Shown: positions 1 to 64,000 of the stretch, one piece after another
Layout of the letters: each line of letters begins with the position of its first letter
Position numbering within the stretch: the first letter of the stretch is position 1
NCBI GenBank assembly: GCA_032595685.2
Contig: CP159373.1
Span: forward strand, 4,317,821 to 4,381,820
DNA: 64,000 nucleotides
Origin: Candidatus Electrothrix aestuarii
GTDB lineage: Bacteria; Desulfobacterota; Desulfobulbia; Desulfobulbales; Desulfobulbaceae
Reading direction: 5' to 3'
Position numbers and translations under genes: made by a program
The notes under the pieces: generated by a model
What the model was told of the DNA's origin: nothing
The model's database searches: none
Seen by the model: only the letters and a program-made list of their open reading frames with translations

Positions 1-240
1 ATTTTCTATAGAGTTTTTGAGGAGTACTCGATACCGGAGTGTTCGAAAGAAGGTTTGTAAAACACTTGCCAGCATATAAAACAATAAAGCATTCCTTGTG
101 GTATGAGCCAATACGGAAAAAAGTTTAGGGCGAATGGCAAGCTCTGCTGTTCCGTCAATGCCATTAATGAGAACGGCAACAAGAAGAAAGGAAATGCCTA
201 AGGACAGAAGCGTGTTGAGCAAAAACCTATGATTAAGCAT
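1..240 (-). CDS. Flippase-like membrane protein, N-terminal part (cut by window edge)
   Basis: The minus strand opens with an ATG at 240 and stays open for 80 codons to the left edge, so only the N-terminus is present. It starts MLNHRFLLNTLLSLGISF and has a hydrophobic segment at residues 7-26 and another amphipathic helix near 50-62 (LLFYMLASVLQTFFRTLRYR). Together with the downstream-of-start position 11 bp from another flippase-like gene, this resembles the N-terminus of the lysylphosphatidylglycerol-synthase-TM/UPF0104 family. The family call is inference from the topology and the neighbour; the decisive C-terminal part is outside the window. Confidence 0.5.
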   Translation of the reverse strand, partial: MLNHRFLLNTLLSLGISFLLVAVLINGIDGTAELAIRPKLFSVLAHTTRNALLFYMLASVLQTFFRTLRYRVLLKNSIEN

Positions 241-251
241 AACTCATTTTC

Positions 252-1235
252 TCAAGATGTAGGAGCATCTGCTGGATTCGTTGGCCGAGATGTCAGCAGG
301 CGGAACAAGTAAACAAGCCCCCCAATCAGCGAGTAACCCAACGAGGTCCCCAAAAACAGCAGGGCCAGTGAGCGGGTCTGAATATCAGTCATGCCAACCC
401 AACCAAAGAAAAATACATACCCCACATCTCGCAACCCCAAACCAAACACAGAAATGGGAAGGGCTTCCATCAAGGTGATAAGCGGCACAAAAGCACTGAA
501 ATAAAAAAAAGAAACCGAGGCGTGCAGAGACAGAGCCAAGAGCTGGACAATAAAAATAACTGAGAGCTGAAATACAAAGGATATCAGCATCACCTGCGTC
601 AACAACTTGCGGTCAGCGCCGTAGCATTGAAAAGAAAGAAAGAACTTTTCTGTCAGCTTTACCAGAAAGGGAAAACGATTCAATCGGGTCAGACTGAGCA
701 GAGCCCGTACAGGTTTCTCTTTGATCAAAGCGATGAGCACCACAAGCATAATCAGAAAAATCAACAAGGGGGCGAGAAAAAAGAAAAAATTATTAAACTC
801 TCGCGCAACAAGGACGGAAGAAATTAAGCTCAGGGAAACCAGAGCGAGAAAACCGGAAAAACGATCGGCAAAGACGGATGCGGCTGCCCGCACGTTCTCC
901 CTGCTTTTTTGTCCAATATCGTAAATTCGGTACGAGTCTCCACCAATATTTGAAGGTAAGAAAAGGTTATAAAAGCTGCCAATCAAATAGGTCATCGTCA
1001 GGGTTGAAAGCGGGATATCAACGCCATCAGCAGACAAAAAAAGACGCCATTTTAAGGCGCTCAAAACCGTATTAACAAAAAGCAGCAGGCCAATGGGCAG
1101 AAAATAAAGATAATTCAAGGAGCTCATAACTGCCTTGAGCTCCTCCAGAGGAATCCTGCGATAGAGGATGTACATCAAGGTTGTACTGAAAACTATCTTG
1201 GTCAGGAGCAGCAGATTTTTTTTCTTCCCACTCAT
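252..1235 (-). CDS. Lysylphosphatidylglycerol synthase TM / flippase-like family protein
   Basis: A 327-residue polytopic inner-membrane protein with about eight hydrophobic segments. The family-typical stretch TYLIGSFYNLFLPSNIGGD (about residues 82-100) and the later LITLMEALPISVFGLGLRD region are characteristic of the UPF0104/TIGR00374 flippase-like fold that is the membrane half of MprF. There is no aminoacyl-transfer domain, so lipid or polyprenol translocation is more plausible than LPG synthesis. The start overlaps the stop of the upstream acyltransferase by 4 bp, so the two are translationally coupled, and a second similar gene follows after 11 bp. A role in glycolipid or polysaccharide export is inferred from context. 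Confidence 0.75.
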   Translation of the reverse strand: MSGKKKNLLLLTKIVFSTTLMYILYRRIPLEELKAVMSSLNYLYFLPIGLLLFVNTVLSALKWRLFLSADGVDIPLSTLTMTYLIGSFYNLFLPSNIGGDSYRIYDIGQKSRENVRAAASVFADRFSGFLALVSLSLISSVLVAREFNNFFFFLAPLLIFLIMLVVLIALIKEKPVRALLSLTRLNRFPFLVKLTEKFFLSFQCYGADRKLLTQVMLISFVFQLSVIFIVQLLALSLHASVSFFYFSAFVPLITLMEALPISVFGLGLRDVGYVFFFGWVGMTDIQTRSLALLFLGTSLGYSLIGGLVYLFRLLTSRPTNPADAPTS

Positions 1236-1975
1236 GCCGTAGTATCCTTGCGATTTTTAACAACCCGAGCAGGAGCACCCACGGAAATTGTATACGCATC
1301 GACAGAGCGAGTTAAAATCGCACCAGCTCCGGCCACACTGCCCTTGCCCATCGTTACCCCGCCAAGCACCGTCACCTTGCCACCAAGCCAAACATCTTCC
1401 TCAAGATGAATACCGCCGTCGGCACGTATCCCCTGCTCCCGCATTGGGATATCCAGGCGATCAATATTATAACTCCCCCCTCCGACAAGAAAACATTGCT
1501 GGCCGATAATACAATCCGAGCCGATATGCACAGGACAATTATTAGTTGACTGAACTATGGTTCTGGCGTTTATCCCGCAGTTGTCTCCGATACTTATGGT
1601 TCCGTTCTTGCAGGAAATCATGACGTCATTGGAGAGCATAACATTATTGCCAAACCGGATGGACACTGATTCTGTTCCATGCCGACCATCAAGAATGCAG
1701 CCCTCACTGAGGATCACCGCATCACCGAGATGGATACGACCGGGTTGTCGGAGCGTAATACCGGCGGCAAACATGCAGCCTTTACCGCAACTGCCAAACA
1801 GCGCTGGCCAGAAAATTTTACGCAGGACCATCCCGAGTGCCCCTGGGATAGGAGCCAGAAACTGACACCATTCATAATAAAGAAAGGCGTAAAGCGAGCG
1901 GGTACCAACCATAACATCCTGGTATTTGGATAAGGACGATCCTTTCCCTGTTATGGCATTATGTGTTTTCTTCAT
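1232..1975 (-). CDS. Hexapeptide-repeat (left-handed beta-helix) acyltransferase
   Basis: A 247-residue protein with many imperfect hexapeptide turns, for example IRFGNN, ISIGDN, VHIGSD, IHLEED and VTVLGGVTMGKGSVAGAGA, ending in the common ISVGAPARVV. This is the trimeric left-handed beta-helix of O-acetyl/acyl transferases (WbbJ/LpxA superfamily), which move an acyl group from CoA or ACP to a sugar. An N-terminal hydrophobic patch (YAFLYYEWCQFLAPIPGALGM, about residues 29-49) may place it at the membrane. It is the first gene of a coupled operon with the flippase-like genes, which fits a surface glycan or lipid pathway. The exact substrate cannot be told. Confidence 0.8.
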   Translation of the reverse strand: MKKTHNAITGKGSSLSKYQDVMVGTRSLYAFLYYEWCQFLAPIPGALGMVLRKIFWPALFGSCGKGCMFAAGITLRQPGRIHLGDAVILSEGCILDGRHGTESVSIRFGNNVMLSNDVMISCKNGTISIGDNCGINARTIVQSTNNCPVHIGSDCIIGQQCFLVGGGSYNIDRLDIPMREQGIRADGGIHLEEDVWLGGKVTVLGGVTMGKGSVAGAGAILTRSVDAYTISVGAPARVVKNRKDTTA

Positions 1976-2235
1976 AAATCAAGAAAGTTAGGACAAAAAT
2001 AACGAGCAGCGTGACAAATCTACAAAGGATACCATCTTTTCCCCAGACTGACAACGTCACTTCTGAAGGAAGAGCAAAGCGATGCCACCCGCTCCTGCCA
2101 AGAAGGCCCCTTTTTATTTTGAAGGGAAGCATTATTTTGTTTATGATAGGCTCACTTGGTCATTTTCCTTGCTCTTGAATGAGTAAGAGTAGCTTGCCAT
2201 TTTTCACAAAAAATCTCTATACTAGGAGAAAATGT

Positions 2236-2646
2236 ATGAAGAAAATTTTGTTTCTGGTCTCAATATTCCTCTTTGTTGGGTCCTTAGCAGTGTCACTTGC
2301 TGCTGAGGCTCCGCGTATAAGCAAAGAAGAGCTGAAGGCGCTGATGGAATCAGGCGATGCGGTTATTATGGATGCACGCTCCAAAGCTGGTTGGGAGTTC
2401 AGCGACTATAAGATTAAAGGGGCTATTCGTACCCCGCTGGACACCGTTGACGAATGGCTGGACAGCATCCCCAAAGACAAAACCCTGGTTGTCTACTGTT
2501 CCTGACACAGTGAAGGCAGCAGTGCCAGTTTGGCACGCAAGTTGATTGAGGACAAAGGCTTAAAGAATGTCTATGCCCTTAAGGGTGGCTGGAACGAGTG
2601 GAATAAACAGGAAGATAAGGATGCTTATCCGGTAGAAAAAAAATAA
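2236..2646 (+). CDS. Periplasmic rhodanese, probable selenoprotein (in-frame TGA read as Sec)
   Basis: The start ATG at 2236 has an AGGAG 7 bp upstream and gives a Sec-type signal peptide (MKKILFLVSIFLFVGSLAVS) with a cut near AAEA. The rhodanese fold follows: DAVIMDARSKAGWEFSDYKI, GAIRTPLD and TLVVYCS. An in-frame TGA stands at 2503-2505 (codon 90). The frame continues without a break as HSEGSSASLARKLIEDKG and KNVYALKGGWNEW to TAA at 2644, all typical rhodanese C-terminal sequence. Family members read YCSC at this loop, so TGA replaces a Cys of the active-site loop. A hairpin 14-34 nt after the TGA fits a bacterial SECIS. With Sec the protein has 136 residues; otherwise it is a truncated 89-residue product. 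The alternative is a nonsense mutation. Confidence 0.8.
2519..2538 (+). promoter_or_regulatory. Candidate bacterial SECIS hairpin
   Basis: GTGCCA (2522-2527) pairs perfectly with TGGCAC (2531-2536) around a GTT loop. The stem extends by G2519-C2538 and C2520-G2537 with a bulged A. The loop begins 22 nt after the in-frame TGA at 2503-2505. Bacterial SECIS elements lie inside the coding region just after UGA with a short apical loop carrying G and U (as in E. coli fdhF), so both distance and loop fit. Recognition by SelB is inferred. Confidence 0.65.
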
Positions 2647-2653
2647 ATCTCTT

Positions 2654-2690
2654 GCAACCGGTTTCCAGGGTTAACTTGAAAACCGGTTGC
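2654..2690 (+). terminator. Hairpin after the rhodanese gene
   Basis: GCAACCGGTTT (2654-2664) is inverted at 2680-2690 (AAACCGGTTGC), forming an 11-bp stem 8 bp after the rhodanese stop. The trailing TTCTC is only a weak T-tract, so it may act as a bidirectional terminator between this gene and the convergent argS. Confidence 0.55.
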
Positions 2691-2780
2691 TTCTCAAATG
2701 ATCGCCAGGACGGAAGGTGATCTTTCTCCCCCCCTCCCCGACAATCTACAGTTCGACAATCTATAGTTCCTCTACCTTGC

Positions 2781-4439
2781 CTACATCTTGTCAGGAGCAG
2801 CCAGACCTACCAGATCCAGCCCGTTTGCCAGCACAGTCTTAATGCCCTGACAGAGACAGAGACGCGCAGCAGTGAACTGCTGATCCTCTGTTACCACCTT
2901 GTGTTTATTGTAAAAGGAGTGGAAATTGCCAGCCAGCTCCATGAGGAAGAAGATTATCCGATGGGGTGCCAAATCAGTCGCTGCATCCGCAACCAGGGCC
3001 GGATAAATGGCCAGCGTCTTGAGCAGCTGATATTCCTCCTCTTCCTTAAGCAAGGAGAGATCGGTTTCCGCAAACACCGGCATGCTCACTCCTTTTTCCT
3101 CTGCCATCCGCTCAATGGAACAAAGCCGTGCATGGGCGTACTGGACATAGTAGACCGGGTTTTCCTGGCTCTGGGCCTTGGCGACTTCCAGGTCAAATTC
3201 CAGCTGGGAATCATATTTCCGCATCAGGAAGAAGAAACGGAGGGCATCAACGCCTACTTCATCCACCAGTTCATCCACAGTCACAAAGGTGGCCTTGCGG
3301 GTGGACATCTTAACCTGCTTGCCATCCCGCAGTAGGGTCACGAACTGATACAATACCACATGGATCTTGGACTTATCGTATCCCAGGGCTTCAACACCAG
3401 CCAGGACATCAGGAACTGTGGCAATATGGTCAGCGCCAAATACGTTGATCATCCAGTCAAAACCACGCCGATATTTTTCCCGATGGTAGGCTATATCCGG
3501 GAGACGATAGGTGGGTTCACCGGTATTTTTGATGATCACCCGGTCCTGCTGTTCACCGAATTCTGTGGTCTTAAACCAGGTGGCATCATCCTGCTCATAG
3601 ACCAGGCCTTTTTTCCTCAGTTCAGCAACCACATCCTCAATCAGGCCTTCCTCGTACAGAGTGTGCTCGTTATAGTAGGAATCAAAGGTGATGCCGATGC
3701 GCTTCAAAGTGGCATCAATGTCCGCAAAAATGGCATTCTGGGCTCGCTTACGGAAGACATTCTGATCCGCCGCTTCGACAAAACCATCACCTGCCTCGTT
3801 GATCATTCCCTGAGCAATCTCGTAAATATAATCGCCCTGGTAGCCGTCTTCCGGGAATTCATTATCCAGACCCAGCTTTTCCAGATAGCGAGCGCGCAGG
3901 GAGTCTGCCAAAACGCGCATCTGGCGGCCTGCATCGTTAAAATAGTACTCACGGGTGACATCATGGCCCGTGGCCTGAAGAAGGCGGGCAATGGTATCTC
4001 CAAGGATGGCATTACGACCATGCCCTACGCTCAGCGGGCCGGTGGGGTTGGCGCTGACAAACTCTACCAGGACTTTTTTGTCCTGACCGATGTCGGAAAG
4101 ACCGAACTCCTTACCCTGCTCATTGATGGGCGTCAGGACCGTACACCAGACTGTGGGCTTGAGAAAGAGATTGACAAAACCAGGACCAGCGATTTCCACC
4201 TTTTCCAGCAAGTCCTCATCCTTATTCAGTAAGTCCACCAATTGTCCGGCGATTTCACGGGGATTGCGTTTTTCCTTGCCTGCCAGCACCATAGCGAAGT
4301 TGGTGGAAAAATCACCCTGGCCCTCATGGCGGGGTACTTCCACATTATAGATATTTGCGGCAGCATCGGACCAGAGTCCCTGTTCTACGCCCTGCTGGAA
4401 ACATTGGTCAACAAGTGTTTTTACTTGAGATCGTATCAT
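2781..4439 (-). CDS. argS: Arginyl-tRNA synthetase
   Basis: A 552-residue class I aminoacyl-tRNA synthetase that charges tRNA-Arg. The order is standard: the N-terminal Add1 domain (residues 1-85, with GQGDFSTNFAM), the catalytic Rossmann fold with VEFVSANPTGPLSVGHGRN (the HIGH motif as HGRN, 140-143), REYYFNDAGRQM, the KMSKS-equivalent KMSTRKA near 375, and the C-terminal DALR anticodon-binding domain (YAHARLCSI, NFHSFYNKHKV). Length is normal for bacterial ArgS. It is a single gene, with REP-type repeats starting about 35 bp upstream of its start codon. Confidence 0.97.
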   Translation of the reverse strand: MIRSQVKTLVDQCFQQGVEQGLWSDAAANIYNVEVPRHEGQGDFSTNFAMVLAGKEKRNPREIAGQLVDLLNKDEDLLEKVEIAGPGFVNLFLKPTVWCTVLTPINEQGKEFGLSDIGQDKKVLVEFVSANPTGPLSVGHGRNAILGDTIARLLQATGHDVTREYYFNDAGRQMRVLADSLRARYLEKLGLDNEFPEDGYQGDYIYEIAQGMINEAGDGFVEAADQNVFRKRAQNAIFADIDATLKRIGITFDSYYNEHTLYEEGLIEDVVAELRKKGLVYEQDDATWFKTTEFGEQQDRVIIKNTGEPTYRLPDIAYHREKYRRGFDWMINVFGADHIATVPDVLAGVEALGYDKSKIHVVLYQFVTLLRDGKQVKMSTRKATFVTVDELVDEVGVDALRFFFLMRKYDSQLEFDLEVAKAQSQENPVYYVQYAHARLCSIERMAEEKGVSMPVFAETDLSLLKEEEEYQLLKTLAIYPALVADAATDLAPHRIIFFLMELAGNFHSFYNKHKVVTEDQQFTAARLCLCQGIKTVLANGLDLVGLAAPDKM

Positions 4440-4474
4440 GTTAAATAGATTATTGTATGCTGTTATATTATCCC

Positions 4475-4735
4475 GAAGGTGTTACCCCGGGCTGGATATG
4501 TAATTGTACGCAGGGTGTTACCCTACGCTGGTATATAGAGCCCCGTTGGGGCAACTTGCTCAGAATGATCAACCGGATATCGTCGCTGCCTCTGTGCATA
4601 TCGTGCTGGAGACAATGCCCTGAAAGGGCAATATAAATCAGGCCGGGGTAACACCCCGGACGAAAACGACCGAACATACAGCCGGTATGCTCAGGGTGTT
4701 ACCCTGAGCTAAGTATATATAGCCCCGTTGGGGCA
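4475..4735. repeat. REP-like palindromic repeats, left cluster (four units)
   Basis: Copies of a unit made of a palindrome like CAGGGTGTTACCCTG and a second stem-loop AGCCCCGTTGGGGCA. Direct units lie at 4511-4553 and 4691-4735, a partial one at 4475-4495, and an inverted one at 4616-4659 (TGCCCTGAAAGGGCA, then a CCGGGGTAACACCCCGG-type palindrome). The same units recur right of the adjacent transposase, making a BIME-like array. This fills the gap between argS and the transposase; no other gene is seen in it. Confidence 0.85.
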
Positions 4736-4752
4736 TTATGTGTCCTTGTAAT

Positions 4753-5208
4753 TCAATCCCACACGTACCTTTCGTCGTACTCTATATCATATTTTTGCAT
4801 AATTCGCCGAAATTCATCTTGAAAAGAAGTCTGTCGGTGATGTTCCTCCTGCTGAACGATATATTTCTTCAACGCGCCGACATGCGACGGGCTGACGGAA
4901 AAAACGCCGTATCCGCTCTGCCAATGAAAGTTGTCGGTGGCGTCACTCCGTTGCTTGAGCCGGCTTGAGGAGGTGCGCTTGATATCCCGGACAAAATCCG
5001 CCACGGTCATGGTGCGCGACATAGTACAGATAAGGTGTACATGATCGGCAACACCGCCGACTGTCACGGCGGGGGCGCCCAGCTCCCGGCAGGTTCCGGC
5101 AAGATAGACATGGGTTTCTCGACGCACCTCCTTATCGGCAAGAAAGGGTATTCTCTCTTTGGTGGAAAAAATAATGTGGAGATATATTTTCGCGAGGGAT
5201 TGCGGCAC
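4753..5208 (-). mobile_element. REP-associated tyrosine transposase (IS200-like Y1, RAYT)
   Basis: A 151-residue protein with the HUH fold of IS200/IS605 transposases: LHIIFSTKERIPFL, the metal-binding HVH at 56-58 (ADHVHLI) and the catalytic Tyr116 in KKYIVQQ, followed by EEHHRQTSFQDEF. It begins with GTG at 5208 after an AGAGGA ribosome-binding site. REP-like palindromes flank it on both sides in inverted arrangement, the hallmark of REPtrons, in which a domesticated single-copy Y1 transposase is linked to dispersed REP sequences. All catalytic residues are present, so it is probably functional on single-stranded DNA. Confidence 0.88.
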
Positions 5209-5230
5209 GATGTAATTCCTCTGTCCGATA

Positions 5231-5338
5231 TACCCTGAAAGGGTTATATAATTTCAGCACCGGGTAACACCCCGTGCAATCGGCATGAAATCTCAGGGTG
5301 TTACCCTGAGCTGGTTATATACAGCCCCGTTGGGGCAT
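5231..5338. repeat. REP-like palindromic repeats, right cluster (two units)
   Basis: An inverted unit at 5231-5275 (TACCCTGAAAGGGTTATATA followed by a CGGGTAACACCCCG palindrome) and a direct unit at 5292-5338 (CAGGGTGTTACCCTG, then CAGCCCCGTTGGGGCA). They match the units at 4475-4735 and bracket the REP-associated transposase. Confidence 0.85.
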
Positions 5339-5409
5339 TCTTCCCTGATGCAGAATGGTCCGTACCTGTCGCAGCATCACGCAGAATCCGGAGAAAACAA
5401 CAAAGCAGT

Positions 5410-5577
5410 GCTCCTGGATGAGTTTTCCCTGCTCCTGAACGATTTTTCACCGCTCCCGGATGACTTTTCCCTGCTCCTCGGCCATTTTTCCGTGCTTTTT
5501 TGTCATTTCGCCGGGCTGTTTTGCCGTTTTTCACTGCTCCTTTGTGGTTTTGCCCGGCTATTCCATCTTTTTTCCAG
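5410..5577. repeat. 21-bp minisatellite, eight degenerate tandem units
   Basis: Eight head-to-tail 21-bp units without spacers run from 5410, each starting GCT and ending in a T-rich half (for example GCTCCTGAACGATTTTTCAC plus C). The 5-prime units are better conserved than the last ones. The period is seven codons, so overlapping open frames on both strands look like heptad repeats (LLNDFSP on plus; EQGKLIQ on minus), but none has a convincing start or ribosome-binding site. It lies just downstream of the caspase gene. No protein-coding role is supported. Confidence 0.75.
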
Positions 5578-5673
5578 ACTGGGAAACAAAAACAACAAAG
5601 ACCGCAGTCGTTTTGCTGTACGCATCCATCTGCCTGCCAAGCAGCTGCTCGGAAAAAAATCAAAAAAACAAAA

Positions 5674-7446
5674 TCACTGTCCGCCGCGCACCAACCGAAC
5701 CGCATTAACGCCGTTGCGGAAGGCGGCGCGGGAATTGCCATAGTTGAAACCGACGAACCACGCGAAGTCCGAGAGGTACGCATAGGGCGACCCGGACCAG
5801 AACTGACCTGCCTCAAAGAACCGACCTGCCTCAGTATTCGGAAAAGCCTGTTGGTTAATCGTCGGCTTTTCCGACCCATCGTTGCAGTCGCCATCTTTGT
5901 CTTTCCCTTTGCTGCACTGCAACAAGGTTTTCAGCTCATCAATGGTCGGCAGCCGCCAGTCAGCATAACCTGCATAGTCAATCTTCTTGAAACGCTTCAC
6001 CGCCTCATCCCATGTATATCTTTCCATCTCGCCCTCTTCGCAGTTCACCCCGGACAAACCTTCCGCACAGCGTTTCCACATCAAGCCAGTTTCCGTGTCA
6101 GTAATAGTGCCATCACCATGATCAATATATTGCCCGATTCTTCTGTTTTTCTGCGGCATTTTATCAATTTTGGGCAGGGGCTGTAAATTTATCTGCGACA
6201 AAGAAGGAACCGGCTGCGGGGAAACGGAAACCTTCCCCATTGCCGGTGGAAGCGGCAATGTAAGCAACGGTTGTAAATCACCAGCCTGTGTTAACAGCGG
6301 AACTGGCTGCCAGGAAACGGAAATCTTGCCCATTTTCGGCATTACCACTGAAGCGGGAGGTGGTTCCCTGAAAAAATACCAACCTGCTCCTGCTGCCGCA
6401 CAAGACACAGCGGCAAGAATGAGCAGGAGGAGTTTCAACCTTGGAGATGGTGGCGGAGGAAGTTCCGGCGGGAGGCAGGTCTTCACCCAGCTCTCAACAA
6501 AATCACCCGTGCTGATTCGCTCATCAGCAAGCCGTTCAATCAGCAGAAGGCATTCCCTGTCTTTGGCCGTCATCTCCTTGTCCGGCAAGGAAATGACCTG
6601 CACCGCCTTGCCGACAATCCTGCTGGTCAGACGCCCGTCTGCGGCAAAGCGATGCAGGTTCCGCTCCATCTCCTGCCGCCGTCTTTCTTTGGCCTCCTTC
6701 CCGCTCCGGGCAACCACCAACTTTCCCTTCACATGCAGATCCCACTTCATGGGCTCCTGCGCACCATCCTCCCGCACCTTCTCATGGACATACTCGTACA
6801 ACTCCTGCATATCCACAAAACCGTCCTCATCCTTATCCGCCTCGCCAGAACGAATCCCCACCACAAGATGCTTGGTAAACAGGCCGTACTGATCGCCCTC
6901 TTTTTCCACCGCCGTCTGAATGCCGGAGGACGCTGTCATGATAAAGGTGCCCTGCCCGCTGGACATGAGCTGCAATTCCTCATTCACCCCGCCCTTGGTT
7001 CGGACAAACTCCTCGCCAGCAGCACCGCTGTAGCAGCAGTCCAGCAGCAGGATTTTCTTGCGCGAATAGGAAATATCAAAATACGATTTGATGGTCGAGG
7101 CCCGTATGGAGGTGGCCTCAAGGGCCTTGCTGTCCGTATTGACCGTGGCAAGACAAAGATGGCCCAGCCGGTTCAGTTTGCCATGCCCGGAAAAATAGAT
7201 CAGGACCAGGTCATCCTTGCCCGCGTTCGACAACACACTGTTCAGCTTGGGCAGAATCTCGTAGCTCGGCGCATTCCTGAACACAAAGGTCTCGGTAAAA
7301 TTGCCGAAATCAGGCGAGGACAAAATCGCATCCAGCGCATCAACATCATGCTCCGGGCAACGCAAAGGGCTGAGGCCGGATTCTGCCGAATACTCGCTAC
7401 TGGCAATAAGGATGGCGTAGCGTTTTTCAGCCATTACCCTTATCAA
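5674..7446 (-). CDS. Membrane-anchored caspase-like protease with C-terminal Lcl/DUF1566 fold (putative DGR target)
   Basis: A 590-residue protein. Residues 5-250 are a caspase/metacaspase (C14) domain with the His loop FSGHGK (His88) and the Cys loop LLLDCCYSGA (Cys137/138). DKDEDGFVDMQE (204-215) looks like an EF-hand loop. A proline patch is followed by a transmembrane helix at 336-358 and a linker with two copies of MGKxSVSxQPVP. Residues 440-590 form the Lcl_C/DUF1566 C-type-lectin-like domain (DTETGLMWKR, YADWRLPTIDEL, ending NAVRLVRGGQ). The last 35 codons have the composition of a diversified region. It overlaps the upstream EACC1-like gene by 20 bp (or 8 bp if it starts at the Met codon at 7434). 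Likely role: a signal-activated protease effector in a conflict or cell-death system. Confidence 0.85.
   Translation of the reverse strand: MIRVMAEKRYAILIASSEYSAESGLSPLRCPEHDVDALDAILSSPDFGNFTETFVFRNAPSYEILPKLNSVLSNAGKDDLVLIYFSGHGKLNRLGHLCLATVNTDSKALEATSIRASTIKSYFDISYSRKKILLLDCCYSGAAGEEFVRTKGGVNEELQLMSSGQGTFIMTASSGIQTAVEKEGDQYGLFTKHLVVGIRSGEADKDEDGFVDMQELYEYVHEKVREDGAQEPMKWDLHVKGKLVVARSGKEAKERRRQEMERNLHRFAADGRLTSRIVGKAVQVISLPDKEMTAKDRECLLLIERLADERISTGDFVESWVKTCLPPELPPPPSPRLKLLLLILAAVSCAAAGAGWYFFREPPPASVVMPKMGKISVSWQPVPLLTQAGDLQPLLTLPLPPAMGKVSVSPQPVPSLSQINLQPLPKIDKMPQKNRRIGQYIDHGDGTITDTETGLMWKRCAEGLSGVNCEEGEMERYTWDEAVKRFKKIDYAGYADWRLPTIDELKTLLQCSKGKDKDGDCNDGSEKPTINQQAFPNTEAGRFFEAGQFWSGSPYAYLSDFAWFVGFNYGNSRAAFRNGVNAVRLVRGGQ
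5677..5799 (-). other. Putative DGR variable region at the 3-prime end of the caspase gene
   Basis: In the final codons, the surface positions of the lectin-like fold carry Tyr, Tyr, Leu, Phe, Phe, Gly, Asn, Tyr, Asn, Ser, Arg, Ala, Ala, Phe, Asn, Gly, Val and Asn. Every one of these codons ends in C or T, as expected when AAC/AAT template codons are mutated at their adenines. Intervening scaffold codons (GCG, TCG, TGG, CGG, TTG, GTG) do not. The segment ends at the stop codon with NAVRLVRGG, a usual DGR target terminus. No reverse transcriptase or template repeat is seen in this window. Confidence 0.55.
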
Positions 7447-7816
7447 TGCCGGATTCTACAAGCTGCTTCACATCCTGGAAAGTCTGCTGTATCTGCTCCG
7501 GGCGCATATGCTCCGCCTCAAATTTCAGCGTTCTACTGTCGCCCATATCAAGCTCAATCTTGATGCTCGGCTTACGCGCAAAATACGTTTGCAATACAGG
7601 CATCAAAGCGACAATAGCACCACCGCCTCCCACCGCAGCAAGGATAATCTGGCCGATGGTGACAGCATCACCTCGTGTGCCAATTCCACCTGCTTCTTCA
7701 GGCAATTGCGCGGTCAAGTCGGTTTCCTGATTGACGCTGTTCTTAAGCTCGATGGTCAATTCCTGAATGTCCTCGTCGGACATTGCATCATCATGTAGGC
7801 GGAGTGTGACGTTCAT
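7427..7816 (-). CDS. EACC1-like effector-associated protein
   Basis: A 129-residue protein: an N-terminal beta-rich part (VTLRLHDDAMSDEDIQELT), a glycine-rich hydrophobic helix (IILAAVGGGGAIVALMPVLQ, about 57-76) followed by TYFARKP, then a strand pair KIELDMGDSRTLKFEAE. This layout matches the effector-associated constant component 1 family, known as a fixed partner of caspase and other effectors in NTP-dependent conflict systems. It sits directly upstream of, and overlaps, the caspase gene, which supports the call. Biochemical function is unknown for the family; the assignment rests on pattern recognition. Confidence 0.6.
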   Translation of the reverse strand: MNVTLRLHDDAMSDEDIQELTIELKNSVNQETDLTAQLPEEAGGIGTRGDAVTIGQIILAAVGGGGAIVALMPVLQTYFARKPSIKIELDMGDSRTLKFEAEHMRPEQIQQTFQDVKQLVESGIDKGNG

Positions 7817-7833
7817 AATTTTTCAGAATAAAT

Positions 7834-7910
7834 TATAGGGGTAGACCTGTGTGTCTACCCTTCGTTTTTCTGGTGGCGAAAAGGGCAAACACATAGGTCT
7901 TGCCCCTACA
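7834..7910. repeat. Dispersed palindromic element (copy 1)
   Basis: The left arm TATAGGGGTAGACCTGTGTG and the right arm (reverse complement TGTAGGGGCAAGACCTATGT) form a long imperfect inverted repeat. Both contain a smaller GGGTAGAC/GTCTACCC-type stem. The same arm sequences recur at 39381-39441, and a shorter relative at 32692-32719. It fills the gap between the EACC1-like and DUF1287 genes. Confidence 0.7.
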
Positions 7911-7925
7911 GCACCCGAAATATCA

Positions 7926-8534
7926 TTATGGATAACGATAATGCCCTGTTATCGGGTAATGAAACAGCATATCCTCCAGCTTGGGACCTCGTCCAATATT
8001 ATGGACAATGAGAGGACGCTGACCATCAGCAGATCTTTTGTTCGTCACAATGCCGATGTGAGGTAGATTCCCCGGCAACATCCAGGTAACCAGCTCACCC
8101 GCCTGATAATCCTGCCCACCTTTACTCATGGGCAATTCTGTGCCATGCCGCCGGAAAAATACCTGAAGATTGGGCACCCGCCGATGATCTATATTTTTAT
8201 CTGGTCGCTTCAGTCCCCAATTTTTCGGATAGGCAGAAAAATGCTTTTGCATATCCTCATGCACTTCTTTTTGCAGGTCAATACCGATCTTACGATACGA
8301 GCGAATCACCACATCAGTGCAAACGCCGATATTATCCGGCACGTCCCCACCGGGATAGGCAAGCTGATGATAGCTTCCATCATATCGAACCTTGTGTCTG
8401 GTGCGCTCCAGTGCGGCCTGGATAAGTCCGGTGTTGGCATCCTCATCGGTCTCTTTTTGCGTAACTTGGGCGATAATAGCCGGAGAAAAACAAATGAGGA
8501 GGAAAAGGGCAAGAAAAAATGAGGGAATCTTCAT
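7926..8534 (-). CDS. DUF1287 family secreted protein
   Basis: A 202-residue protein with a signal peptide (residues 1-22, FFLALFLLICFSPAIIAQ). The mature part carries DUF1287 landmarks: YPGGDVPDNIGVCTDVVIR (Cys72), DHRRVPNLQVFFRRHG, then GELVTWMLPGNLPHIGIVT (His159) and LIVHNIGRGPKLEDML (His178). The Cys-His-His order is that of NlpC/P60-like papain-fold amidases, so a periplasmic peptidoglycan or amide hydrolase is plausible but unproven for DUF1287. It appears monocistronic. Confidence 0.8.
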   Translation of the reverse strand: MKIPSFFLALFLLICFSPAIIAQVTQKETDEDANTGLIQAALERTRHKVRYDGSYHQLAYPGGDVPDNIGVCTDVVIRSYRKIGIDLQKEVHEDMQKHFSAYPKNWGLKRPDKNIDHRRVPNLQVFFRRHGTELPMSKGGQDYQAGELVTWMLPGNLPHIGIVTNKRSADGQRPLIVHNIGRGPKLEDMLFHYPITGHYRYP

Positions 8535-8690
8535 CGGAATCAGTTGTACACTGAGTGAACTGATCGGAATTCCTCGGGTGAATCCATACCAGTTCCATTG
8601 TTTTTCCAGAAAAAATAGAGTAAAAAATATCTATCTGTTTTTTTAAACGGCAATAGTACCTTTCCCGCTCGGATTTAGCAACAGATCCGA

Positions 8691-8710
8691 TTCTTTTCAA
8701 TTGAAAAGAA
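8691..8710. promoter_or_regulatory. Perfect 20-bp palindrome upstream of the Uma2 gene
   Basis: TTCTTTTCAATTGAAAAGAA is a perfect palindrome 28 bp before the Uma2 start codon. It is preceded by a short CGGAT/ATCCG stem at 8670-8689. It could be an operator for a dimeric regulator or a factor-independent hairpin; there is no further evidence. Confidence 0.35.
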
Positions 8711-8738
8711 CAGTAAAATAGAGCATAGAGGGAGCAGC

Positions 8739-9323
8739 ATGGCCTTACCACAACAATCCCATACCGCATACAGTTATGCAGATTATTTCGCCTGGGATGA
8801 TCAAAAGCGCTGGGAACTGATCAACGGCGAAGTATGGGATATGTCCCCCGCCCCTTCACGCCTTCATCAGGATGTACTGGCTAGAGTTTTTTATGCCTTG
8901 TTTGATTATTTCAAAGAGAAAGAATGCGAGGTCTATATAGCACCTTTTGACGTCCGCTTACCTGACAAGGAAGAGGCTGACGACACAGAGATCTTCACGG
9001 TTGTTCAACCTGACCTCTCTATCATCTGTGACCGAAAAAAACTTGATGATCGCGGATGTATCGGCCCGCCTGACCTGATTATTGAAATCCTCTCGCCCTC
9101 CACTGCGGCCAAAGATCTTAAAGTAAAACGTCTGCTGTACGAACAGCACGGAGTGCAAGAATACTGGCTGTTGCATCCCATAGATAAAGTTGCCATGCTC
9201 TATACTTTGACCAAAGAAAAGCAATACGCCAAGGCACGGATTTTAGATCGTGAAGATGTACTCACCTCTGTGCAATTCGACCAGCTCAGCATTGCCTTAC
9301 ACTCAGTTTTTGTCGACGAATAA
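8739..9323 (+). CDS. Uma2 family endonuclease (DUF820, PD-(D/E)XK fold)
   Basis: A 194-residue protein with the Uma2 pattern: RWELINGEVWDMSPAPS at the N-terminus, FDVRLPD, VVQPDLSIICD, then PPDLIIEILSPSTAAKDLKVK with the PD...E-x-K-like catalytic elements, and LYEQHGVQEYWLLHP. The start at 8739 follows GGGAGCAGC. Uma2 proteins are PD-(D/E)XK nuclease-fold proteins that multiply in cyanobacteria and some Desulfobacterota. The biological role is unknown; a link to mobile DNA is usually assumed. Confidence 0.88.
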   Translation: MALPQQSHTAYSYADYFAWDDQKRWELINGEVWDMSPAPSRLHQDVLARVFYALFDYFKEKECEVYIAPFDVRLPDKEEADDTEIFTVVQPDLSIICDRKKLDDRGCIGPPDLIIEILSPSTAAKDLKVKRLLYEQHGVQEYWLLHPIDKVAMLYTLTKEKQYAKARILDREDVLTSVQFDQLSIALHSVFVDE

Positions 9324-9358
9324 CAGGCTGCACAGTCTGCTACCACCAGGATTTTCCC

Positions 9359-11152
9359 ATGCATTCCACAGATCCCATTACAGCCTTTTACCTGCGCCAT
9401 GTTCCTGGGGCAAAATTACAGAACAAAGCCCTGATAGCCGACTGCCCTTTCTGCTCTCGGTCAAGCAAAGCAACAGACAAGAAAAAGAAAAGCGGGGAAA
9501 ATGCTCTGGTCATTTTTTTAAATCCGGACAGCTATTTTCATGGCTATTACCGCTGCCTCAATCGCTGCTCCCCTGGAGGCTTTCCCCTCCATTTTGCCCG
9601 TCAAACACATCTTGATCTGAGCCTGGTGCCTGGTTTTGATCCAGACCGCGACTATGCCGCCAGTCAGGTGGATTATCCGGTGAAGAATATCAACCATGAA
9701 GTGCGCGACTTTATGGACAGGATGACTGAGGACTTGATCAAACGCTTTGCCCAAGCTGGCATATCACGGACTGTTCTCCGGGAAATGAAGATCGGATATA
9801 ACGGACGCTATCTGGTCTATCCCTATATTCAGGATGACGGCAACTGCTACGCAGCACGTTGCGTCCATCCAGACAAACCAGAAGACAATTTTTGGCACGG
9901 TGATGAGGAATTTGCCCAGACCGGCTTTCGCATCTTTAATATGGAGGATATTCAACGCTGCGAGAATGGTAGTCTGGTCATCATTGAGGGCGAGGACAAC
10001 CTGCTTGCTGTCCGACAATTGGGCCTGCCCGGCATTGCCCTGCCTGATCTCAGCGAGTTTGCTCATCTGGAAACGGAACGACTGGCCTGGCTCAACACAG
10101 TCTTTCTCTGTGTCAATCACAGCCCGGAGTCTATGAGTGCTGCCCGCGAACTTGCAACCCGGATCGGTTTCAAGATCAGGATGATCCGTTGGCCGGATAC
10201 CGCGCCCCGCCATTTCAACTTGGTTCAATTGGCCAGAGAGGAAGGCAAGGGTTTTCAGCAGGAATTTTTCAAACTGATCCTGGAGGCGAGATCCTTTTCC
10301 CCTTTTAGCTCGCCGGAGCGAGAATTTCTCCACTTTGAAGAACAGCTCAATATGCAGGGCGGGGAAAGCTACCAGATGATGTTGTCCGGTTTTAGCAAGA
10401 TGGACAAGGCACTCGGTGGCCTACACGGGGTCAACATCATGGGTGGCCTGCCCAAGGCTGGAAAATCTTGTTTCTTTATCCAGGTAGCAACGGAAATGGC
10501 CCGGCGTAAGGTACCGGTTATTTACTACGACTTTGAGAATGGCCGACAAAAGATCTACCAAAGAACACTCAGCCGGCTAAGTCGGCTGAGCGCGGATCAG
10601 CTGCAAAGCGATACACTCACCGAGCAGGAGCAAAAGCAATTGCAGGCAGGCAAGGCTGAGTTGCAAAACTTACTCCCTTGGTTCCGGGTGGTCACGGATC
10701 GTAAATTAGACCCGAAACTCATGCGCAGCCATATTGATTTCCTCCGTCATGAGACCAAGTCTGAGTACACGATGGTGATCATCGATAGTCTGCATAAACT
10801 ACCCTTTAAGGATTTCTCCGAACGAAGGACCGGCATTGATGCCTGGCTACGTCATCTTGAGGCCATACGCGATGAACTCAATGTCTCCTTTTTAGTGATC
10901 TCCGAGCTTACACGCGGCGATGATGGACAGTATGATAAGCAACCCCAGCTTGGGGCTTTCAAGGGTTCAGGCGACATTGAGTACTCGGCTGACAACGCGA
11001 TGGTCTTGCTGCCGCAATGGGACCCGTTCAGCGATGCTCCGCCTGAAGAACGAGAAAATGCCCTCTGGCTGGTCGCCAGCCGTGAGCACACGCCAGGCCT
11101 GATCGGCTTCTATAAGTTGGATTACCCCTTCTGGGGATTCACCGAAAAATAA
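9359..11152 (+). CDS. Primase-helicase: zinc finger, Toprim-like and RecA-like (DnaB-type) ATPase
   Basis: A 597-residue protein. The N-terminus has a zinc-finger-like set (C29xxC32 and C66xxxC70) resembling CHC2 primase fingers. A Toprim-like segment follows (LVIIEGEDNLLAV, Glu210/Asp213; then FLCVNHSPESM). The C-terminal half is a RecA/DnaB-like ATPase with Walker A GGLPKAGKS (362-370), DFENG, and Walker B MVIIDSL (Asp476), ending in the KGSGDIEYSAD and VASREH motifs of RepA/DnaB-type helicases. The architecture is that of phage T7 gp4 and Twinkle. It is probably a mobile-element or prophage-derived replicative protein. The start has no clear Shine-Dalgarno. Confidence 0.75.
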   Translation: MHSTDPITAFYLRHVPGAKLQNKALIADCPFCSRSSKATDKKKKSGENALVIFLNPDSYFHGYYRCLNRCSPGGFPLHFARQTHLDLSLVPGFDPDRDYAASQVDYPVKNINHEVRDFMDRMTEDLIKRFAQAGISRTVLREMKIGYNGRYLVYPYIQDDGNCYAARCVHPDKPEDNFWHGDEEFAQTGFRIFNMEDIQRCENGSLVIIEGEDNLLAVRQLGLPGIALPDLSEFAHLETERLAWLNTVFLCVNHSPESMSAARELATRIGFKIRMIRWPDTAPRHFNLVQLAREEGKGFQQEFFKLILEARSFSPFSSPEREFLHFEEQLNMQGGESYQMMLSGFSKMDKALGGLHGVNIMGGLPKAGKSCFFIQVATEMARRKVPVIYYDFENGRQKIYQRTLSRLSRLSADQLQSDTLTEQEQKQLQAGKAELQNLLPWFRVVTDRKLDPKLMRSHIDFLRHETKSEYTMVIIDSLHKLPFKDFSERRTGIDAWLRHLEAIRDELNVSFLVISELTRGDDGQYDKQPQLGAFKGSGDIEYSADNAMVLLPQWDPFSDAPPEERENALWLVASREHTPGLIGFYKLDYPFWGFTEK

Positions 11153-11301
11153 TTTCACGGTAAATGAGTTGACTTTCTCTTCCCGGAATGATTTCATAGC
11201 GCCGAATAAGAGAAGATAGATCCGAGTGCCTCATAGGCCGCACACAAACCAGCCCGGTTTTCTGACCGGATGCCTATTTTTAGATTTTCAAGTACGTCAT
11301 T

Positions 11302-11868
11302 ATGGCAAATCCAGAACATACCCCGGAAATGAACTCGCTGGACAACATGACTGTTGCCCTCTACCGAACAGGCTTGACCATCGCAGCTTTAGCTGCCTTG
11401 ATGTATAGTTTTGAGCGAATTATCGGGATGCAATTTCTGGGCATTTTTTATCTGCCCATTTTCGCTGCTGGCATTGCCTTGGCAAGCGCAGACGTCCATC
11501 TTTATGATCCAAAATTCCGCTGGTTCTTCCCCTTTGTCAGCTGGATTGGCTTTATTATTCTCGCCTTTGCTTATGCCTTTAAAGGAAAAACGCCCTTGGC
11601 AGCCACCTTGGCTGACCTGAGTTTGGGACTTTTCTATGTTGGCGCGGGGATGTTTGCCCTCAAAGAATCCTTTTGCTTTCGCATTATAGGCCTCCCTTTG
11701 GTCCCTCTCTTCCTTTGTGGTTCAATCATAAATCGGCTCCTTGGCTTTCCAACAGCTGAACCCTATTTTCTTCTTCCTGCTGCCCTGCTTCTTACCTGGC
11801 TTTGTATTGCTAAATGGCGCATGCCCCTCCATTTTGACATTGGCGACAAAAGCCTCTACGGCCTTTAA
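11302..11868 (+). CDS. DUF2301-like integral membrane protein
   Basis: A 188-residue protein with six predicted membrane segments (around 22-38, 45-61, 74-91, 98-118, 124-141 and 150-166), a short polar N-terminus and a C-terminal cytoplasmic tail. Features such as FERIIGMQFLGIFYLP and GKTPLAATLADLSLGLFYVGA and GMFALKESFCFRI fit the DUF2301 family of uncharacterised inner-membrane proteins. No catalytic motif is visible, and the flanking genes give no hint of a pathway. Confidence 0.6.
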   Translation: MANPEHTPEMNSLDNMTVALYRTGLTIAALAALMYSFERIIGMQFLGIFYLPIFAAGIALASADVHLYDPKFRWFFPFVSWIGFIILAFAYAFKGKTPLAATLADLSLGLFYVGAGMFALKESFCFRIIGLPLVPLFLCGSIINRLLGFPTAEPYFLLPAALLLTWLCIAKWRMPLHFDIGDKSLYGL

Positions 11869-12245
11869 GGGGATTTTATACTCTTTTCTTCCATCCCTCT
11901 CCTCCCGAACTCTGCCCTTCGTCTCGAAAGGTAATCATCAAAAAAATGTACGCGGCGGCATCACGACAAAAAGGCCACAATGTAACACACCCCTCTCTGC
12001 GTTTTTCCTTCTGCAAGAAACAAAAAAGCATCTATCGCCCCTGCGACAAATATACATATCATGCTATTTTAACGTAAAAAAGAAAAGAAAACACCCCTCC
12101 CCCCTCTTGCCTTTTCACAAGAACTATTGTAGACCTAACATACAGAGAGAAGAAACGCATTTTTCATGCATTTATTCCTTCTCCGGGCTCACACTGTGTT
12201 CAAATTCTGTACTGAAATAACTACCAACGTGCTTCGTAAAGTCGA
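11869..12245. other. Intergenic stretch without a recognised gene
   Basis: This 377-bp pyrimidine-rich interval on the plus strand has no open frame with a credible start, and I see no riboswitch or strong terminator hairpin. It probably holds the promoter of the following uptake-type operon, but no convincing -35/-10 pair could be chosen. Confidence 0.4.
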
Positions 12246-13067
12246 GTGAAATATACCTCTTTGAAGGCAGGAATTATCAGTACCCTCCTTACAGCACTGC
12301 TTTTGACAAGTGGTGCAACGCTCTTGTTTCCTACGGGTGCTTGTAGTGCCGAAAACAACAGTATCAAATTCTATTATTTTAATCCAGATTCAGCACAAAG
12401 CAATCTCACCCGCCTTAAAGAAGTGATGGAGCAGTTCCTCCAACAGAACGCCCTCCCTCTCGACTTTCAGCCATTTGCTAAGTATCATGATTTCCATCGG
12501 GAAATGGCGAGGAACAAACCAGCATTTGTTTTTCTCCCGGAATGGTATATTCAAAAAAATAAGGGAAATTACAAGCTCACACCACTTTTACAAGCTATCC
12601 GCCAGGGACAAAAAACATATCGTAAAGTTCTTCTAACAGCAAAAGACTCAAAGCTTACCGTACAATCTCTGCACAACAAAACGCTTGCTATGACGAGCAT
12701 GGGGGAAGACTCTTCCAATATACTCTCAAATCTTTTTAAAGTTGCAGCAAACTCATTAAATATTATTGCAACGCCGAAAGATGCAGATGCATTATTCGCG
12801 TTGGCCATGCACCAAGTGGATGCTGCGTTAGTGTCAAAAAATAATTTGCTAAAAATAGGAGCACTTAACCCTCGTATCACAGATATTGTATTTCCTCTGG
12901 CTGAATCAAAGCCTATCCCTCTACCTCTCCTTTGCGTTGTCGATCAGGTACCGAATAAGAAAGTTATGATGCTGAAAAAAGTTTTCTTGGACGCTAAACG
13001 CTCCGATGAATCCTCTAATCTCATGGAGATGTTACAGATCGATGCATGGCATAACTATTCGCACTAA
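12246..13067 (+). CDS. PhnD-like periplasmic substrate-binding protein
   Basis: A 273-residue protein from a GTG start, with an N-terminal signal sequence (GIISTLLTALLLTSGATLLF, mature start near CSAEN). The body has the PhnD/transporter-binding type II fold: IKFYYFNPDSAQSNLTRLKE at the start, FQPFAKYHDFHREMARNKP, AFVFLPEWY, the hinge strand LHNKTLAMTSMGEDSSN, and VDAALVSKNNL. Binding of an oxyanion or organic acid is typical of the fold, but the ligand cannot be told. It overlaps the next binding-protein gene by 26 bp and no ABC permease or ATPase follows. Confidence 0.7.
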   Translation: MKYTSLKAGIISTLLTALLLTSGATLLFPTGACSAENNSIKFYYFNPDSAQSNLTRLKEVMEQFLQQNALPLDFQPFAKYHDFHREMARNKPAFVFLPEWYIQKNKGNYKLTPLLQAIRQGQKTYRKVLLTAKDSKLTVQSLHNKTLAMTSMGEDSSNILSNLFKVAANSLNIIATPKDADALFALAMHQVDAALVSKNNLLKIGALNPRITDIVFPLAESKPIPLPLLCVVDQVPNKKVMMLKKVFLDAKRSDESSNLMEMLQIDAWHNYSH

Positions 13068-13992
13068 CATACTTCTGCTCCTCCTGACGGCTCTCTGCGG
13101 ACAAATACCAAGCTCGCTCTTGGCCGCAGAGAGCAACCTTACGGTAGCTATCCTGCTTTCGGATAACGAATCTGCCTATCATGAACCGGTACAGGCATTT
13201 CGTGCTGAAATCTGTTGCCCTGTAGAGGTGTTTAATCTGCAAGGTGATATCCGAAAAGACCCCGCGCTGAAAGAGAAAATTCTCTCCACCCATCCCCGGT
13301 TAATCTTTGCTTTGGGGGCGAAAGCAGCGTTCACGGCAAAACTCTGGACAAAAAATCATCAGGATATCCCTGTTCTTTTTGCCTTAGTTTTCAATTGGCA
13401 ACGCTACCACCTCATGGAGCAAAAGAACATGGTGGGTATAGCGGCGGAAACAGCACCTGGAACCAAATTTGCCAACATTGCTCTTTTTTCCCCGGATATA
13501 AAAAAAATTGGCGTTATATACAGCTCCCATAGCCATGAAGTACTCCAGCAGGCACAAGAAGCAGCAGAACTTCTCAATCTGGAGCTATACGACAAAGAAA
13601 TAGACCGCTCAAAGGATTTTAAACGCTCGTTTAAGGAAATAAGAAGTAAGGTAGATGCCTTTCTCGTCCTGAATGACCCTGTCATTTACACCCTGGAAAA
13701 TATGGATTGGCTGAAGATACGTTGCATAAAAGAAAAATTCCCCTGCATTGGTCAATCGAAAAATATAGCAGAACATGGTCTTGTCCTTTCCATCAACCCT
13801 GATATAGCCCATATAGGCTCGCAGGCCGCGTCTATCGCAAAAAATATTATTGAACGTCATCAACGCCCGGACCTCATCGGGGTTATGGCTCCTTTAGGGA
13901 CTCAAATCATTATTAATCGTACAACGGCCAAGCGTATTGGCCTGAGCCTGCGCCAGGTCTCTCTTGATATGGCAACACAAGTTATTGACTAA
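13042..13992 (+). CDS. ABC-type substrate-binding protein (ABC_sub_bind/COG2984)
   Basis: The ATG at 13042 lies inside the upstream gene and directly precedes a signal peptide (ITIRTNILLLLLTALCGQIP, cleavage near LLAAES). An upstream in-frame ATG at 13006 would spoil the signal. The 316-residue product has the COG2984 (PF04392) pattern: LTVAILLSDNE, HPRLIFALGAKAAFTA, DIPVLFALVFNWQRY, MVGIAAETAPGTKF, KKIGVIYSSHSHEV and a C-terminal RIGLSLRQV. It is coupled to the PhnD-like gene and is followed after 26 bp by a TonB receptor, which suggests joint work in periplasmic ligand capture or sensing. Confidence 0.78.
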   Translation: MHGITIRTNILLLLLTALCGQIPSSLLAAESNLTVAILLSDNESAYHEPVQAFRAEICCPVEVFNLQGDIRKDPALKEKILSTHPRLIFALGAKAAFTAKLWTKNHQDIPVLFALVFNWQRYHLMEQKNMVGIAAETAPGTKFANIALFSPDIKKIGVIYSSHSHEVLQQAQEAAELLNLELYDKEIDRSKDFKRSFKEIRSKVDAFLVLNDPVIYTLENMDWLKIRCIKEKFPCIGQSKNIAEHGLVLSINPDIAHIGSQAASIAKNIIERHQRPDLIGVMAPLGTQIIINRTTAKRIGLSLRQVSLDMATQVID

Positions 13993-14018
13993 CTTTTCTC
14001 AACACGAGAGGGATAAAG

Positions 14019-16211
14019 ATGTACAAAACAACTGCTACTGTCGTTTTTCTTCTTCTCTTAAGCTGTGGCACCCAAGGAAATGCAGAAACAGAACCTGAAA
14101 ATTTTTCTATAAGTACAGATGAAGTCCAGGCCTTTGACGACATGTTCGGGACAGGGCTGCAAGAAGAGGATGTCTATCGCACTGACCGACTCTTACTCTC
14201 AGCAACAGGTAGCCTCAAGCCCATCCACTTAGCCCCTTCTGTAGCTTCCGTCATCACGGCTGAAGATATCGAAAAACTCGGCGCCACTACCCTGGATGAG
14301 GTGCTAGAAACTGTACCCGGTCTCCATGTATCCCGCTCCTTTGCTAGGCTTGACTCTATCTATTCCATACGCGGCATCCACTCCGGTTCCAATCCGCAAG
14401 TTCTAGTGCTGATGAACGATGTTCCCTTCACTAGAGCCCATAGTGGTACTCGTCCAGTTGGGTTTCGTTTACCCGTCTCCATGATATCCCGTATAGAAGT
14501 GGTACGAGGGCCGGGTTCGGCCCTCTACGGAGCCGACGCCTTCGCCGGCACTATCAATATTATCACCAAGGACAAGTTTGAATTAGAGGGAACGCATACC
14601 GGTATGCGCGTGGCCACCTTTGACGGCATGGATGTCTGGGCACAGCACGGCGGAGAGTACAAGGGCTGGGATGTTGGTCTAGGCCTGGAATATTGGAGGG
14701 GTGGTAGTGATGACAAACGTATTATTGATGCCGATCTCCAGACAAAATTGGACCGGGCCTTTGGTACGGATGCCTCATTAGCTCCTGGTCCGTTGCATAC
14801 AGATTTCGAAAACTATAACCTCCATGCCGAGTTCAGCCGCAAGCAATGGACAGTCCGTCTTTGGGGTTGGTTTTTGAGTGATTATGAAGGCGGCACAGGA
14901 GGTATCGGCGCTTTGGGGCCGGAAACCAGGGTAAACTCCGACTTGATTCTTGGTGATATAACCTGGCATGACGATGAGCTGGTCGATGATGTTGACCTCA
15001 CTGTGCAAATGAGCTACCAGTATCATAAGGACGATACCCTGTTCCAGCTTCTGCCGTCTGGTTCAAGGGTTACCATTGGCACTGACGGAAATATTTTCTC
15101 TTCTCCGACAGCTGGAATTACCACCTTCACCGACGGTGCTTTCGGTGAACCGTATCCTGTTGAGCACCATGCTTCATTTGATGTTATCGCTAAATATGAA
15201 GGCTGGAACCGGCATAGCTGGCGTATCGCCGCAGGAGGGGACGCTCTGGATGAAACTACCCGAGAATTAAAAAATCTCGGACCGGGTGTTCTGAACGACA
15301 GCAGCCTCTCTGACAGCACTGACGGTACATTAACGGATGTCACAGGTACGGAAGGCATATTTATGTCCGATCAGAGCCGATCGGTTCTCTATGGCTCCTT
15401 ACAGGATGAGTGGGTCTTTGCCAAAAATTGGGAATTAACAGGTGGAGTACGTTATGATCATTATAATGATTTCGGGGACACTGTTAATCCGCGCATCGCT
15501 TTGGTGTGGGAAACACGCTACGACCTATCCACTAAGCTTATGTATGGGCATGCCTTCCGCCCCCCGTCTTTTGCTGAAAATTACTTGAAAAACAACCCAT
15601 TGGTTCTGGGCAACCCGGATCTCGACCCGGAAACCATTGACACCTATGAGCTTGCCTTTGACTACAGACCGACCAATTCATTAAAAACTGTTATAAGCCT
15701 CTTTACCTATGATATAGAAGGACTCATTGACTACGTTGCGGATCCTGCACCGGTAACCACTAAAACAGCGCAAAACTACATAAACCAACAAGGGCATGGT
15801 TTCGAAGTCGAGCTGGAGTGGGAAGTGACACCAACATTAATGGTAAGCAGCAATTTCGCCTTTCAATACTCTGAGAACAAGGATACAGGCGCTGAAGTCG
15901 CCGATGCACCGGGGCTACAATTCTACCTTAACGGCAACTGGAACTTCATGCCGGATTGGTATCTCAATGCCCAATACTACTGGATTGATAATCGCCAAAG
16001 AGCAGAAGGCGACGAACGGAAAGAAATTGATGATTATAGCTTAGCCAATATGATTCTCCGAAGGAAAAACGTCACGCAACATATTGATCTGGCTTTTTCT
16101 GTCCGCAATATCTTCGATGAAGATATTCGTGAACCTGCTTCACCCTCCATCCCTAATGACATTCCAATGGAGAGCAGAGGGATGTATGCGGAGTTGATCT
16201 ATCATTTTTAG
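14019..16211 (+). CDS. TonB-dependent outer-membrane receptor
   Basis: A 730-residue protein with a signal peptide. LLLLSCGTQG at 16-25 also looks like a weak lipobox, but GNAETEP suits signal peptidase I. The plug domain follows: APSVASVITAEDIEKLGATTLDEVLETVPG, SIRGIHSG, RIEVVRGPGSALYGADAFAGTINIIT. The rest is a 22-strand-type beta-barrel ending in the aromatic MYAELIYHF. A TonB box is not clear. It likely imports a chelate, vitamin or organic ligand using TonB energy. It forms an operon with the two upstream periplasmic binding proteins. Confidence 0.92.
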   Translation: MYKTTATVVFLLLLSCGTQGNAETEPENFSISTDEVQAFDDMFGTGLQEEDVYRTDRLLLSATGSLKPIHLAPSVASVITAEDIEKLGATTLDEVLETVPGLHVSRSFARLDSIYSIRGIHSGSNPQVLVLMNDVPFTRAHSGTRPVGFRLPVSMISRIEVVRGPGSALYGADAFAGTINIITKDKFELEGTHTGMRVATFDGMDVWAQHGGEYKGWDVGLGLEYWRGGSDDKRIIDADLQTKLDRAFGTDASLAPGPLHTDFENYNLHAEFSRKQWTVRLWGWFLSDYEGGTGGIGALGPETRVNSDLILGDITWHDDELVDDVDLTVQMSYQYHKDDTLFQLLPSGSRVTIGTDGNIFSSPTAGITTFTDGAFGEPYPVEHHASFDVIAKYEGWNRHSWRIAAGGDALDETTRELKNLGPGVLNDSSLSDSTDGTLTDVTGTEGIFMSDQSRSVLYGSLQDEWVFAKNWELTGGVRYDHYNDFGDTVNPRIALVWETRYDLSTKLMYGHAFRPPSFAENYLKNNPLVLGNPDLDPETIDTYELAFDYRPTNSLKTVISLFTYDIEGLIDYVADPAPVTTKTAQNYINQQGHGFEVELEWEVTPTLMVSSNFAFQYSENKDTGAEVADAPGLQFYLNGNWNFMPDWYLNAQYYWIDNRQRAEGDERKEIDDYSLANMILRRKNVTQHIDLAFSVRNIFDEDIREPASPSIPNDIPMESRGMYAELIYHF

Positions 16212-16238
16212 CCATTTGGTTATGATTTATAAAGATGT

Positions 16239-17669
16239 ATGAATATTTTATTGATCAATTCAAATATGCTCATCCCACCTATTACACCGTTGGGACTCGC
16301 ATATGTGGCAGCCGCAGTACGGGAGGCTGGGCATAATGTCAAACTCGTCGATCTTAATTTTTCTGTAAATTATAAGAGTGATATCTCAAATGCGGTGTCA
16401 GAGTACCAGCCTGATGTGATAGGGATATCCATCAGGAATATCGACAATGTCACCATGATCCATAGCGTTTATTTCCTTCCAAAAATCAAAGAAATTATTG
16501 CATTTTGTCAGGATATCAGTGTTGCACCGATTGTTCTCGGTGGGCCCGGTTTCTCAATGATGCCGGAGGAAATTATGTTAGAAACCCATGCTGATTATGG
16601 CGTCATCGGAGAGGGAGAAAAGGCATTTATCAACCTGCTCGCATGTATCCACAAGAGGGAGAAACCAAAGGGGCTACCGGGCATCATTTTCAGTGGTGAG
16701 GAGCAACTTGTAAAATTGGCTCCGAAAAATATGTCTTCAGCTCAGCTAAACCAGCTATCGATACCAGCCCGTGACCTTTTCGACAATGCACGATATCTCC
16801 ATGATGGTGGTATGGGCAATATCCAGACCAAAAGAGGATGTAATCAGCAATGCATTTATTGTACCTATCCGGTTATTGAAGGCAAGAAGCTTCGATTTCG
16901 GAGTCCTGAAAAAGTTGTGAATGAAATTGAAATACTCATGCAGATGGGAATTGATTATCTGCATTTTTCAGACAGTACCTTTAATAATCCTCATGAGTAT
17001 GCTTATGCCATCTGCGATGAAATGATAAAAAGAAAGGTGTTTATTCAATACACCCCCTATATGAGCCCATCTTCTCCATCTAAGGAGCTGTTTCGTCTTC
17101 TCAAGCAAACCGGTTGCGACGGCATAACCTTTGGGGTTGATACGCTTTCCGAGAAAATAGTGCATAGCTTAAAAAAAGGATTCAAGATAGAGGAAGTTTA
17201 TCAGGCGGCTCTCTATTGCCGGGAATTCGAGATTCCTTTCAGCCTGAACCTGCTCTTCGGGGGGCCCGGAGAAACCAAAGAAACTGCTATGGAAAGCCTG
17301 AGCAATATCGAGAAAATAAAACCCGTGGCTGCTGGTGCGATGGTCGGAATCAGATGTTATCCTCATACACGGCTATGGAAGATCGCCTGCAAAGAAAGAC
17401 TGATCGCCAAAGACACGAACCTTTTAGAACCTTTTTATTATGTCTCTCCGAGTATTGATAAGGACTGGTTGGTTGAAACTATAAAGGAATACAATGAACA
17501 ACATGACAATTTCTTTATCCCGACCAGTGCCAAAGGACTGCATACCGATGACCTTGTGGTCCAGCTTTTCAAGGACGGCTTTCGGGGACCATTCTGGAAG
17601 GTTGCAAATGAATTAAAAAAAAGACTTGCCACCTTCTCGGAGCCGGAGCATTCCAAGTATAATCTATAA
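16239..17669 (+). CDS. B12-binding domain radical SAM protein
   Basis: A 476-residue protein. The N-terminal cobalamin-binding Rossmann-like domain (MNILLINSNMLIPPITPLG, VKLVDLNF, DVIGISIRN, IVLGGPGFSMMPEE, GVIGEGE) lacks the DxHxxG motif, as many members do. The radical SAM core has the CxxxCxxC cluster at Cys201, Cys205 and Cys208 (RGCNQQCIYC) and the SAM-binding GGPGE segment (FGGPGETKETAM). This is the class B methylase/ring-forming group. The gene starts 27 bp after the TonB receptor and converges on the sulfotransferase with a 2-bp gap. Substrate unknown; a tailoring step in natural product or lipid synthesis is plausible. Confidence 0.88.
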   Translation: MNILLINSNMLIPPITPLGLAYVAAAVREAGHNVKLVDLNFSVNYKSDISNAVSEYQPDVIGISIRNIDNVTMIHSVYFLPKIKEIIAFCQDISVAPIVLGGPGFSMMPEEIMLETHADYGVIGEGEKAFINLLACIHKREKPKGLPGIIFSGEEQLVKLAPKNMSSAQLNQLSIPARDLFDNARYLHDGGMGNIQTKRGCNQQCIYCTYPVIEGKKLRFRSPEKVVNEIEILMQMGIDYLHFSDSTFNNPHEYAYAICDEMIKRKVFIQYTPYMSPSSPSKELFRLLKQTGCDGITFGVDTLSEKIVHSLKKGFKIEEVYQAALYCREFEIPFSLNLLFGGPGETKETAMESLSNIEKIKPVAAGAMVGIRCYPHTRLWKIACKERLIAKDTNLLEPFYYVSPSIDKDWLVETIKEYNEQHDNFFIPTSAKGLHTDDLVVQLFKDGFRGPFWKVANELKKRLATFSEPEHSKYNL

Positions 17670-17671
17670 TT

Positions 17672-18886
17672 TTATACGGAAACACGCTGACAATATTCTG
17701 AGAAATACTGGTCAACAATCTCTTGGCTTAACCCATAATGCTCTGAAGAATACTTATGGACACCATGTTTGTTTTTTGGATTTTCCAACAACCATTCATG
17801 CATCTTTTCCGTGGCAGTCTCATCTGGAGTAAGACCAAAATAGTCGTATATATTATGGACTGTTCCTATAGGGTCTTTAGTAAGATCCTTGTAGTTAATA
17901 TCCAGGAATCGCTCTGCACCATACTTTTGACGGACCTGCATGATATTATCCAGCATATTTTTCCAAAACAAGACGGTCTCTTTGGTGAGTTGATCCGTAA
18001 TTCCTTTGTTCTGAAGATTTTTCCGAATAGTTGTCAGCATGCTGCATAAGGATGAAAGGCTTTGGAGAGGCGCTCTATGGGTTTGCACAATACAGGCATC
18101 TGGAAAAACTTCTAATAAACTGTTTATCCCGAACAGATGTAAAGGATCTTTCAGAATCCAGCGTTGTTGCCCTCTATGAGGTGTAGTAAATTGCAGTACT
18201 TGCAGTTGCTGTTTATGATAGAGGTATACTGGAACCATATCCTGTTTCTTCACCCAGTCGAAGTAATCAGGCAAGTCAAAAAGGACATGAAAGCGGGGAG
18301 AAATAAAACTCTTATCAAGGAGAAGAAAACATTCCTCAGGTTGACATGCATACGAAGAATGCATTGTGTTGATATTTTGTACTACACTATTTCGAATATG
18401 GATAAATTCTTCTGCATCATGGATGCGGGGATCAACTCCTTGTTGCGTATATGACTGAGAAAAAGGAGCCGGGAATAACCCTTCCCAGTAGAGCAGAGAG
18501 CGGCAGGACGGGGCTTGACTTAACAGCCGCTGTAACAGCGTAGAGCCGGTGCGGGGGAGACCGATAATAAACAACGGCTGTTTTATTTTTTCTTCTTTTA
18601 TTTCATGGTACTGCTTGACTTGATTTTGAACAAGTAAGCGTCCGCAAAGGTATCTTGTCAGGAAAGAGTGAATAAAAAACCATCCATAAGAATTAAGTCC
18701 ACCCTCTTCCCGGAAGGAATTGAGCAGTTTTCGTAATGCTGCGACAAAGTTCGTATCTCCCCAATCATATAATCCTACTTTCTGACATGCTTTGTTCATC
18801 AAAAAATCTTCTGATTTTTCTTCTGGATTTGTTTTGTGATAACAGGATGCTTTTTCCCGGAACAGCTTTTCATATTTGTTATTCAT
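17672..18886 (-). CDS. Sulfotransferase family protein
   Basis: A 404-residue protein with the PAPS 5-prime-phosphosulfate loop LFIIGLPRTGSTLLQRLL (109-116 GLPRTGST) and the 3-prime-phosphate element IVQTHRAPLQSLSSL; RWILKDPLH and FLDINYKDLTKDP are also typical of Sulfotransfer_3 enzymes. It would move a sulfonate group from PAPS to a hydroxyl or amine of an unknown acceptor. It is convergent with the radical SAM gene and divergent from the ABM gene across about 100 bp, so it likely belongs to the same metabolic group. Confidence 0.85.
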   Translation of the reverse strand: MNNKYEKLFREKASCYHKTNPEEKSEDFLMNKACQKVGLYDWGDTNFVAALRKLLNSFREEGGLNSYGWFFIHSFLTRYLCGRLLVQNQVKQYHEIKEEKIKQPLFIIGLPRTGSTLLQRLLSQAPSCRSLLYWEGLFPAPFSQSYTQQGVDPRIHDAEEFIHIRNSVVQNINTMHSSYACQPEECFLLLDKSFISPRFHVLFDLPDYFDWVKKQDMVPVYLYHKQQLQVLQFTTPHRGQQRWILKDPLHLFGINSLLEVFPDACIVQTHRAPLQSLSSLCSMLTTIRKNLQNKGITDQLTKETVLFWKNMLDNIMQVRQKYGAERFLDINYKDLTKDPIGTVHNIYDYFGLTPDETATEKMHEWLLENPKNKHGVHKYSSEHYGLSQEIVDQYFSEYCQRVSV

Positions 18887-18984
18887 AATGAACTCCTCTG
18901 GACGTACCCAATTGAAAATTTATTAGAAACATTTATATGTTAGTTCTATTAAAAAAGCAGCAACCACTATAGGAGCTCACAATT

Positions 18985-19296
18985 ATGCAAAAAGAGATAA
19001 CTGCTGTCGTCTTTTCTTTTATTAAACCGGAATTTGTCAAGAACGCCATACAGATTTATCAAGAAGCTATTGATAATTACTATAAGCTTGAGGGGTGCAG
19101 AGGTATTCAACTGTTTAGAAAGGTAAATCAATCCAACGAATTTATGGTAATTTCGAAATGGAGAAGTGTCGAAGCCAGAGAGAAGTATATGAACTCCGAG
19201 TTCCATAAAAACAGCATAGAAAAATTGAAACCGTACAGGGAACGAGATCCGATCATGAACAATTATGAAGAATACATCGAACTGAACGATAAGTAA
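18985..19296 (+). CDS. Antibiotic biosynthesis monooxygenase (ABM) domain protein
   Basis: A 103-residue single-domain protein with a dimeric alpha-beta barrel pattern: ITAVVFSFIKPEFVKNAIQIYQ at the start, EGCRGIQLFRKVNQSNEFMVISKW in the middle, and the ABM hallmark W-x5-AREKYMNSEFH. Members act as cofactor-free oxygenases, heme-degrading or lyase-like enzymes, or simple ligand binders. The context (radical SAM, sulfotransferase, TPP enzyme) points to a tailoring role. It is preceded by a GGAG-like site and followed by a terminator hairpin. Confidence 0.75.
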   Translation: MQKEITAVVFSFIKPEFVKNAIQIYQEAIDNYYKLEGCRGIQLFRKVNQSNEFMVISKWRSVEAREKYMNSEFHKNSIEKLKPYRERDPIMNNYEEYIELNDK

Positions 19297-19317
19297 CTAT
19301 TTTTCTGCCCATACAGA

Positions 19318-19343
19318 AGTTATCCGGGATAACTCTATTTTTC
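19318..19343 (+). terminator. Rho-independent terminator after the ABM gene
   Basis: AGTTATC (19318-19324), loop CGG, GATAACT (19328-19334), then CTATTTTTC. It sits 22 bp after the ABM stop and before the TPP-enzyme gene, so the latter may have its own promoter. Confidence 0.65.
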
Positions 19344-19433
19344 TTCTTCCGGGAAGAGAACACAGGCCATCTAACGAGTGGCAATATATCGACAAAAGAG
19401 GCAACCGGGAGCAAATCCGGTTGAGGATAGCAT

Positions 19434-21137
19434 ATGAATACCGCTGAGATTATTGTTGAGGTATTAGGAAAAACCGGAGTAAAATACATGTTCGGTGTAC
19501 CTGGAGGGGCTATTGAAGACCTTAACACCGCTCTTTACCATAACAGACATGGTATTCTTCCCATTGTCACAAAACATGAAGAAGGCGCTGCTTTTATGGC
19601 TGACGGATATGCCCGTTTGTCCGGCCATCTGGGAGTCTGCTATTCTACAGCCGGTCCCGGAGCCACGAACCTGATTACCGGTCTGGTATCTACGTATGCA
19701 GATCAGATACCGGTTTTGGCTCTGACAGGTCAGGTACCTACCTCGGTATTCGGTAGAGGCGCTATTCAGGAATCCGGCTCGGAAGGAATAAATTTAACTG
19801 ATATATTCAATAATTTTACAAAATACAGCTCCATGCTGGTCTCGGAAGGTCGTACCCAGTATATGCTGCAAAAAGCTATACGTCTTGCCTTAAGTGCCCC
19901 TGAAGGTCCTGTGCATATCAACATGCCTGTCGACATAATGAAACGGTCCGTGGAATTAAAGAAGGTCGAGCTTCCTATAGATCCGGGCGGAACAAGACTT
20001 TTAGACGTGGATAAGGCAAGCAGAGCAACAGAACTTCTTACCAACGCCAAACGACCGGTTATTATCGCGGGATGGGGAGTCTATCTCTCTCGGGCTATGC
20101 CGGAACTTCTTGAATTAGCAGAGCTCCTGCAGATACCAGTTGCCACCTCACCCAAGGCTAAGGGCGTCTTTCCAGAATCCCATGAACTCTCTCTGGGGGT
20201 TTTGGGGTTTGCCGGTTCTCTTCTGGCAAAAAACTATATTATTGATAATGATGTTGATGTGCTTCTGGCTGTAGGCACCAGTTTCAGCGAGATGATGACT
20301 AACGGATGGGATGATCATATTCAGCCCACTAAGCACCTCATCCACTTGGATGTTGATATTGAGAAGATAGGGAAAAATTATCATGTTTCACTTCCCGTGC
20401 TGGGAGATCCCAAAATGAACCTGAAAAAAATTTCTCAACTGGTGAAGACGAACAATTCTACGGGGAATAGAAGGGCCACGAGAAGCAACCTAAAAGAGCT
20501 TCGACAACTCCTCACTGAAGAGGAAACATTCATATCTCAAAGCAACTTATATCACCCGGCGCAATTAATTCTTGATATTCAGCGTTTTTTCCCGTCAAAT
20601 AGTATTTTTTTTGCAGACATAGGTACGTCTATGTCTTGGGCCATCCATTATATGATAATTGATCATCCTGCCTCGTTTTTTGTTTCCTTGGGGTATGGCT
20701 CTATGGGTTATGCCGTGGCGGCTCCTGTCGGTGCCAAGTTAGCAGCACCTGACCGTCCGGTGGTGGCTATCGTGGGAGACGGTTCTTTTCTGATGAACGG
20801 CTTTGAGGTTGCCACAGCGGTCAATTATAAGATTCCAGTTATCTGGGTTATTTTAAATAATGCTATGCTCGGCATGGTTTATCACGGACGCCGCTTGTAC
20901 AAAGAGGCTGTGCCTGAGGCAATGGAATCCTGCTTTCAACGAGTGGATTATGTGAAAATTGCCGAGGGCTTGGGCGCACGCGGCATTCGCCTTGACGCTA
21001 CGACACCAGTATCAGAAGTACTGGCAACAGACATCCTGGAATCGGGCGTCCCTACCGTTCTCGATGTATGGATTGATGATCAGGCTGTACCGCCCATTCA
21101 TAGTCGCATCACAACAATGGATAACCATTTTTCCTGA
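19434..21137 (+). CDS. Thiamine-diphosphate enzyme, acetolactate-synthase-like large subunit
   Basis: A 567-residue ThDP enzyme with the three standard domains: the PYR domain (YMFGVPGGAIEDLNTAL; the activating Glu in TKHEEGAAFMADGYAR, Glu49), the central Rossmann domain (KRPVIIAGWGVYLSRA), and the PP domain with GDG...NN (VGDGSFLMNGFEVATAV to VILNNAMLG). It is related to acetolactate synthase, glyoxylate carboligase and sulfoacetaldehyde acetyltransferase. No regulatory small subunit lies nearby, so a catabolic or biosynthetic carboligase or decarboxylase is as likely as branched-chain amino-acid synthesis. Its start has a GAGG-type site (GGTTGAGGATAGC) upstream. Confidence 0.82.
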   Translation: MNTAEIIVEVLGKTGVKYMFGVPGGAIEDLNTALYHNRHGILPIVTKHEEGAAFMADGYARLSGHLGVCYSTAGPGATNLITGLVSTYADQIPVLALTGQVPTSVFGRGAIQESGSEGINLTDIFNNFTKYSSMLVSEGRTQYMLQKAIRLALSAPEGPVHINMPVDIMKRSVELKKVELPIDPGGTRLLDVDKASRATELLTNAKRPVIIAGWGVYLSRAMPELLELAELLQIPVATSPKAKGVFPESHELSLGVLGFAGSLLAKNYIIDNDVDVLLAVGTSFSEMMTNGWDDHIQPTKHLIHLDVDIEKIGKNYHVSLPVLGDPKMNLKKISQLVKTNNSTGNRRATRSNLKELRQLLTEEETFISQSNLYHPAQLILDIQRFFPSNSIFFADIGTSMSWAIHYMIIDHPASFFVSLGYGSMGYAVAAPVGAKLAAPDRPVVAIVGDGSFLMNGFEVATAVNYKIPVIWVILNNAMLGMVYHGRRLYKEAVPEAMESCFQRVDYVKIAEGLGARGIRLDATTPVSEVLATDILESGVPTVLDVWIDDQAVPPIHSRITTMDNHFS

Positions 21138-21140
21138 ATC

Positions 21141-21177
21141 GGGCAAAAATAAAAGGCGGACCGGATTAGGCCCGCCT
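21141..21177 (-). terminator. Terminator of the hdr operon (minus strand)
   Basis: Read on the minus strand, AGGCGGGCC is complementary to GGTCCGCCT with an ATTCCG-type loop, followed by TTTATTTTTG. It is 33 bp past the hdrB stop and lies between convergent genes, so it may also stop plus-strand transcription. Confidence 0.65.
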
Positions 21178-21209
21178 GGAGAGGAAAAAACGTAACTTGC
21201 GCAGCTCCC

Positions 21210-22094
21210 TCAAAAACGCCGCAAAATGGAATCTCTGGATATCTTGGAAATAGCCGCTACCTTATTCCCATCAAAGCCCATGCAGAGGGCCAGGAGCTGG
21301 TTATAATCAAAGACCGGAATCTTATAGATTTCCTCGCCTGCCTGTTTATTCAGCTTTTCCTGAATATTATCCAGGTACATCAGGCAGGTGATGCAGGATA
21401 CCACGATGAATTCCGCCTTGGTCTCTTTAATAATGGCATCCAGCTTAGTTTTGGTAAAGGCATCCGCCTCAGCTGGTGAGCTTTTGGAAAAACCACCGGC
21501 ACCGCCACAACATTGATATTCCAGACTGAAGGTATCCACGGTGGCACCCAAGGCCTCGGTGAGTCTACGCAGGGCCACCGGCCTTCTCGGAGATTTCTCG
21601 AATCCCACGACTTCACTGGGAAAAAGGGTATGGCAGGGATACTGAACAACTCCATGCATCCCTTCCAGGGTATGCTTGATCTTTGCAGCAATCTTTTCCG
21701 TCCCTACCTCACTATAGAGGATATCCGTCACATGGCGAACCTTGGTGGTGCAATTCACTGAGCGCCCAGTAGGCTTGAGCAACTCGTTGATATGGGCCCG
21801 CAAGGCCGCATCCTCATGCAGATGCTCCAACCCCATATGCAGGGAACTGTAGCAGGAACCGCATTGCACCAGAATGTCATGGCCCTGCTCCTCAGCCAGG
21901 GAGATATTCCAGCCACTGGTCGCGAACTGGGACTCCTTATCCGTGGCCGGGAAGGCACCAAAGGCCGGGCAGCAGACATAGCCGGACAAATCCACCAAAT
22001 TCACCCCCAGAGCGGGCATGGTCAGGCGGATGGCATTTTCCACGTCCGGGCGGATGGCTGGCATGTTGCAGCCTGGAAAAAAACATAAATCCAT
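21210..22094 (-). CDS. hdrB: Heterodisulfide reductase subunit B-like (CCG domains)
   Basis: A 294-residue protein with two cysteine-rich CCG domains that in HdrB hold the noncubane [4Fe-4S] clusters of disulfide reduction: CFFPGCNMPAI, YVCCPAFGAF and CGSCYSSL in the first; PCHTLFPSE, CCGGAGGFSKS and CITCLMYLD in the second. It is the last gene of the minus-strand operon mvhD-frhB-hdrA-hdrC-hdrB, with its start overlapping the hdrC stop by 1 bp. In a sulfate reducer the complex probably bifurcates electrons between a thiol/disulfide couple and ferredoxin. Confidence 0.9.
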   Translation of the reverse strand: MDLCFFPGCNMPAIRPDVENAIRLTMPALGVNLVDLSGYVCCPAFGAFPATDKESQFATSGWNISLAEEQGHDILVQCGSCYSSLHMGLEHLHEDAALRAHINELLKPTGRSVNCTTKVRHVTDILYSEVGTEKIAAKIKHTLEGMHGVVQYPCHTLFPSEVVGFEKSPRRPVALRRLTEALGATVDTFSLEYQCCGGAGGFSKSSPAEADAFTKTKLDAIIKETKAEFIVVSCITCLMYLDNIQEKLNKQAGEEIYKIPVFDYNQLLALCMGFDGNKVAAISKISRDSILRRF

Positions 22095-22609
22095 TACTCA
22101 TCTCCCCCCATAAACATATAGTCGTTTTCGCTGATCACCGGCGTTTTCATGAGCATTTCCCGGAATTGCTTCAGTTTCTCAGGCTGCTTGCTGATGGTAG
22201 GCAGCTCGGGCAGGCCGAGCTTATCCCGCAACTCCGTATTCACTCCCACGGGTTGGGTGTAGCCGCGTCGGTAGATATCGACAATCGCGGGCGGAATATA
22301 GGTGGGATCGCTGGCTGACTGCCATTTACGGATAGCTAGGATCAGCTCAAAGGGCTTGACGTCCATAGGGCACATCTCCTCGCAACGGGTGCAGGAGACG
22401 CAGGACCACGGGGTCGGGTCATCAAGCAGTTCCTCCTCCAGGCCCAGAATCACCATACGGGCCAGATTCCTTACCAGCAGCGGGGGATTGCCGTGTGAGG
22501 CCGGGCAACCGGTGATACAGGTTCCGCAATTATAACAATGATGGAGATTCTCATTGTCGTATATTTCTTTCCATAAATTCTTGTTGGAGGCATTGAAATC
22601 TATTTCCAC
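22094..22609 (-). CDS. hdrC: Heterodisulfide reductase subunit C-like ferredoxin
   Basis: A 171-residue protein with two [4Fe-4S] motifs: CYNCGTCITGCPASHG (about 24-39) and CVSCTRCEEMCPMDVKP (about 70-86), the standard HdrC layout that wires HdrA to HdrB. The start is 16 bp after the hdrA stop; the stop overlaps the hdrB start. Confidence 0.9.
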   Translation of the reverse strand: MEIDFNASNKNLWKEIYDNENLHHCYNCGTCITGCPASHGNPPLLVRNLARMVILGLEEELLDDPTPWSCVSCTRCEEMCPMDVKPFELILAIRKWQSASDPTYIPPAIVDIYRRGYTQPVGVNTELRDKLGLPELPTISKQPEKLKQFREMLMKTPVISENDYMFMGGDE

Positions 22610-22625
22610 GACGGTTGGTCTCCTC

Positions 22626-25600
22626 TTATGCGCTTGTCGGTGTCAGAAAATTCATGAGCTGGGCATCAATCATGGCCAGCATCTGTTTATCGTTCCAGCC
22701 CCTGACCTCTGCGGCAGAGTTTCGGCAGGTCACGGCACATAGACCGCAGGCCTGGCAGGTGGCAGAATCAATCACAACACTATCACTCTCTGCATCAAAG
22801 GAACGGGCCCCGTAAGGACAGATATCTATGCATTGCTTGCAGCGTATACAGAGTGCATCATGAATCGTGGCTACCTCACGGGTAAAGGGGATTTCCCGCC
22901 CGGATAAAAAGACCGAGGATTTCTGGGCTGCCGCTTCCGCCTGCATAATGGCCTCACGCAGGGTCATGGGCGCATTGGCCACCCCCACGGCATAGAAACC
23001 CAGTTTCTGAAACTCAATGGGACGCCATTTAGGATCCGCTTCGCTGAAAAATCCATCCTGATTCAAAGAAACACCCAAGGTCTCAGCCAGCTTCGCATTA
23101 CCCGGATCCGCCTGGATACCAGTGGACAGAACCAGCCAATCCGCTGAGACTTCAATCTCCGCATCAAGCACCGGATCACGAAAACTAACCACAGGCTTAC
23201 CGTGTTTGACCTCTACGCCCGGTTTATGTTCCAGATCATAGGCAACAAAGATCACCCCTTTGCTCCGGGCCTCGGTGTAGCAACGCTCATAGGCGCCATA
23301 GCTCATCATGTCTCTGTACAAAACAAAGACCCTGGCATCCGGTTTCTTTTCCTTGATCTGCAAGGCATTCTGGAGAGCGCCCATGCAACAGACCCGACTG
23401 CAATATTCACGGGCTTCCTTTTCTCTGGAATCCACACACTGGATCATGACGATCTCTTCTGCTTTTTCCAGGCTGATATCCCCGGCCCTGAGTGCCTTGC
23501 CGAATTCACTTTGAGTCAGGATCCGCTCCGAATCCGCATAATGATAGGCCGTGGTCGGGCTCTTCTGATTGCCCGTAGCAAGGATTGCAGCCCCGTGCTC
23601 AATGGAGAGAATCAGCCCGGTATCATGCTCCTTGATCTGGGTATCATAGCGCCCTGGAGCTCCGCTGGAGCTGAGCACATCACTGTGCAAGTGTACGGTG
23701 ATTTTTGCATTATCAGCAATCCTGCGGCTGAGTTCCTCGGCGATGGCTGTAGGATTAAGTCCCTCCACAGTGGCGGTCACCTCGTTGCCCGCATAACCAC
23801 CCAGCTTCGCAGCCCGTTCCACCAGGTGGACAGCAGCACCGCGCTCTGCCAAAGACAGGGCCGAGTACATTCCCACGATACCACCACCAACCACCAAAGC
23901 CGTCTCGTTGCTGGGCAGAGTATCCACATGCAAGGCCGGGGTAAAGCGTAGCCGATCTACATGAGAACGGGTCTCCCGGATCAAACGGAGGGTAAGGCTG
24001 TCTCCCGTATTATCCTGACCAAGGGCCGAAGAAATATCAAAGAGCTTGACCAGCGAGGGATGAAATCCAGCCTGTTCAGCAATCTTGCGCAGCCTGTTTT
24101 GATAGGTCAGGGGTTTATCCACCCCGATCAGCAAGCGGTTACACCTGGACTTATTAAGGATCTCGGTAAACTCAGCCAAGCCTTCCTCGGTGTAGATCGT
24201 ATCAAGGAGGCGAACCTTGTCCACGGCCCCACCTGTTGCCAGAGCCTGGGTCAGCAGATCTGCATTCAGGGTATAGCCTTCTTTATCGGTAACCCCCTTG
24301 CAGAGGATGAGCTCTATGCGAGCTGCTTCTGTGCCTGCACTGGTGTCCACCTGCTCCGGTTCCTTGGCCTCGTTCACCGTGGTCACATCCAGCGCAGCCA
24401 GAACCTTGCTCGCTTCACCGGCTGCGGCGATACCACTACTCACCGCCTCGCTGATATCGGTCAACCCCATAAAAGAACCGCAGATAAACACACCAGGCTT
24501 GCTGAGACGGACCTTGCTCAGCTCATCCGTGGGCAGAAGCTGCTGTTGATTCAAATTGAGGTTGAGGATCTCCGAAAAGTTCTTATGTTCGGCAAAGGGT
24601 GTCTGACCGGTGGAAAGCACGGTCATGTCAAAGGTCTCCACCTTGAACTCATTGCTGTCCTGATCAAAATACCTGATCTTCAGGCTGCCGTCGGTATCGG
24701 CATGGACCTGCTGCACCCGGCAACGGACCAGACGTACGCCCATGTCCACGGCCTTTTCAAAATAGCGAAAATGATCCTTACCAAAGGTCCGCATATCCAT
24801 ATAAAAGATGGTGGTCTCGGTGTCCGACCCGCCTTTTTCCTTGGCAAGCACAGCCTCTTTGAGGGCGAACATACAGCAGATGGACGAGCAATAATCCCGG
24901 CCCAGGCGTCGGTTGCGCGAGCCCATGCATTGAATCCAGGCGATCCGCTTGGCCGGTTTCCCATTGGAGGGACGACGGATCACCCCGTCATAGGTGCCGG
25001 AAGGGCTGAGGATCCGCTCAAAGGCCAGGGCCGTGACCACATCCGGCGACACCGCATAGGACTTGGCGTCTTCGATACTGGTGTCCCAGAGCTTGGAGCC
25101 CGCAGCCAGGATAATCGTGTTGACCTGCCTGGTTTCGCTTTGCTCCTGCTGCGCAAAATCTATAGCCCCATTGGGACAGACCTGGAGGCAGGGCTGTTCC
25201 GTACAGCCGCTACAGGCATCCCGATCCACCCGCAACATATTGGGCAGGTTATGGGGCACCATCTGGTAGATGGCCTTGCGCTTGGTCAGGGAGTGGTTGA
25301 AATCATCATGCAACTCCATAGGGCAGACCTTGATGCACTCGCCCATGCCGTTGCATTTGGCGGCATCAACATAGGCTGGTTTCTTCCGTAGCTCCACGCT
25401 GAACTTGCCCACATCACCGCTGATCGCGGCCACCTCGGTAAAGGGCAGGATCTCAATATTCTCGTGATACAGGCCCTTACGCATACAGAACTGGGAGGCA
25501 TATTCCCGACCGACCATGGGCAGCATCCGGCAGATGCCGCAATGATCCGTGGGAAACTGATGATCAAGCTTAGCCAGGATACCGCCGATATGCGGCGAGG

Positions 25601-25712
25601 AATCCACCAACAGCACCTGATATCCGGTCTCGGCCAGTTCCAGGGCAGCCTTGATGCCGGAGATACCGGCACCGACCACCAGAACCCTGCCGATCTCTTT
25701 TTTTTCCGTCAT
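22626..25712 (-). CDS. hdrA: HdrA-like protein with two tandem flavin modules
   Basis: A 1028-residue protein, about 1.5 times the usual HdrA. The first FAD module is at 8-45 (VLVVGAGISGIKAALELAETG), followed by ferredoxin motifs (CNGMGECIKVCP, CSGCTEQPCLQVCP) and the HdrA cysteines IQCMGSRNRR to YCSSICCMFALK. Near 600 a second full FAD module begins (ALVVGGGIVGMYSALSLAERG) with its own IQCVDSREKEAREYCSRVCCMGALQ. The C-terminus ends with two [4Fe-4S] clusters (CIRCKQCIDICPYGA; CQACGLCAVTCRNSA). Such double HdrA chains can form an internal heterodimer equivalent. It is the flavin-based electron-bifurcation core of the operon. Confidence 0.9.
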   Translation of the reverse strand: MTEKKEIGRVLVVGAGISGIKAALELAETGYQVLLVDSSPHIGGILAKLDHQFPTDHCGICRMLPMVGREYASQFCMRKGLYHENIEILPFTEVAAISGDVGKFSVELRKKPAYVDAAKCNGMGECIKVCPMELHDDFNHSLTKRKAIYQMVPHNLPNMLRVDRDACSGCTEQPCLQVCPNGAIDFAQQEQSETRQVNTIILAAGSKLWDTSIEDAKSYAVSPDVVTALAFERILSPSGTYDGVIRRPSNGKPAKRIAWIQCMGSRNRRLGRDYCSSICCMFALKEAVLAKEKGGSDTETTIFYMDMRTFGKDHFRYFEKAVDMGVRLVRCRVQQVHADTDGSLKIRYFDQDSNEFKVETFDMTVLSTGQTPFAEHKNFSEILNLNLNQQQLLPTDELSKVRLSKPGVFICGSFMGLTDISEAVSSGIAAAGEASKVLAALDVTTVNEAKEPEQVDTSAGTEAARIELILCKGVTDKEGYTLNADLLTQALATGGAVDKVRLLDTIYTEEGLAEFTEILNKSRCNRLLIGVDKPLTYQNRLRKIAEQAGFHPSLVKLFDISSALGQDNTGDSLTLRLIRETRSHVDRLRFTPALHVDTLPSNETALVVGGGIVGMYSALSLAERGAAVHLVERAAKLGGYAGNEVTATVEGLNPTAIAEELSRRIADNAKITVHLHSDVLSSSGAPGRYDTQIKEHDTGLILSIEHGAAILATGNQKSPTTAYHYADSERILTQSEFGKALRAGDISLEKAEEIVMIQCVDSREKEAREYCSRVCCMGALQNALQIKEKKPDARVFVLYRDMMSYGAYERCYTEARSKGVIFVAYDLEHKPGVEVKHGKPVVSFRDPVLDAEIEVSADWLVLSTGIQADPGNAKLAETLGVSLNQDGFFSEADPKWRPIEFQKLGFYAVGVANAPMTLREAIMQAEAAAQKSSVFLSGREIPFTREVATIHDALCIRCKQCIDICPYGARSFDAESDSVVIDSATCQACGLCAVTCRNSAAEVRGWNDKQMLAMIDAQLMNFLTPTSA

Positions 25713-25720
25713 GTCGGCTC

Positions 25721-26851
25721 CTATTTAACCTGACCGGTCACTTCAACCAGTTCATCATCATGAAATACCGTTAAGGGCTGGGCCTCGTCCAGGGACCGAC
25801 CTGACTCATAGCCGAAGCGATCCTGGGAAACCTTGGCAGCAGCCCTGAAGGCCATCGTGAGGTTGACATCATTGGGACAGGCGCTGGTACATTGCCCGCA
25901 ACCCACACAGAAATTACCGATATGGGTCATGCGGGTGAGATGATAAAAGACCGTGTCCGTGGGCATCTTCAGCGTACCCTTATGCTGGGCCCAACCCAGG
26001 AACTGGTCGCCGTCATGGCGGAAGGTATCGGTGACAAAGACGCATTCCTTGCAATAACAGACCGGACAGGCCACCCGGCAATTATAGCAGTTCACACATT
26101 TGACCATGTTTTCTTCCAGGGCCTGAAAGCTGTTGATCTTTTCCCGATACTCGTTGAACTTCTGGGTAAAGGCATCCTGCCGGGCAGCAACAAGGGTCTT
26201 TACGGCATCGGCCCGTTTACCCGCGTTGTCGCTGCCGGACAGGCCCATATCTTTAATTGCCTGCTCTCCTTTCTCACTGGCAGCTTCAACGCTGAAGGTA
26301 CCAGCATCAGCCCCGATCAGGCAGAGACGGATATCTGCGTTGGCTGCAACCGGATGCTCGCAGACCGTGCAGGCCTCAATGACATCCAAGCCATCAGTGG
26401 CAGTTGTTCCGCCCTGGGCTGCCTGAATAAAGGATTCTGTGGTGAGCCCCTTTTCCTGCAAGGCGTAAAAATCCTTATTCTCATATCTGCCGAAGCAATC
26501 CTGGGCAATGAGCAGGGTGTTGTCCAGGCTGGCCTGGTTCAGTTTGACCAGCTCAATCAGAGCCCGGATCTCACAAGAACGCATCACCAGGGCGATTTTT
26601 TTCCCGGAGGGCTTTGCGGTCAGGGAGGAAGCCAGCTTTGCCGAACTCACCGGTGCCACCGGGGCAAAGGGATCAACCTGAGCAGTCTGGACCGGGTCAG
26701 TGATCAGGGTCTGCATCACCGTGCCTGAGGGCTGACGACAGGGTACCATGATTCCGTCCACGGTCTTTTTTTCCAGCAGAGCACTCAGAAGCGTGGCCAG
26801 CTCCTTATTCAATTCATCTTTTTTATATGATACAGTCGTGAAGTTGGACAT
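25721..26851 (-). CDS. FrhB/FdhB-like iron-sulfur flavoprotein subunit
   Basis: A 376-residue protein resembling the coenzyme F420 hydrogenase/dehydrogenase beta family as found in bacterial Hdr clusters: ALVMRSCEIRALIELVKLNQ, TLLIAQDCFGRYENKDF, and two C-terminal Fe-S motifs (CVNCYNCRVACPVCYCKEC; CVGCGQCTSACPNDV). Lying between mvhD and hdrA, it likely brings electrons from an outside donor (formate dehydrogenase, NAD(P)H or F420-like) to the Hdr core. Bacterial members usually do not use F420; the donor here is unknown. Confidence 0.78.
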   Translation of the reverse strand: MSNFTTVSYKKDELNKELATLLSALLEKKTVDGIMVPCRQPSGTVMQTLITDPVQTAQVDPFAPVAPVSSAKLASSLTAKPSGKKIALVMRSCEIRALIELVKLNQASLDNTLLIAQDCFGRYENKDFYALQEKGLTTESFIQAAQGGTTATDGLDVIEACTVCEHPVAANADIRLCLIGADAGTFSVEAASEKGEQAIKDMGLSGSDNAGKRADAVKTLVAARQDAFTQKFNEYREKINSFQALEENMVKCVNCYNCRVACPVCYCKECVFVTDTFRHDGDQFLGWAQHKGTLKMPTDTVFYHLTRMTHIGNFCVGCGQCTSACPNDVNLTMAFRAAAKVSQDRFGYESGRSLDEAQPLTVFHDDELVEVTGQVK

Positions 26852-26868
26852 TTGTACTCTCCGTCGGT

Positions 26869-27294
26869 TCAGGCCGCTTCCTGTTGGGTCTTAATGGGGC
26901 TCGGGCCGAGGGCCTTGATTTTTTCCGTCATTTCCCGGGCAACCTCCTGCAACATGGTGCCCTCACTGGCAGCGATCCAACGCAACCAGAAGCGATCTTC
27001 ACCGATCCCGTATTGTTTGAGGATTTCCGTCAGATGAGCGACTCTTCTCCTGGCCTTGAGGTTCCCGTTGATGTAGTGGCAGTCCCCTGGCCAGCAGCCC
27101 CCGATCAGAACGCCGTCGGCACCGTTGAGGAAGGCCTTGATGACATACTTGGGGTCAACCATACCGCTGCACATCACGCGCACGATTTTAAGATTCGGCG
27201 GATAGGCCAGACGGGACGTACCGGCCAGGTCAGCGGCGGTAAACGTACACCAATTACAGAAAAAGGCGACGATTTGCGGTTCAAACTCACTCAT
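26869..27294 (-). CDS. mvhD: MvhD-like [2Fe-2S] electron-transfer subunit
   Basis: A 141-residue protein with the MvhD signature: IVAFFCNWCTFTAADLAG at the N-terminus, IVRVMCSGMVDPKYVIKAF, GADGVLIGGCWPGDCHYINGN, and a C-terminal ERFWLRWIAASEG-like motif (here DRFWLRWIAASEG). It binds a [2Fe-2S] cluster and links HdrA to its electron donor. It is the first gene of the operon, with GAGG-type site upstream (GGAGGAACCTA). Confidence 0.92.
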   Translation of the reverse strand: MSEFEPQIVAFFCNWCTFTAADLAGTSRLAYPPNLKIVRVMCSGMVDPKYVIKAFLNGADGVLIGGCWPGDCHYINGNLKARRRVAHLTEILKQYGIGEDRFWLRWIAASEGTMLQEVAREMTEKIKALGPSPIKTQQEAA

Positions 27295-27407
27295 TAGGTT
27301 CCTCCGGGTTCTCAGGTTTGGGAGTGGTCAATATTAAAATTCGAATAAAAAACAAGGGAAAATCCTTAGCGTCCTGATCATTTTTGGTACCAATAAAAGA
27401 ATCACGC

Positions 27408-28580
27408 TTACGTACTTTTCTCGCTCCACACCTGCTCAATCAATGATCCGGCAATAATACCAGCCAATTTAACAGGAACAGCATTGCCGATCTGCCGCAT
27501 ACTTTCCGACCAAGAGCCTGTTATCCTGTACTCTTCCGGAAAAGTTTGCAGAAGCTTCGCTTCATAAGTTGTGTAATACCGTACAGAACCATCAGCATTC
27601 CGCAGCATATTTTCTCCACCAGGGACGCCATGCCCTCCGGCTTTGATCGTCTTTGAGGGAAAATCTATAAAGCTCCCTGTATGTCCCGGATAGACCCTCG
27701 CTCCTTTACGAAAAATGTGCTCCGGGTGATATACTCCTTCCTCATCTGGCTGAGGAAGAGCTTGCAGCGTATCCCGTACAGTACGCCACGCCTTCGTAGC
27801 GGGAGGAAAAAGTTGCGGCTGTTTCTGCATTTTCTGAACAGAGGCGGCAGTTCGTCCATCATAACAGGATATATCCGCTGGCTTGATTCCGTGCCGTTCC
27901 CAATACTCCTTGGTCACAAACTGCGAGTGGATCAGCGACTCCAAAGAATGTGTCTGCTCAGGAAAAGACCATTCCACCTCCAGATCGTTTCTGGTACCGA
28001 CAATAACGACACGTTCTCTTTTTTGCGGTACCCCATAATCAGCAGCATTAATTAAGCGAAAAAGAACATTGTATTTAATCCCGCTATATTTTTGTGAGGT
28101 ATGCGCCTTCTCAAGTCTACGGAGATGACCCTCCCATGTTTCTGTTGATCCTATTATAAGCTCAGGATAGGAGAGCCGAAGCAGTATGTATTCAAAATAC
28201 GTAGAAAACGATTTCCTCAGAAGCCCCTTCACATTTTCAAAAATAAACACAGAAGGTGTACATTGAGCAATGGCCTTGCACGCATAAGGAAACATATCTC
28301 TCTGGTCCATATTTCCTTGATGCTTACCGCCAATGGAGAACGGTTGACAGGGAGGGCCACCTGCAACAATATCTACATGTCCGTATGCTTCAAAATCAAA
28401 GTCGCGTATATCCGTATGATGAACAATATCCGGCTGAAAATTATGCCTAAGGGTGGCAGCAGCATCTTTATTCAGCTCAACCAGGGCCTCATGCCTGGCA
28501 CCCTGTTCAGCAATACCTAGCGCTAAACCACCGGCACCAGAGAACAGCTCAAGACTCTTAATATTCTTAATTACTTCCAT
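27408..28580 (-). CDS. C5 cytosine DNA methyltransferase (type II R-M)
   Basis: A 390-residue methyltransferase with the m5C motifs in order: I (LELFSGAGGLALGI), IV (GGPPCQPFS with catalytic Cys), VI (FENVKGLL), VIII (NAADYGVPQKRERVVIVGTR), IX and X (RQIGNAVPVKLA). It protects host DNA from the restriction enzyme encoded just upstream, whose 3-prime end overlaps this start by 14 bp. The pair sits between two hdr operons transcribed in the same direction, which suggests insertion. Confidence 0.95.
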   Translation of the reverse strand: MEVIKNIKSLELFSGAGGLALGIAEQGARHEALVELNKDAAATLRHNFQPDIVHHTDIRDFDFEAYGHVDIVAGGPPCQPFSIGGKHQGNMDQRDMFPYACKAIAQCTPSVFIFENVKGLLRKSFSTYFEYILLRLSYPELIIGSTETWEGHLRRLEKAHTSQKYSGIKYNVLFRLINAADYGVPQKRERVVIVGTRNDLEVEWSFPEQTHSLESLIHSQFVTKEYWERHGIKPADISCYDGRTAASVQKMQKQPQLFPPATKAWRTVRDTLQALPQPDEEGVYHPEHIFRKGARVYPGHTGSFIDFPSKTIKAGGHGVPGGENMLRNADGSVRYYTTYEAKLLQTFPEEYRITGSWSESMRQIGNAVPVKLAGIIAGSLIEQVWSEKST

Positions 28581-29217
28581 ATGTTTCTTTAAGTATTGTC
28601 ATAAACTCGGTAATATTGTCCAATAAGAGCTTTCTCTCGCTGTGCTTTCCTCGGCATTTATCCGCCCAAGACCGTCCTGGATGGCAGACATCCCAATCAG
28701 ACATGGCCTGTTCATATCTTCCACTACCTGGATCATGGTTCCCGAATCCGTCGATAAGAGTATTCCAGAGCGGCTTATAACTTCTTATCAAAGCAGCTTC
28801 AACAGTCCCGATCAAATCGCTTTCCGTCCCCTCAAGGATCATAAACCGACAACGAAAATCTTCAGGCTCAATTCCATCAACAGCTTCAAGATTTCTTCCG
28901 TGCTCTCTTATTCTGTTATTAAGCTCATAACTATCTGCTCTATCTGAGGAATAAGTACGTGCTTGCCGCCACCCCTTAGGAACAGCCTTGCCGATATAGA
29001 TCGGTACAACATACGATATTCTATTGATCTCATGAAATTCTTTATAAATTCCAGATCGAGCCGTACAGTATATCGCATAAACACCAGTTCCAGAAAATCT
29101 TTCGGGTATTGGAAGAGGTAATACAGGTGTCCCATTAAAAAATCGAATGGTGTCTTTGATTATCTCCTCAAAATCTGGAGAATGAAAGACATGCTCATTA
29201 CGGTTAAATCGTATCAT
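28567..29217 (-). CDS. Eco29kI-like GIY-YIG restriction endonuclease
   Basis: A 216-residue protein with the GIY-YIG core: SGTGVYAIYCTA (GVY) and VVPIYIGKAVPKGWRQAR (YIG, with the catalytic Arg), followed by LNNRIREHGRNLEAV, the catalytic Glu region GTVEAALIRSYKPLWNTLIDGFGNHDPG and a conserved C-terminal SDWDVCHPGRSWADK. This pattern matches the Eco29kI/NgoMIII family, which cuts CCGCGG. That specificity is a prediction from the family. It forms a coupled type II system with the C5 methyltransferase. Confidence 0.82.
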   Translation of the reverse strand: MIRFNRNEHVFHSPDFEEIIKDTIRFFNGTPVLPLPIPERFSGTGVYAIYCTARSGIYKEFHEINRISYVVPIYIGKAVPKGWRQARTYSSDRADSYELNNRIREHGRNLEAVDGIEPEDFRCRFMILEGTESDLIGTVEAALIRSYKPLWNTLIDGFGNHDPGSGRYEQAMSDWDVCHPGRSWADKCRGKHSERKLLLDNITEFMTILKETYGSN

Positions 29218-29249
29218 ATGGATTCAATCTGATATGTTATCGGCGAAGG

Positions 29250-32200
29250 CTACTGCAATATCCCGTCGATTTCGGCAAAGATCTGTTTATCCGTGAAATG
29301 CTTCACTTTGGCCGCACCGCTGGGACAATGGCCTGCGCAGCTGCCGCAGCCCTTACAAAGCGCCTCGTTGACCTCACTGACCCGCTTATAGGCATTAAAG
29401 GTGATCGCTTTGTAGGCGCATAGACCGATACAGGCCTGACAGCCGATGCAGACATCCGGGTCAATCGAAGAAATCATTGGGGAAATCTCCACGGTACCGG
29501 AGGAACTCAGAGCCAGACACTCGGACGCGGCACCCTTGGCCTGGGCCACGGTATCAGGGATATCCTTGGGTCCCTGACAGGTTCCGGCCAGAAAAACGCC
29601 GCCGGACGGGGTGGAAACCGGTTCCAGCTTGGGATGCTCTTCCTGAAAAAAGCCTTCGGCTCCGGTGGAAATACCGAATGTGCGGGCCACATCCACAGCG
29701 TCCTTGCGCGGTTCCATAGCCATACAGAGGATAGCCATTTCCACATTAATTTCCACCATCCTGCCGGACAGGGTGTCCTCAGCCCGGACCACTAGGGTCT
29801 TATCCTCCAGCTCGGTGATCTTGCCCGCCTTACCCCGGATCATCCGCACGCCTTCGGCCTGGACTTTCTTATAAAACTCCTCATAGCCCTTACCAAAGCA
29901 GCGCATATCTATATAGAAATTATAGACTATGGTATCGTGGCCGCATTTATCCTTGAGCAGATGGGCGAATTTCAGAGCGTACATACAGCAGACCCGTGAG
30001 CAGTACTCATGATGATTCTGATCACGGCTGCCGATACAGTGGAGAATCGCCACGCTCTTGGGAACCTTGGTGAATTCCTCATTCTCGTCCCGAATAAGGA
30101 GTTTACCAGCTGTCGGGCCGGTGGCATTGCTCAGACGCTCAAACTCAAAGCTGGTAAAAACATTGCGATATTTCCCATACCCGTACTGGGTCATAGGTGT
30201 CGGATCCATCAAATCAAAGCCGGTGGCCACGATAATGGAACCTACCTCCAGTTCCAGATTTTCCGGCTGCATCTCATGGTCAATGGCCTTGGGCAAACAG
30301 GCATCCACGCATTGGTAACATTCCGAGCAGACCCCGCATTCCACACAACGGGTTACTTCCCGCTGCACCTGCTCCTCGCTCAGCGTCCCCTTGATCTCTT
30401 TGAAATTTCCCTTACGCTCCTTGACGGTAAGTACCGGCGGTTTTTCCCGCGTGGCCTTCTTTTTCCCCTTCAGATCCGGTTTCACGTATGCCCATTTTTT
30501 CTCCCGCCCTTCTTCCAAGTCCTTATTATTGATATAGCGATCAATGCTCTCCGCAGCCTGCTTGCCGGACTCGATTGCCTCAACCACGGAACGCGGCCCA
30601 TGCACCGCATCACCGCCAGCAAAGATCCAACTGGTCGGTGACTGGAGGGTCAGCGGATCAACATCCAGCCCGCCCCTCTTGGTCACCGCCACATTCTGCG
30701 ACTCGGCAAAATCAAGCTCCGCGCTCTGACCGATTGCCACGATCACCGTATCCGCATTCAGGGTGGTCAAATCCGCTTCATCGTACTGCGGATTAAAGGC
30801 ACCATTGGCATCAAAAACCGCTGCACAGCGCTTGAACTCCACCCCGGCGCAGATATTCTCCTTACCGACAAATTGCTTCGGTCCCAGGGAATTGACGATC
30901 TCCACCTTTTCTTCCAGGGCCTCGGCAACCTCGTAATCCCAGGCCGGCATTTCCTCCCGTTTTTCCAGGCAGACCATCGTGACTTTTTCACCGCCTACCC
31001 GCTTGGCGGTCAGGGCCACATCAACTGCCACGTTGCCGCCGCCGATGACCAAAACCTCTTTGCCCACATCGATATCCTTGCCCAAGGACACATTACGGAG
31101 AAAATCCACGCCCGAAAGGATGCCCTTCATATTTTCACCCGGCACCCCCAATTCACGGGAACCGTGCAGGCCAGTACCGATGAACAGAGCCTGGTATCCT
31201 TCCTTTTTCAGGCCCTCAGCAGTGACATCCTTACCAAAGGCGGTGTTGGTTTTGATTTCAACACCCATCTTCTCGATAATACCAATCTCCTTGGCCAGGA
31301 TATCACGGGGCAGACGGTATTCCGGGATCCCCACCGCCATCATGCCACCTTTGACCGGCAATTTTTCAAAGATGGTCACCTGATAGCCCTTCAAAGCCAG
31401 ATAATAGGCTGCGGTCAAGCCAGCAGGCCCGGAGCCGATAATTGCCACCTTCTCCTTCCGCTTATGCGGGATCTCCGGCAGGTAGGGATTATCGGAATCC
31501 AGATCAAGGTCGGCAAGATAACGATGCAGGTACTGTATCGCCATCGGCTGATCCACATCCCCGCGCGTGCAGGCACCTTCACAGGGATGATGACAGACCC
31601 GCCCGCAGGTGGCAGGAAAGGGATGATCCTTTTTAAAAAGCCGCACCGCCTCCTTGTACTTCCCCTCTTCCATCAGGGCGATAAAGCCTTGGATGCTGAC
31701 ATGGGCCGGACAGGTGGCCTTACAGGGAGCAGTTCCTTTTTTATCGATGACGTATGTAATAGGTACTGCCTGGGGAAAGGAACGATAGATAGCCTTGCGA
31801 TTGGCAATACCCACATCCCATTCATTAGGTCGGGTTATCGGGCAGACCTTGGCACAATCGCCGCAGCCGGTGCAGACGCCCTCTTTCACATATCGAGGCT
31901 TCTTGTTGACCTTGATCTTGAAATTCCCTACAAAGCCGTTCACCTCTTTCACCTCGGCATTGGTGATAAGCTCTATATTGGGATGCTGGCCCACGGAAAC
32001 CATCTTCGGGGTACCGATACAGGCGGCGCAATCCAGGGTGGGAAAGGTCTTGTCGTACTGGAGCATGTGATTGCCCACAGTGGATCCCTTTTCCACCAGA
32101 TAAACCTTGTAACCCGCCTTGGCAATATCCAGGGAGGCCTGCATCCCGGCAATACCACCACCCACCACCAGGGTATTGGTGTTGACAGAAAATTTTCCCG

Positions 32201-32606
32201 GTGTGAGCGGTTTCTGGTTGGGTACCCGCTGGATACCAGCCCGAACCACGGTCTTAGCCTTTTTCGTGGCCTCATCTTCTGATTCCGTGACCCAGGAGAC
32301 ATGTTCACGAACACAGACCATGTGAAAGGCCTTGTAGGGATTCAACCCTGCCCGCTGACAGGCAGCGCGAAAGGTCTTTTCGTGCATACGCGGAGAACAG
32401 GAGGCAACAACCACACAGTCCAGCTTATGCTCCTTGATATCCTTCTCAACCAGCTCCTGCCCTGGATCAGAACACATAAAGAGATAGTCACGAGCCACGA
32501 CCACGCCGGGCAGGGTGGCTGCGTACTGGGCGACCTCTTCGACGCGCACCTTATAGGCAATATTGATTCCGCAGTGACAAATATAAAATCCAATGCGCTT
32601 AGACAT
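29250..32606 (-). CDS. hdrA: HdrA-like protein with an inserted GltD-type NAD(P)H domain
   Basis: A 1118-residue protein. Residues 1-120 are the HdrA N-terminal domain (GFYICHCGINIAYKVRVEEV). An FAD module follows (LVVGGGIAGMQASLDIAKAGY) and a ferredoxin motif (CTGCGDCAKVCP). Between about 295 and 700 there is a complete glutamate-synthase-small-subunit-like region: CKATCPAHVSIQGFIAL, CGRVCHHPCEGACTRGD, VAIIGSGPAGLTAAYYLALKG, VLVIGGGNVAVDVALTAKRVG and IFAGGDAVHGPRSVVEAI. The HdrA part then resumes (ECGVCSECYQCVDACLPKA, CIGSRDQNHHEYCSRVCCMYALK) and ends in two [4Fe-4S] motifs. The GltD part suggests direct coupling to NAD(P)H. It pairs with the membrane protein downstream of its 5-prime end (start 109 bp away). 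Confidence 0.9.
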   Translation of the reverse strand: MSKRIGFYICHCGINIAYKVRVEEVAQYAATLPGVVVARDYLFMCSDPGQELVEKDIKEHKLDCVVVASCSPRMHEKTFRAACQRAGLNPYKAFHMVCVREHVSWVTESEDEATKKAKTVVRAGIQRVPNQKPLTPGKFSVNTNTLVVGGGIAGMQASLDIAKAGYKVYLVEKGSTVGNHMLQYDKTFPTLDCAACIGTPKMVSVGQHPNIELITNAEVKEVNGFVGNFKIKVNKKPRYVKEGVCTGCGDCAKVCPITRPNEWDVGIANRKAIYRSFPQAVPITYVIDKKGTAPCKATCPAHVSIQGFIALMEEGKYKEAVRLFKKDHPFPATCGRVCHHPCEGACTRGDVDQPMAIQYLHRYLADLDLDSDNPYLPEIPHKRKEKVAIIGSGPAGLTAAYYLALKGYQVTIFEKLPVKGGMMAVGIPEYRLPRDILAKEIGIIEKMGVEIKTNTAFGKDVTAEGLKKEGYQALFIGTGLHGSRELGVPGENMKGILSGVDFLRNVSLGKDIDVGKEVLVIGGGNVAVDVALTAKRVGGEKVTMVCLEKREEMPAWDYEVAEALEEKVEIVNSLGPKQFVGKENICAGVEFKRCAAVFDANGAFNPQYDEADLTTLNADTVIVAIGQSAELDFAESQNVAVTKRGGLDVDPLTLQSPTSWIFAGGDAVHGPRSVVEAIESGKQAAESIDRYINNKDLEEGREKKWAYVKPDLKGKKKATREKPPVLTVKERKGNFKEIKGTLSEEQVQREVTRCVECGVCSECYQCVDACLPKAIDHEMQPENLELEVGSIIVATGFDLMDPTPMTQYGYGKYRNVFTSFEFERLSNATGPTAGKLLIRDENEEFTKVPKSVAILHCIGSRDQNHHEYCSRVCCMYALKFAHLLKDKCGHDTIVYNFYIDMRCFGKGYEEFYKKVQAEGVRMIRGKAGKITELEDKTLVVRAEDTLSGRMVEINVEMAILCMAMEPRKDAVDVARTFGISTGAEGFFQEEHPKLEPVSTPSGGVFLAGTCQGPKDIPDTVAQAKGAASECLALSSSGTVEISPMISSIDPDVCIGCQACIGLCAYKAITFNAYKRVSEVNEALCKGCGSCAGHCPSGAAKVKHFTDKQIFAEIDGILQ

Positions 32607-32691
32607 GTCGGTTTCTCCTGATCACAGCTCGTTTTTCGGCAGGGGATGTTCCCGCAGCTAAAAAATTATTGATAAAATATTGATAAGGGCT

Positions 32692-32719
32692 GTAGGGGCA
32701 CGGCGCGCCGTGCCCCTAC
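32692..32719. repeat. Perfect 28-bp palindrome overlapping a stop codon
   Basis: GTAGGGGCACGGCG (32692-32705) is followed directly by its exact reverse complement to 32719. Its outer GTAGGGGC/GCCCCTAC ends match the dispersed palindromic elements at 7834-7910 and 39381-39441. The TAG stop of the membrane Hdr gene (32716-32718, minus) lies inside the arm. Confidence 0.75.
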
Positions 32720-34959
32720 CCCAAAGACTGCTCTACCAGCTCCGCGATATCGCAAACCGCAATTTTTTTCGTATAACCCAATTCACGGACCGCCTGGCTC
32801 AGCATTCTAAGACAGGAAGGACAGGCAACGGCAATGATCTCTGCCCCCATATCAATGGCCTCATGCACCCGTACAGTACCAAGGCTCTCCTCCGCTTGCG
32901 GCTTAAAGAGGCCGCCGCCACCGCCTCCGCAGCAGAGACTCTGTTCCCGGTGATGCTGCATCTCAACCAGCTTCACACCGGGCAGGCTTTGGAGAATCTG
33001 GCGCGGTGCATCGTAAATTCCGTTATAGCGCCCCAGATAACAGGGATCATGATAGGTCACAGTCCGACGCAGTTCTTTCACAGGTCGAATACTCCCCTCC
33101 TCTATTAAGCGCCAGAGCAGCTCAGTATAATGCTCCGCGCTCATATTCAGATTCGAATAATAACGGGTAAAAGCAGTAAGACAATGGGGAGAGGTGGTCA
33201 GCAGCTTCTCCACCCCGGACCCGGTAAACAGGGCGGTATTTTTCGCCGCAAGCCTGTTGAAATTCTCTGTATCGCCGCATCGATAGGCCAGATCACCGCA
33301 GCAGCTTTCCTGAGGCCCCAAGCGTCCCACAGAGACCTCGGCGTTTTTCAGCAAGCGATTCAGGGCCTGACCAGCTTTTGCATTGCCCTGGTTTGGCGTG
33401 TTATCATAAGCCGTGCTACAACAGGTGAAGAGACAATATTCCTTGTCCTCACTGAATGCAGGCAAGGCTGTCTCGCCTGCCCAGGCGGACCTCCTGGAAG
33501 GATCTCCCTGCCAGGGATTATTCCACTCCTTGAGGCTCTGCAAAGGCTCTACCAGATACTCCGGGGTCTGGCCGGAGGAGATATTCTGCTCCCGAATCGC
33601 CCGAGTCATGTCCTGCACTTCTATGCCCCGTGGGCAATTTGCAACGCAACTATTGCAGCTCACACAGTTCCAGGCATTCAGATCCACATCCTCAACCGTG
33701 GCCGCATCCAGGGAAATGGCCCGCAACACCTGTCGCGGACTATAGGAAGACACATTATTGACCGGACAGACCGTGGTGCAGGTCCCGCATTGCATGCAGG
33801 CCATAAAATGTTCATCAATCTTTTCTTTCAGAGTATCAGCAGTCATCTCAGAGGCCTGAGTTGCCTTTTCCTTAACCGAAGTGAGAAAGATGGCAAAGGG
33901 ACGATAAAAGAGGTGAGACCATTTGCCAAAGGGTACCTCAATAATGAGCATGGGCACGGCAATGGCCAGATGGACAACATACATCACATAGGTAGGGGTT
34001 GCCCAACCCACCATCCGAAACATATGCATGATTGTGCCGGACAGAGAGGTGAGGAAGAGCAGGATCAGAAAGAGCCAATCCGTGGCATGGGAGTACCTGT
34101 GCAGGGACTCTTCCTTTTTCTTATAGCGACTATAGAGCATCTCCCCGGAAAAGAACATGATGGTTCCGGCTGCGTAATAGCCGAACAGACTGGAAATATG
34201 CCAATCCGTTGTGTCCCGTTGAAACCAGCGGAGAAAGACAACAACCAGCAGCAGTTTGGTCATATAGCCGGTAACCAGGAGGAAATGTTTGATCCAGCGG
34301 CTATTGAGTTTTTTCTTGGAGGCGGCACAGGTGCCCCACCGTTTCTGGGTCAGGAAATGAATCAGGAATTCCTTGGCCTGGCTGAGAAATAGACCTATGG
34401 GCACAGTTGTTGTCCCCATAATGAATCGGTACATGCGGAACACATTCATAAAGAGAAAGGTCGACAACACCAGCACCATGAGCAAATCGCCGATCTCAAC
34501 CCAAAGCACAGGGGCAAAGGTATTTATTGACACCCGATCCGTGAGCATTGGTCCATGAAAAAAGACGAATAAAAGGATCACTGCCAGGGAAAGGACAAGG
34601 AGGGAACCGATTTCCCAGGCCTTGGAGAGATAGAGGCGTTTCGCAAGACCGGTGCTATCAAACTCGGTGGTCAGCCAGCGGCGGGCTGCCATCATGGTTT
34701 CCGCAGGCTCGGCACCGCGCGGGCAATTGGTGTTACAATCGCCGCAATAATAGCAGAGCCAGGGCTCGGGAGAGGCGAGCAGCTTGTCCTTCAGGCCAAG
34801 CTGGAGATAGCGATATATTTTTCTGGGAAAGGAATTTGTGCCGTCTGAAAGGGGACAGGAGGCTGCGCAGATTCCACACTGCATGCACAGCTCCATATCC
34901 TTGGCACCCAGCTCTTCAACTTCCTTATGCAATTCCTGATGAATACCGTACTGTTTCAA
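32716..34959 (-). CDS. Membrane-bound QmoC/HdrD-like hybrid (ferredoxin, cytochrome-b-like TM, CCG domains)
   Basis: A 747-residue protein. Residues 1-110 carry two [4Fe-4S] motifs (CMQCGICAASCP, CYYCGDCNTNCP). Residues 115-370 hold about six membrane helices of the NarI/QmoC cytochrome b type, with His residues in SATDWLFLILLFLTSLSGTIMHMF and VVHLAIAVPML. A second ferredoxin pair (CMQCGTCTTVCP, CVSCNSCVANCP) is followed by HdrD/GlpC-like CCG domains (CCGDLAYRCGD, YHDPCYLGRYN, CCGGGGGGLF, CPSCLRML). It likely connects the menaquinone pool to a soluble HdrA-type partner, encoded next to it. The stop lies in a palindromic repeat. Confidence 0.85.
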   Translation of the reverse strand: MKQYGIHQELHKEVEELGAKDMELCMQCGICAASCPLSDGTNSFPRKIYRYLQLGLKDKLLASPEPWLCYYCGDCNTNCPRGAEPAETMMAARRWLTTEFDSTGLAKRLYLSKAWEIGSLLVLSLAVILLFVFFHGPMLTDRVSINTFAPVLWVEIGDLLMVLVLSTFLFMNVFRMYRFIMGTTTVPIGLFLSQAKEFLIHFLTQKRWGTCAASKKKLNSRWIKHFLLVTGYMTKLLLVVVFLRWFQRDTTDWHISSLFGYYAAGTIMFFSGEMLYSRYKKKEESLHRYSHATDWLFLILLFLTSLSGTIMHMFRMVGWATPTYVMYVVHLAIAVPMLIIEVPFGKWSHLFYRPFAIFLTSVKEKATQASEMTADTLKEKIDEHFMACMQCGTCTTVCPVNNVSSYSPRQVLRAISLDAATVEDVDLNAWNCVSCNSCVANCPRGIEVQDMTRAIREQNISSGQTPEYLVEPLQSLKEWNNPWQGDPSRRSAWAGETALPAFSEDKEYCLFTCCSTAYDNTPNQGNAKAGQALNRLLKNAEVSVGRLGPQESCCGDLAYRCGDTENFNRLAAKNTALFTGSGVEKLLTTSPHCLTAFTRYYSNLNMSAEHYTELLWRLIEEGSIRPVKELRRTVTYHDPCYLGRYNGIYDAPRQILQSLPGVKLVEMQHHREQSLCCGGGGGGLFKPQAEESLGTVRVHEAIDMGAEIIAVACPSCLRMLSQAVRELGYTKKIAVCDIAELVEQSLG

Positions 34960-35097
34960 AATATCTCCTTTCTGAAGTCAAATGGCCTTGCACAGTTCCG
35001 GGTAAACCCCTTCTACCTTCCAGCTGATTTCATCATTCATATAAAAAACGCACCCCTGCCCCTTGAAGCATTTGAAGCAGGACAACACAATAAGACA

Positions 35098-35127
35098 CTG
35101 CCGGAGAGGAGAGATTTTCTCCGGCAG
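35098..35127. terminator. 10-bp-stem hairpin, possible terminator
   Basis: CTGCCGGAGA pairs perfectly with TCTCCGGCAG across a 10-nt loop. There is no gene directly upstream on either strand that would need it, so its role is unclear; terminator or mRNA leader structure are both possible. Confidence 0.35.
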
Positions 35128-35150
35128 CTCCACTTCACAGGAAACAAGAG

Positions 35151-35193
35151 TGCCTACAAATCACTTAATCACTTATTGAGTAATTTGTAGGCA
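35151..35193. repeat. Long hairpin (about 18-19 bp stem)
   Basis: TGCCTACAAAT at 35151 is exactly inverted at 35183-35193, and the inner ACTTAAT/ATTGAGT extends the stem with one G-T pair, leaving a five-base loop. It could be the relic of a small palindromic element. Confidence 0.45.
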
Positions 35194-35410
35194 GCCATGA
35201 TAACAGAGGTGAGAAAAAAAAGAAACAGCTGACAAAACAAATACGTAGAGCCTTTTTTCTTCTAAACTTCAAAGACTTGAACAGAAAAATACGACATTGT
35301 GGTCTACAAAAAAGTGCTTTTCAAAACAAAAATGAATGCTTTTTTTAACCACAAAAGATGATTCGCGGGACAGGTTCTGACCACCTGTAATAATTCTTCA
35401 GAAGAGAAGA

Positions 35411-35974
35411 CTACAGAATATTCGTGCAGTTTTGCATGCATATTTTCGCACACATCATGGGCTTGCCAGAACATCTCTGCTTGCATATTCTCTCGCAGCA
35501 TTCATCCTGCTCAAGATTACCGGTCATGGAATCTCTCAGTCTGAGCTTGCTCCCAGAATTTCGCACGATCTCATCAGCACAGATATTTTTCTGCATCCCG
35601 GCCTTTGTCAAAAACTCAGATCCAGAGGCAGAGATGCGCTCCCCCTCCTTGAAGCGAAACAGATCAGCACATTGCTGTGTCAGCAATTCCGGGAAAACAT
35701 GAACCACGATGTACTCTTCAGCCGCTGTTTGCACATCAAGGTGCAATCCTCGCAAACCTGTCCCAGGTTGGGTTCGATACTCAACCTTTTTAATTTTCCC
35801 CTGTACGTCCAGCAAAGGCGTGATCCAAGGCCTGCCACATGATTCTTTACTCGCAGGCCTCACCATATTTTTACTCTCACTCTCAGGAACTTGCAGCGCT
35901 GACTGCACAGGCATTGGCTGTATAAAATCAAAGGCAACATGCACGGAAGGAACAGGCATCACCTCCATCTGCAA
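35411..35974 (-). CDS. OB-fold-like protein with a cysteine-rich tail (unknown; maybe joined to the upstream frame)
   Basis: A 187-residue open frame, not recognised as a named family. Residues 57-135 look like a small OB-fold: GKIKKVEYRTQPGTGLRGLHLDVQ, EEYIVVHVFPELLT, FKEGERISASGSEFL, GMQKNICADEI. The tail has two CxxxCxxxC runs (Cys160/164/168 and Cys175/179/183), which could bind a metal. It begins 47 bp inside the preceding gene in the +1 frame. That gene encodes a membrane anchor and linker, so the two may be one protein broken at an A6 run. Confidence 0.5.
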   Translation of the reverse strand: MQMEVMPVPSVHVAFDFIQPMPVQSALQVPESESKNMVRPASKESCGRPWITPLLDVQGKIKKVEYRTQPGTGLRGLHLDVQTAAEEYIVVHVFPELLTQQCADLFRFKEGERISASGSEFLTKAGMQKNICADEIVRNSGSKLRLRDSMTGNLEQDECCERICKQRCSGKPMMCAKICMQNCTNIL

Positions 35975-36218
35975 TTTTTTGAGACTCCCAGCTCCCTCTC
36001 TTCCCTTTTTCTTGATCTGCCTCCTGGGAAGCTACCTCTGAAGGTATTTTCTCTTCGACACCAGGAGGCGTTATTAAAATATCCTGCCCTGTTTCTCTTG
36101 AGCTTATCATAGCAAACAAAAGAAGCAGGACAGGCAGAAGGAGAAAGGCAAGAAGCACATAAGCAGCTGGCACGATAACCCATCGAAAAAATGCACCAAG
36201 GACCTTGTTTAGCCTCAT
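35928..36218 (-). CDS. Small membrane-anchored protein (possible 5-prime part of a frame-disrupted gene)
   Basis: A 96-residue open frame with one strong membrane helix (VIVPAAYVLLAFLLLPVLLLLFAM, split over about 14-37), a polar acidic linker (EKIPSEVASQEADQEKGKRG) and a short tail. It starts 10 bp after the acnA stop behind a GGAGGA site, so it is in the acnA operon. The CTCAAAAAATTG run (around 35970-35985) lies where its frame meets the +1 frame of the OB-fold ORF. A one-base change there would give a membrane-anchored OB-fold protein. Confidence 0.5.
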   Translation of the reverse strand: MRLNKVLGAFFRWVIVPAAYVLLAFLLLPVLLLLFAMISSRETGQDILITPPGVEEKIPSEVASQEADQEKGKRGSWESQKIADGGDACSFRACCL

Positions 36219-36227
36219 CCCTCCTCC

Positions 36228-38870
36228 TTAACTCATCAACTTCCTGAGCACATAGGGCAGAATGCCTCCGTGCTGATAATAGGTCACCTCTATATCCGTA
36301 TTCAGTTTGGCAAGGGCGGTAAACTCAACTATGCTGCCGTCTGCTTTTTCTGCCCGCACGAGAAGAGATTTCCCCGGCTTCATATCACCGAGTCCGGTTA
36401 AAACAAAGCTCTCTGATCCGTCCAGACCAAGACTCTGCCAGCTCTCTCCCTCACTGAACTGAAGGGGCAGCACGCCCATGCCCACCAAATTACTGCGATG
36501 AATTCGCTCGTAGGATTCTGCAATCACCGCCTTAACCCCGAGCAACTGGGTGCCCTTGGCAGCCCAGTCACGGGAAGATCCGGTCCCGTACTCCTTTCCT
36601 GCCAAAACCACCAGAGGCGTGCCTTCCTGCTGATACTTCATGGCCGCCTCATAGACTGACATTTCCTCGTCCTCAGGGAATTTCCGGGTGAAACTGCCCT
36701 CCTTGGGTGCAACCAGCTGGTTCTTTATCCTGATATTGCCAAAAGTACCCCGCATCATCACCTCATGATTACCGCGTCGCGAACCGTAGGAATTAAATTC
36801 CTCCTTGCCCACGCCCTGCCCTAATAAATATTTACCCGCCGGATAGGCCTCCGGGATAGCTCCGGCCGGAGAAATATGATCTGTGGTTACGGAATCAGCC
36901 AGGAGGAGCAGGGCCCGTGCCTTGATGGTATCCTCACCAGAGGAAATCTCCTGCTGGAATCCGGTAAAATAAGGCGGATTTTTAATATAATTGGAGGACT
37001 CATCCCAAGGAAAAGTGGTCTCTTCGGCAACCGGCATCTCCTGCCAACGTGTATCGCCGTCAAAGATGGTGGCATAGTTACGCTGAAAGAGTTCATCGCT
37101 CAAATGCTCGTTGATAAGCGACTGAATCTCTGTTTCATCTGGCCAGATATCACGGAGAAAAACCGGTTCTCCCTGCGCATCCTGTCCCAGCGGCTCATTT
37201 TCCAGGTCCATATCAATGCGACCACCAAGGGCAAAGGCCACAACCAACATGGGCGAGGCCAGGAAATTCCCTTTGATTTTCTGGTGAATCCGGGCCTCAA
37301 AATTACGATTACCGGAAAGTACCGAGGCAACGGACAGACCATTATCGGTGATCGCTTGCTCAATGGCAGGATCCAGGGGACCACTATTGCCGATGCAGGT
37401 GGTGCAGCCAAAGGCCGCGATATGAAAGCCCAGTTCCTCCAGGGGTGTCAGCAGGTTTGCCTTGCGAAGATAATCAGCAACCACTGTGGACCCCGGAGCA
37501 AAGGAGGTCTTGACCTGCGGAGGCACCTTCAGCCCTTTGGCAACAGCATTCTTGGCCAGCAGAGCAGCTCCGATCAGGACAAAGGGATTCGAAGTGTTGG
37601 TGCAGGAGGTGATGGCCGCAATCACAATACTGCCGTTACTCAGCGTCATTTCCTGCTCACCCACCTGTACGAAAACGCTTTCCTGCTCCGCAGGAGTCAC
37701 GGCAGCCTTAAGTCCACGCAGGGTAATTCTATCCTGGGGACGCGAAGGGCCAGCCAGGCAGGGCTCAACAGAGGCCAGATCCAGCTCAATGACTTTGCTG
37801 TACTCGGGCTCTTCCTCGCCAGTATAGAACAAGCCAATCTCTTTGGTATAGGCCTCGGTGATGCGGGCCTGTTCTGCCCGATTGGTCATCTCCAGGTACT
37901 GAATGGTTTGCTCGTCCACTGGAAAAAAACCCATAGTGGCCCCGTATTCCGGGCTCATATTGGCAATGGTGGCCCGGTCCATGACATTGAGATTTTTGCT
38001 CCCCTCCCCAAAAAACTCGACAAATTTCTCCACCACCTTCTGCTCCCGCAGTATCTGGGTGACGGTCAGAGCCAGATCCGTAGTGGTCACTCCTGGCCTG
38101 AGCTTACCATTCATCCGCATGCCCACGACCTCAGGGATAGACATAAAATAGGGCTGTCCCAGCATGACCGCTTCAGCCTCAATGCCTCCCACCCCCCAAC
38201 CCATGACGCCGGTGCCATTGATCATGGTGGTATGCGAATCTGTTCCAACCAAGGTATCAGGATAGAGCAAGGGCGCATCATCCCCCTGCTCCGCCATCAC
38301 CACACTGGCGAGATATTCCAGGTTCACCTGATGACAAATACCTGAATTCGGAGGCACGGCCTTAAAATTATCAAAATTTTTCTGGGCCCATTTCAGGAAA
38401 GCATAGCGCTCGCTGTTGCGCTCATATTCCTTGGTTACGTTCTGTTCCAGGGCCTGGGGGGTCCCGTAATGATCCACCTGGACAGAATGATCAACCACCA
38501 GGTCCACAGGAATTAGCGGATTGATCTTTTTCGGATCTCCCCCCTGCGTTTTAATGGCATCCCGCATGGCAGCCAAATCCACCACAGCTGGCACCCCGGT
38601 AAAATCCTGCATCAGCACCCGGCCAGGATGATAGGGAATCTCCACCGGTTCCATGTACCAAGGCTTCCAATTGCTGATCTGCTCCAGGTCTTTCTCAGTC
38701 ACCGTGGATCCATTCATATTTCTAAGAAGATTCTCCACCAACACCCGGATGGAAAAAGGCAGGCGGGCTATTTTCACCCCCTTCTCAGCCAGCAGCTGAA
38801 TATTATACAACCGGTATAATTTTCCTTGGATGCTGATTTCTCGCAAAAATTCCTGATTACTCATTTTCAT
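36228..38870 (-). CDS. acnA: Aconitate hydratase A
   Basis: An 880-residue protein of AcnA/IRP1 type converting citrate to isocitrate through cis-aconitate in the TCA cycle. Signatures include QDFTGVPAVVDLAAMRDA, VDHSVQVDHYG, LVGTDSHTTMINGTGVMGWGVGGIEAEAVMLGQP (read in two pieces), the cluster cysteines in AAITSCTNTSNPFVLIGA and AFGCTTCIGNSGPL, and the C-terminal swivel domain GKEYGTGSSRDWAAKG. Length and order are normal. It leads an operon with a small membrane protein. The 5-prime region (38871-39150) shows no clear regulator site. Confidence 0.97.
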   Translation of the reverse strand: MKMSNQEFLREISIQGKLYRLYNIQLLAEKGVKIARLPFSIRVLVENLLRNMNGSTVTEKDLEQISNWKPWYMEPVEIPYHPGRVLMQDFTGVPAVVDLAAMRDAIKTQGGDPKKINPLIPVDLVVDHSVQVDHYGTPQALEQNVTKEYERNSERYAFLKWAQKNFDNFKAVPPNSGICHQVNLEYLASVVMAEQGDDAPLLYPDTLVGTDSHTTMINGTGVMGWGVGGIEAEAVMLGQPYFMSIPEVVGMRMNGKLRPGVTTTDLALTVTQILREQKVVEKFVEFFGEGSKNLNVMDRATIANMSPEYGATMGFFPVDEQTIQYLEMTNRAEQARITEAYTKEIGLFYTGEEEPEYSKVIELDLASVEPCLAGPSRPQDRITLRGLKAAVTPAEQESVFVQVGEQEMTLSNGSIVIAAITSCTNTSNPFVLIGAALLAKNAVAKGLKVPPQVKTSFAPGSTVVADYLRKANLLTPLEELGFHIAAFGCTTCIGNSGPLDPAIEQAITDNGLSVASVLSGNRNFEARIHQKIKGNFLASPMLVVAFALGGRIDMDLENEPLGQDAQGEPVFLRDIWPDETEIQSLINEHLSDELFQRNYATIFDGDTRWQEMPVAEETTFPWDESSNYIKNPPYFTGFQQEISSGEDTIKARALLLLADSVTTDHISPAGAIPEAYPAGKYLLGQGVGKEEFNSYGSRRGNHEVMMRGTFGNIRIKNQLVAPKEGSFTRKFPEDEEMSVYEAAMKYQQEGTPLVVLAGKEYGTGSSRDWAAKGTQLLGVKAVIAESYERIHRSNLVGMGVLPLQFSEGESWQSLGLDGSESFVLTGLGDMKPGKSLLVRAEKADGSIVEFTALAKLNTDIEVTYYQHGGILPYVLRKLMS

Positions 38871-39155
38871 CTCCTTTGCCTGATCGAGTTGATGTGAAGG
38901 AAGGGAAGCTCTAGGGGTAGCCGCCGGGTCCAGTGAGGACGAGACGGATGCGTTCGTTACCTGGTCATCTTTTTAAAGACCCCAGGGTAACGCTACAACG
39001 GACATGCAAAAATATTCATAACAGCTTAAACTTAAAGTTTTATTCCTGTCAAGCATTCCTGTCAAGCATATGCGCCTCCAGAACAATTCATAACACCAGA
39101 CCGGATTTCATATTGACAAAAGAGTAATAAATCAAGTAGACATTGGTCTACGTTT
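38871..39155. other. Divergent promoter region between acnA and the thiamine operon
   Basis: This interval holds no credible gene. It must contain the acnA promoter (minus) and the thi promoter (plus). A TTGACA at 39112-39117 followed about 17-20 bp later by AT-rich sequence (TAATAAATC) is a possible plus-strand promoter for the riboswitch transcript, but the match is partial. Confidence 0.4.
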
Positions 39156-39242
39156 CACTGGGGGTGCTTTGGACAAAGCTGAGAGAGGTCAGTGCCTCAA
39201 CCCTTGGAACCTGATACGGTTTATACCGTCGTAGGGATAGTG
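39156..39242 (+). promoter_or_regulatory. TPP riboswitch (THI element)
   Basis: The conserved THI-box sequence is present: CACTGGGGGTGC at the P1/P2 side, GCTGAGAG, then ACCCTTGGAACCTGATACGG and CCGTCGTAGGGA, closed by P1 pairing CACT (39156) with AGTG (39239). It is upstream of thiS-thiG-thiH, as expected for feedback control of thiamine synthesis by TPP. The expression platform is unusual, because a palindromic repeat lies between it and thiS. Confidence 0.93.
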
Positions 39243-39380
39243 AAAAAAGCCTCGCAGAAGTTCCTTTTTTGCCCTTCTTTTTTCCTCTCCCGTATTTTTT
39301 GTAATTTTTAATTCTCTCCGGTGAGCCGTGAATCTTATGAGGGATTCACCAAAAAATATCTTATCCCTATGCGGGATGTG

Positions 39381-39441
39381 GTAGGGGCGAACCCGTGTGT
39401 TCGCCCTGTTATGCCGGGCAGACACACAGGTCTGCCCCTAC
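39381..39441. repeat. Dispersed palindromic element (copy 2) in the thi leader
   Basis: GTAGGGGCGAACCCGTGTGT at the left and the inverse TCTGCCCCTAC-type arm at the right (reverse complement GTAGGGGCAGACCTGTGTGT) match copy 1 at 7834-7910. It ends 13 bp before the thiS ATG, where the ribosome-binding site should be. Confidence 0.75.
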
Positions 39442-39454
39442 ATTTTTATATTTT

Positions 39455-39652
39455 ATGCATATTATTCTGAACGGCGAACAGACAGCAATCACCAGCCAAA
39501 CCCTGCTTGCAATGGTGAAGGAAAAGGGCTTTGACCCTGATACAGTGATTGCGGAAGTCAATTTGCAGCTGATAAAAAAAGACGACTGGGAACAGACCAC
39601 CCTTGCTGAAGGCGATACGGTGGAGTTGCTCAGTTTTGTAGGAGGTGGATGA
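39455..39652 (+). CDS. thiS: Sulfur carrier protein ThiS
   Basis: A 65-residue beta-grasp protein starting [10 protein letters not shown] and ending in the essential diglycine (LLSFVGGG). The C-terminal Gly is adenylated by ThiF and thiocarboxylated to carry sulfur to ThiG. It overlaps thiG by 4 bp. An upstream in-frame ATG at 39395 would start within the palindromic repeat and is less likely. No Shine-Dalgarno is seen before 39455. Confidence 0.93.
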
Positions 39653-40440
39653 TGTCCACGATACAAACACAAGATGATACCCTGTATTTTGGCGATGTGG
39701 CTTTTTCCAGCCGCCTGCTCACCGGGACCGGTAAATTCGCCTCCGGGGATATTATTGCCCCCATGCTGGCGGCCAGCGGCTCGGAGCTGATTACCGTGGC
39801 CCTGCGCCGGGTGGATCCCAATGCCAAGGAAAAGGATATTCTCCAGTATATTCCCAAGTCAGTGCGGATTTTGCCCAATACCTCCGGTGCCCGGACAGCC
39901 GAAGAAGCGGTTCGTATTGCACGGATTGCACGGGAGGCCGGTTGTGGTGATTTCATCAAGATTGAGGTGATCACGGACATGAAGTACCTGCTGCCGGATA
40001 ATGCGGGTACGCTCAGGGCCACGGAAATCCTGGCCAAGGAGGGCTTTATCGTTCTACCCTATATGATGCCGGACATCACCGTGACCAAGCAGCTCCATGA
40101 TGCCGGTGCTGCTGCGATCATGCCCTTGGGCGCGCCCATCGGGACCAACCGGGGCCTGGAGATGAAGCCGATGATTAAACGAATCATCGAGATCAGCAAG
40201 TTGCCTGTGGTGGTGGATGCCGGGATCGGCAGGCCCTCTCAGGCAGCTGAGGCCATGGAAATGGGTGCGGATGCCGTTCTGGTTAATACCGCCATCGCCA
40301 CCAGCCACGATCCGGTTGCAGCCGGAAAAGCCTTTGCCCTGGCTGTGCAGGCGGGCAGAATGGCATACTTGGCCCAACTCGCCGAGGAGAAGGAATATGC
40401 TGAAGCCTCCTCGCCCCTGACCGGTTTTCTGAGGAGTTGA
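39649..40440 (+). CDS. thiG: Thiazole synthase ThiG
   Basis: A 263-residue TIM-barrel enzyme that forms the thiazole phosphate from DXP, dehydroglycine and ThiS thiocarboxylate. Motifs: [15 protein letters not shown], the Schiff-base Lys in [56 protein letters not shown] and [11 protein letters not shown]. Start ATG overlaps the thiS stop (ATGATG). GGAGGTGG inside thiS serves as its ribosome-binding site. Confidence 0.97.
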
Positions 40441-40441
40441 T

Positions 40442-41551
40442 ATGTCCTTTATGTCTCGTATCCTGGAGTTGGAGTCCTTTGATTTTGACGGTCATTTCCA
40501 GGAAGTCACCTCGGCGGACGTAGAAAACTCCCTGCGTAAGGATGAATTGAGAGAGCAGGATCTGTTCAACCTCCTTTCCAAGACAGCGCAGGACTATCTT
40601 GAGCCGATGGCCCGCAAGGCGCAAAAGCTCACCCGCCAGCATTTCGGCAATATCATCAGCCTGTATGCACCGCTCTATATCTCGGATTATTGCTCCAACG
40701 CCTGCGTGTATTGCGGCTTCAACTGCGGAGTGCAATTTCCGCGCACCAAGCTGACCATTGAAGAGATTGAGCGGGAGGCCGCCGCCATTGCCGCCACCGG
40801 GATGCGCCACATCCTGATTCTTACCGGCGAGGCCCCGGCTCAAACACCCATATCCTATCTGGAAGAGGCTGTTACGGTGATGAAGAAGTATTTTTCCTCT
40901 ATCGCTCTGGAGATTTTTCCAATGGATGAGGAGGAGTATCGGGTGCTGTGCAAGGCCGGTGCAGATTCACTCACGGTCTATCAGGAGACCTACGATCGCG
41001 AGGTATATAAAGAAATGCATCCGCGTGGGAGAAAGGCGGATTACGAGTACCGCCTGCTGACCCCGGAACGCGGAGCACGAGCAGGATTTCGGGCCTTGAA
41101 CATCGGGGCCTTATTCGGCCTGGGCGAGCCCCGCAAAGAAGCCTGTCTGGCGGCCCTCCATGCCCATTACCTGGAGCAGGAATTCCCGGATGTGGAAATA
41201 TCGCTGTCCCTGCCCCGCATGACCAAGGCCAAGGGGATTATCGAACCCAAAAACATTCTTTCGGATATTGACTTTGTTCAGTTCATGCTGGCCTGGCGGC
41301 TCTTTATGCCCCGGTTGGGCATCACCATTTCCACCCGTGAATCTGCCGAGTTCCGCGACCGGCTGGTCCATCTCGGCGCAACCCGCTTTTCCTCCGGCTC
41401 CAAGACCGGGGTCGGGGAGTATTCCCTGAAGAATCATCATGATGCAACGGTGCAGTTCGAGGTCACTGATGACCGCAGCGTAGACGAAGTGGCGGATATG
41501 ATCCGGCAGAGCGGGTATCAGCCGGTGTTTAAGGATTGGGAGTTGGTGTGA
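40442..41551 (+). CDS. thiH: 2-iminoacetate synthase ThiH (radical SAM)
   Basis: A 369-residue radical SAM lyase that cleaves tyrosine to give dehydroglycine for ThiG. The cluster motif CSNACVYCGFN lies in IISLYAPLYISDYCSNAC; further marks are ILILTGEAP, SIALEIFPMDEEEY, TVYQETYDREVYKEMHP, and LGLGEPRKEA-like (LFGLGEPRKEAC). One base separates it from the thiG stop. It is the last thi gene before the accessory island; no thiF follows it. Confidence 0.95.
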   Translation: MSFMSRILELESFDFDGHFQEVTSADVENSLRKDELREQDLFNLLSKTAQDYLEPMARKAQKLTRQHFGNIISLYAPLYISDYCSNACVYCGFNCGVQFPRTKLTIEEIEREAAAIAATGMRHILILTGEAPAQTPISYLEEAVTVMKKYFSSIALEIFPMDEEEYRVLCKAGADSLTVYQETYDREVYKEMHPRGRKADYEYRLLTPERGARAGFRALNIGALFGLGEPRKEACLAALHAHYLEQEFPDVEISLSLPRMTKAKGIIEPKNILSDIDFVQFMLAWRLFMPRLGITISTRESAEFRDRLVHLGATRFSSGSKTGVGEYSLKNHHDATVQFEVTDDRSVDEVADMIRQSGYQPVFKDWELV

Positions 41552-42067
41552 AGCTATGTGGCCCATTTCGGGCAGGGTGTAATAACGGAAGAACGTTTTT
41601 TCCTGCTTCATCTTAACATAAAAGCAAATGAACGATTTCAAGCATATATACCCCAGCAAGACTTTAAGTTGAGAGGAGCAATGGGGCTGACTCGGTCGTT
41701 TTGCTGATCTTGGTGCAGGATTAGTATTACGGACGATTGGTGAATGTGCTGGATGTGAGGACGAGTTAAGAAAGGTGGAGGGTTCTTTTCTTTTTCTTGC
41801 TCCCGATATCAGAATATATGGAAATTTGCGAAATGTATTACACTGTAATAGCAGAACAAATTTCCACTTATTAATACTGTTAGCAATCTTCCCATTAAAG
41901 TGTATTGATATTTTCTGCAAAAAAGACAAAAAGTATTTGACACTGCCAGATCGTCTTTCAAGAGTGACCATCATATGTTAGACAACTCAGGCGAGATATA
42001 CCTGCAACTCATTAATACATATAAATTACAGTTATTTGCGATTAATAGCAACCAAAGGGCATAAAGA
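41552..42067 (+). other. Intergenic junction between thiH and the AT-rich cassette
   Basis: No gene is supported in these 516 bp. Base composition changes from the GC-rich thi genes to AT-rich sequence at about 41760. The stretch has several short degenerate frames, which I could not assign to thiF or any transposase. A TTGACA at 41937-41942 could be a -35 box, but no good -10 follows at 17 bp. Confidence 0.45.
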
Positions 42068-43978
42068 ATGATAGATATAGGAGGTATTATTTTTAAATTT
42101 ATCCATGATACAGCAAGTCGTTTTATATCAACCTGTACGAGCAAAAAGTTTGGTGACTGGTTATCAAAGAAGAAATCACAGCCAGAATCTAAACAGGCTG
42201 AAATTAAGTATATCCAAGAACGTGCAAAACGAGAAAATCGGTTACTTTCACTACAAGAGCAGCTTGCACAATATAAGTATTCTGAGGTGAAAATAAGCGA
42301 ATTTTCTGCTCTTCATCAAGCGAGTGTTTCAGAAAGAGCCTTGCAACTGAAGCAAGAAGAGCTTGAATTAGCAAAAGCACGAATGCGTCAAGATGGACAA
42401 GTTTCTGCTGCATATATTGAGCTTAAAAAACAAGAACTTCATATCATGCATGAAGAGTTGATCGAAAGACGAAAATTCGGTTATCTACAGCTTGAATTGA
42501 TGAGGCAGGGACAGATTGGTTCTATTAGACTTAAATTGAAAGAATTGGAAGTACTTCGAGATCAAAAGAATTGGTCAGGAATACTGAGTCGTGATGAAAT
42601 GCGGGAAATCTTTGAAGGTCGTGAAAATAAGCATAAATTGCTTATGTTGGTTTCTCCGCCTGATATTAGTAAAAGTTGTCCTCTGAGTTTTATTAATAAT
42701 CTAGAAAAAGATTTACGAAATAGATTAAAATTATTCTTTCAAACATATTATCCACCGACAAGCGACTTATGTCCGGTAGATTTTTTTGGAAAATTTTTTA
42801 CGGCTTCTATTTTTGATTTACAAGCCCATCAACTTCAGAAAGAGTTGTCTCTTGTTCCAACGGTGGTTATCTATAGCGATATAACAGATCAGGATCTGTT
42901 TATTCATGCGTATTTTGGGGTTAACAATATAGAAATTCCATTATCTTTGGAATGGCGCTGGAAGACAACCCAACAAATGTTTATGACTTCAGAAGGTAAT
43001 GAAGAAGAAAGTTTGCTATTTATTCGAAATACTATCGTAAAAATTTACCAATTATCAGGATCATTTTTGACAGATTTATATTATCTACTTATCAATCCTT
43101 ATCATGAACCACGCCTCTTTTCAACATCAGAAAATGAATTTCCGTCAGAATGGCTCTCTTCATGCATAGATAATCTTTTAAAATTTCAGAAAAAAAGGAT
43201 TTTTGAACATGAGACAGAGTTACGAAAACAGCAAGAAAAGAATGATGAGCAAATTTTTGATGATACCGCATTACGACGATTAACAGATGAAAAAAATATG
43301 CGAGATCATGCTCCGAATACAAAACTCAAAAATATAAAGGGAACTCAGATATGGTATGAATGGATAGAACGTTCTGGTCAACTATACCAGCTAGCCTATT
43401 GGTATGATGAAAAAAAAGTTTACAAAGTAGCTATTATCGAAGGTATTGAACCAATTAATATGGGAAACCCACAAATTGGCTTGTCTGAAGAAGGCGTAAT
43501 CGACTTTATAGAGCGAAACTACTCGATCAATAGTATGATTGATTTACGCAAAAAAGCCATCGAATGGCTCTCCAGTTATTCAGCTTATCCTCCTTTTGGC
43601 CCTTTTGTGCTTCATACGATTAACGATATGTTGCATAATTTTTTGAAGAAGCGAAATTTCACTTCCCGTGAAAGACACGATATAAGAAATATGTTTGAAA
43701 AAGCTATCAATACTCAAGTGAAGGATGTAAACGGAACGATTGTTTGGTATGAATGGATAGAACGAGTCGGAAAACGATACCAGTTAGCCTATTGGTATAA
43801 TGAGGAGGATGAAAGGTACAAAGCGGCTGTTATTGAAGGCATTAATCAAGCTGATATAGCGAGCCAATACATGACATTATCTGATGAGGGACTTATTAAT
43901 TTAGAACATGAAGACGACCCCTATCAATTCGTAGCAGATATACGATCACATGCAATAGATTGGATTAACAACCTATGA
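42068..43978 (+). CDS. Coiled-coil protein with unknown central domain and two WYEW-type repeats
   Basis: A 636-residue protein of no recognised family. Residues 40-170 form a long charged coiled coil (QERAKRENRLLSLQEQLAQY and onward). Residues 188-300 look like a globular alpha/beta domain starting KHKLLMLVSPPDISKSCP and containing SLVPTVVIYSDITDQDLFIHA. Two copies of an about 80-residue module follow at 427-503 and 558-634, each built as IWYEWIE, YQLAYWY, a basic turn, YKxAxIEG, an acidic loop and a final RxxAIxWL/INN. The same module is in the next two genes. It overlaps the next gene by 4 bp. Probably a sensor, scaffold or conjugation target in the JAB/E1 system. Confidence 0.75.
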   Translation: MIDIGGIIFKFIHDTASRFISTCTSKKFGDWLSKKKSQPESKQAEIKYIQERAKRENRLLSLQEQLAQYKYSEVKISEFSALHQASVSERALQLKQEELELAKARMRQDGQVSAAYIELKKQELHIMHEELIERRKFGYLQLELMRQGQIGSIRLKLKELEVLRDQKNWSGILSRDEMREIFEGRENKHKLLMLVSPPDISKSCPLSFINNLEKDLRNRLKLFFQTYYPPTSDLCPVDFFGKFFTASIFDLQAHQLQKELSLVPTVVIYSDITDQDLFIHAYFGVNNIEIPLSLEWRWKTTQQMFMTSEGNEEESLLFIRNTIVKIYQLSGSFLTDLYYLLINPYHEPRLFSTSENEFPSEWLSSCIDNLLKFQKKRIFEHETELRKQQEKNDEQIFDDTALRRLTDEKNMRDHAPNTKLKNIKGTQIWYEWIERSGQLYQLAYWYDEKKVYKVAIIEGIEPINMGNPQIGLSEEGVIDFIERNYSINSMIDLRKKAIEWLSSYSAYPPFGPFVLHTINDMLHNFLKKRNFTSRERHDIRNMFEKAINTQVKDVNGTIVWYEWIERVGKRYQLAYWYNEEDERYKAAVIEGINQADIASQYMTLSDEGLINLEHEDDPYQFVADIRSHAIDWINNL

Positions 43979-44421
43979 ATATTAGAAATATACTGCTAAA
44001 TAGTTCTGTCAAAATAGGATTACGAGTTTCTCCCAATACTTTTTTTGGGGGGAGACCCATGAATTGGCGTGAAAAGTGCGATATGAATGAAATGAAAGAA
44101 AACGCTCCTAATGCACATCCTACTCTCGTTGACGATGCTCTTGTATGGTTTGAATATACAGACCAGGGAGGGAGAACATATTATTTAGCATATTGGTACG
44201 ATAGTGAACAAGGGGATTACCAAGCAGCTATTATAGAGGGAGCATCCTATAATGGGAATACGATCAAAGATCATATTTATTCAGACAATCGCCTATGCTT
44301 AAAAGGGGATAGTGATCCAAAATTTAAAAGTGCCTTTGAAGTACGTAATAGAGCAATACTTTGGGCATGCCTTTATTCGGAGTACCTAAAAACGGGGATT
44401 TGGGAAGTTCCCACTATTTAG
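43975..44421 (+). CDS. Single WYEW-type module protein, unknown function
   Basis: A 148-residue protein: a 48-residue basic N-terminus followed by one copy of the repeated module (VWFEYTDQGGRTYYLAYWYD, YQAAIIEGASYNG, EVRNRAILWACLYSEYLKTG). Its ATG overlaps the preceding stop (ATGA), which implies translational coupling. The last residues (SEYLKTGIWEVP) match the end of the module in the downstream JAB protein (SEFLKTGKFRPP), so the true module is about 95 residues. Nothing in it suggests catalysis. Confidence 0.72.
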   Translation: MNIRNILLNSSVKIGLRVSPNTFFGGRPMNWREKCDMNEMKENAPNAHPTLVDDALVWFEYTDQGGRTYYLAYWYDSEQGDYQAAIIEGASYNGNTIKDHIYSDNRLCLKGDSDPKFKSAFEVRNRAILWACLYSEYLKTGIWEVPTI

Positions 44422-44462
44422 TAACTAACCTTACGCAGAGGTTCCCCGGAACCCTTTATGGT

Positions 44463-45404
44463 ATGAAAACGATAGAAAAAGTATATATTTCAAAAGAAGT
44501 GATTCAAAAAATAACTTATGATATTGCTAATCAACGTCCTGAAGCTGGAGGGTTGTTGATGGGGCCACCTGATAAAGATGCTATTACCTTTTTTGAATAT
44601 GATAAATTTGGTCAATCAGGCTCTTTGGCCTACACTCCAGAAGCAGAGAGACTAAGCCAAATTGCAGCACAAAAAAATCGCGAATGTGGATGGATCATTA
44701 AAGGAATTGTTCATAGCCATCCTGGTAATATGGATAGTCTTTCCTATGGAGATATACAAGCTATTAGGGATCATTTCCAAATTAATCCGGGGACACCTTA
44801 TTTCGTTGCACTATTAGTTTATCGTACCTTGGGCGTAAAAAAGAAAAAAACATTTTTAAAAATAAATATTGACAAACCTGATAATACTTTCTTGTTAGAT
44901 GGTCGTCAATGTAATGCGATGGTTGCTTATGCAACATACGTTGATGAAAAACACAATTTAAACTTGGAAAATATCACCATAACAGAATTTTCGTCTCTGT
45001 ATGAAGTCCCCCCCTCTTCTTTTCCTTTTACACAGAAAGAACATAAGTCTGAGAGAAAACTCAAACCGCGTGAACAGAATGATATGCAAGCAATAGAATC
45101 TGCCGTTCCACATGCGGAAGCCAAAGATGTGAAAGGAACAATTATTTGGTACGAATGGAGACGTGACAAAGAACAACGATACCAGTTAGCTTATTGGTAT
45201 GAAAATAAAAGAGACGGATATCAAGCAGCCGTCATAGAGGGGCTATGCTCCAAACCGACTCCTAAAATATGTCTTGAGGAAGATGGGCGTATTATTTTTA
45301 ATAGAAAATTTTCTGATATACTTAAAATTCGAAAAGCCGCTATGGATTGGATTCCATGCTATTCAGAATTTTTAAAAACAGGAAAATTTCGACCACCACA
45401 ATAA
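44463..45404 (+). CDS. JAB/JAMM metallopeptidase fused to a WYEW-type module
   Basis: A 313-residue protein. Start chosen at MKTIEKVYISKEVI (44463), which aligns with the start of the next gene; a longer frame from 44361 would overlap the previous gene. Residues 1-170 form a JAB domain with the full JAMM set: Glu27 (RPEAGGLLMGPP), His84 and His86 (GIVHSHPG), Ser94 and Asp97 (SYGD). This zinc motif is that of deubiquitinase-type isopeptidases. Residues 226-313 are another copy of the repeated module (IIWYEWRRD, YQLAYWYE, YQAAVIEG). The enzyme likely removes a modifier from, or matures, a partner of the system. Confidence 0.85.
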   Translation: MKTIEKVYISKEVIQKITYDIANQRPEAGGLLMGPPDKDAITFFEYDKFGQSGSLAYTPEAERLSQIAAQKNRECGWIIKGIVHSHPGNMDSLSYGDIQAIRDHFQINPGTPYFVALLVYRTLGVKKKKTFLKINIDKPDNTFLLDGRQCNAMVAYATYVDEKHNLNLENITITEFSSLYEVPPSSFPFTQKEHKSERKLKPREQNDMQAIESAVPHAEAKDVKGTIIWYEWRRDKEQRYQLAYWYENKRDGYQAAVIEGLCSKPTPKICLEEDGRIIFNRKFSDILKIRKAAMDWIPCYSEFLKTGKFRPPQ

Positions 45405-45438
45405 TAACTATATTTATTGCCATTAGCGGGATATCAAG

Positions 45439-47784
45439 ATGAGTGAAAAAAGAATAAAAAAAATATATATTTTACAAGAAGTTATTGATGACATAACTCA
45501 TTACATTGCTAATCATCCTCCTGAAAGAGGCGGTTTGTTACTAGGGCCACCTCACAAAGATGCAGTTACTATTTTTTTGTATGATGAATGGGGATCTCGT
45601 TCAGGATCCACATATACCCCAGCCGCAGAAAAATTAAGCGAAATGGCTCAAGAAATTAATAGTCGTGAAGGTTGGATAATTAAAGGGGTTGTTCATAGTC
45701 ACCCTGGAGGAATGGGTAGTCTCTCTTTTGGAGATATAGAAGCCATTAATGACTATTTTGAAATTAATCCAGGGATGCCTTATTTTATTGGACTTATAGT
45801 TTATAATGATAAAACAGAGGATGAAGCTCAAAAAGGAAATATGTTTACCCCCATGAAGGGAAATAATTGTAATGCTATGGTAGCTCATGTAGTACATAGT
45901 GATGAAAGCAATAAGGAGGAAGTGCAGAAACGGCTTATTCCAATAGATATATTTACTGATCTTTCAGAAGTTCCTACATCACTTATACCTTTTGAAAGCA
46001 AAAAAATGGAATCTTCATATTTACAAAACATGAATACCAGGATCCTATCAATTTTAATTGAGAGTGAACTTACAAAATGGTTAGGAAGCGTAACGGATTT
46101 CTGTTATTCACCACTTCAAATTGAAGGAAATGAGATCAATTCTTTTCAATTTGGATTTTCTCATGCAACACAGGAATGGGAAGTAATATGTCTTTTACCT
46201 TATGAATTTCCAATAATTGGTCCTCAAATTTGTCTGTCGTCTCTTTCAGGTGAGGATATTAATTTTTCTTTGCCGTGGGACATCGAAAGTAAACTAACTA
46301 TAGGAGAGCAACTGTGTAAAAAACTCAAAAAAGAGTTAGAAATTCGATTAAGTACCCCTGAATTTTCTCAGAACATACTAAGTGAGGTGCTAGAAATACA
46401 AAGTTTTTCAAACGCACAACATACTGTCAAAGACTGTTTAATATCTGTCGTAGAATTTGATTTGTCAGATCTGGATTTAAAAATTAAATGTCAAATTCCA
46501 AATCAGTTTCCATTATTTCCACCTCGAATTATTTTGATACCTCAAAATGATAATGAATATGATTTACCTGTTTCATGGGATTCGGAGACTAAGGAATTAC
46601 CTGAACATCAAGTAGGACGACTAATTAAAGAAGCTCTGTTCAAACCAATGAAATCCTTGCAAACTGTCTCTGATAAGTCAGTCATTAGCTATGGCCCGGT
46701 TGGTTCTACTATATTAGCGACTACAGATAAAACTTTAGCAAAACAGCAAGGATGGGTTCCTTTTTATTCTCAGAAACGAACTCCTTTGAATATTGAAGAT
46801 GAATATTTTGCACGTTCTGGAGGAATTTTAAGTAAAAAACTGCGTGAAAAATGTGTAGTGATTTTTGGCTGTGGTTCAGGTGGTAGTTATCTTGCCGAAC
46901 AACTAGTCCGTAGTGGGCTGGGGAAACTTGTCCTATGTGATATGGATATAGTGAAAGCACAGAATCTATGTCGTAGTGGCTATGAAATTACAGATTTAGG
47001 TGTTGCTAAGGTAGATGCATTAGCCCGAAAATTACGCAATATAAACCCCTCCGTCCAATTAACGCTGAAAAATCAAAGTCTATTGGACTTGCCGCCTAAA
47101 CAGCTGAGAGAATTGATTGAGAGGGGTCAAGTTGTGATCGCGGGAACTGATATGCCTGAAGCCCAAGATCGACTGAATAACTATTGCTACAAAATTGGAG
47201 TTCCAGCACTTTTTCCAGCGTTGTATGAAAAAGCGGAAGGAGGGCAAATTATACTGACTATTCCCAGGAAAACCCCTTGCCATAGCTGTTCTTTGAGACT
47301 GAGAGATCTTCTTAATTCCTACTATGATAATAACAATGAGGAGCAAAGTAGATCTTTCGAGAGTCCAAATATAGGAGAGTTTGATTATAGTACAGGAACT
47401 TTAATAGCAGAACCAGGACTTGTCGGAGATATTCAACACCTTGATAGCATAACGCTTAAATTAGTATTAGGTTTACTTTTACAAAATATTCCAGACAATG
47501 AACAATGTGAGACACGAGATTTTCTTCGGGGACTAACAACTCAAAATGATGATGGTAGTAGCACAACTAAAAATTATATTATTGTATCACACAGTCAAAC
47601 ATTTTGGTTTTTCCCTGATGTGCGGGATAATCCAAAACAAGATTATGCCTATCATAGTGTATGGCTCGATACTCATGATGTACATCAATCGGACTGTCCT
47701 ATTTGTGGAGAACATCCTGAACCAATTAAAGATAGTCCATCTATGAAAGATATAGTCTCTGTAGGAAAGCTCCTTAATGTTTAA
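45439..47784 (+). CDS. JAB - E2-like - E1 (ThiF-type) fusion protein
   Basis: A 781-residue protein. Residues 1-165: JAB domain close to the previous gene, with Glu29, His86/His88, Ser96 and Asp99 (VVHSHPGGMGSLSFGD). Residues 200-410: two segments with the strand pattern of E2/RWD folds (WEVICLLPYEFPIIGPQICL; LKIKCQIPNQFPLFPPRIIL), without an obvious catalytic Cys. Residues 468-760: E1/MoeB/ThiF adenylation domain with VVIFGCGSGG, DMD (503), NLCRSGY (Arg512), LGVAKVDA (Lys524), AGTDMPEAQDR (Asp571), and zinc pairs Cys614/617 and Cys753/756. It could activate, transfer and remove a ubiquitin-like tag in one chain. Start has GGGATATCAAG upstream, a weak site. Confidence 0.85.
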   Translation: MSEKRIKKIYILQEVIDDITHYIANHPPERGGLLLGPPHKDAVTIFLYDEWGSRSGSTYTPAAEKLSEMAQEINSREGWIIKGVVHSHPGGMGSLSFGDIEAINDYFEINPGMPYFIGLIVYNDKTEDEAQKGNMFTPMKGNNCNAMVAHVVHSDESNKEEVQKRLIPIDIFTDLSEVPTSLIPFESKKMESSYLQNMNTRILSILIESELTKWLGSVTDFCYSPLQIEGNEINSFQFGFSHATQEWEVICLLPYEFPIIGPQICLSSLSGEDINFSLPWDIESKLTIGEQLCKKLKKELEIRLSTPEFSQNILSEVLEIQSFSNAQHTVKDCLISVVEFDLSDLDLKIKCQIPNQFPLFPPRIILIPQNDNEYDLPVSWDSETKELPEHQVGRLIKEALFKPMKSLQTVSDKSVISYGPVGSTILATTDKTLAKQQGWVPFYSQKRTPLNIEDEYFARSGGILSKKLREKCVVIFGCGSGGSYLAEQLVRSGLGKLVLCDMDIVKAQNLCRSGYEITDLGVAKVDALARKLRNINPSVQLTLKNQSLLDLPPKQLRELIERGQVVIAGTDMPEAQDRLNNYCYKIGVPALFPALYEKAEGGQIILTIPRKTPCHSCSLRLRDLLNSYYDNNNEEQSRSFESPNIGEFDYSTGTLIAEPGLVGDIQHLDSITLKLVLGLLLQNIPDNEQCETRDFLRGLTTQNDDGSSTTKNYIIVSHSQTFWFFPDVRDNPKQDYAYHSVWLDTHDVHQSDCPICGEHPEPIKDSPSMKDIVSVGKLLNV

Positions 47785-47832
47785 AGTTGCACCTACATAT
47801 TTTTAACTCTAACTATTCAAGAGGAGTATAAC

Positions 47833-48021
47833 ATGTTGTACACAAAAACAGTCCAAATGAGTAATGGTATTGCTGTACCAAGGACAACCTTTTTTGCTAC
47901 GATTGAGGACATAAAAAAAGCTGCTAAAGAAGGCAGAGTAGTAAAGGCTGATAAGAGTGGAAATAATTTAAAAGTGGTTTCAGGTACAAAAGTTTCTCGA
48001 CGTACCTTCCATTCTTCTTAA
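47833..48021 (+). CDS. Small conserved-looking protein ending the JAB/E1 cassette (unknown)
   Basis: A 62-residue basic protein starting MLYTKTVQMSNGIAVPRTTF with GAGGAG 7 bp before the ATG, the best ribosome-binding site of the cassette. The charged middle (TIEDIKKAAKEGRVVKADKSG) and the C-terminus KVSRRTFHSS are clear, but there is no GG terminus, so it is not a ready-made ubiquitin-like protein. It follows the E1 gene by 48 bp in the same direction and shares its AT-rich composition. It might be the substrate or a highly expressed partner. Function unknown. Confidence 0.65.
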   Translation: MLYTKTVQMSNGIAVPRTTFFATIEDIKKAAKEGRVVKADKSGNNLKVVSGTKVSRRTFHSS

Positions 48022-48257
48022 TTTTCTACGCGGGAATACACAAAAAAATTTTGATGTAGGGCAAACTCCGTTTATGCTATCTTTAAACACTTATAGAACT
48101 ATAGTATAAACGGAATTTGACTCACGTTCAGAATACGACAGAAATTTTATACTAGTACAGTCAGGCGCAAATTATCCTGCACTTTTTGGAAGCCACTTTT
48201 CTAATTGTCATGAGGAATCATGCTGCAAAAAGTATTGCTAGACTTACGCCGCACTTA

Positions 48258-48367
48258 CTAGTGCTCAGTCATGACTAAATTTTAGGGTTATGACATTATG
48301 GTTAACACGCCAAGTTAATCAGTTGCTATACAGTCAACCCTAATTTTTTGATTTTACAAAGCACTAG
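48258..48367. mobile_element. MITE-like element with CTAGTGCT terminal inverted repeats
   Basis: A 110-bp segment bounded by CTAGTGCT (left) and AGCACTAG (right). The inner parts TTTTAGGGTT and AACCCTAATT are also inverted. The left part CAGTCATGACTAAATTTTAG recurs, in inverted orientation, inside a 45-bp element at 59890-59934 with the same kind of ends. No coding capacity; the mobilising transposase is not in the window. Confidence 0.6.
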
Positions 48368-48410
48368 CGTGATAGGATGTTTGAATCGCTAACAATCCGC
48401 ATTAAGCTAT

Positions 48411-48432
48411 GCCCACCGTGAAGACGGTGGGC
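48411..48432. repeat. Short GC-rich hairpin
   Basis: GCCCACCGT (48411-48419) and ACGGTGGGC (48424-48432) form a perfect 9-bp stem with a GAAG loop in an AT-rich setting. It resembles subterminal hairpins of IS200/IS605 elements or a terminator without a T-tract, about 105 bp before the Rpn gene. Confidence 0.4.
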
Positions 48433-48536
48433 TATTATCAATCGCCGTCCCCCTATTTCGACTCCTTAAAACCTTGCCCCACCTCTTACAGGCAGGTGTG
48501 CTCTTTCCGCAAAGCCCACGCATACTACAAGTAACT

Positions 48537-49460
48537 ATGCCACGAAAACTCATCAGCTTCGACTGGGCCATGAAAAAGCTCCTGCGGAGCAAGGCCAACT
48601 TCGACATCCTGGAAGGTTTTCTCAGCGAACTCCTGAAAGAAGATATCCATATCCTGGAAATCCTTGAGAGCGAAGGCAATCAGGAGGAACAGCGGGACAA
48701 GTTCAACAGGGTGGACCTAAAGGTCAGGAATCAGCAAGATGAACTGATGATTATCGAAGTGCAGTACGACCGCGAGCTTGATTACCTCCAGCGTATCCTC
48801 TTCGGCACCTCCAAAGTCCTCACCGAGCATCTTCAGGAAGGTGATCCCTATTCCGCTGTGGTCAAAGTGATCTCCGTGAACATCCTTTATTTCGATCTCG
48901 GCCAGGGAACAGACTATGTCTATCACGGCTCCACCTTTTTTCAAGGTATTCATAATCAAGATATTCTTCAGCTATCAGAAAAGCAGCAGGCCCTGTATCA
49001 GAAGCAGGAAGTCTATCAGATTTTTCCAGAATACTACCTGATTAAGGTGAACAGCTTCAACGATATTGCCAAGGACACCTTAGACGAATGGATATATTTC
49101 CTCAAAAACGAGGAGATAAAAGAGGAATTTCAGGCAAGAGGACTGAAGAAAGCCAAGCACGAGCTTGATATCATGAAACTGCCTGATAACGAACGACGTG
49201 CTTATGACCGGCACCGGGAGTATCTGCATTACCGGGCAAGCATGTTTGAAACTTCCTATACTGCCGCTGTGTTAGAAGGACGATTAGAAGGAAGAGCGGA
49301 AGGTCTGAAAGAAGGAGAACAACGGGGAGAAAAGAAAAAAGCCGTGCAAGTCGCACGAAAGCTTCTTCAGGCTGGCACATTGGATATAAAAACCATTGCA
49401 GATATGACAGAACTGACAGAGGAAGAAGTCAGAGTTTTGCAAACAGAGCGTGACGATTGA
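48537..49460 (+). CDS. Rpn family nuclease / PD-(D/E)XK transposase-like protein
   Basis: A 307-residue protein from ATG 48537 (MPRKLISFDWAMKKLL, the normal family start). The PDDEXK core is visible as FDWAMKKLLRSKANFDILEGFLSELL, then VDLKVRNQQDELMIIEVQYDRE (Asp...Glu-x-Gln/Lys). The C-terminus has the typical LEGRLEGRAEGLKEGEQRGEKKKA coiled repeat and a short helix-turn-helix-like end (TIADMTELTEEEV). Rpn proteins promote recombination and are often found in many copies. It lies in the accessory island between the JAB/E1 cassette and the rest of the thi locus. Confidence 0.88.
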   Translation: MPRKLISFDWAMKKLLRSKANFDILEGFLSELLKEDIHILEILESEGNQEEQRDKFNRVDLKVRNQQDELMIIEVQYDRELDYLQRILFGTSKVLTEHLQEGDPYSAVVKVISVNILYFDLGQGTDYVYHGSTFFQGIHNQDILQLSEKQQALYQKQEVYQIFPEYYLIKVNSFNDIAKDTLDEWIYFLKNEEIKEEFQARGLKKAKHELDIMKLPDNERRAYDRHREYLHYRASMFETSYTAAVLEGRLEGRAEGLKEGEQRGEKKKAVQVARKLLQAGTLDIKTIADMTELTEEEVRVLQTERDD

Positions 49461-49510
49461 TTTTTTTTATGAGTAGTTGCTCGATACCTTCACTCAACAA
49501 AACGCCTGTC

Positions 49511-50002
49511 ATGACCGCGAACGACATTATCACCCTCCTCAATCTTGAAGCCCACCCCACCGAAGGCGGTTATTTCCGCAGAACCTACGAGTCCGCCCTG
49601 TCGTGCAACACGGAACACGGCAGCAGAATGCTCCTGAGCTCCATCTATTACATGCTAACCCAGGATAATCCGGGAGGATTCCTGCATAGAAATAAATCAG
49701 ACATCATTCATTATCACCATCTCGGCGCATCGATAAAATACACCATCGTCTCACCAGACGGTGTGCTTTCTGAGAAAATTCTCGGATCTGATATCAGCAA
49801 TGGCGAGTCCCTGCAATTGTTGGTTCCCGGCGGCTGGTGGAAGGCATCCCGAATATGCACAGGTGATTACGCCCTGATCAGCGAGGCGGTCTCACCTGGC
49901 TTTGAATACGCAGATAATGAAATAGCCACGGAAGAGCAGATCCAGCAGCTTTTCCCGGATATAAAACCAGCACTGGATCAGTATATCAAACCATCGCCAT
50001 AG
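49511..50002 (+). CDS. Cupin family protein (DUF985)
   Basis: A 163-residue protein with the DUF985 pattern: IITLLNLEAHPTEGGYFRRTY, SSIYYMLTQDNPGGFLHRNKSDIIHYHHLG, LLVPGGWWKASRI and a C-terminal VSPGFEYADNEIA. DUF985 has a double-stranded beta-helix (cupin) fold; many are of unknown function. The start is uncertain: ATGs at 49469 and 49511 both lack a clear ribosome-binding site, and I chose the one next to the conserved domain. Confidence 0.82.
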   Translation: MTANDIITLLNLEAHPTEGGYFRRTYESALSCNTEHGSRMLLSSIYYMLTQDNPGGFLHRNKSDIIHYHHLGASIKYTIVSPDGVLSEKILGSDISNGESLQLLVPGGWWKASRICTGDYALISEAVSPGFEYADNEIATEEQIQQLFPDIKPALDQYIKPSP

Positions 50003-50029
50003 GAAGACAGGAAGAAGAGGACGCAGACA

Positions 50030-50353
50030 ATGAAAAAGGTCTATATCGCCCGGGATATTGCGGAACTCTATTACGTGAAAGGACTTGTGGAATCTCAAGG
50101 CATTGCCTGTAAAGTGATCAATGAGAACCTCTACTCTTTGCGTGGTGAACTGCCAGTAACAGAAGAAACCGCACCAACGCTCTGCATACTTGACGACTCG
50201 CAATTTGCAGCAGCCCGGGAAGTTATTGCTGATTATGAAAAGGCAAACAGAGAAACAAGCACCGATACAGCAAACTGGGTATGCAAGGCCTGCGGCGAGG
50301 AATCTGAAGGACAATTCTCTGAGTGCTGGAACTGCCTCACCCCTCGAACCTAA
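50030..50353 (+). CDS. DUF2007 domain protein with a zinc ribbon
   Basis: A 107-residue protein. Residues 1-70 match the DUF2007 (putative signal-transducing, PII-like fold) pattern: KKVYIARDIAELYYVKGLVESQGI, PTLCILDDSQFAAAREVIADYE. Residues 83-103 are a CxxC...CxxC zinc ribbon (WVCKACGEESEGQFSECWNC). It lies 27 bp after the cupin gene, behind GGAAG, probably cotranscribed. Its cellular role is not known. Confidence 0.8.
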   Translation: MKKVYIARDIAELYYVKGLVESQGIACKVINENLYSLRGELPVTEETAPTLCILDDSQFAAAREVIADYEKANRETSTDTANWVCKACGEESEGQFSECWNCLTPRT

Positions 50354-50394
50354 CTAAAGCAACCACCCCATCACCTTCACGGTCACCATAACAC

Positions 50395-51441
50395 ATGAAT
50401 AAAAACAGATTACTTGACGCCAATATTAACCGTTCTGCTGAAGGCCTACGGGTTTTAGAGGATATTGCCCGCTTCAGTCTTGATAATCAAAGGCTGTCTT
50501 CAGCCATCCGCAGCCTGCGTCACCGGGTGAGGGACCTGTTCAAAGGGCGGGAACATTCCCTGTTGTCGGCCAGAAACTCAGCTGCTGATGTGGGTCAAAC
50601 CACCTCGCAGTTAGATACAAGCTCGGATCAGCGAAACGGACTCAGAGATACTGTGCTCTCTAACTTTAAGCGGGTGCAGGAGGCGAGCAGGACCATAGAG
50701 GAAATACTCAAGACCCAGGGGGAATATAGAACCGGTAAGATGGTAGAGGAATTGCGTTTTTCTGTGTACGAGCTTGAAGCTGAATTGATGTCTTTTTTCA
50801 GACGTCAGCTGCCAGCCGGGATTTACGGGATCCTGGGCGAAAAGTTTTCCCTGGGACGCAGCAATGTACAGGTGGCTCAGGAGATGGTGGATGCCGGAAT
50901 TGCCGTGCTTCAGTACCGGGAGAAACTCAAAGACAAGAGCATCAAGGCTATTTACGAGGAATGTCTGGCCATTCGCCAGATTACCCGCGATGCAGGGGTT
51001 CCATTTATCATCAACGATTATGCCGATATCGCCCTGATGGTGGAGGCGGACGGGATACACCAGGGGCAGGATGATATTCCTATCAAGGCCCTCCGCAAAA
51101 TTGCCCCGGATATGATTCTCGGCTGCTCCACCCATTCCCCGGAGCAGGCCTGCCAGGCCATCGCTGACGGTGCTGATTATATCGGGGTGGGCCCCATCTT
51201 CACCACCCAAACCAAGGAAGATGTCTGCGCGGCTGTGGGCCTGGAGTATCTGGACTATGTGGCCACGCATCATGATATTCCCTTTGTCGCCATCGGCGGC
51301 ATAAAACGTAATAACCTCGCCCAGGTGCTGGAGCGGGGAGCAAAGACTGTCTGTCTGGTCACGGAGATCATTGGAGCCGAGGATATCGGGAAACGGATAA
51401 AAGAAATTCAGGAAATTTTTAACGCAGGAGAAGAGATATGA
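50395..51441 (+). CDS. thiE: Thiamine phosphate synthase with N-terminal ThiD2 domain
   Basis: A 348-residue fusion. Residues 1-135 form the ThiD2-type helical domain ([52 protein letters not shown]). Residues 142-340 are ThiE, which joins HMP pyrophosphate and thiazole phosphate: [11 protein letters not shown]-like [62 protein letters not shown] and [10 protein letters not shown]. The stop overlaps the thiC start by 4 bp. It resumes the thi locus after the accessory island. Confidence 0.93.
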
Positions 51442-52718
51442 GAGAGTATACTACCCAGATGGATGCGGCAGGCAAGGGGATCCTTACCCCACAGATGGCC
51501 GATGTGCTCAAAAAAGAGGCTATTTCTCAAGAGCTCCTCATGGAGCGCGTGGCCAAAGGGCATATTGCCATCCCAGCCAATCGGAACCATACCAATTTAC
51601 GTGGTGGTGGTGTTGGTCAGGGGCTGACAACCAAGATCAACGTCAACCTGGGCGTGTCCAAGGATGTTTGCTCCTTTGATGGCGAGATGAATAAGGCCAA
51701 GCTGGCTCTGGATTTCCAGGCTGATGCGATCATGGATCTGAGTGTTTCCGGTGATACCGAGGGCTTTCGCAAGCGCCTGGTCAAGGAGGTACCGGTGATG
51801 ATCGGTACCGTACCCATCTACGACACCCTGACCCGGACCGGCAAAGCCACTGAGGAACTCACCATAGAAGATTGGTTCAAGACTGTAGAGATCCATGCGG
51901 AAAACGGCATTGATTTTATTACGATCCATGCTGGCCTGACCAGTAAATGTGTGCAGAGCATCACAACCAATCCCCGCCTCTGCGGGATTGTCAGCCGGGG
52001 CGGTTCCATCCTATTTGAGTGGATCAAGAAGACCGGGACGGAAAATCCGTTTTATGAGCATTTTGACCGCCTGCTGGATATTTGTGAAAAACATGATGTT
52101 TGTATAAGCCTGGGCGATGGCCTCCGGCCCGGTGCTATAAAGGACTCCACTGATGCCCCCCAGATTGAGGAACTGATCACCCTGGGCGAGCTGACCAAAC
52201 GGGCCTGGGAACGCAAGGTCCAGGTAATGATCGAAGGCCCTGGTCATGTGCCCCTGCACGAAGTAGAGATGAACATGAAGCTCCAGAAAAAGCTCTGCCA
52301 TAATGCACCCTTTTATGTACTTGGACCGCTGGTCACCGATATTGCTCCGGGATATGACCATATCACTTCAGCCATCGGTGGCGCCTTGGCTGCCATGCAC
52401 GGGGCTGATTTTCTCTGCTATGTCACCCCAGCAGAGCATCTGCGCCTGCCTTCTGTGGATGACGTGAAGGAGGGTATCATTGCCTCCAAGATCGCAGCCC
52501 ATGCCGGTGATCTGGCCAAGGGTATTCCCGGTGCAATTGACCGCGACAATGCCATGAGCAAGGCACGGGGAGAATTGGATTGGGAAGGCCAATTCGCCCA
52601 GGCCCTTGATCCAGAAAAGGCCCAGGCTTATCGGGATTCTTCCAAACCCAAAGACGGTGATGTCTGCACCATGTGCGGAGATTTCTGTGCGGTTAAGCGG
52701 GTGGAAGGGCTGCTATAA
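51438..52718 (+). CDS. thiC: Phosphomethylpyrimidine synthase ThiC
   Basis: A 426-residue enzyme converting AIR to HMP-P by radical SAM chemistry. Motifs: [49 protein letters not shown]-like ([14 protein letters not shown]), [40 protein letters not shown] (in two parts), [11 protein letters not shown], and the C-terminal cluster motif CTMCGDFC. Length is that of the short bacterial/archaeal form. It ends the operon before a strong terminator. Confidence 0.97.
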
Positions 52719-52731
52719 TCTTGTTTTATCA

Positions 52732-52771
52732 GGGAGGTAGAGCATCCAGTGGATGTTCTACCTCCCTTTTT
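52732..52771 (+). terminator. Strong Rho-independent terminator after thiC
   Basis: GGGAGGTAGAGCATCC (52732-52747), loop AGT, and GGATGTTCTACCTCCC (52751-52766) pair over 16 bp with one G-T pair, followed by TTTTT. It starts 14 bp after the thiC stop. Confidence 0.92.
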
Positions 52772-52814
52772 GATTCCTCGATCGAGGAAATCGAGTCTGA
52801 CCTATTGCTTAAAA

Positions 52815-53123
52815 ATGGCAAATGATAACGATCCTATCTTGCTGGATGATTACCAGGAAATTTTTTGGATGCTCGTAACATTCTTTGCAATGAATGCTGA
52901 CAACCAGCAAGACACAATAAAAATATTTTCTACTAATCATTCAGGCACGTTGAATGAAATCAGTTCAAAGGTACTTGGCGACTTAGCTGATTGTTATACG
53001 ACCTATTTTCCAGAGGTTGAAAGCATATATGAGCCAGCACTTGAGCTTTATTGGCTTTTTAAGTTAATGGGAACTCATGGCTTTTATGAGAGCAAAATGG
53101 ATTTTCCGGTTGCACAAATATGA
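52815..53123 (+). CDS. Hypothetical protein, 102 residues
   Basis: The ATG at 52815 (MANDNDPILLDDYQEIFW) is preferred to an upstream frame start at 52749, which lies inside the thiC terminator. The product is acidic and mainly helical (FWMLVTFFAMNADNQQDTIK, SSKVLGDLADCYTTYFPEVE, ALELYWLFKLMG). No family is recognised. It is followed 3 bp later by a 43-residue frame, as in small two-gene units. Confidence 0.5.
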   Translation: MANDNDPILLDDYQEIFWMLVTFFAMNADNQQDTIKIFSTNHSGTLNEISSKVLGDLADCYTTYFPEVESIYEPALELYWLFKLMGTHGFYESKMDFPVAQI

Positions 53124-53126
53124 AGT

Positions 53127-53258
53127 ATGCGCTCATTGACAGAGGATGATATCTGGCAACTGGTGCGAAGAATGGCACAGAGGGTATTGGACGCCTGGAA
53201 CATTAGCACGTACCCCTTTGATAAAGCGATTGACTTGGAACATCTTACGCCTGAGTAA
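53127..53258 (+). CDS. Hypothetical small protein, 43 residues
   Basis: ATG 53127 begins MRSLTEDDIWQLVRRMAQRV and the frame ends EHLTPE at 53258, three bases after the previous gene. It could be the second gene of a pair, or the remnant of a longer gene. No family recognised, and no clear ribosome-binding site. Confidence 0.3.
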   Translation: MRSLTEDDIWQLVRRMAQRVLDAWNISTYPFDKAIDLEHLTPE

Positions 53259-53370
53259 AGCCAGAACTTATAATATCTGCTCTGCTCCTCCGGTAGCCGT
53301 TTTACGGTCTGCTGTCTCCTGTGCTATAATGGATGCTATAAATGCATTCCCTTCTCCAGGAGCAAAGACC

Positions 53371-54171
53371 ATGACAGAGCCAAACAAAATAACCCGCCGC
53401 AGATTCCTTCGCTTGGGCCTCTATGCCCTGGCCCCTTATGGCCTTGCCTTGGGTGACGGCTTTTTTATCGAACGCCAATGGCTCAGCATCAAACACCTGG
53501 TGTTAAGCGATACCCCGACCTGCCGCATTGCCCATTTCACCGATGTCCATCATAAGGGCGATATCGCCTATTTCAATAAAGTTATCGCCACAATCAACAG
53601 CCTCCAGCCGGATATTGTCTGCTTTACTGGCGACCTCATCGAAAAGGCATCCTATCTTGAGGAGGCCATACGCTGTTTAGAAGGGATTCAAGCCCCGCTC
53701 TATGGCATACCGGGCAACCATGACGATTGGAGCGGCATCTCCTATGATTCCCTGAAAACATGCTTTGAGGCCACTGGTGGGGCCTGGTTACTTGATCAGG
53801 AAGTCCTGGCAGCGGACGGCAAGGTCGCCATTACCTGTTCAGCCGGACAGACCTTTCGTGCCCCCTCCCCTGTACAGAAGGGGAAACAGAGAGAAGAGGC
53901 TGCCGTTAAACGGATACTCCTTCATCATTATCCAGCCTCTGCAGACACAATAGAGCAACAATTTGATCTTATCCTGGCGGGACATTCACATGGAGGACAG
54001 GTGCGGCTCCCTTTTTACGGCGCTATCACGGTCCCTTATGGGGTGGAAAAATATGAGAAAGGTTTATTTCAAACGCAGGCGGGTCCGCTCTTTGTCAATG
54101 CGGGGATAGGATACTGGGCGCTTCCCGTACGTATCCTGTGCAGGCCGGAGATAGCCCTGATAGAAATTTAA
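53371..54171 (+). CDS. Tat-exported metallophosphoesterase (calcineurin-like)
   Basis: A 266-residue protein. Start chosen at 53371, with AGGAG 8 bp upstream. The N-terminus is a twin-arginine signal (ITRRRFLRLGLYALAPYGLA). The phosphoesterase motifs are HFTDVHHKGD (D-x-H), VCFTGDLIE (GDx2), YGIPGNHDDW (GNHD), RILLHHYPASAD and LILAGHSHGGQVRLPFYG (GHxH), which bind two metals. It resembles YkuE-type enzymes that act on UDP-sugar lipids or other phosphodiesters outside the cytoplasm. Single gene. Confidence 0.9.
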   Translation: MTEPNKITRRRFLRLGLYALAPYGLALGDGFFIERQWLSIKHLVLSDTPTCRIAHFTDVHHKGDIAYFNKVIATINSLQPDIVCFTGDLIEKASYLEEAIRCLEGIQAPLYGIPGNHDDWSGISYDSLKTCFEATGGAWLLDQEVLAADGKVAITCSAGQTFRAPSPVQKGKQREEAAVKRILLHHYPASADTIEQQFDLILAGHSHGGQVRLPFYGAITVPYGVEKYEKGLFQTQAGPLFVNAGIGYWALPVRILCRPEIALIEI

Positions 54172-54255
54172 CTGATCAGAAGCAACATGCTTCTGTACTA
54201 CCTGTAATACGTTGGGTGACAATCTTTGCAAAACAATGAGTAGAATATTTCCCCC

Positions 54256-54522
54256 TCAATCAGGACAAACAAATAATGAGAAATTATCAAACAAAGAACC
54301 GGTGATACGAATAAATCCAAACTTGTGTTCTTCCAATATCCCAAGAGCTACTTTGACCTGTTCACTGTCCTTGCTGTCTGTTGTTGCCTGCACAGACCCT
54401 TTTATGATAATAAGGGGACGCTCTGTTTCTTTGTAAGAATTCACTATCTTGTAAAACATTTTCTTTACAGCCTCAACACTCTCACTCATCAAGTATAATT
54501 CACTGATGCTAATAACTTTCAC
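54256..54522 (-). CDS. Hypothetical protein, 88 residues
   Basis: Starts with GTG at 54522 behind AGAGGT (6 bp spacing) and reads MKVISISELYLMSESVEAVK. The C-terminal half (VKVALGILEEHKFGFIRITG) suggests alternating helix and strand. No family recognised; the good ribosome-binding site is the main support. It is convergent with the metallophosphoesterase. Confidence 0.45.
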   Translation of the reverse strand: MKVISISELYLMSESVEAVKKMFYKIVNSYKETERPLIIIKGSVQATTDSKDSEQVKVALGILEEHKFGFIRITGSLFDNFSLFVCPD

Positions 54523-54729
54523 TGCGCACCTCTTTCAAATGATAAAAAATATCACATAGAAAAATATTACCACACAGTATGAGTATAAGCAAAAAAAATG
54601 CACCCCGATATAACAGACCATAAAAACTGAATAAATAAGCTCTCTGCTTATTTTTGAAAGAGCTATACCAAGAGGGATGAACAAAAGAGCTACTTTGTCT
54701 ATTTTGCAAAAATCCTGTAGCGATACAGC

Positions 54730-57288
54730 TCATTTCCTTCGTTTTACCCCAGCGCTTGCCACTGCGGCCCAAGGTTCATCGGGCCAGTGATGCTTGGGAT
54801 AACGCCCTTTCATCTCCTTCTGCACGGCAAAATAGCTGCTTTCCCAGAACCCACGCAGATCCTGGGTGATCTGAACCGGCCTGCGAGCAGGAGAAAGCAG
54901 ATGAAGGAGCACAGGCACCCTTCCCTGGCAGATTGCTGGTGTTTCAGCTAGCCCAAAGACCTCCTGAAGGCGAACCGCCAGGATAGGTGGCTCTTCAGGT
55001 CTATACTCCAGGGTAATCCGGGACCCACTGGGTACCTGCCAATGGGTCGGCGCATCCCGATCCAGTGCTTGCTGTTGCTGAAAACTCAGGCGTGCTAGGA
55101 GGATCTGTTCCAAGTTCAGACCTGCGCAGTCCTTGAGTGATCTAAGACCAGCCAGATAAGGCCCTAACCATTTCTCAAGATCCGCGAGCAGGTTTGCCTC
55201 GGAAAAATCCGGCCACTCAACCTCAGGCTGCCAGGAACGAAGACAGATGAGCCGGGCCTGAAGCTGGCGGGCCTTTGCAGACCAGGGTAAGGATTCAAGC
55301 CCCAAGGATCGGATACCTGCGAGCAGGGCATCCTGCACGGCGGTGGGCTCAGGTTGGGGAAGCGGCTTCTCACTGAGTAGCACCTGCCCCAGCCGGACCA
55401 CGCAGCGTGCAACCACCCGCTCTGCCTGGGCATCCCAAAGCACTTCGTCCTCTTCCCTCAGCTCCTCTGCAAATAAGGCCTCCACCTCATCCTGCTCCAA
55501 CCGGGCAGCAAGGAAGATCCTTCCGTTCTGCCTGCCCGCATCAAGGGAAGGGACCACCAGCCACTGGGCCGCTGTCAACGGATCGTGAGCATGGAGAAGT
55601 CCACCCCGCCCGGAGACCAGTTTATAGCTTCCTAAACTGCGACGCTGGGCTACCCGGTCTGGCCAGGCTATAGCCAGCAGGCCACCGACAGAAAGTGTCT
55701 CCTTTTTCTCCACAGATTTCCCCTTGAGCAGGGCAGCCAATTGCCGCGAACTCTGCTCCACCCGCGCGCAGGCCCCTGAATTTCCTCCCATGCCCTGAAC
55801 AGCAGTCCTTCCCTGCCCGCGAAAGCGTTGCAGGCAATGCAATCGGTCTTCCAGATCGACACTGTCATGCCCTGACAGGATATCCGCCTCAGAGAGCAGG
55901 GCCGCTAGATCGATAGCCGTCTGCCGGCCCTCCTTGCCTGCCATGAGCAGCATCCTGCTCAGGCGGGGATGGAGGGGAAAGCCAGCCATTGCCCGACCAA
56001 TGTCGGTGATCTTTCCCAGTCTGTCCAAGGCGCCTAATCTTTGCAACAGTTCCTTGCCCTGGGCAAAAGCTGCTGCTGGCGGTGGTGTCAACCAGGAAAG
56101 CTGGGCTGGCTCGGTCACACCCCAATGGGCCAATTCCAGCACCAGTGGGGCCAGATCTGCCTGGGCGATCTCTGGCTGATCATAGGCTTGGAGCCCCATA
56201 TCAACGCCCTTATCCCAGAGCTGGTAACAGGTTCCCGGTCCAAGACGCCCTGCCCTGCCTGCCCGTTGTTCAGCCGAGGCCCTGGAGATCCGTACCGTAT
56301 CCAGACGAGAGAGTCCAGAATTGCCGTCAAAACGTGGGACCCGCTTCCAGCCGCTGTCAAGCACTGCACTGATTCCCTCAATGGTGACACTGGTCTCGGC
56401 AATGGTGGTGGCCAGGATGATCCGTTGGCGACCCGCTGGATCAGGGCGCAGAGCAGCTTCCTGCTCTGCCGATTTCAGGCTGCCGTGCAAAGGATGAACA
56501 ATAAGCTTTTCCAGATCGCGGAGCTGTTCCTGCACCCGCCGGATCTCGCCCCTGCCGGGCAGGAAGACCAGCAGATCGCCCTGTTCCTGAGTCAGGACCT
56601 GCCGGATTGCCCGACTGGTGCTGCGAGCCAGATCATCAGGATGACTGGAGGCGTATTGGGGTAAGGGCGGGAAAAAATCTTTGCGCACCGGAAAAATCTG
56701 CCCTTCCCCCTTGATAACAGGGCCATTGCCCAGCAGGCTACTCACCGCCTCGGCATCCATAGTGGCGGACATCACCAGGATTCGGAGATCCTCGCGCAGG
56801 CCGGAAAGCACATCCAGGCACAGGGTAAAAGCCAGGTCCGAATCCAGGCTGCGCTCATGAAATTCATCAAAAATCACCAGGCCAATATCGTTCAGCTCCG
56901 GGTCTTGCTGGAGACGACGACAGAGGATGCCCTCAGTGATTACCTCCACCTTGGTCTGGACGGAAATCCTGCGCTCAAAGCGAATCTGGTAGCCCACGGC
57001 CTGCCCGACCGGCTTCTGGCAGAGTTCGCTCATATACTCAGCAGCCAGCCGGGCCGCGATTCTTCGGGGCTCAAGCAGGAGGATTTTTTTCCCTTGCAGC
57101 CACGGGGCATCCTGGAGGGCAAGGGGGACCAGGGTGGTCTTTCCCGAACCTGGCGGGGCAGTCAGGACAGCACAGCCTTGCTCAGCTAGGGCTGCCTCAA
57201 GCTGGGGCAATATCTTATAAACAGGGAGATGATCAGGGAGGAGCACAATCGTATTTTGAATTTTTGAAATATGAACGGAGGAGAACAA
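54730..57288 (-). CDS. hrpB: ATP-dependent helicase HrpB
   Basis: An 852-residue DExH helicase with motif I APPGSGKTTLVPLAL, Ia LLEPRRIAARLAA, II DEFHER, III MSATMDA, V ATTIAETSVTIEGI and VI RASAEQRAGRAGRLGPG, then HA2 and the HrpB-specific C-terminal domain (PTHWQVPSGSRITLEYRPEEPPILAVRLQEVFG, in two parts; FWESSYFAVQKEMKGRYPKHHWPDEP). HrpB is a DEAH-box helicase related to HrpA; its RNA substrate is unknown. The annotated start may be a few codons too early, since the domain begins at about residue 15. Confidence 0.95.
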   Translation of the reverse strand: MFSSVHISKIQNTIVLLPDHLPVYKILPQLEAALAEQGCAVLTAPPGSGKTTLVPLALQDAPWLQGKKILLLEPRRIAARLAAEYMSELCQKPVGQAVGYQIRFERRISVQTKVEVITEGILCRRLQQDPELNDIGLVIFDEFHERSLDSDLAFTLCLDVLSGLREDLRILVMSATMDAEAVSSLLGNGPVIKGEGQIFPVRKDFFPPLPQYASSHPDDLARSTSRAIRQVLTQEQGDLLVFLPGRGEIRRVQEQLRDLEKLIVHPLHGSLKSAEQEAALRPDPAGRQRIILATTIAETSVTIEGISAVLDSGWKRVPRFDGNSGLSRLDTVRISRASAEQRAGRAGRLGPGTCYQLWDKGVDMGLQAYDQPEIAQADLAPLVLELAHWGVTEPAQLSWLTPPPAAAFAQGKELLQRLGALDRLGKITDIGRAMAGFPLHPRLSRMLLMAGKEGRQTAIDLAALLSEADILSGHDSVDLEDRLHCLQRFRGQGRTAVQGMGGNSGACARVEQSSRQLAALLKGKSVEKKETLSVGGLLAIAWPDRVAQRRSLGSYKLVSGRGGLLHAHDPLTAAQWLVVPSLDAGRQNGRIFLAARLEQDEVEALFAEELREEDEVLWDAQAERVVARCVVRLGQVLLSEKPLPQPEPTAVQDALLAGIRSLGLESLPWSAKARQLQARLICLRSWQPEVEWPDFSEANLLADLEKWLGPYLAGLRSLKDCAGLNLEQILLARLSFQQQQALDRDAPTHWQVPSGSRITLEYRPEEPPILAVRLQEVFGLAETPAICQGRVPVLLHLLSPARRPVQITQDLRGFWESSYFAVQKEMKGRYPKHHWPDEPWAAVASAGVKRRK

Positions 57289-57386
57289 AAGACGAACGGC
57301 CCATCCAGCACATCAGAAAGTGAGACTCTGAATACAGAATAGACCGCTGTGTAAAACGCTATGAGGGTACCCCTTAATGAGAGCTA

Positions 57387-57941
57387 TTAGACCTTATAGG
57401 GATCGTCGGAGATGAGATAGGCAATCACTTCGGATTTATTGTCCATTGTATCCAGAACAGCCTTGAATGCCTTGATCTTGTCATAGTTGGCACCGAATTT
57501 CTTTTCATAGAGCATATCCAAGGTCTCTGAGGTCTTAGCCTCTCTGATACCGCGCTGCCAGGAGTCGGTAAAGATCTCATTGAGCTTACCGGCAAGCCCC
57601 TCTTGTTTGAGCAGATCCCATTCCCCTTTATCCATCCAGACCGCGTTGATAGCAGGGCTCAAATCAAGCCGATGGTCATTATGTTGGGAAATTTTATATT
57701 TCAGCATCAGCACCTTGCTCTTGGGACAAACCATTGCCGAGGAGGTTTCCTCTGCCTCAACCACAGCCTCTGAGGCCTTGATAAAATCCAGGTTCTCGTT
57801 GTCCTCCAGCCAGCGCAGGTAATCACCGAGCATCACCAGACTTCCTCCGCAATGGGAACAGGTATGGCATGGGAAGAGATAGTCCAAATAGGCGGGAGTC
57901 AGATTTCCTTGTTTGCAACTTGTGCATTTCATGGTTGTCAT
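57387..57941 (-). CDS. Zinc-finger (zf-TFIIB-like) protein
   Basis: A 184-residue protein. The N-terminus has MKCTSCKQGNLTPAYLDYLF, then CHTCSHCGGSLVMLGDYLRWLE, i.e. a CxxC...CxxC zinc ribbon. Further on, MVCPKSKVLMLKYKIS and LDLSPAINAVWMDKGEWDLLKQEGLAGKL resemble the zf-TFIIB pattern in which a short zinc motif precedes VWLDxGE. Only part of the second zinc site is kept. Function unknown; it lies 22 bp after the DUF1722 fusion gene and is probably cotranscribed. Confidence 0.7.
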   Translation of the reverse strand: MTTMKCTSCKQGNLTPAYLDYLFPCHTCSHCGGSLVMLGDYLRWLEDNENLDFIKASEAVVEAEETSSAMVCPKSKVLMLKYKISQHNDHRLDLSPAINAVWMDKGEWDLLKQEGLAGKLNEIFTDSWQRGIREAKTSETLDMLYEKKFGANYDKIKAFKAVLDTMDNKSEVIAYLISDDPYKV

Positions 57942-57963
57942 AGTTGTTTGTCCTTAGATGGGG

Positions 57964-58719
57964 TTATTGATGGGCGTCAGTATTTCTCGACGTGCTCTCT
58001 CCCTTTTCCTGCTCTTCTGCGAGAGAAATCCATACTCTCAGCTCACTCAGAGCTGTAGAGGCCAGTAAATAGGGTTCCTGTTTTGCCAGGGCCCCCTGCT
58101 GCACCTCGTCAAAGAGCCTGCTCAAGGACCAGGCCTCGGTATTACGTTCTGCGGGAGCTACCTGACCAGAGACATAACCCCACATATGCTGGAGCGCGTT
58201 GCGGATGCCACCTGACGACGGGGCCGTACGCAGAACCTCAGTGAGCTGGGTCACGAGCGCTGTGTATTCTTGCGCGGAAATATTCTTTGCAACTTGTTTG
58301 CCGATCTTCTTATAGAGATTTACATCCCGCGCCATGACCGAGTATTTATGCTGGCTCCATACCTGCTGGGCATTTCGCGGCAGGAGAATACGCCCCGGCT
58401 CCTTTTCCTTGTATTTGTCTGCAAGAAGAAGGAACTGCCCCTCCGGGATATCGATGTACTCTTCCGGCCAGAGACCTTGGTTTGAATCGATTATCACCGG
58501 GCTTTTGTCTTTGAATCCACGCAAGGCCATTTCCGCTGCAAGCAGCTCATGGCGCATCTTGAGTGCCCAGCCATACCCAACCCATCTCAGCGTTTCCGGG
58601 TGTTTGGAATAGCCCTTTTTCCCGTTGACAATGATGGAGACAATACCGTGCAGCTCACGGTGCTCACCAAGAAGGCTCTGGCGGTTCAAATATCCTGGAT
58701 TGATGTCCCAAATGCGCAT
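57964..58719 (-). CDS. Pyr_excise (T4 endonuclease V-like) - DUF1722 fusion
   Basis: A 251-residue protein. Residues 1-80 (MRIWDINPGYLNRQSLLGEH, ELHGIVSIIVNGKKGYSKHPETLRWVG, MRHELLAAEMALRGF) match the pyrimidine-dimer-glycosylase-like Pyr_excise family, keeping the basic GEHRELH motif. Residues 118-200 (QVWSQHKYSVMARDVNLYKKIGK, LRTAPSSGGIRNALQHMWGYV) match DUF1722, a domain often linked to photolyase or DUF523 genes. The combination suggests DNA-damage repair, perhaps of UV or oxidative lesions. It is the first gene of a pair with the zinc-finger gene. Confidence 0.72.
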   Translation of the reverse strand: MRIWDINPGYLNRQSLLGEHRELHGIVSIIVNGKKGYSKHPETLRWVGYGWALKMRHELLAAEMALRGFKDKSPVIIDSNQGLWPEEYIDIPEGQFLLLADKYKEKEPGRILLPRNAQQVWSQHKYSVMARDVNLYKKIGKQVAKNISAQEYTALVTQLTEVLRTAPSSGGIRNALQHMWGYVSGQVAPAERNTEAWSLSRLFDEVQQGALAKQEPYLLASTALSELRVWISLAEEQEKGESTSRNTDAHQ

Positions 58720-59144
58720 GGGGTCTGTTGAGATAAATATGATGAAAACATCAAGCCATCCTGTTAACTGATGTTACGTAGCCAAAACGCAATATCGGCA
58801 GATTATACGTTTTGGTTGTCTCGTAACTTCCTGATCTTTTATTTGCGTGTGTAACATCAGCTGTTAAAAGTTGCATTGAAATAGCTTTTACTACATTTAG
58901 CACTTGCAATTAATCTCAGCAAGAGTATAATAAAAAATTATTGAATGATATTCTTTAGCATTTTCTTTTACGTTGCCATGATATGATTATGGTGACCACC
59001 CCCCTCTCGGTGCCTTTAAAGTTTCTGCTTTAACTATCTTTAGATGGCCATTATACGTATAAGATCATACGTTCTTTTCTCTTTCAACATTCCTTGCCTG
59101 CATCAGGTTGTTTCCGAAGAGATTATCTTTTAAGGAGACGCAGT
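58720..59144. other. Intergenic region with competing inverted repeats
   Basis: A 425-bp AT-rich region between divergent genes. Between 58761 and 58868 are nested inverted repeats that could form two exclusive hairpins. The rest shows no gene; it should hold the promoter and a long 5-prime leader of the RRM gene. Confidence 0.5.
58764..58867. repeat. Nested, mutually exclusive inverted repeats
   Basis: GTTACG (58773-58778) plus CCAAAACG (58782-58789) pair with CGTTTTGG (58808-58815) plus CGTAAC (58822-58827). Alternatively TTAACTGATGTTAC (58764-58777) pairs with GTAACATCAG (58851-58860) and TTAA after it. Both use the GTTAC at 58773-58777, so only one can form at a time. Confidence 0.5.
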
Positions 59145-59411
59145 ATGAAACTTTTTGTCGGCAGCCTTCCCTATAATATTACTGAAACTGAGTTGATTGA
59201 TCTATTTTCCCAGTACGGAAGTGTCGTAGACATAAATCTCATTAAAGATCATTTTACAGGTACGCCAAAAGGCTTTGCCTTTGTGGAGATGTCCAACAGA
59301 AGCGAAGGGCATAAGGCAATGGAAGATCTGAACGGGAAAAAATATAAGCACAGAGATCTTGTCTGTAATGAGTCCAAACCGACGAAAAAGAAAAAATATC
59401 ATCGCCGATAA
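59145..59411 (+). CDS. RRM-domain RNA-binding protein
   Basis: An 88-residue protein starting at ATG 59145 with AAGGAG 7 bp upstream. It is one RRM: RNP2 LFVGSL (3-8) and RNP1 KGFAFVEM (about 42-49), with a basic tail KPTKKKKYHRR. Such small glycine-poor RRM proteins act as RNA chaperones, often cold-induced, in cyanobacteria and Desulfobacterota. A cold-shock protein gene follows in the same direction, which supports a cold- or RNA-structure-related role. Confidence 0.93.
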   Translation: MKLFVGSLPYNITETELIDLFSQYGSVVDINLIKDHFTGTPKGFAFVEMSNRSEGHKAMEDLNGKKYKHRDLVCNESKPTKKKKYHRR

Positions 59412-59676
59412 GTCTTCAATCTCGAACTTTGATGGCTTGGGGGGAATAAGTCGGGAAGCAGCAAAGCAAGAGCGACAAATCAATGTGTTAAAATACAGCA
59501 TTTCATTAAATTGGACTGAACTCTTTCCCCTGTGGAAAGGAGCAACAAACGTTCATATTTATGAAGAAATTTGCAGACGATAATGTTTGAGTCTGCGCGA
59601 CGGATTTCAAAGGTTGCAATCCGTCTTTTATCTGATGATTTCCTTTGGAAATCAAGCTTATACAGGAGTATAAAAA
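59412..59676 (+). promoter_or_regulatory. Structured 5-prime leader of the cold-shock gene
   Basis: Two hairpins lie in the leader: GACGGATT (59599-59606) with AATCCGTC (59618-59625) followed by TTTTATC, which looks like an attenuator or terminator of upstream transcription, and GATTTCC (59637-59643) with GGAAATC (59647-59653) just before the CAGGAG ribosome-binding site. Long structured leaders are usual for cspA-type genes, where they sense temperature; here that is inferred. Confidence 0.5.
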
Positions 59677-59877
59677 ATGGCAGAAGGAACAGTAAAGTGG
59701 TTTAACGATTCTAAAGGCTTTGGTTTTATTGAAGAGGATGGCGGAAAGGACGTTTTTGTTCACCACTCAGCTATTCAGGCTCAGGGCTTCAAAAGCCTCC
59801 AAGAAGGACAACGGGTTAGCTTTGATGTTGTTGACGGTCCCAAAGGGCCTGCAGCGGAGAATGTTATCGGCCTGTAA
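59677..59877 (+). CDS. Cold-shock domain protein (CspA family)
   Basis: A 66-residue single OB-fold protein with both RNA-binding motifs: [15 protein letters not shown] (RNP1) and DVFVHHSAI (RNP2), followed by [23 protein letters not shown]. It acts as a nucleic-acid chaperone, melting RNA structure, and is possibly cold-induced. CAGGAG precedes the ATG by 8 bp. Confidence 0.97.
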
Positions 59878-59889
59878 TATCTCCTCAAC

Positions 59890-59934
59890 CTAGTGCTCTG
59901 TAAAAGCTAAAATTTAGTCATGACTCAGTACTAG
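59890..59934. mobile_element. Short MITE-like palindrome related to 48258-48367
   Basis: A 45-bp element from CTAGTGCTCTG to CAGTACTAG directly after the cold-shock gene. Its AAATTTAGTCATGACT part is the inverse of the left end of the element at 48258-48367. The near-palindromic structure could double as a transcription stop for the cold-shock gene. Confidence 0.55.
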
Positions 59935-60144
59935 AACTGTCCCTTGTCACAGACAAAAGCAAGCAAAGAAGCTCATTCCCATGAGTAGCGGTTTTGCTTA
60001 TTTTGGTTATTCCCAAGGGATATGTTGCTCTATACGGTGATAGATCTCTTGTTTTCTGATGAAATAATAATTCGTCATAAGGCAGGAGATTATTCTTGCC
60101 CCCCTCTGTTGCAGACCTTCCCCTCTCATATTCAGGAGCGTATC

Positions 60145-60318
60145 TTGGCAAAAAACTATTATTCATTTGATAAACGAAAAAAAGAGCTGGCAAAGAAAAA
60201 GAAGAAAGAAGAAAAAAGATTGCGCAAGTTGGAACATAAAAAGGGCGCGCAGGAAGGAGATGCCGGGGAACAACGTGAAGGTGAGAGTGGCTCTTTACCC
60301 GAGGAGTCCTCTTGTTGA
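60145..60318 (+). CDS. Small lysine-rich protein, 57 residues, TTG start
   Basis: AGGAG at 60134-60138 lies 6 bp before a TTG at 60145, giving a start at (M)AKNYYSFDKRKKELAKKKKK, followed by EEKRLRKLEHKKG and an acidic tail. The highly basic helical core with this start is a familiar pattern of small proteobacterial proteins without known function. A longer frame from ATG 60022 has no ribosome-binding site. Confidence 0.6.
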   Translation: MAKNYYSFDKRKKELAKKKKKEEKRLRKLEHKKGAQEGDAGEQREGESGSLPEESSC

Positions 60319-60431
60319 ATTTTCCTCTCCTGATGGAATCGCATCAGACAGCTGGTTGATTTTTAAAAGTTCACGTTTATATTTTCTCGTTTTGGTCCGA
60401 AGGGCCGAGATGGAAACTTATTGGAGAGATA

Positions 60432-60842
60432 ATGTCCCCACGTCATATTGTGCAAGAAGTATATAATAAATTTTCTACTGGCGACTTTGAGGGGTTTCTG
60501 GATCTCTGTGATGACCGTATAGAATGGGTTGTAAATGGGCCGGAAACTCTAGAAAAATGCCAAGCTTTTCAAGGAAAAAACGGTGTTCGTCATTTCTTGG
60601 ATATTATGGGTTCCACCTGGCATGTCAGTTCCTTTGATGTAAAGAGTATTGTTAACGAAAATAATACAGTCGTTGTACTTGGTGAAGAGACAGGAAGGCA
60701 TACCGGTTCGGAAATCTTTTTTGAAAATAGATGGGCCCATGTCTTTGATGTTAAGAACGGAAAAATAATTCGTTTTCGCGAATTCCTTTGTCATTGGCCC
60801 GGCACTCAGAAGCCACCAATGATGACCTGGGATGAAAAATAA
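60432..60842 (+). CDS. NTF2/SnoaL-like domain protein
   Basis: A 136-residue protein with the SnoaL-like cone fold pattern: VQEVYNKFSTGDFEGFLDLCDDRIEWVVNG at the start, FQGKNGVRHFLDIMG in the middle and a C-terminal ENRWAHVFDVKNGKIIRFREF. GGAGAG lies 7 bp before the ATG. SnoaL-like proteins include ketosteroid-isomerase-type enzymes and simple binding proteins. No partner gene is evident. Confidence 0.85.
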   Translation: MSPRHIVQEVYNKFSTGDFEGFLDLCDDRIEWVVNGPETLEKCQAFQGKNGVRHFLDIMGSTWHVSSFDVKSIVNENNTVVVLGEETGRHTGSEIFFENRWAHVFDVKNGKIIRFREFLCHWPGTQKPPMMTWDEK

Positions 60843-61077
60843 TCGCAATCAATTCTCCTACCCGGCCAGTGAGCTCAACCCTAGGTTTTGCTCCCAGGCT
60901 ATTTTTTTTAAAACTGTTCCTGCAAATACGTCCTGTATTTCTCTCTCTTCCTGACACCCTTGACTTTCATAACGGGAAGAGTTTAATCCCCTTCAATTCC
61001 CTTGCGCAGAACCCCTGTTTTGAGTAGAAAACAGGCGGTTGTCTGGATGAAAAACATAAATACTCTGTTTCCTGCGC

Positions 61078-63054
61078 ATGAAGCCCTTCAACAATACCAC
61101 CATACGCCGTCTTACCTCCCGATTGGAGCAAGAGGATGATTTTGTCTTCCTGGAAAGCTCGCGACTGAGCGAAGAAAATCATCGTTCTTTCCTCTTTCGC
61201 AACCCCTCTGCCCATCTTTGCTGCCAACCCGGCGATTCGATTACGGAGTTTCTTGAACAGGTGGATCAGGCCCGTACACAAGGACAATACTTGGCTGGCT
61301 GGCTAGCCTATGAATTTGGCTATCTTTTGGAGCCCTGCCTGCGTCGCTTTCTTCCTCAAGCCTCTATCGTAGACAAGCCCCTAGCCATGCTCGGCGTGTA
61401 CGAGGCCCCGCTGATCTTTGATCATAAAACCGAGAAATTCAATAATAAAACCGACTGGCCGCTCAGCTCCTATGCGGAGAACCAGGAAGCATCCTACACC
61501 TGTACAGAGCTAGCAACAACCATCAGTCGCCAGGACTACATCCAGGCAATCCATGCCATCCAGGATTACATCCGAGCCGGGGACACCTATCAGGTCAACT
61601 TCACCCTTCATTTTGATTTTCAATTTCAGGGGTCAGTTGCAGCCCTGTACCGGGCTTTGCGGCGCAATCAATCTGTAGCTTACAGTGCCTGGATCCGTCA
61701 TCAGGGCCAGGATGTACTCAGCTTTTCTCCAGAACTCTTTTTCGCTGCAGATGCGGAAAAGGTACGGGTTCGCCCTATGAAGGGCACGATGTCTCGTGGG
61801 AGGACCAATACAGAGGATGCAGCGCAACAGGAAGCACTGCGTACGGATCCGAAAAATCAGAGCGAAAATGTGATGATCGTGGACCTGCTCCGTAACGATC
61901 TCGGTCGTCTCCTGTACTCCGATGATCAGGAGAAAACACAGGGACGAGTTCTGCCAAAATCCCTTTTTGATGTGGAGATTTATGAATCCCTGCTGCAAAT
62001 GACCTCCACCATTGATGGGGTGCTGGAGCAACAGGGAGAACAGACAGAGAACCATGCGCCTCTTTCCTTTCAGCGGCTCATCCGAGCCCTCTTTCCCTGC
62101 GGTTCAGTGACCGGTGCCCCGAAAATCCGCACGATGGAGATTATCCGCGAGCTGGAAGAACAGCCCCGTGGGGTGTATTGTGGGGCCATTGGCTATGCCG
62201 GGCCGGAGCAGAGCTGCTTTAATGTGCCGATCCGTACTGTGGAACTCAGCAAAACTCTCAACAAGACTGAAGGCCGGATGGGAATAGGCTCAGGTATTGT
62301 AGCGGACTCTGTTGCGGAGGCGGAATGGGAGGAATGCCTGATCAAAGGAAATTTTCTCACCAAGAACGCGCCAGATTTTCAGCTCATCGAAACCCTACTC
62401 TGGCAGCCTGAAGAAGAATATTTCCTCCTGGACTATCACCTGGAACGCCTCTGGGATTCTGCCCATTATTTTCATTTTGTCTGCGACAAAAAAGAAGTCA
62501 TCACTCGTTTAGAACAAGGAGCTGCAGAACTGCGAAAAGGTGAACCAAGGAAAGATGGCTCTACAAAATACAGAGTGCGCCTCCTGCTCTACCGCGATGG
62601 CCGGGTGGAAATAAGCTCCACGCCCCTGCCTGCGTCGTCTCCGCAAGGACCTGCAAAGGTCATCTTTTCCCAGGAGCAGGTGGATGCCCGCGATCCCCAT
62701 CGCTTTCATAAAACCACTCGCCGGGAGCTCTACACCCAGGAGTTCCAACGCGCCAACGCGCAAGGCTGTTATGATGTCCTGTTCACCAATACAGTCGGAG
62801 AGATTACAGAAGGCGCAATCACGAATATCTTTATTCGCCCCCAAAAAGGAGAGCCTCTTCTTACTCCGCCTGTGCAATGCGGCCTTCTGGCTGGGACCTA
62901 TCGGCGGATGCTTCTGGAGCAGGACAAAGCCATTGAACAGGTGTTGCGGAGAGAAGATTTCCTCAAGGCAGAGCAAGTCTATGTGGCTAATTCTGTCCGA
63001 GGACTTGTGCCGGTCTGCTTGCAGCAATCGCCCGAGGACAAGCCGAGCAGGTAA
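61078..63054 (+). CDS. pabB: Aminodeoxychorismate synthase component I fused to 4-amino-4-deoxychorismate lyase
   Basis: A 658-residue PabB-PabC fusion making p-aminobenzoate for folate. Residues 1-440 are PabB: GDTYQVNFTLHF, FSPELFF, RVRPMKGTMSRGRT, MIVDLLRNDLGRL, FPCGSVTGAPKIRTMEIIRELE (in two parts) and GRMGIGSGIVADS. Residues 445-658 are the PLP-dependent lyase of fold IV: LDYHLERLWDSA, KYRVRLLLYRDG, the Lys in HKTTRRELY, and DVLFTNTVGEITEGAITNIF. The glutamine amidotransferase PabA must be encoded elsewhere. This fusion is common in bacteria. Confidence 0.95.
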   Translation: MKPFNNTTIRRLTSRLEQEDDFVFLESSRLSEENHRSFLFRNPSAHLCCQPGDSITEFLEQVDQARTQGQYLAGWLAYEFGYLLEPCLRRFLPQASIVDKPLAMLGVYEAPLIFDHKTEKFNNKTDWPLSSYAENQEASYTCTELATTISRQDYIQAIHAIQDYIRAGDTYQVNFTLHFDFQFQGSVAALYRALRRNQSVAYSAWIRHQGQDVLSFSPELFFAADAEKVRVRPMKGTMSRGRTNTEDAAQQEALRTDPKNQSENVMIVDLLRNDLGRLLYSDDQEKTQGRVLPKSLFDVEIYESLLQMTSTIDGVLEQQGEQTENHAPLSFQRLIRALFPCGSVTGAPKIRTMEIIRELEEQPRGVYCGAIGYAGPEQSCFNVPIRTVELSKTLNKTEGRMGIGSGIVADSVAEAEWEECLIKGNFLTKNAPDFQLIETLLWQPEEEYFLLDYHLERLWDSAHYFHFVCDKKEVITRLEQGAAELRKGEPRKDGSTKYRVRLLLYRDGRVEISSTPLPASSPQGPAKVIFSQEQVDARDPHRFHKTTRRELYTQEFQRANAQGCYDVLFTNTVGEITEGAITNIFIRPQKGEPLLTPPVQCGLLAGTYRRMLLEQDKAIEQVLRREDFLKAEQVYVANSVRGLVPVCLQQSPEDKPSR

Positions 63055-63204
63055 AGCAAGCCCAGTATCCGGCTTTGCCTGCCCTTTTTCCTGGTAATCC
63101 GCAGTCCCAGCGTTTACTATTCGAGAATTACACCTTGTTTACATGAACGCAGTCATGAATAGGCATAAAGACAACTCCTCCTGCAATCGCAGCAGAAAAA
63201 TTCT

Positions 63205-64000
63205 ATGAACGAACAACCTAATCCGTCCTGGAAACCAGAAGAGCCCCGAGGGGTGCAGCCCTTTGCCCTGGTGAAGTATTTTTCCTTCACCTCACTTTCT
63301 GTTATTCTGGTGGCTTCCTTTGCTCTCACCTGGATTTTTTCCGATAATGCCCGCGACACCATGCTGTCTCGAAGCGAGAGCTATTCCCGTATGTTTGCGG
63401 AAAACCTGAATCGCCAGGTCTTCCATAGCTTTGTTATCCCAACCTTTATTCGTTTCGGCCGTATCGCCCTTTCCGATCCGGTGCAGTTCGAATCACTGGA
63501 TCAGATGGTGATCAATATCACCAAAGGCATGATGATCGAGGCGGTAACCATCTTTGATTCAAGGGAAAATATTGTTTCCTATTCCACAGATGCAGCCCTG
63601 GTGGGGAAAAAGAACATCGGTGGGTTTGAGTATAAAAAGGCCCTGAACGGAGAAAGTACCTCAGTGCTGGTTTCCAACGGCTCTATGCTCAATCTCCTGC
63701 CCGGCGCGCCTCCCATGTACTGCACCCTGAAAACCTATGTCCCCTTTCGTCAGGAAAGACTGCCTGGGGCTCGGGACGGTGAGATTATGGGGGTTATTCT
63801 GGTGGTCAAGGATCTGTCCGAGGATCTGGAGGCAGTGGTCTCCTTGCAGCTCAAAGTCATGCTGCTCTCCCTGGGCGTCATGGGCATTCTGTTCGCGGTC
63901 TTAAGCGCCATCGTGATTCGAGCCAATAGAATTATGCAGGCTCGGGCCGCAGAACGGCAGGAGCTGGAAAAACAGCTCCATGAGGCCCAACGACTGGCGG
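63205..64000 (+). CDS. Membrane sensor, probably a histidine kinase (cut by window edge)
   Basis: The first 265 residues of a protein running off the right edge. Two membrane helices (FTSLSVILVASFALTWIF, about 28-45; LKVMLLSLGVMGILFAVLSAIVI, about 215-238) enclose a periplasmic sensor of about 170 residues (AVTIFDSRENIVSYSTDA, the usual Cache-like strand pattern). The frame continues into a coiled linker (RQELEKQLHEAQRL) that in such proteins leads into a HisKA domain, not present here. Kinase nature is therefore inferred. No ribosome-binding site is obvious at the chosen ATG. Confidence 0.7.
   Translation, partial: MNEQPNPSWKPEEPRGVQPFALVKYFSFTSLSVILVASFALTWIFSDNARDTMLSRSESYSRMFAENLNRQVFHSFVIPTFIRFGRIALSDPVQFESLDQMVINITKGMMIEAVTIFDSRENIVSYSTDAALVGKKNIGGFEYKKALNGESTSVLVSNGSMLNLLPGAPPMYCTLKTYVPFRQERLPGARDGEIMGVILVVKDLSEDLEAVVSLQLKVMLLSLGVMGILFAVLSAIVIRANRIMQARAAERQELEKQLHEAQRLA

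Follow-up and report, generated by a model that had tools for sequence, protein, structure and literature searches.

The closest described relatives of the locus analyzed here are three kinds of bacterial operon in which ubiquitin-like conjugation enzymes (E1, E2) stand next to JAB enzymes. In CBASS type II, Cap2 carries E1 and E2 domains in one protein and Cap3 is a JAB, and type II short has an E2 only; according to the portion of the published account used here, Cap2 systems attach the cyclase itself, have no separate ubiquitin-like protein and need a C-terminal Gly or Ala (PMC10097602). The type 6e operons, as presented in the sections of Iyer et al. 2006 considered here, combine a JAB fused to the N-terminus of an E1 with a multi-Ubl protein and inactive E2/RWD domains, and are mobile and sporadic (PMC1779556). 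BilABCD and Bub operons, in the part of the source drawn upon, hold a separate E2 together with an E1 and a JAB in the same operon (PMC11354881).

In a 64,000-nucleotide stretch of the Candidatus Electrothrix aestuarii genome (hereafter the window), an earlier note had pointed to five genes as a candidate ubiquitin-like conjugation/deconjugation system. Homology to E1, E2 and two JABs was found in this cassette, with the JAMM residues and the E2 His and Cys retained, in line with that proposal. With moderate confidence, we read it as a mobile, cyclase-less ubiquitin-like conjugation/deconjugation operon with a likely anti-phage role.

Gene content and composition of the cassette

The locus order is TPP riboswitch (39150–39255), thiS, thiG, thiH, the cassette, a PDDEXK transposase-family gene, a cupin gene, thiD2/thiE and thiC. 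The features are as follows (positions in the window):

ORF1: 42068–43978, plus strand; 636 aa, coiled-coil-like N-terminus (read by eye), orphan middle domain (about aa 170–400), ORF2 module present as two copies without its Cys
R1 and R2 (ORF2-module copies in ORF1): R1 43262–43633, R2 43634–43978, plus strand
ORF2: 43975–44421, plus strand; 148 aa, or 120 aa if translation begins at ATG 44059; E2 in which the motif of CBASS-type E2s keeps its His and Cys (HIYSDNRLCL)
ORF3: 44463–45404, plus strand; 313 aa, JAB domain and a Cys-less ORF2-module copy, R4 (45078–45404)
ORF4: 45439–47784, plus strand; 781 aa, JAB (1–195), two RWD/E2-like segments (about 195–442), E1 adenylation domain (about 450–660) with two Cys pairs
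ORF5: 47833–48021, plus strand; 62 aa, AGGAG upstream, candidate minimal ubiquitin-like protein (predicted beta-beta-alpha-beta-beta)
thiS of the host thiamine cluster: 39395–39652, plus strand; C-terminus GGG, Pfam ThiS E 3.3e-11, possible alternative modifier
Stretch without counterpart in three syntenic sister loci (G469, G465, G468): 41552–48530, no strand assigned; approximate extent of the foreign stretch

All five ORFs were found open on the same strand at the coordinates claimed earlier, except that ORF3 probably starts at ATG 44463 instead of the TTG at 44361 given before. Counted from that ATG, the intergenic gaps measure 34–48 bases, and ORF1 shares its last 4 bases with ORF2. For ORF2 an alternative start (ATG 44059) is possible behind GGGGGGAG, and the AGGAG of ORF5 lies a few bases 5' of its ATG. 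An inverted repeat just 3' of ORF5 (window 48062–48119; 19-nt arms, 89% complementary, without a T run) is a possible operon end. No tRNA was found in the 64-kb window.

The cassette is AT-rich relative to its flanks, as had been noticed, with a GC content of 0.33–0.38 vs. 0.44–0.56 in the adjoining stretches, and GC3 is 0.23–0.30 in all five ORFs (ORF5 included) vs. 0.60–0.68 in thiG, thiH and thiC.

Conjugation enzymes, module copies and modifier candidates

The earlier note had denied the cassette a separate E2, and this has to be revised. When a CBASS-type E2 profile of 11 relatives (one from locus L063, ten from plasmids) was run against 1180 frames of the window, ORF2 was the sole significant match (E 6.8e-5; next best E 5), and its His and Cys fell on the family's PH.Y..LCL in the profile alignment. 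The plasmid relatives come from 79 records, 40 of them listed, and 10 of those loci were inspected: a nucleotidyltransferase gene lies directly upstream of the E2 in 9/10, and the tenth has a SAVED gene downstream. Six PADLOC E2 models match ORF2 as well (E 1.5e-5 to 0.014), the sole other PADLOC model on this protein being a cyclase (PDLC00816) matched at positions 485–537 of 542, and a scan of the whole genome with the PADLOC E2 model PDLC00862 at E 1e-4 did not report ORF2. Against the E2 profile, the ORF2 module profile scored 27.6; 200 column shuffles reached at most 21.6 and reversal gave 17.8, yet hhalign put the probability for this pair at only 14.8%. With phmmer, no E2 structure was recovered from PDB (best E 0.11, an RNase H). 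The AlphaFold (AF2) model computed from four rows runs helix, four strands, helix, helix (mean pLDDT 65.5, pTM 0.65) and had no significant Foldseek match (best E 0.33), the list including UEV (E 0.97) and Ube2V1 (E 1.4) at TM 0.34–0.37. Judged by its sequence, ORF2 is an E2 of the CBASS family that retains His and Cys and is of catalytic type, and because such a separate E2 is present, the conjugation/deconjugation reading is stronger than had been claimed.

What had been described as repeated unknown modules turned out to be copies of ORF2 that lack its His and Cys, two in ORF1 (R1, R2) and one in ORF3 (R4). They are 29–31% identical to ORF2, with 17 invariant columns in the four rows; the Cys column holds Ile in R1, R2 and R4, and the His is kept in none. 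At the level of whole proteins, ORF1 matched ORF3 with E 6.5e-17 and ORF2 with E 4.2e-12. Searched alone, R1, R2 and R4 each gave no match to E2 models, and it is their resemblance to ORF2 that makes us call them E2-like. They would then be inactive relatives of an E2, of the same general sort as RWD/UEV domains, and may bind the E2. ORF1 had no match in plasmids and phages, and in 394 other genomes of the phylum only weak N-terminal matches (query 4–138) were obtained, in 3 genomes (E 3.5e-4 to 0.0078).

Two complete JAMM zinc motifs had been claimed, and E, H, H, S and D of JAMM are indeed complete and invariant in both JABs (E29, H86, H88, S96 and D99 in ORF4). Both domains match Pfam Prok-JAB below its cut-off (ORF4 E 4.4e-5, residues 22–93; ORF3 E 0.0016), and the ORF4 JAB had no match at E 1 among PDB sequences. 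The two JABs are 52% identical, and their divergence (dN 0.40, dS 1.02, dN/dS of about 0.4), with JAMM kept, fits selection on both copies.

The E1 of ORF4 matches Pfam ThiF (E 5.6e-29, residues 465–625) and also scores against ThiF and MoeB models under their cut-offs. The residues listed earlier are all in place (D503, R512, K524, D571 and the Cys pairs C614/C617 and C753/C756, which are probably zinc-binding). The description as a full E1 domain holds for the ATP-site residues and the Cys pairs and does not extend to a catalytic Cys, none being evident at the usual E1 position in an alignment of three sequences only (ORF4 and one E1 each from genomes G172 and G333), where the invariant Cys are the two pairs plus one inside the ThiF domain. 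The two E2/RWD-like segments proposed for ORF4 stand upstream of the E1 domain and were recovered as an internal repeat with a local score of 73, reached by 0/1000 shuffles. The second of them has a weak Prok-E2_B match (E 0.033, 14.6 bits vs. a cut-off of 25.4) and no match among PADLOC models.

None of the five ORFs matches a ubiquitin-like family in Pfam, PADLOC or NCBIfam, in agreement with the earlier statement that a normal ubiquitin-like protein is missing, and C-terminal Gly or Ala was found in 0/5 cassette proteins. ORF5, which matches no family model in Pfam, PADLOC, NCBIfam or PHROGs, is predicted to run beta-beta-alpha-beta-beta, the beta-grasp order; these were single-sequence models, the best of five with pLDDT 71 and pTM 0.38 and the others with pLDDT 51–63, and Foldseek returned no significant match (best E 0.70). 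At these values ORF5 was rejected as a proven ubiquitin-like protein, and from its predicted fold we keep it as a weak candidate for the modifier of the cassette. It contains SG followed by its last eleven residues, and one may speculate that a JAB could cut it after SG. The host ThiS, which ends in GGG, is encoded 2.4 kb upstream of the cassette.

Comparison with described systems and genomic setting

With CBASS type II and type II short, the cassette shares an E2 of the same family with H..LCL, an E1 of the ThiF kind and a JAB. It differs from type II in having no cyclase and no recognised effector, in carrying E2 and E1 in separate proteins (ORF2 and ORF4) and not together as in Cap2, in the fusion of its E1 to a JAB and RWD segments, and in its two JABs, three Cys-less E2 copies and missing C-terminal Gly/Ala. 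The absence of a cyclase had been noted before for the cassette; SMODS (PF18144) was not found in the whole genome at E 0.01, in a search whose control gave matches in 4/14 genomes, over the cut-off in 2.

Type 6e operons, to the extent covered by the sections of Iyer et al. considered, share the JAB N-terminal to the E1, as in ORF4, RWD-like inactive E2 domains (R1, R2 and R4 without His/Cys; the RWD-like pair of ORF4) and a mobile, sporadic nature. The cassette, however, carries its RWD pair within the protein that has the E1, includes an E2 with Cys, lacks a recognised multi-Ubl protein and has in ORF1 a protein for which no counterpart was found; the type 6e protein has one to three Ubl repeats of 70–75 aa, whereas the four repeats of the cassette are E2-like and of about 100 aa, and ORF5 is single, with 62 aa. 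With BilABCD, as far as described in the part of the source used, the separate E2, the E1 and the JAB in one operon are common, but the cassette has no recognised BilA-like tandem Ubl with a processed C-terminal Gly, its E1 is fused to a JAB, and it has an extra JAB and the modules. The Bil E1 consists of an inactive adenylation half and a catalytic Cys domain; the cassette E1 is preceded by RWD-like segments and showed no evident catalytic Cys in the three-row alignment. As the arrangement departs from defining features of CBASS, type 6e and Bil, we filed the cassette under none of them.

The best E1 matches among 395 genomes of the phylum were in G172 (two loci) and G333 (loci L074, L075 and L076). 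These E1s adjoin E2-like genes (UQ_con E 0.16 and 0.0023, under the cut-off) and genes with JAB-like motifs (Prok-JAB E 0.0037 in G333; no Pfam match in G172). A HerA-like gene (DUF87 E 9.8e-5, 23.0 bits vs. a cut-off of 23.2) is present in G333 too, along with genes that look coiled-coil-like by eye; of the two G172 loci, one has a similar large gene, judged HerA-like by eye, and inspection by eye noticed no modifier gene in the G172 and G333 operons. They share with the cassette the same Cys pairs and an E2-like gene adjoining the E1, but their JAB-like domain is not fused to the E1. An E1 from a phage scaffold (H33; human-gut L043, MT836827.1, 584–6308) was set aside; it adjoins an FtsK/HerA-like gene, and no JAB was seen (both by eye).

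At E 1e-10, ORF4 had matches in 127 of the 395 genomes of the phylum, its own among them, and all those listed from other genomes overlap no part but the E1; the search scored at most two candidates per genome, so relatives of the JAB alone could be missed. JAB-RWD was absent from 7/7 other genomes of the genus searched (completeness 69–97%) and from the other 256 genomes searched in the order, except for one marginal match (E 0.009). The ORF2 modules matched one other genome among 297 (E 0.0056), and the ORF5 matches in six other genomes of the 395 (E 0.003–0.09) were judged to be chance. In plasmids, ORF4 matched 142 records, none of the best 30 listed covering 80%, JAB-RWD and ORF2 had no match, and ORF5 had one (E 6); in phages, ORF4 matched 21 records, none of the best 10 listed covering 80%, and ORF3 had one match (E 0.4). 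Peptide-pattern scans of genome and viral contigs, which are weak since exact patterns are needed, gave no confirmed relative. The earlier note had proposed co-occurrence of the five genes elsewhere as a check; no second copy of the cassette was found in the phylum genomes, plasmids, phages or contig pattern scans, and the gene set may therefore not be a conserved unit. The arrangement is related to known anti-virus systems, but was not found in the collections searched or, in print, in open-licence literature.

In three sister loci, from G469 (94–96% identical here), G465 and G468, the flanks are syntenic and the cassette is absent; within the foreign stretch, a piece at 41737–41887 is the exception, being present in G468 at 76% identity. 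At the cassette site, G469 encodes a NotI-like endonuclease (E 1.3e-4, 21.8 bits vs. a cut-off of 22) and a C5 methylase (E 8.8e-69), both in L054:6887–8967, along with a methyltransferase gene; the site is a possible defence hotspot inside the thiamine cluster. Because the composition is foreign, loss from the sister genomes is less likely than insertion: the cassette was probably acquired horizontally, and probably inserted at a position that restriction-modification genes occupy as well.

Two further observations concern the 3' flank. The PD-(D/E)XK transposase-family gene (window 48474–49460) has twelve further DNA matches in its own genome, so the family has multiplied. In G469, SelO and a Peptidase_M15 gene (L054:3633–5837) lie between the transposase-family gene and the cupin gene; both are missing at this place in the window (49411–49467).

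Proposed mechanism and competing explanations

An anti-phage role is suggested by analogy, from the plasmid relatives of the E2 in CBASS-type operons and from the restriction-modification-like genes at the sister-genome site. If the operon is active, the E1 domain of ORF4 would adenylate the C-terminus of a small protein, either ORF5 after trimming by a JAB or a ThiS-type protein. The activated C-terminus would then pass to the Cys of the separate E2 (ORF2), with help from the RWD-like segments of ORF4, and we propose that the adenylate is transferred directly because the E1 shows no evident catalytic Cys. The Cys-less copies in ORF1 and ORF3, as UEV/RWD-like partners, may capture the charged E2 or the modifier and deliver it to ORF1, the coiled-coil protein, which could be a scaffold, a sensor or the target. 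Finally, the two JABs would process the modifier and reverse conjugation. A sharper version, which we consider unlikely in its entirety, would make the cassette a distinct cyclase-less system with one E2 and three dead copies in UEV-like scaffolding, a Cys-less E1 that hands the adenylate to the E2, and ORF5 as a modifier trimmed by a JAB at an internal Gly.

A mobile cassette in which a conjugating and a cleaving activity work against each other would also suit an addiction or regulatory protein-modifying element with no anti-phage role, the conjugase being harmful and the JABs the antidote, an idea raised in the sections of Iyer et al. 2006 considered here (PMC1779556). We think this quite improbable: no toxin family appears among the significant Pfam, PADLOC and NCBIfam matches, and PHROGs, run with the four ORFs other than ORF4, gave nothing significant. 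Smaller still is the chance that the cassette is a CBASS remnant, a type II operon minus cyclase and effector whose E2, E1 and JAB are functionless or serve a cyclase elsewhere. The resemblance of ORF2 to CBASS E2s would be expected of such a remnant, but the genome-wide SMODS search was negative, all five ORFs are open, JAMM is kept in both JABs at the dN/dS given above, and the order JAB-RWD-RWD-E1 is unlike that of Cap2 (E2 + E1) and Cap3 (JAB). Least probable of all, and very doubtful, is a sulfur-carrier or thiamine function, with the ThiS next door as the substrate of the E1 and JAB for making thiazole or cysteine. In its favour are the GGG end of ThiS, the surroundings (TPP riboswitch, thiG and thiH on the upstream side, thiD2/thiE and thiC on the downstream side) and the sub-cut-off ThiF and MoeB scores. 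Against it, the three sister loci have thiG-thiH and the same downstream flank but no cassette (one of them with restriction-modification-like genes there instead), JAB-RWD is absent from the seven other genus genomes searched, the composition is foreign, and Iyer et al. 2006, in the sections considered, report that operons for thiamine or molybdopterin lack a JAB gene (PMC1779556).

The reading as a mobile, cyclase-less conjugation/deconjugation operon thus stays the preferred one. If it is active, bacteria would build assemblies of an E2 and inactive-E2 partners, for which the eukaryotic Ubc13-Mms2 offers a parallel, in a mobile and probably defensive cassette without a nucleotide signal. 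The cassette would test whether an E1 without a catalytic Cys loads an E2 directly, and would offer a small system in which to study the role of the conjugation step in bacteria when there is no cyclase.
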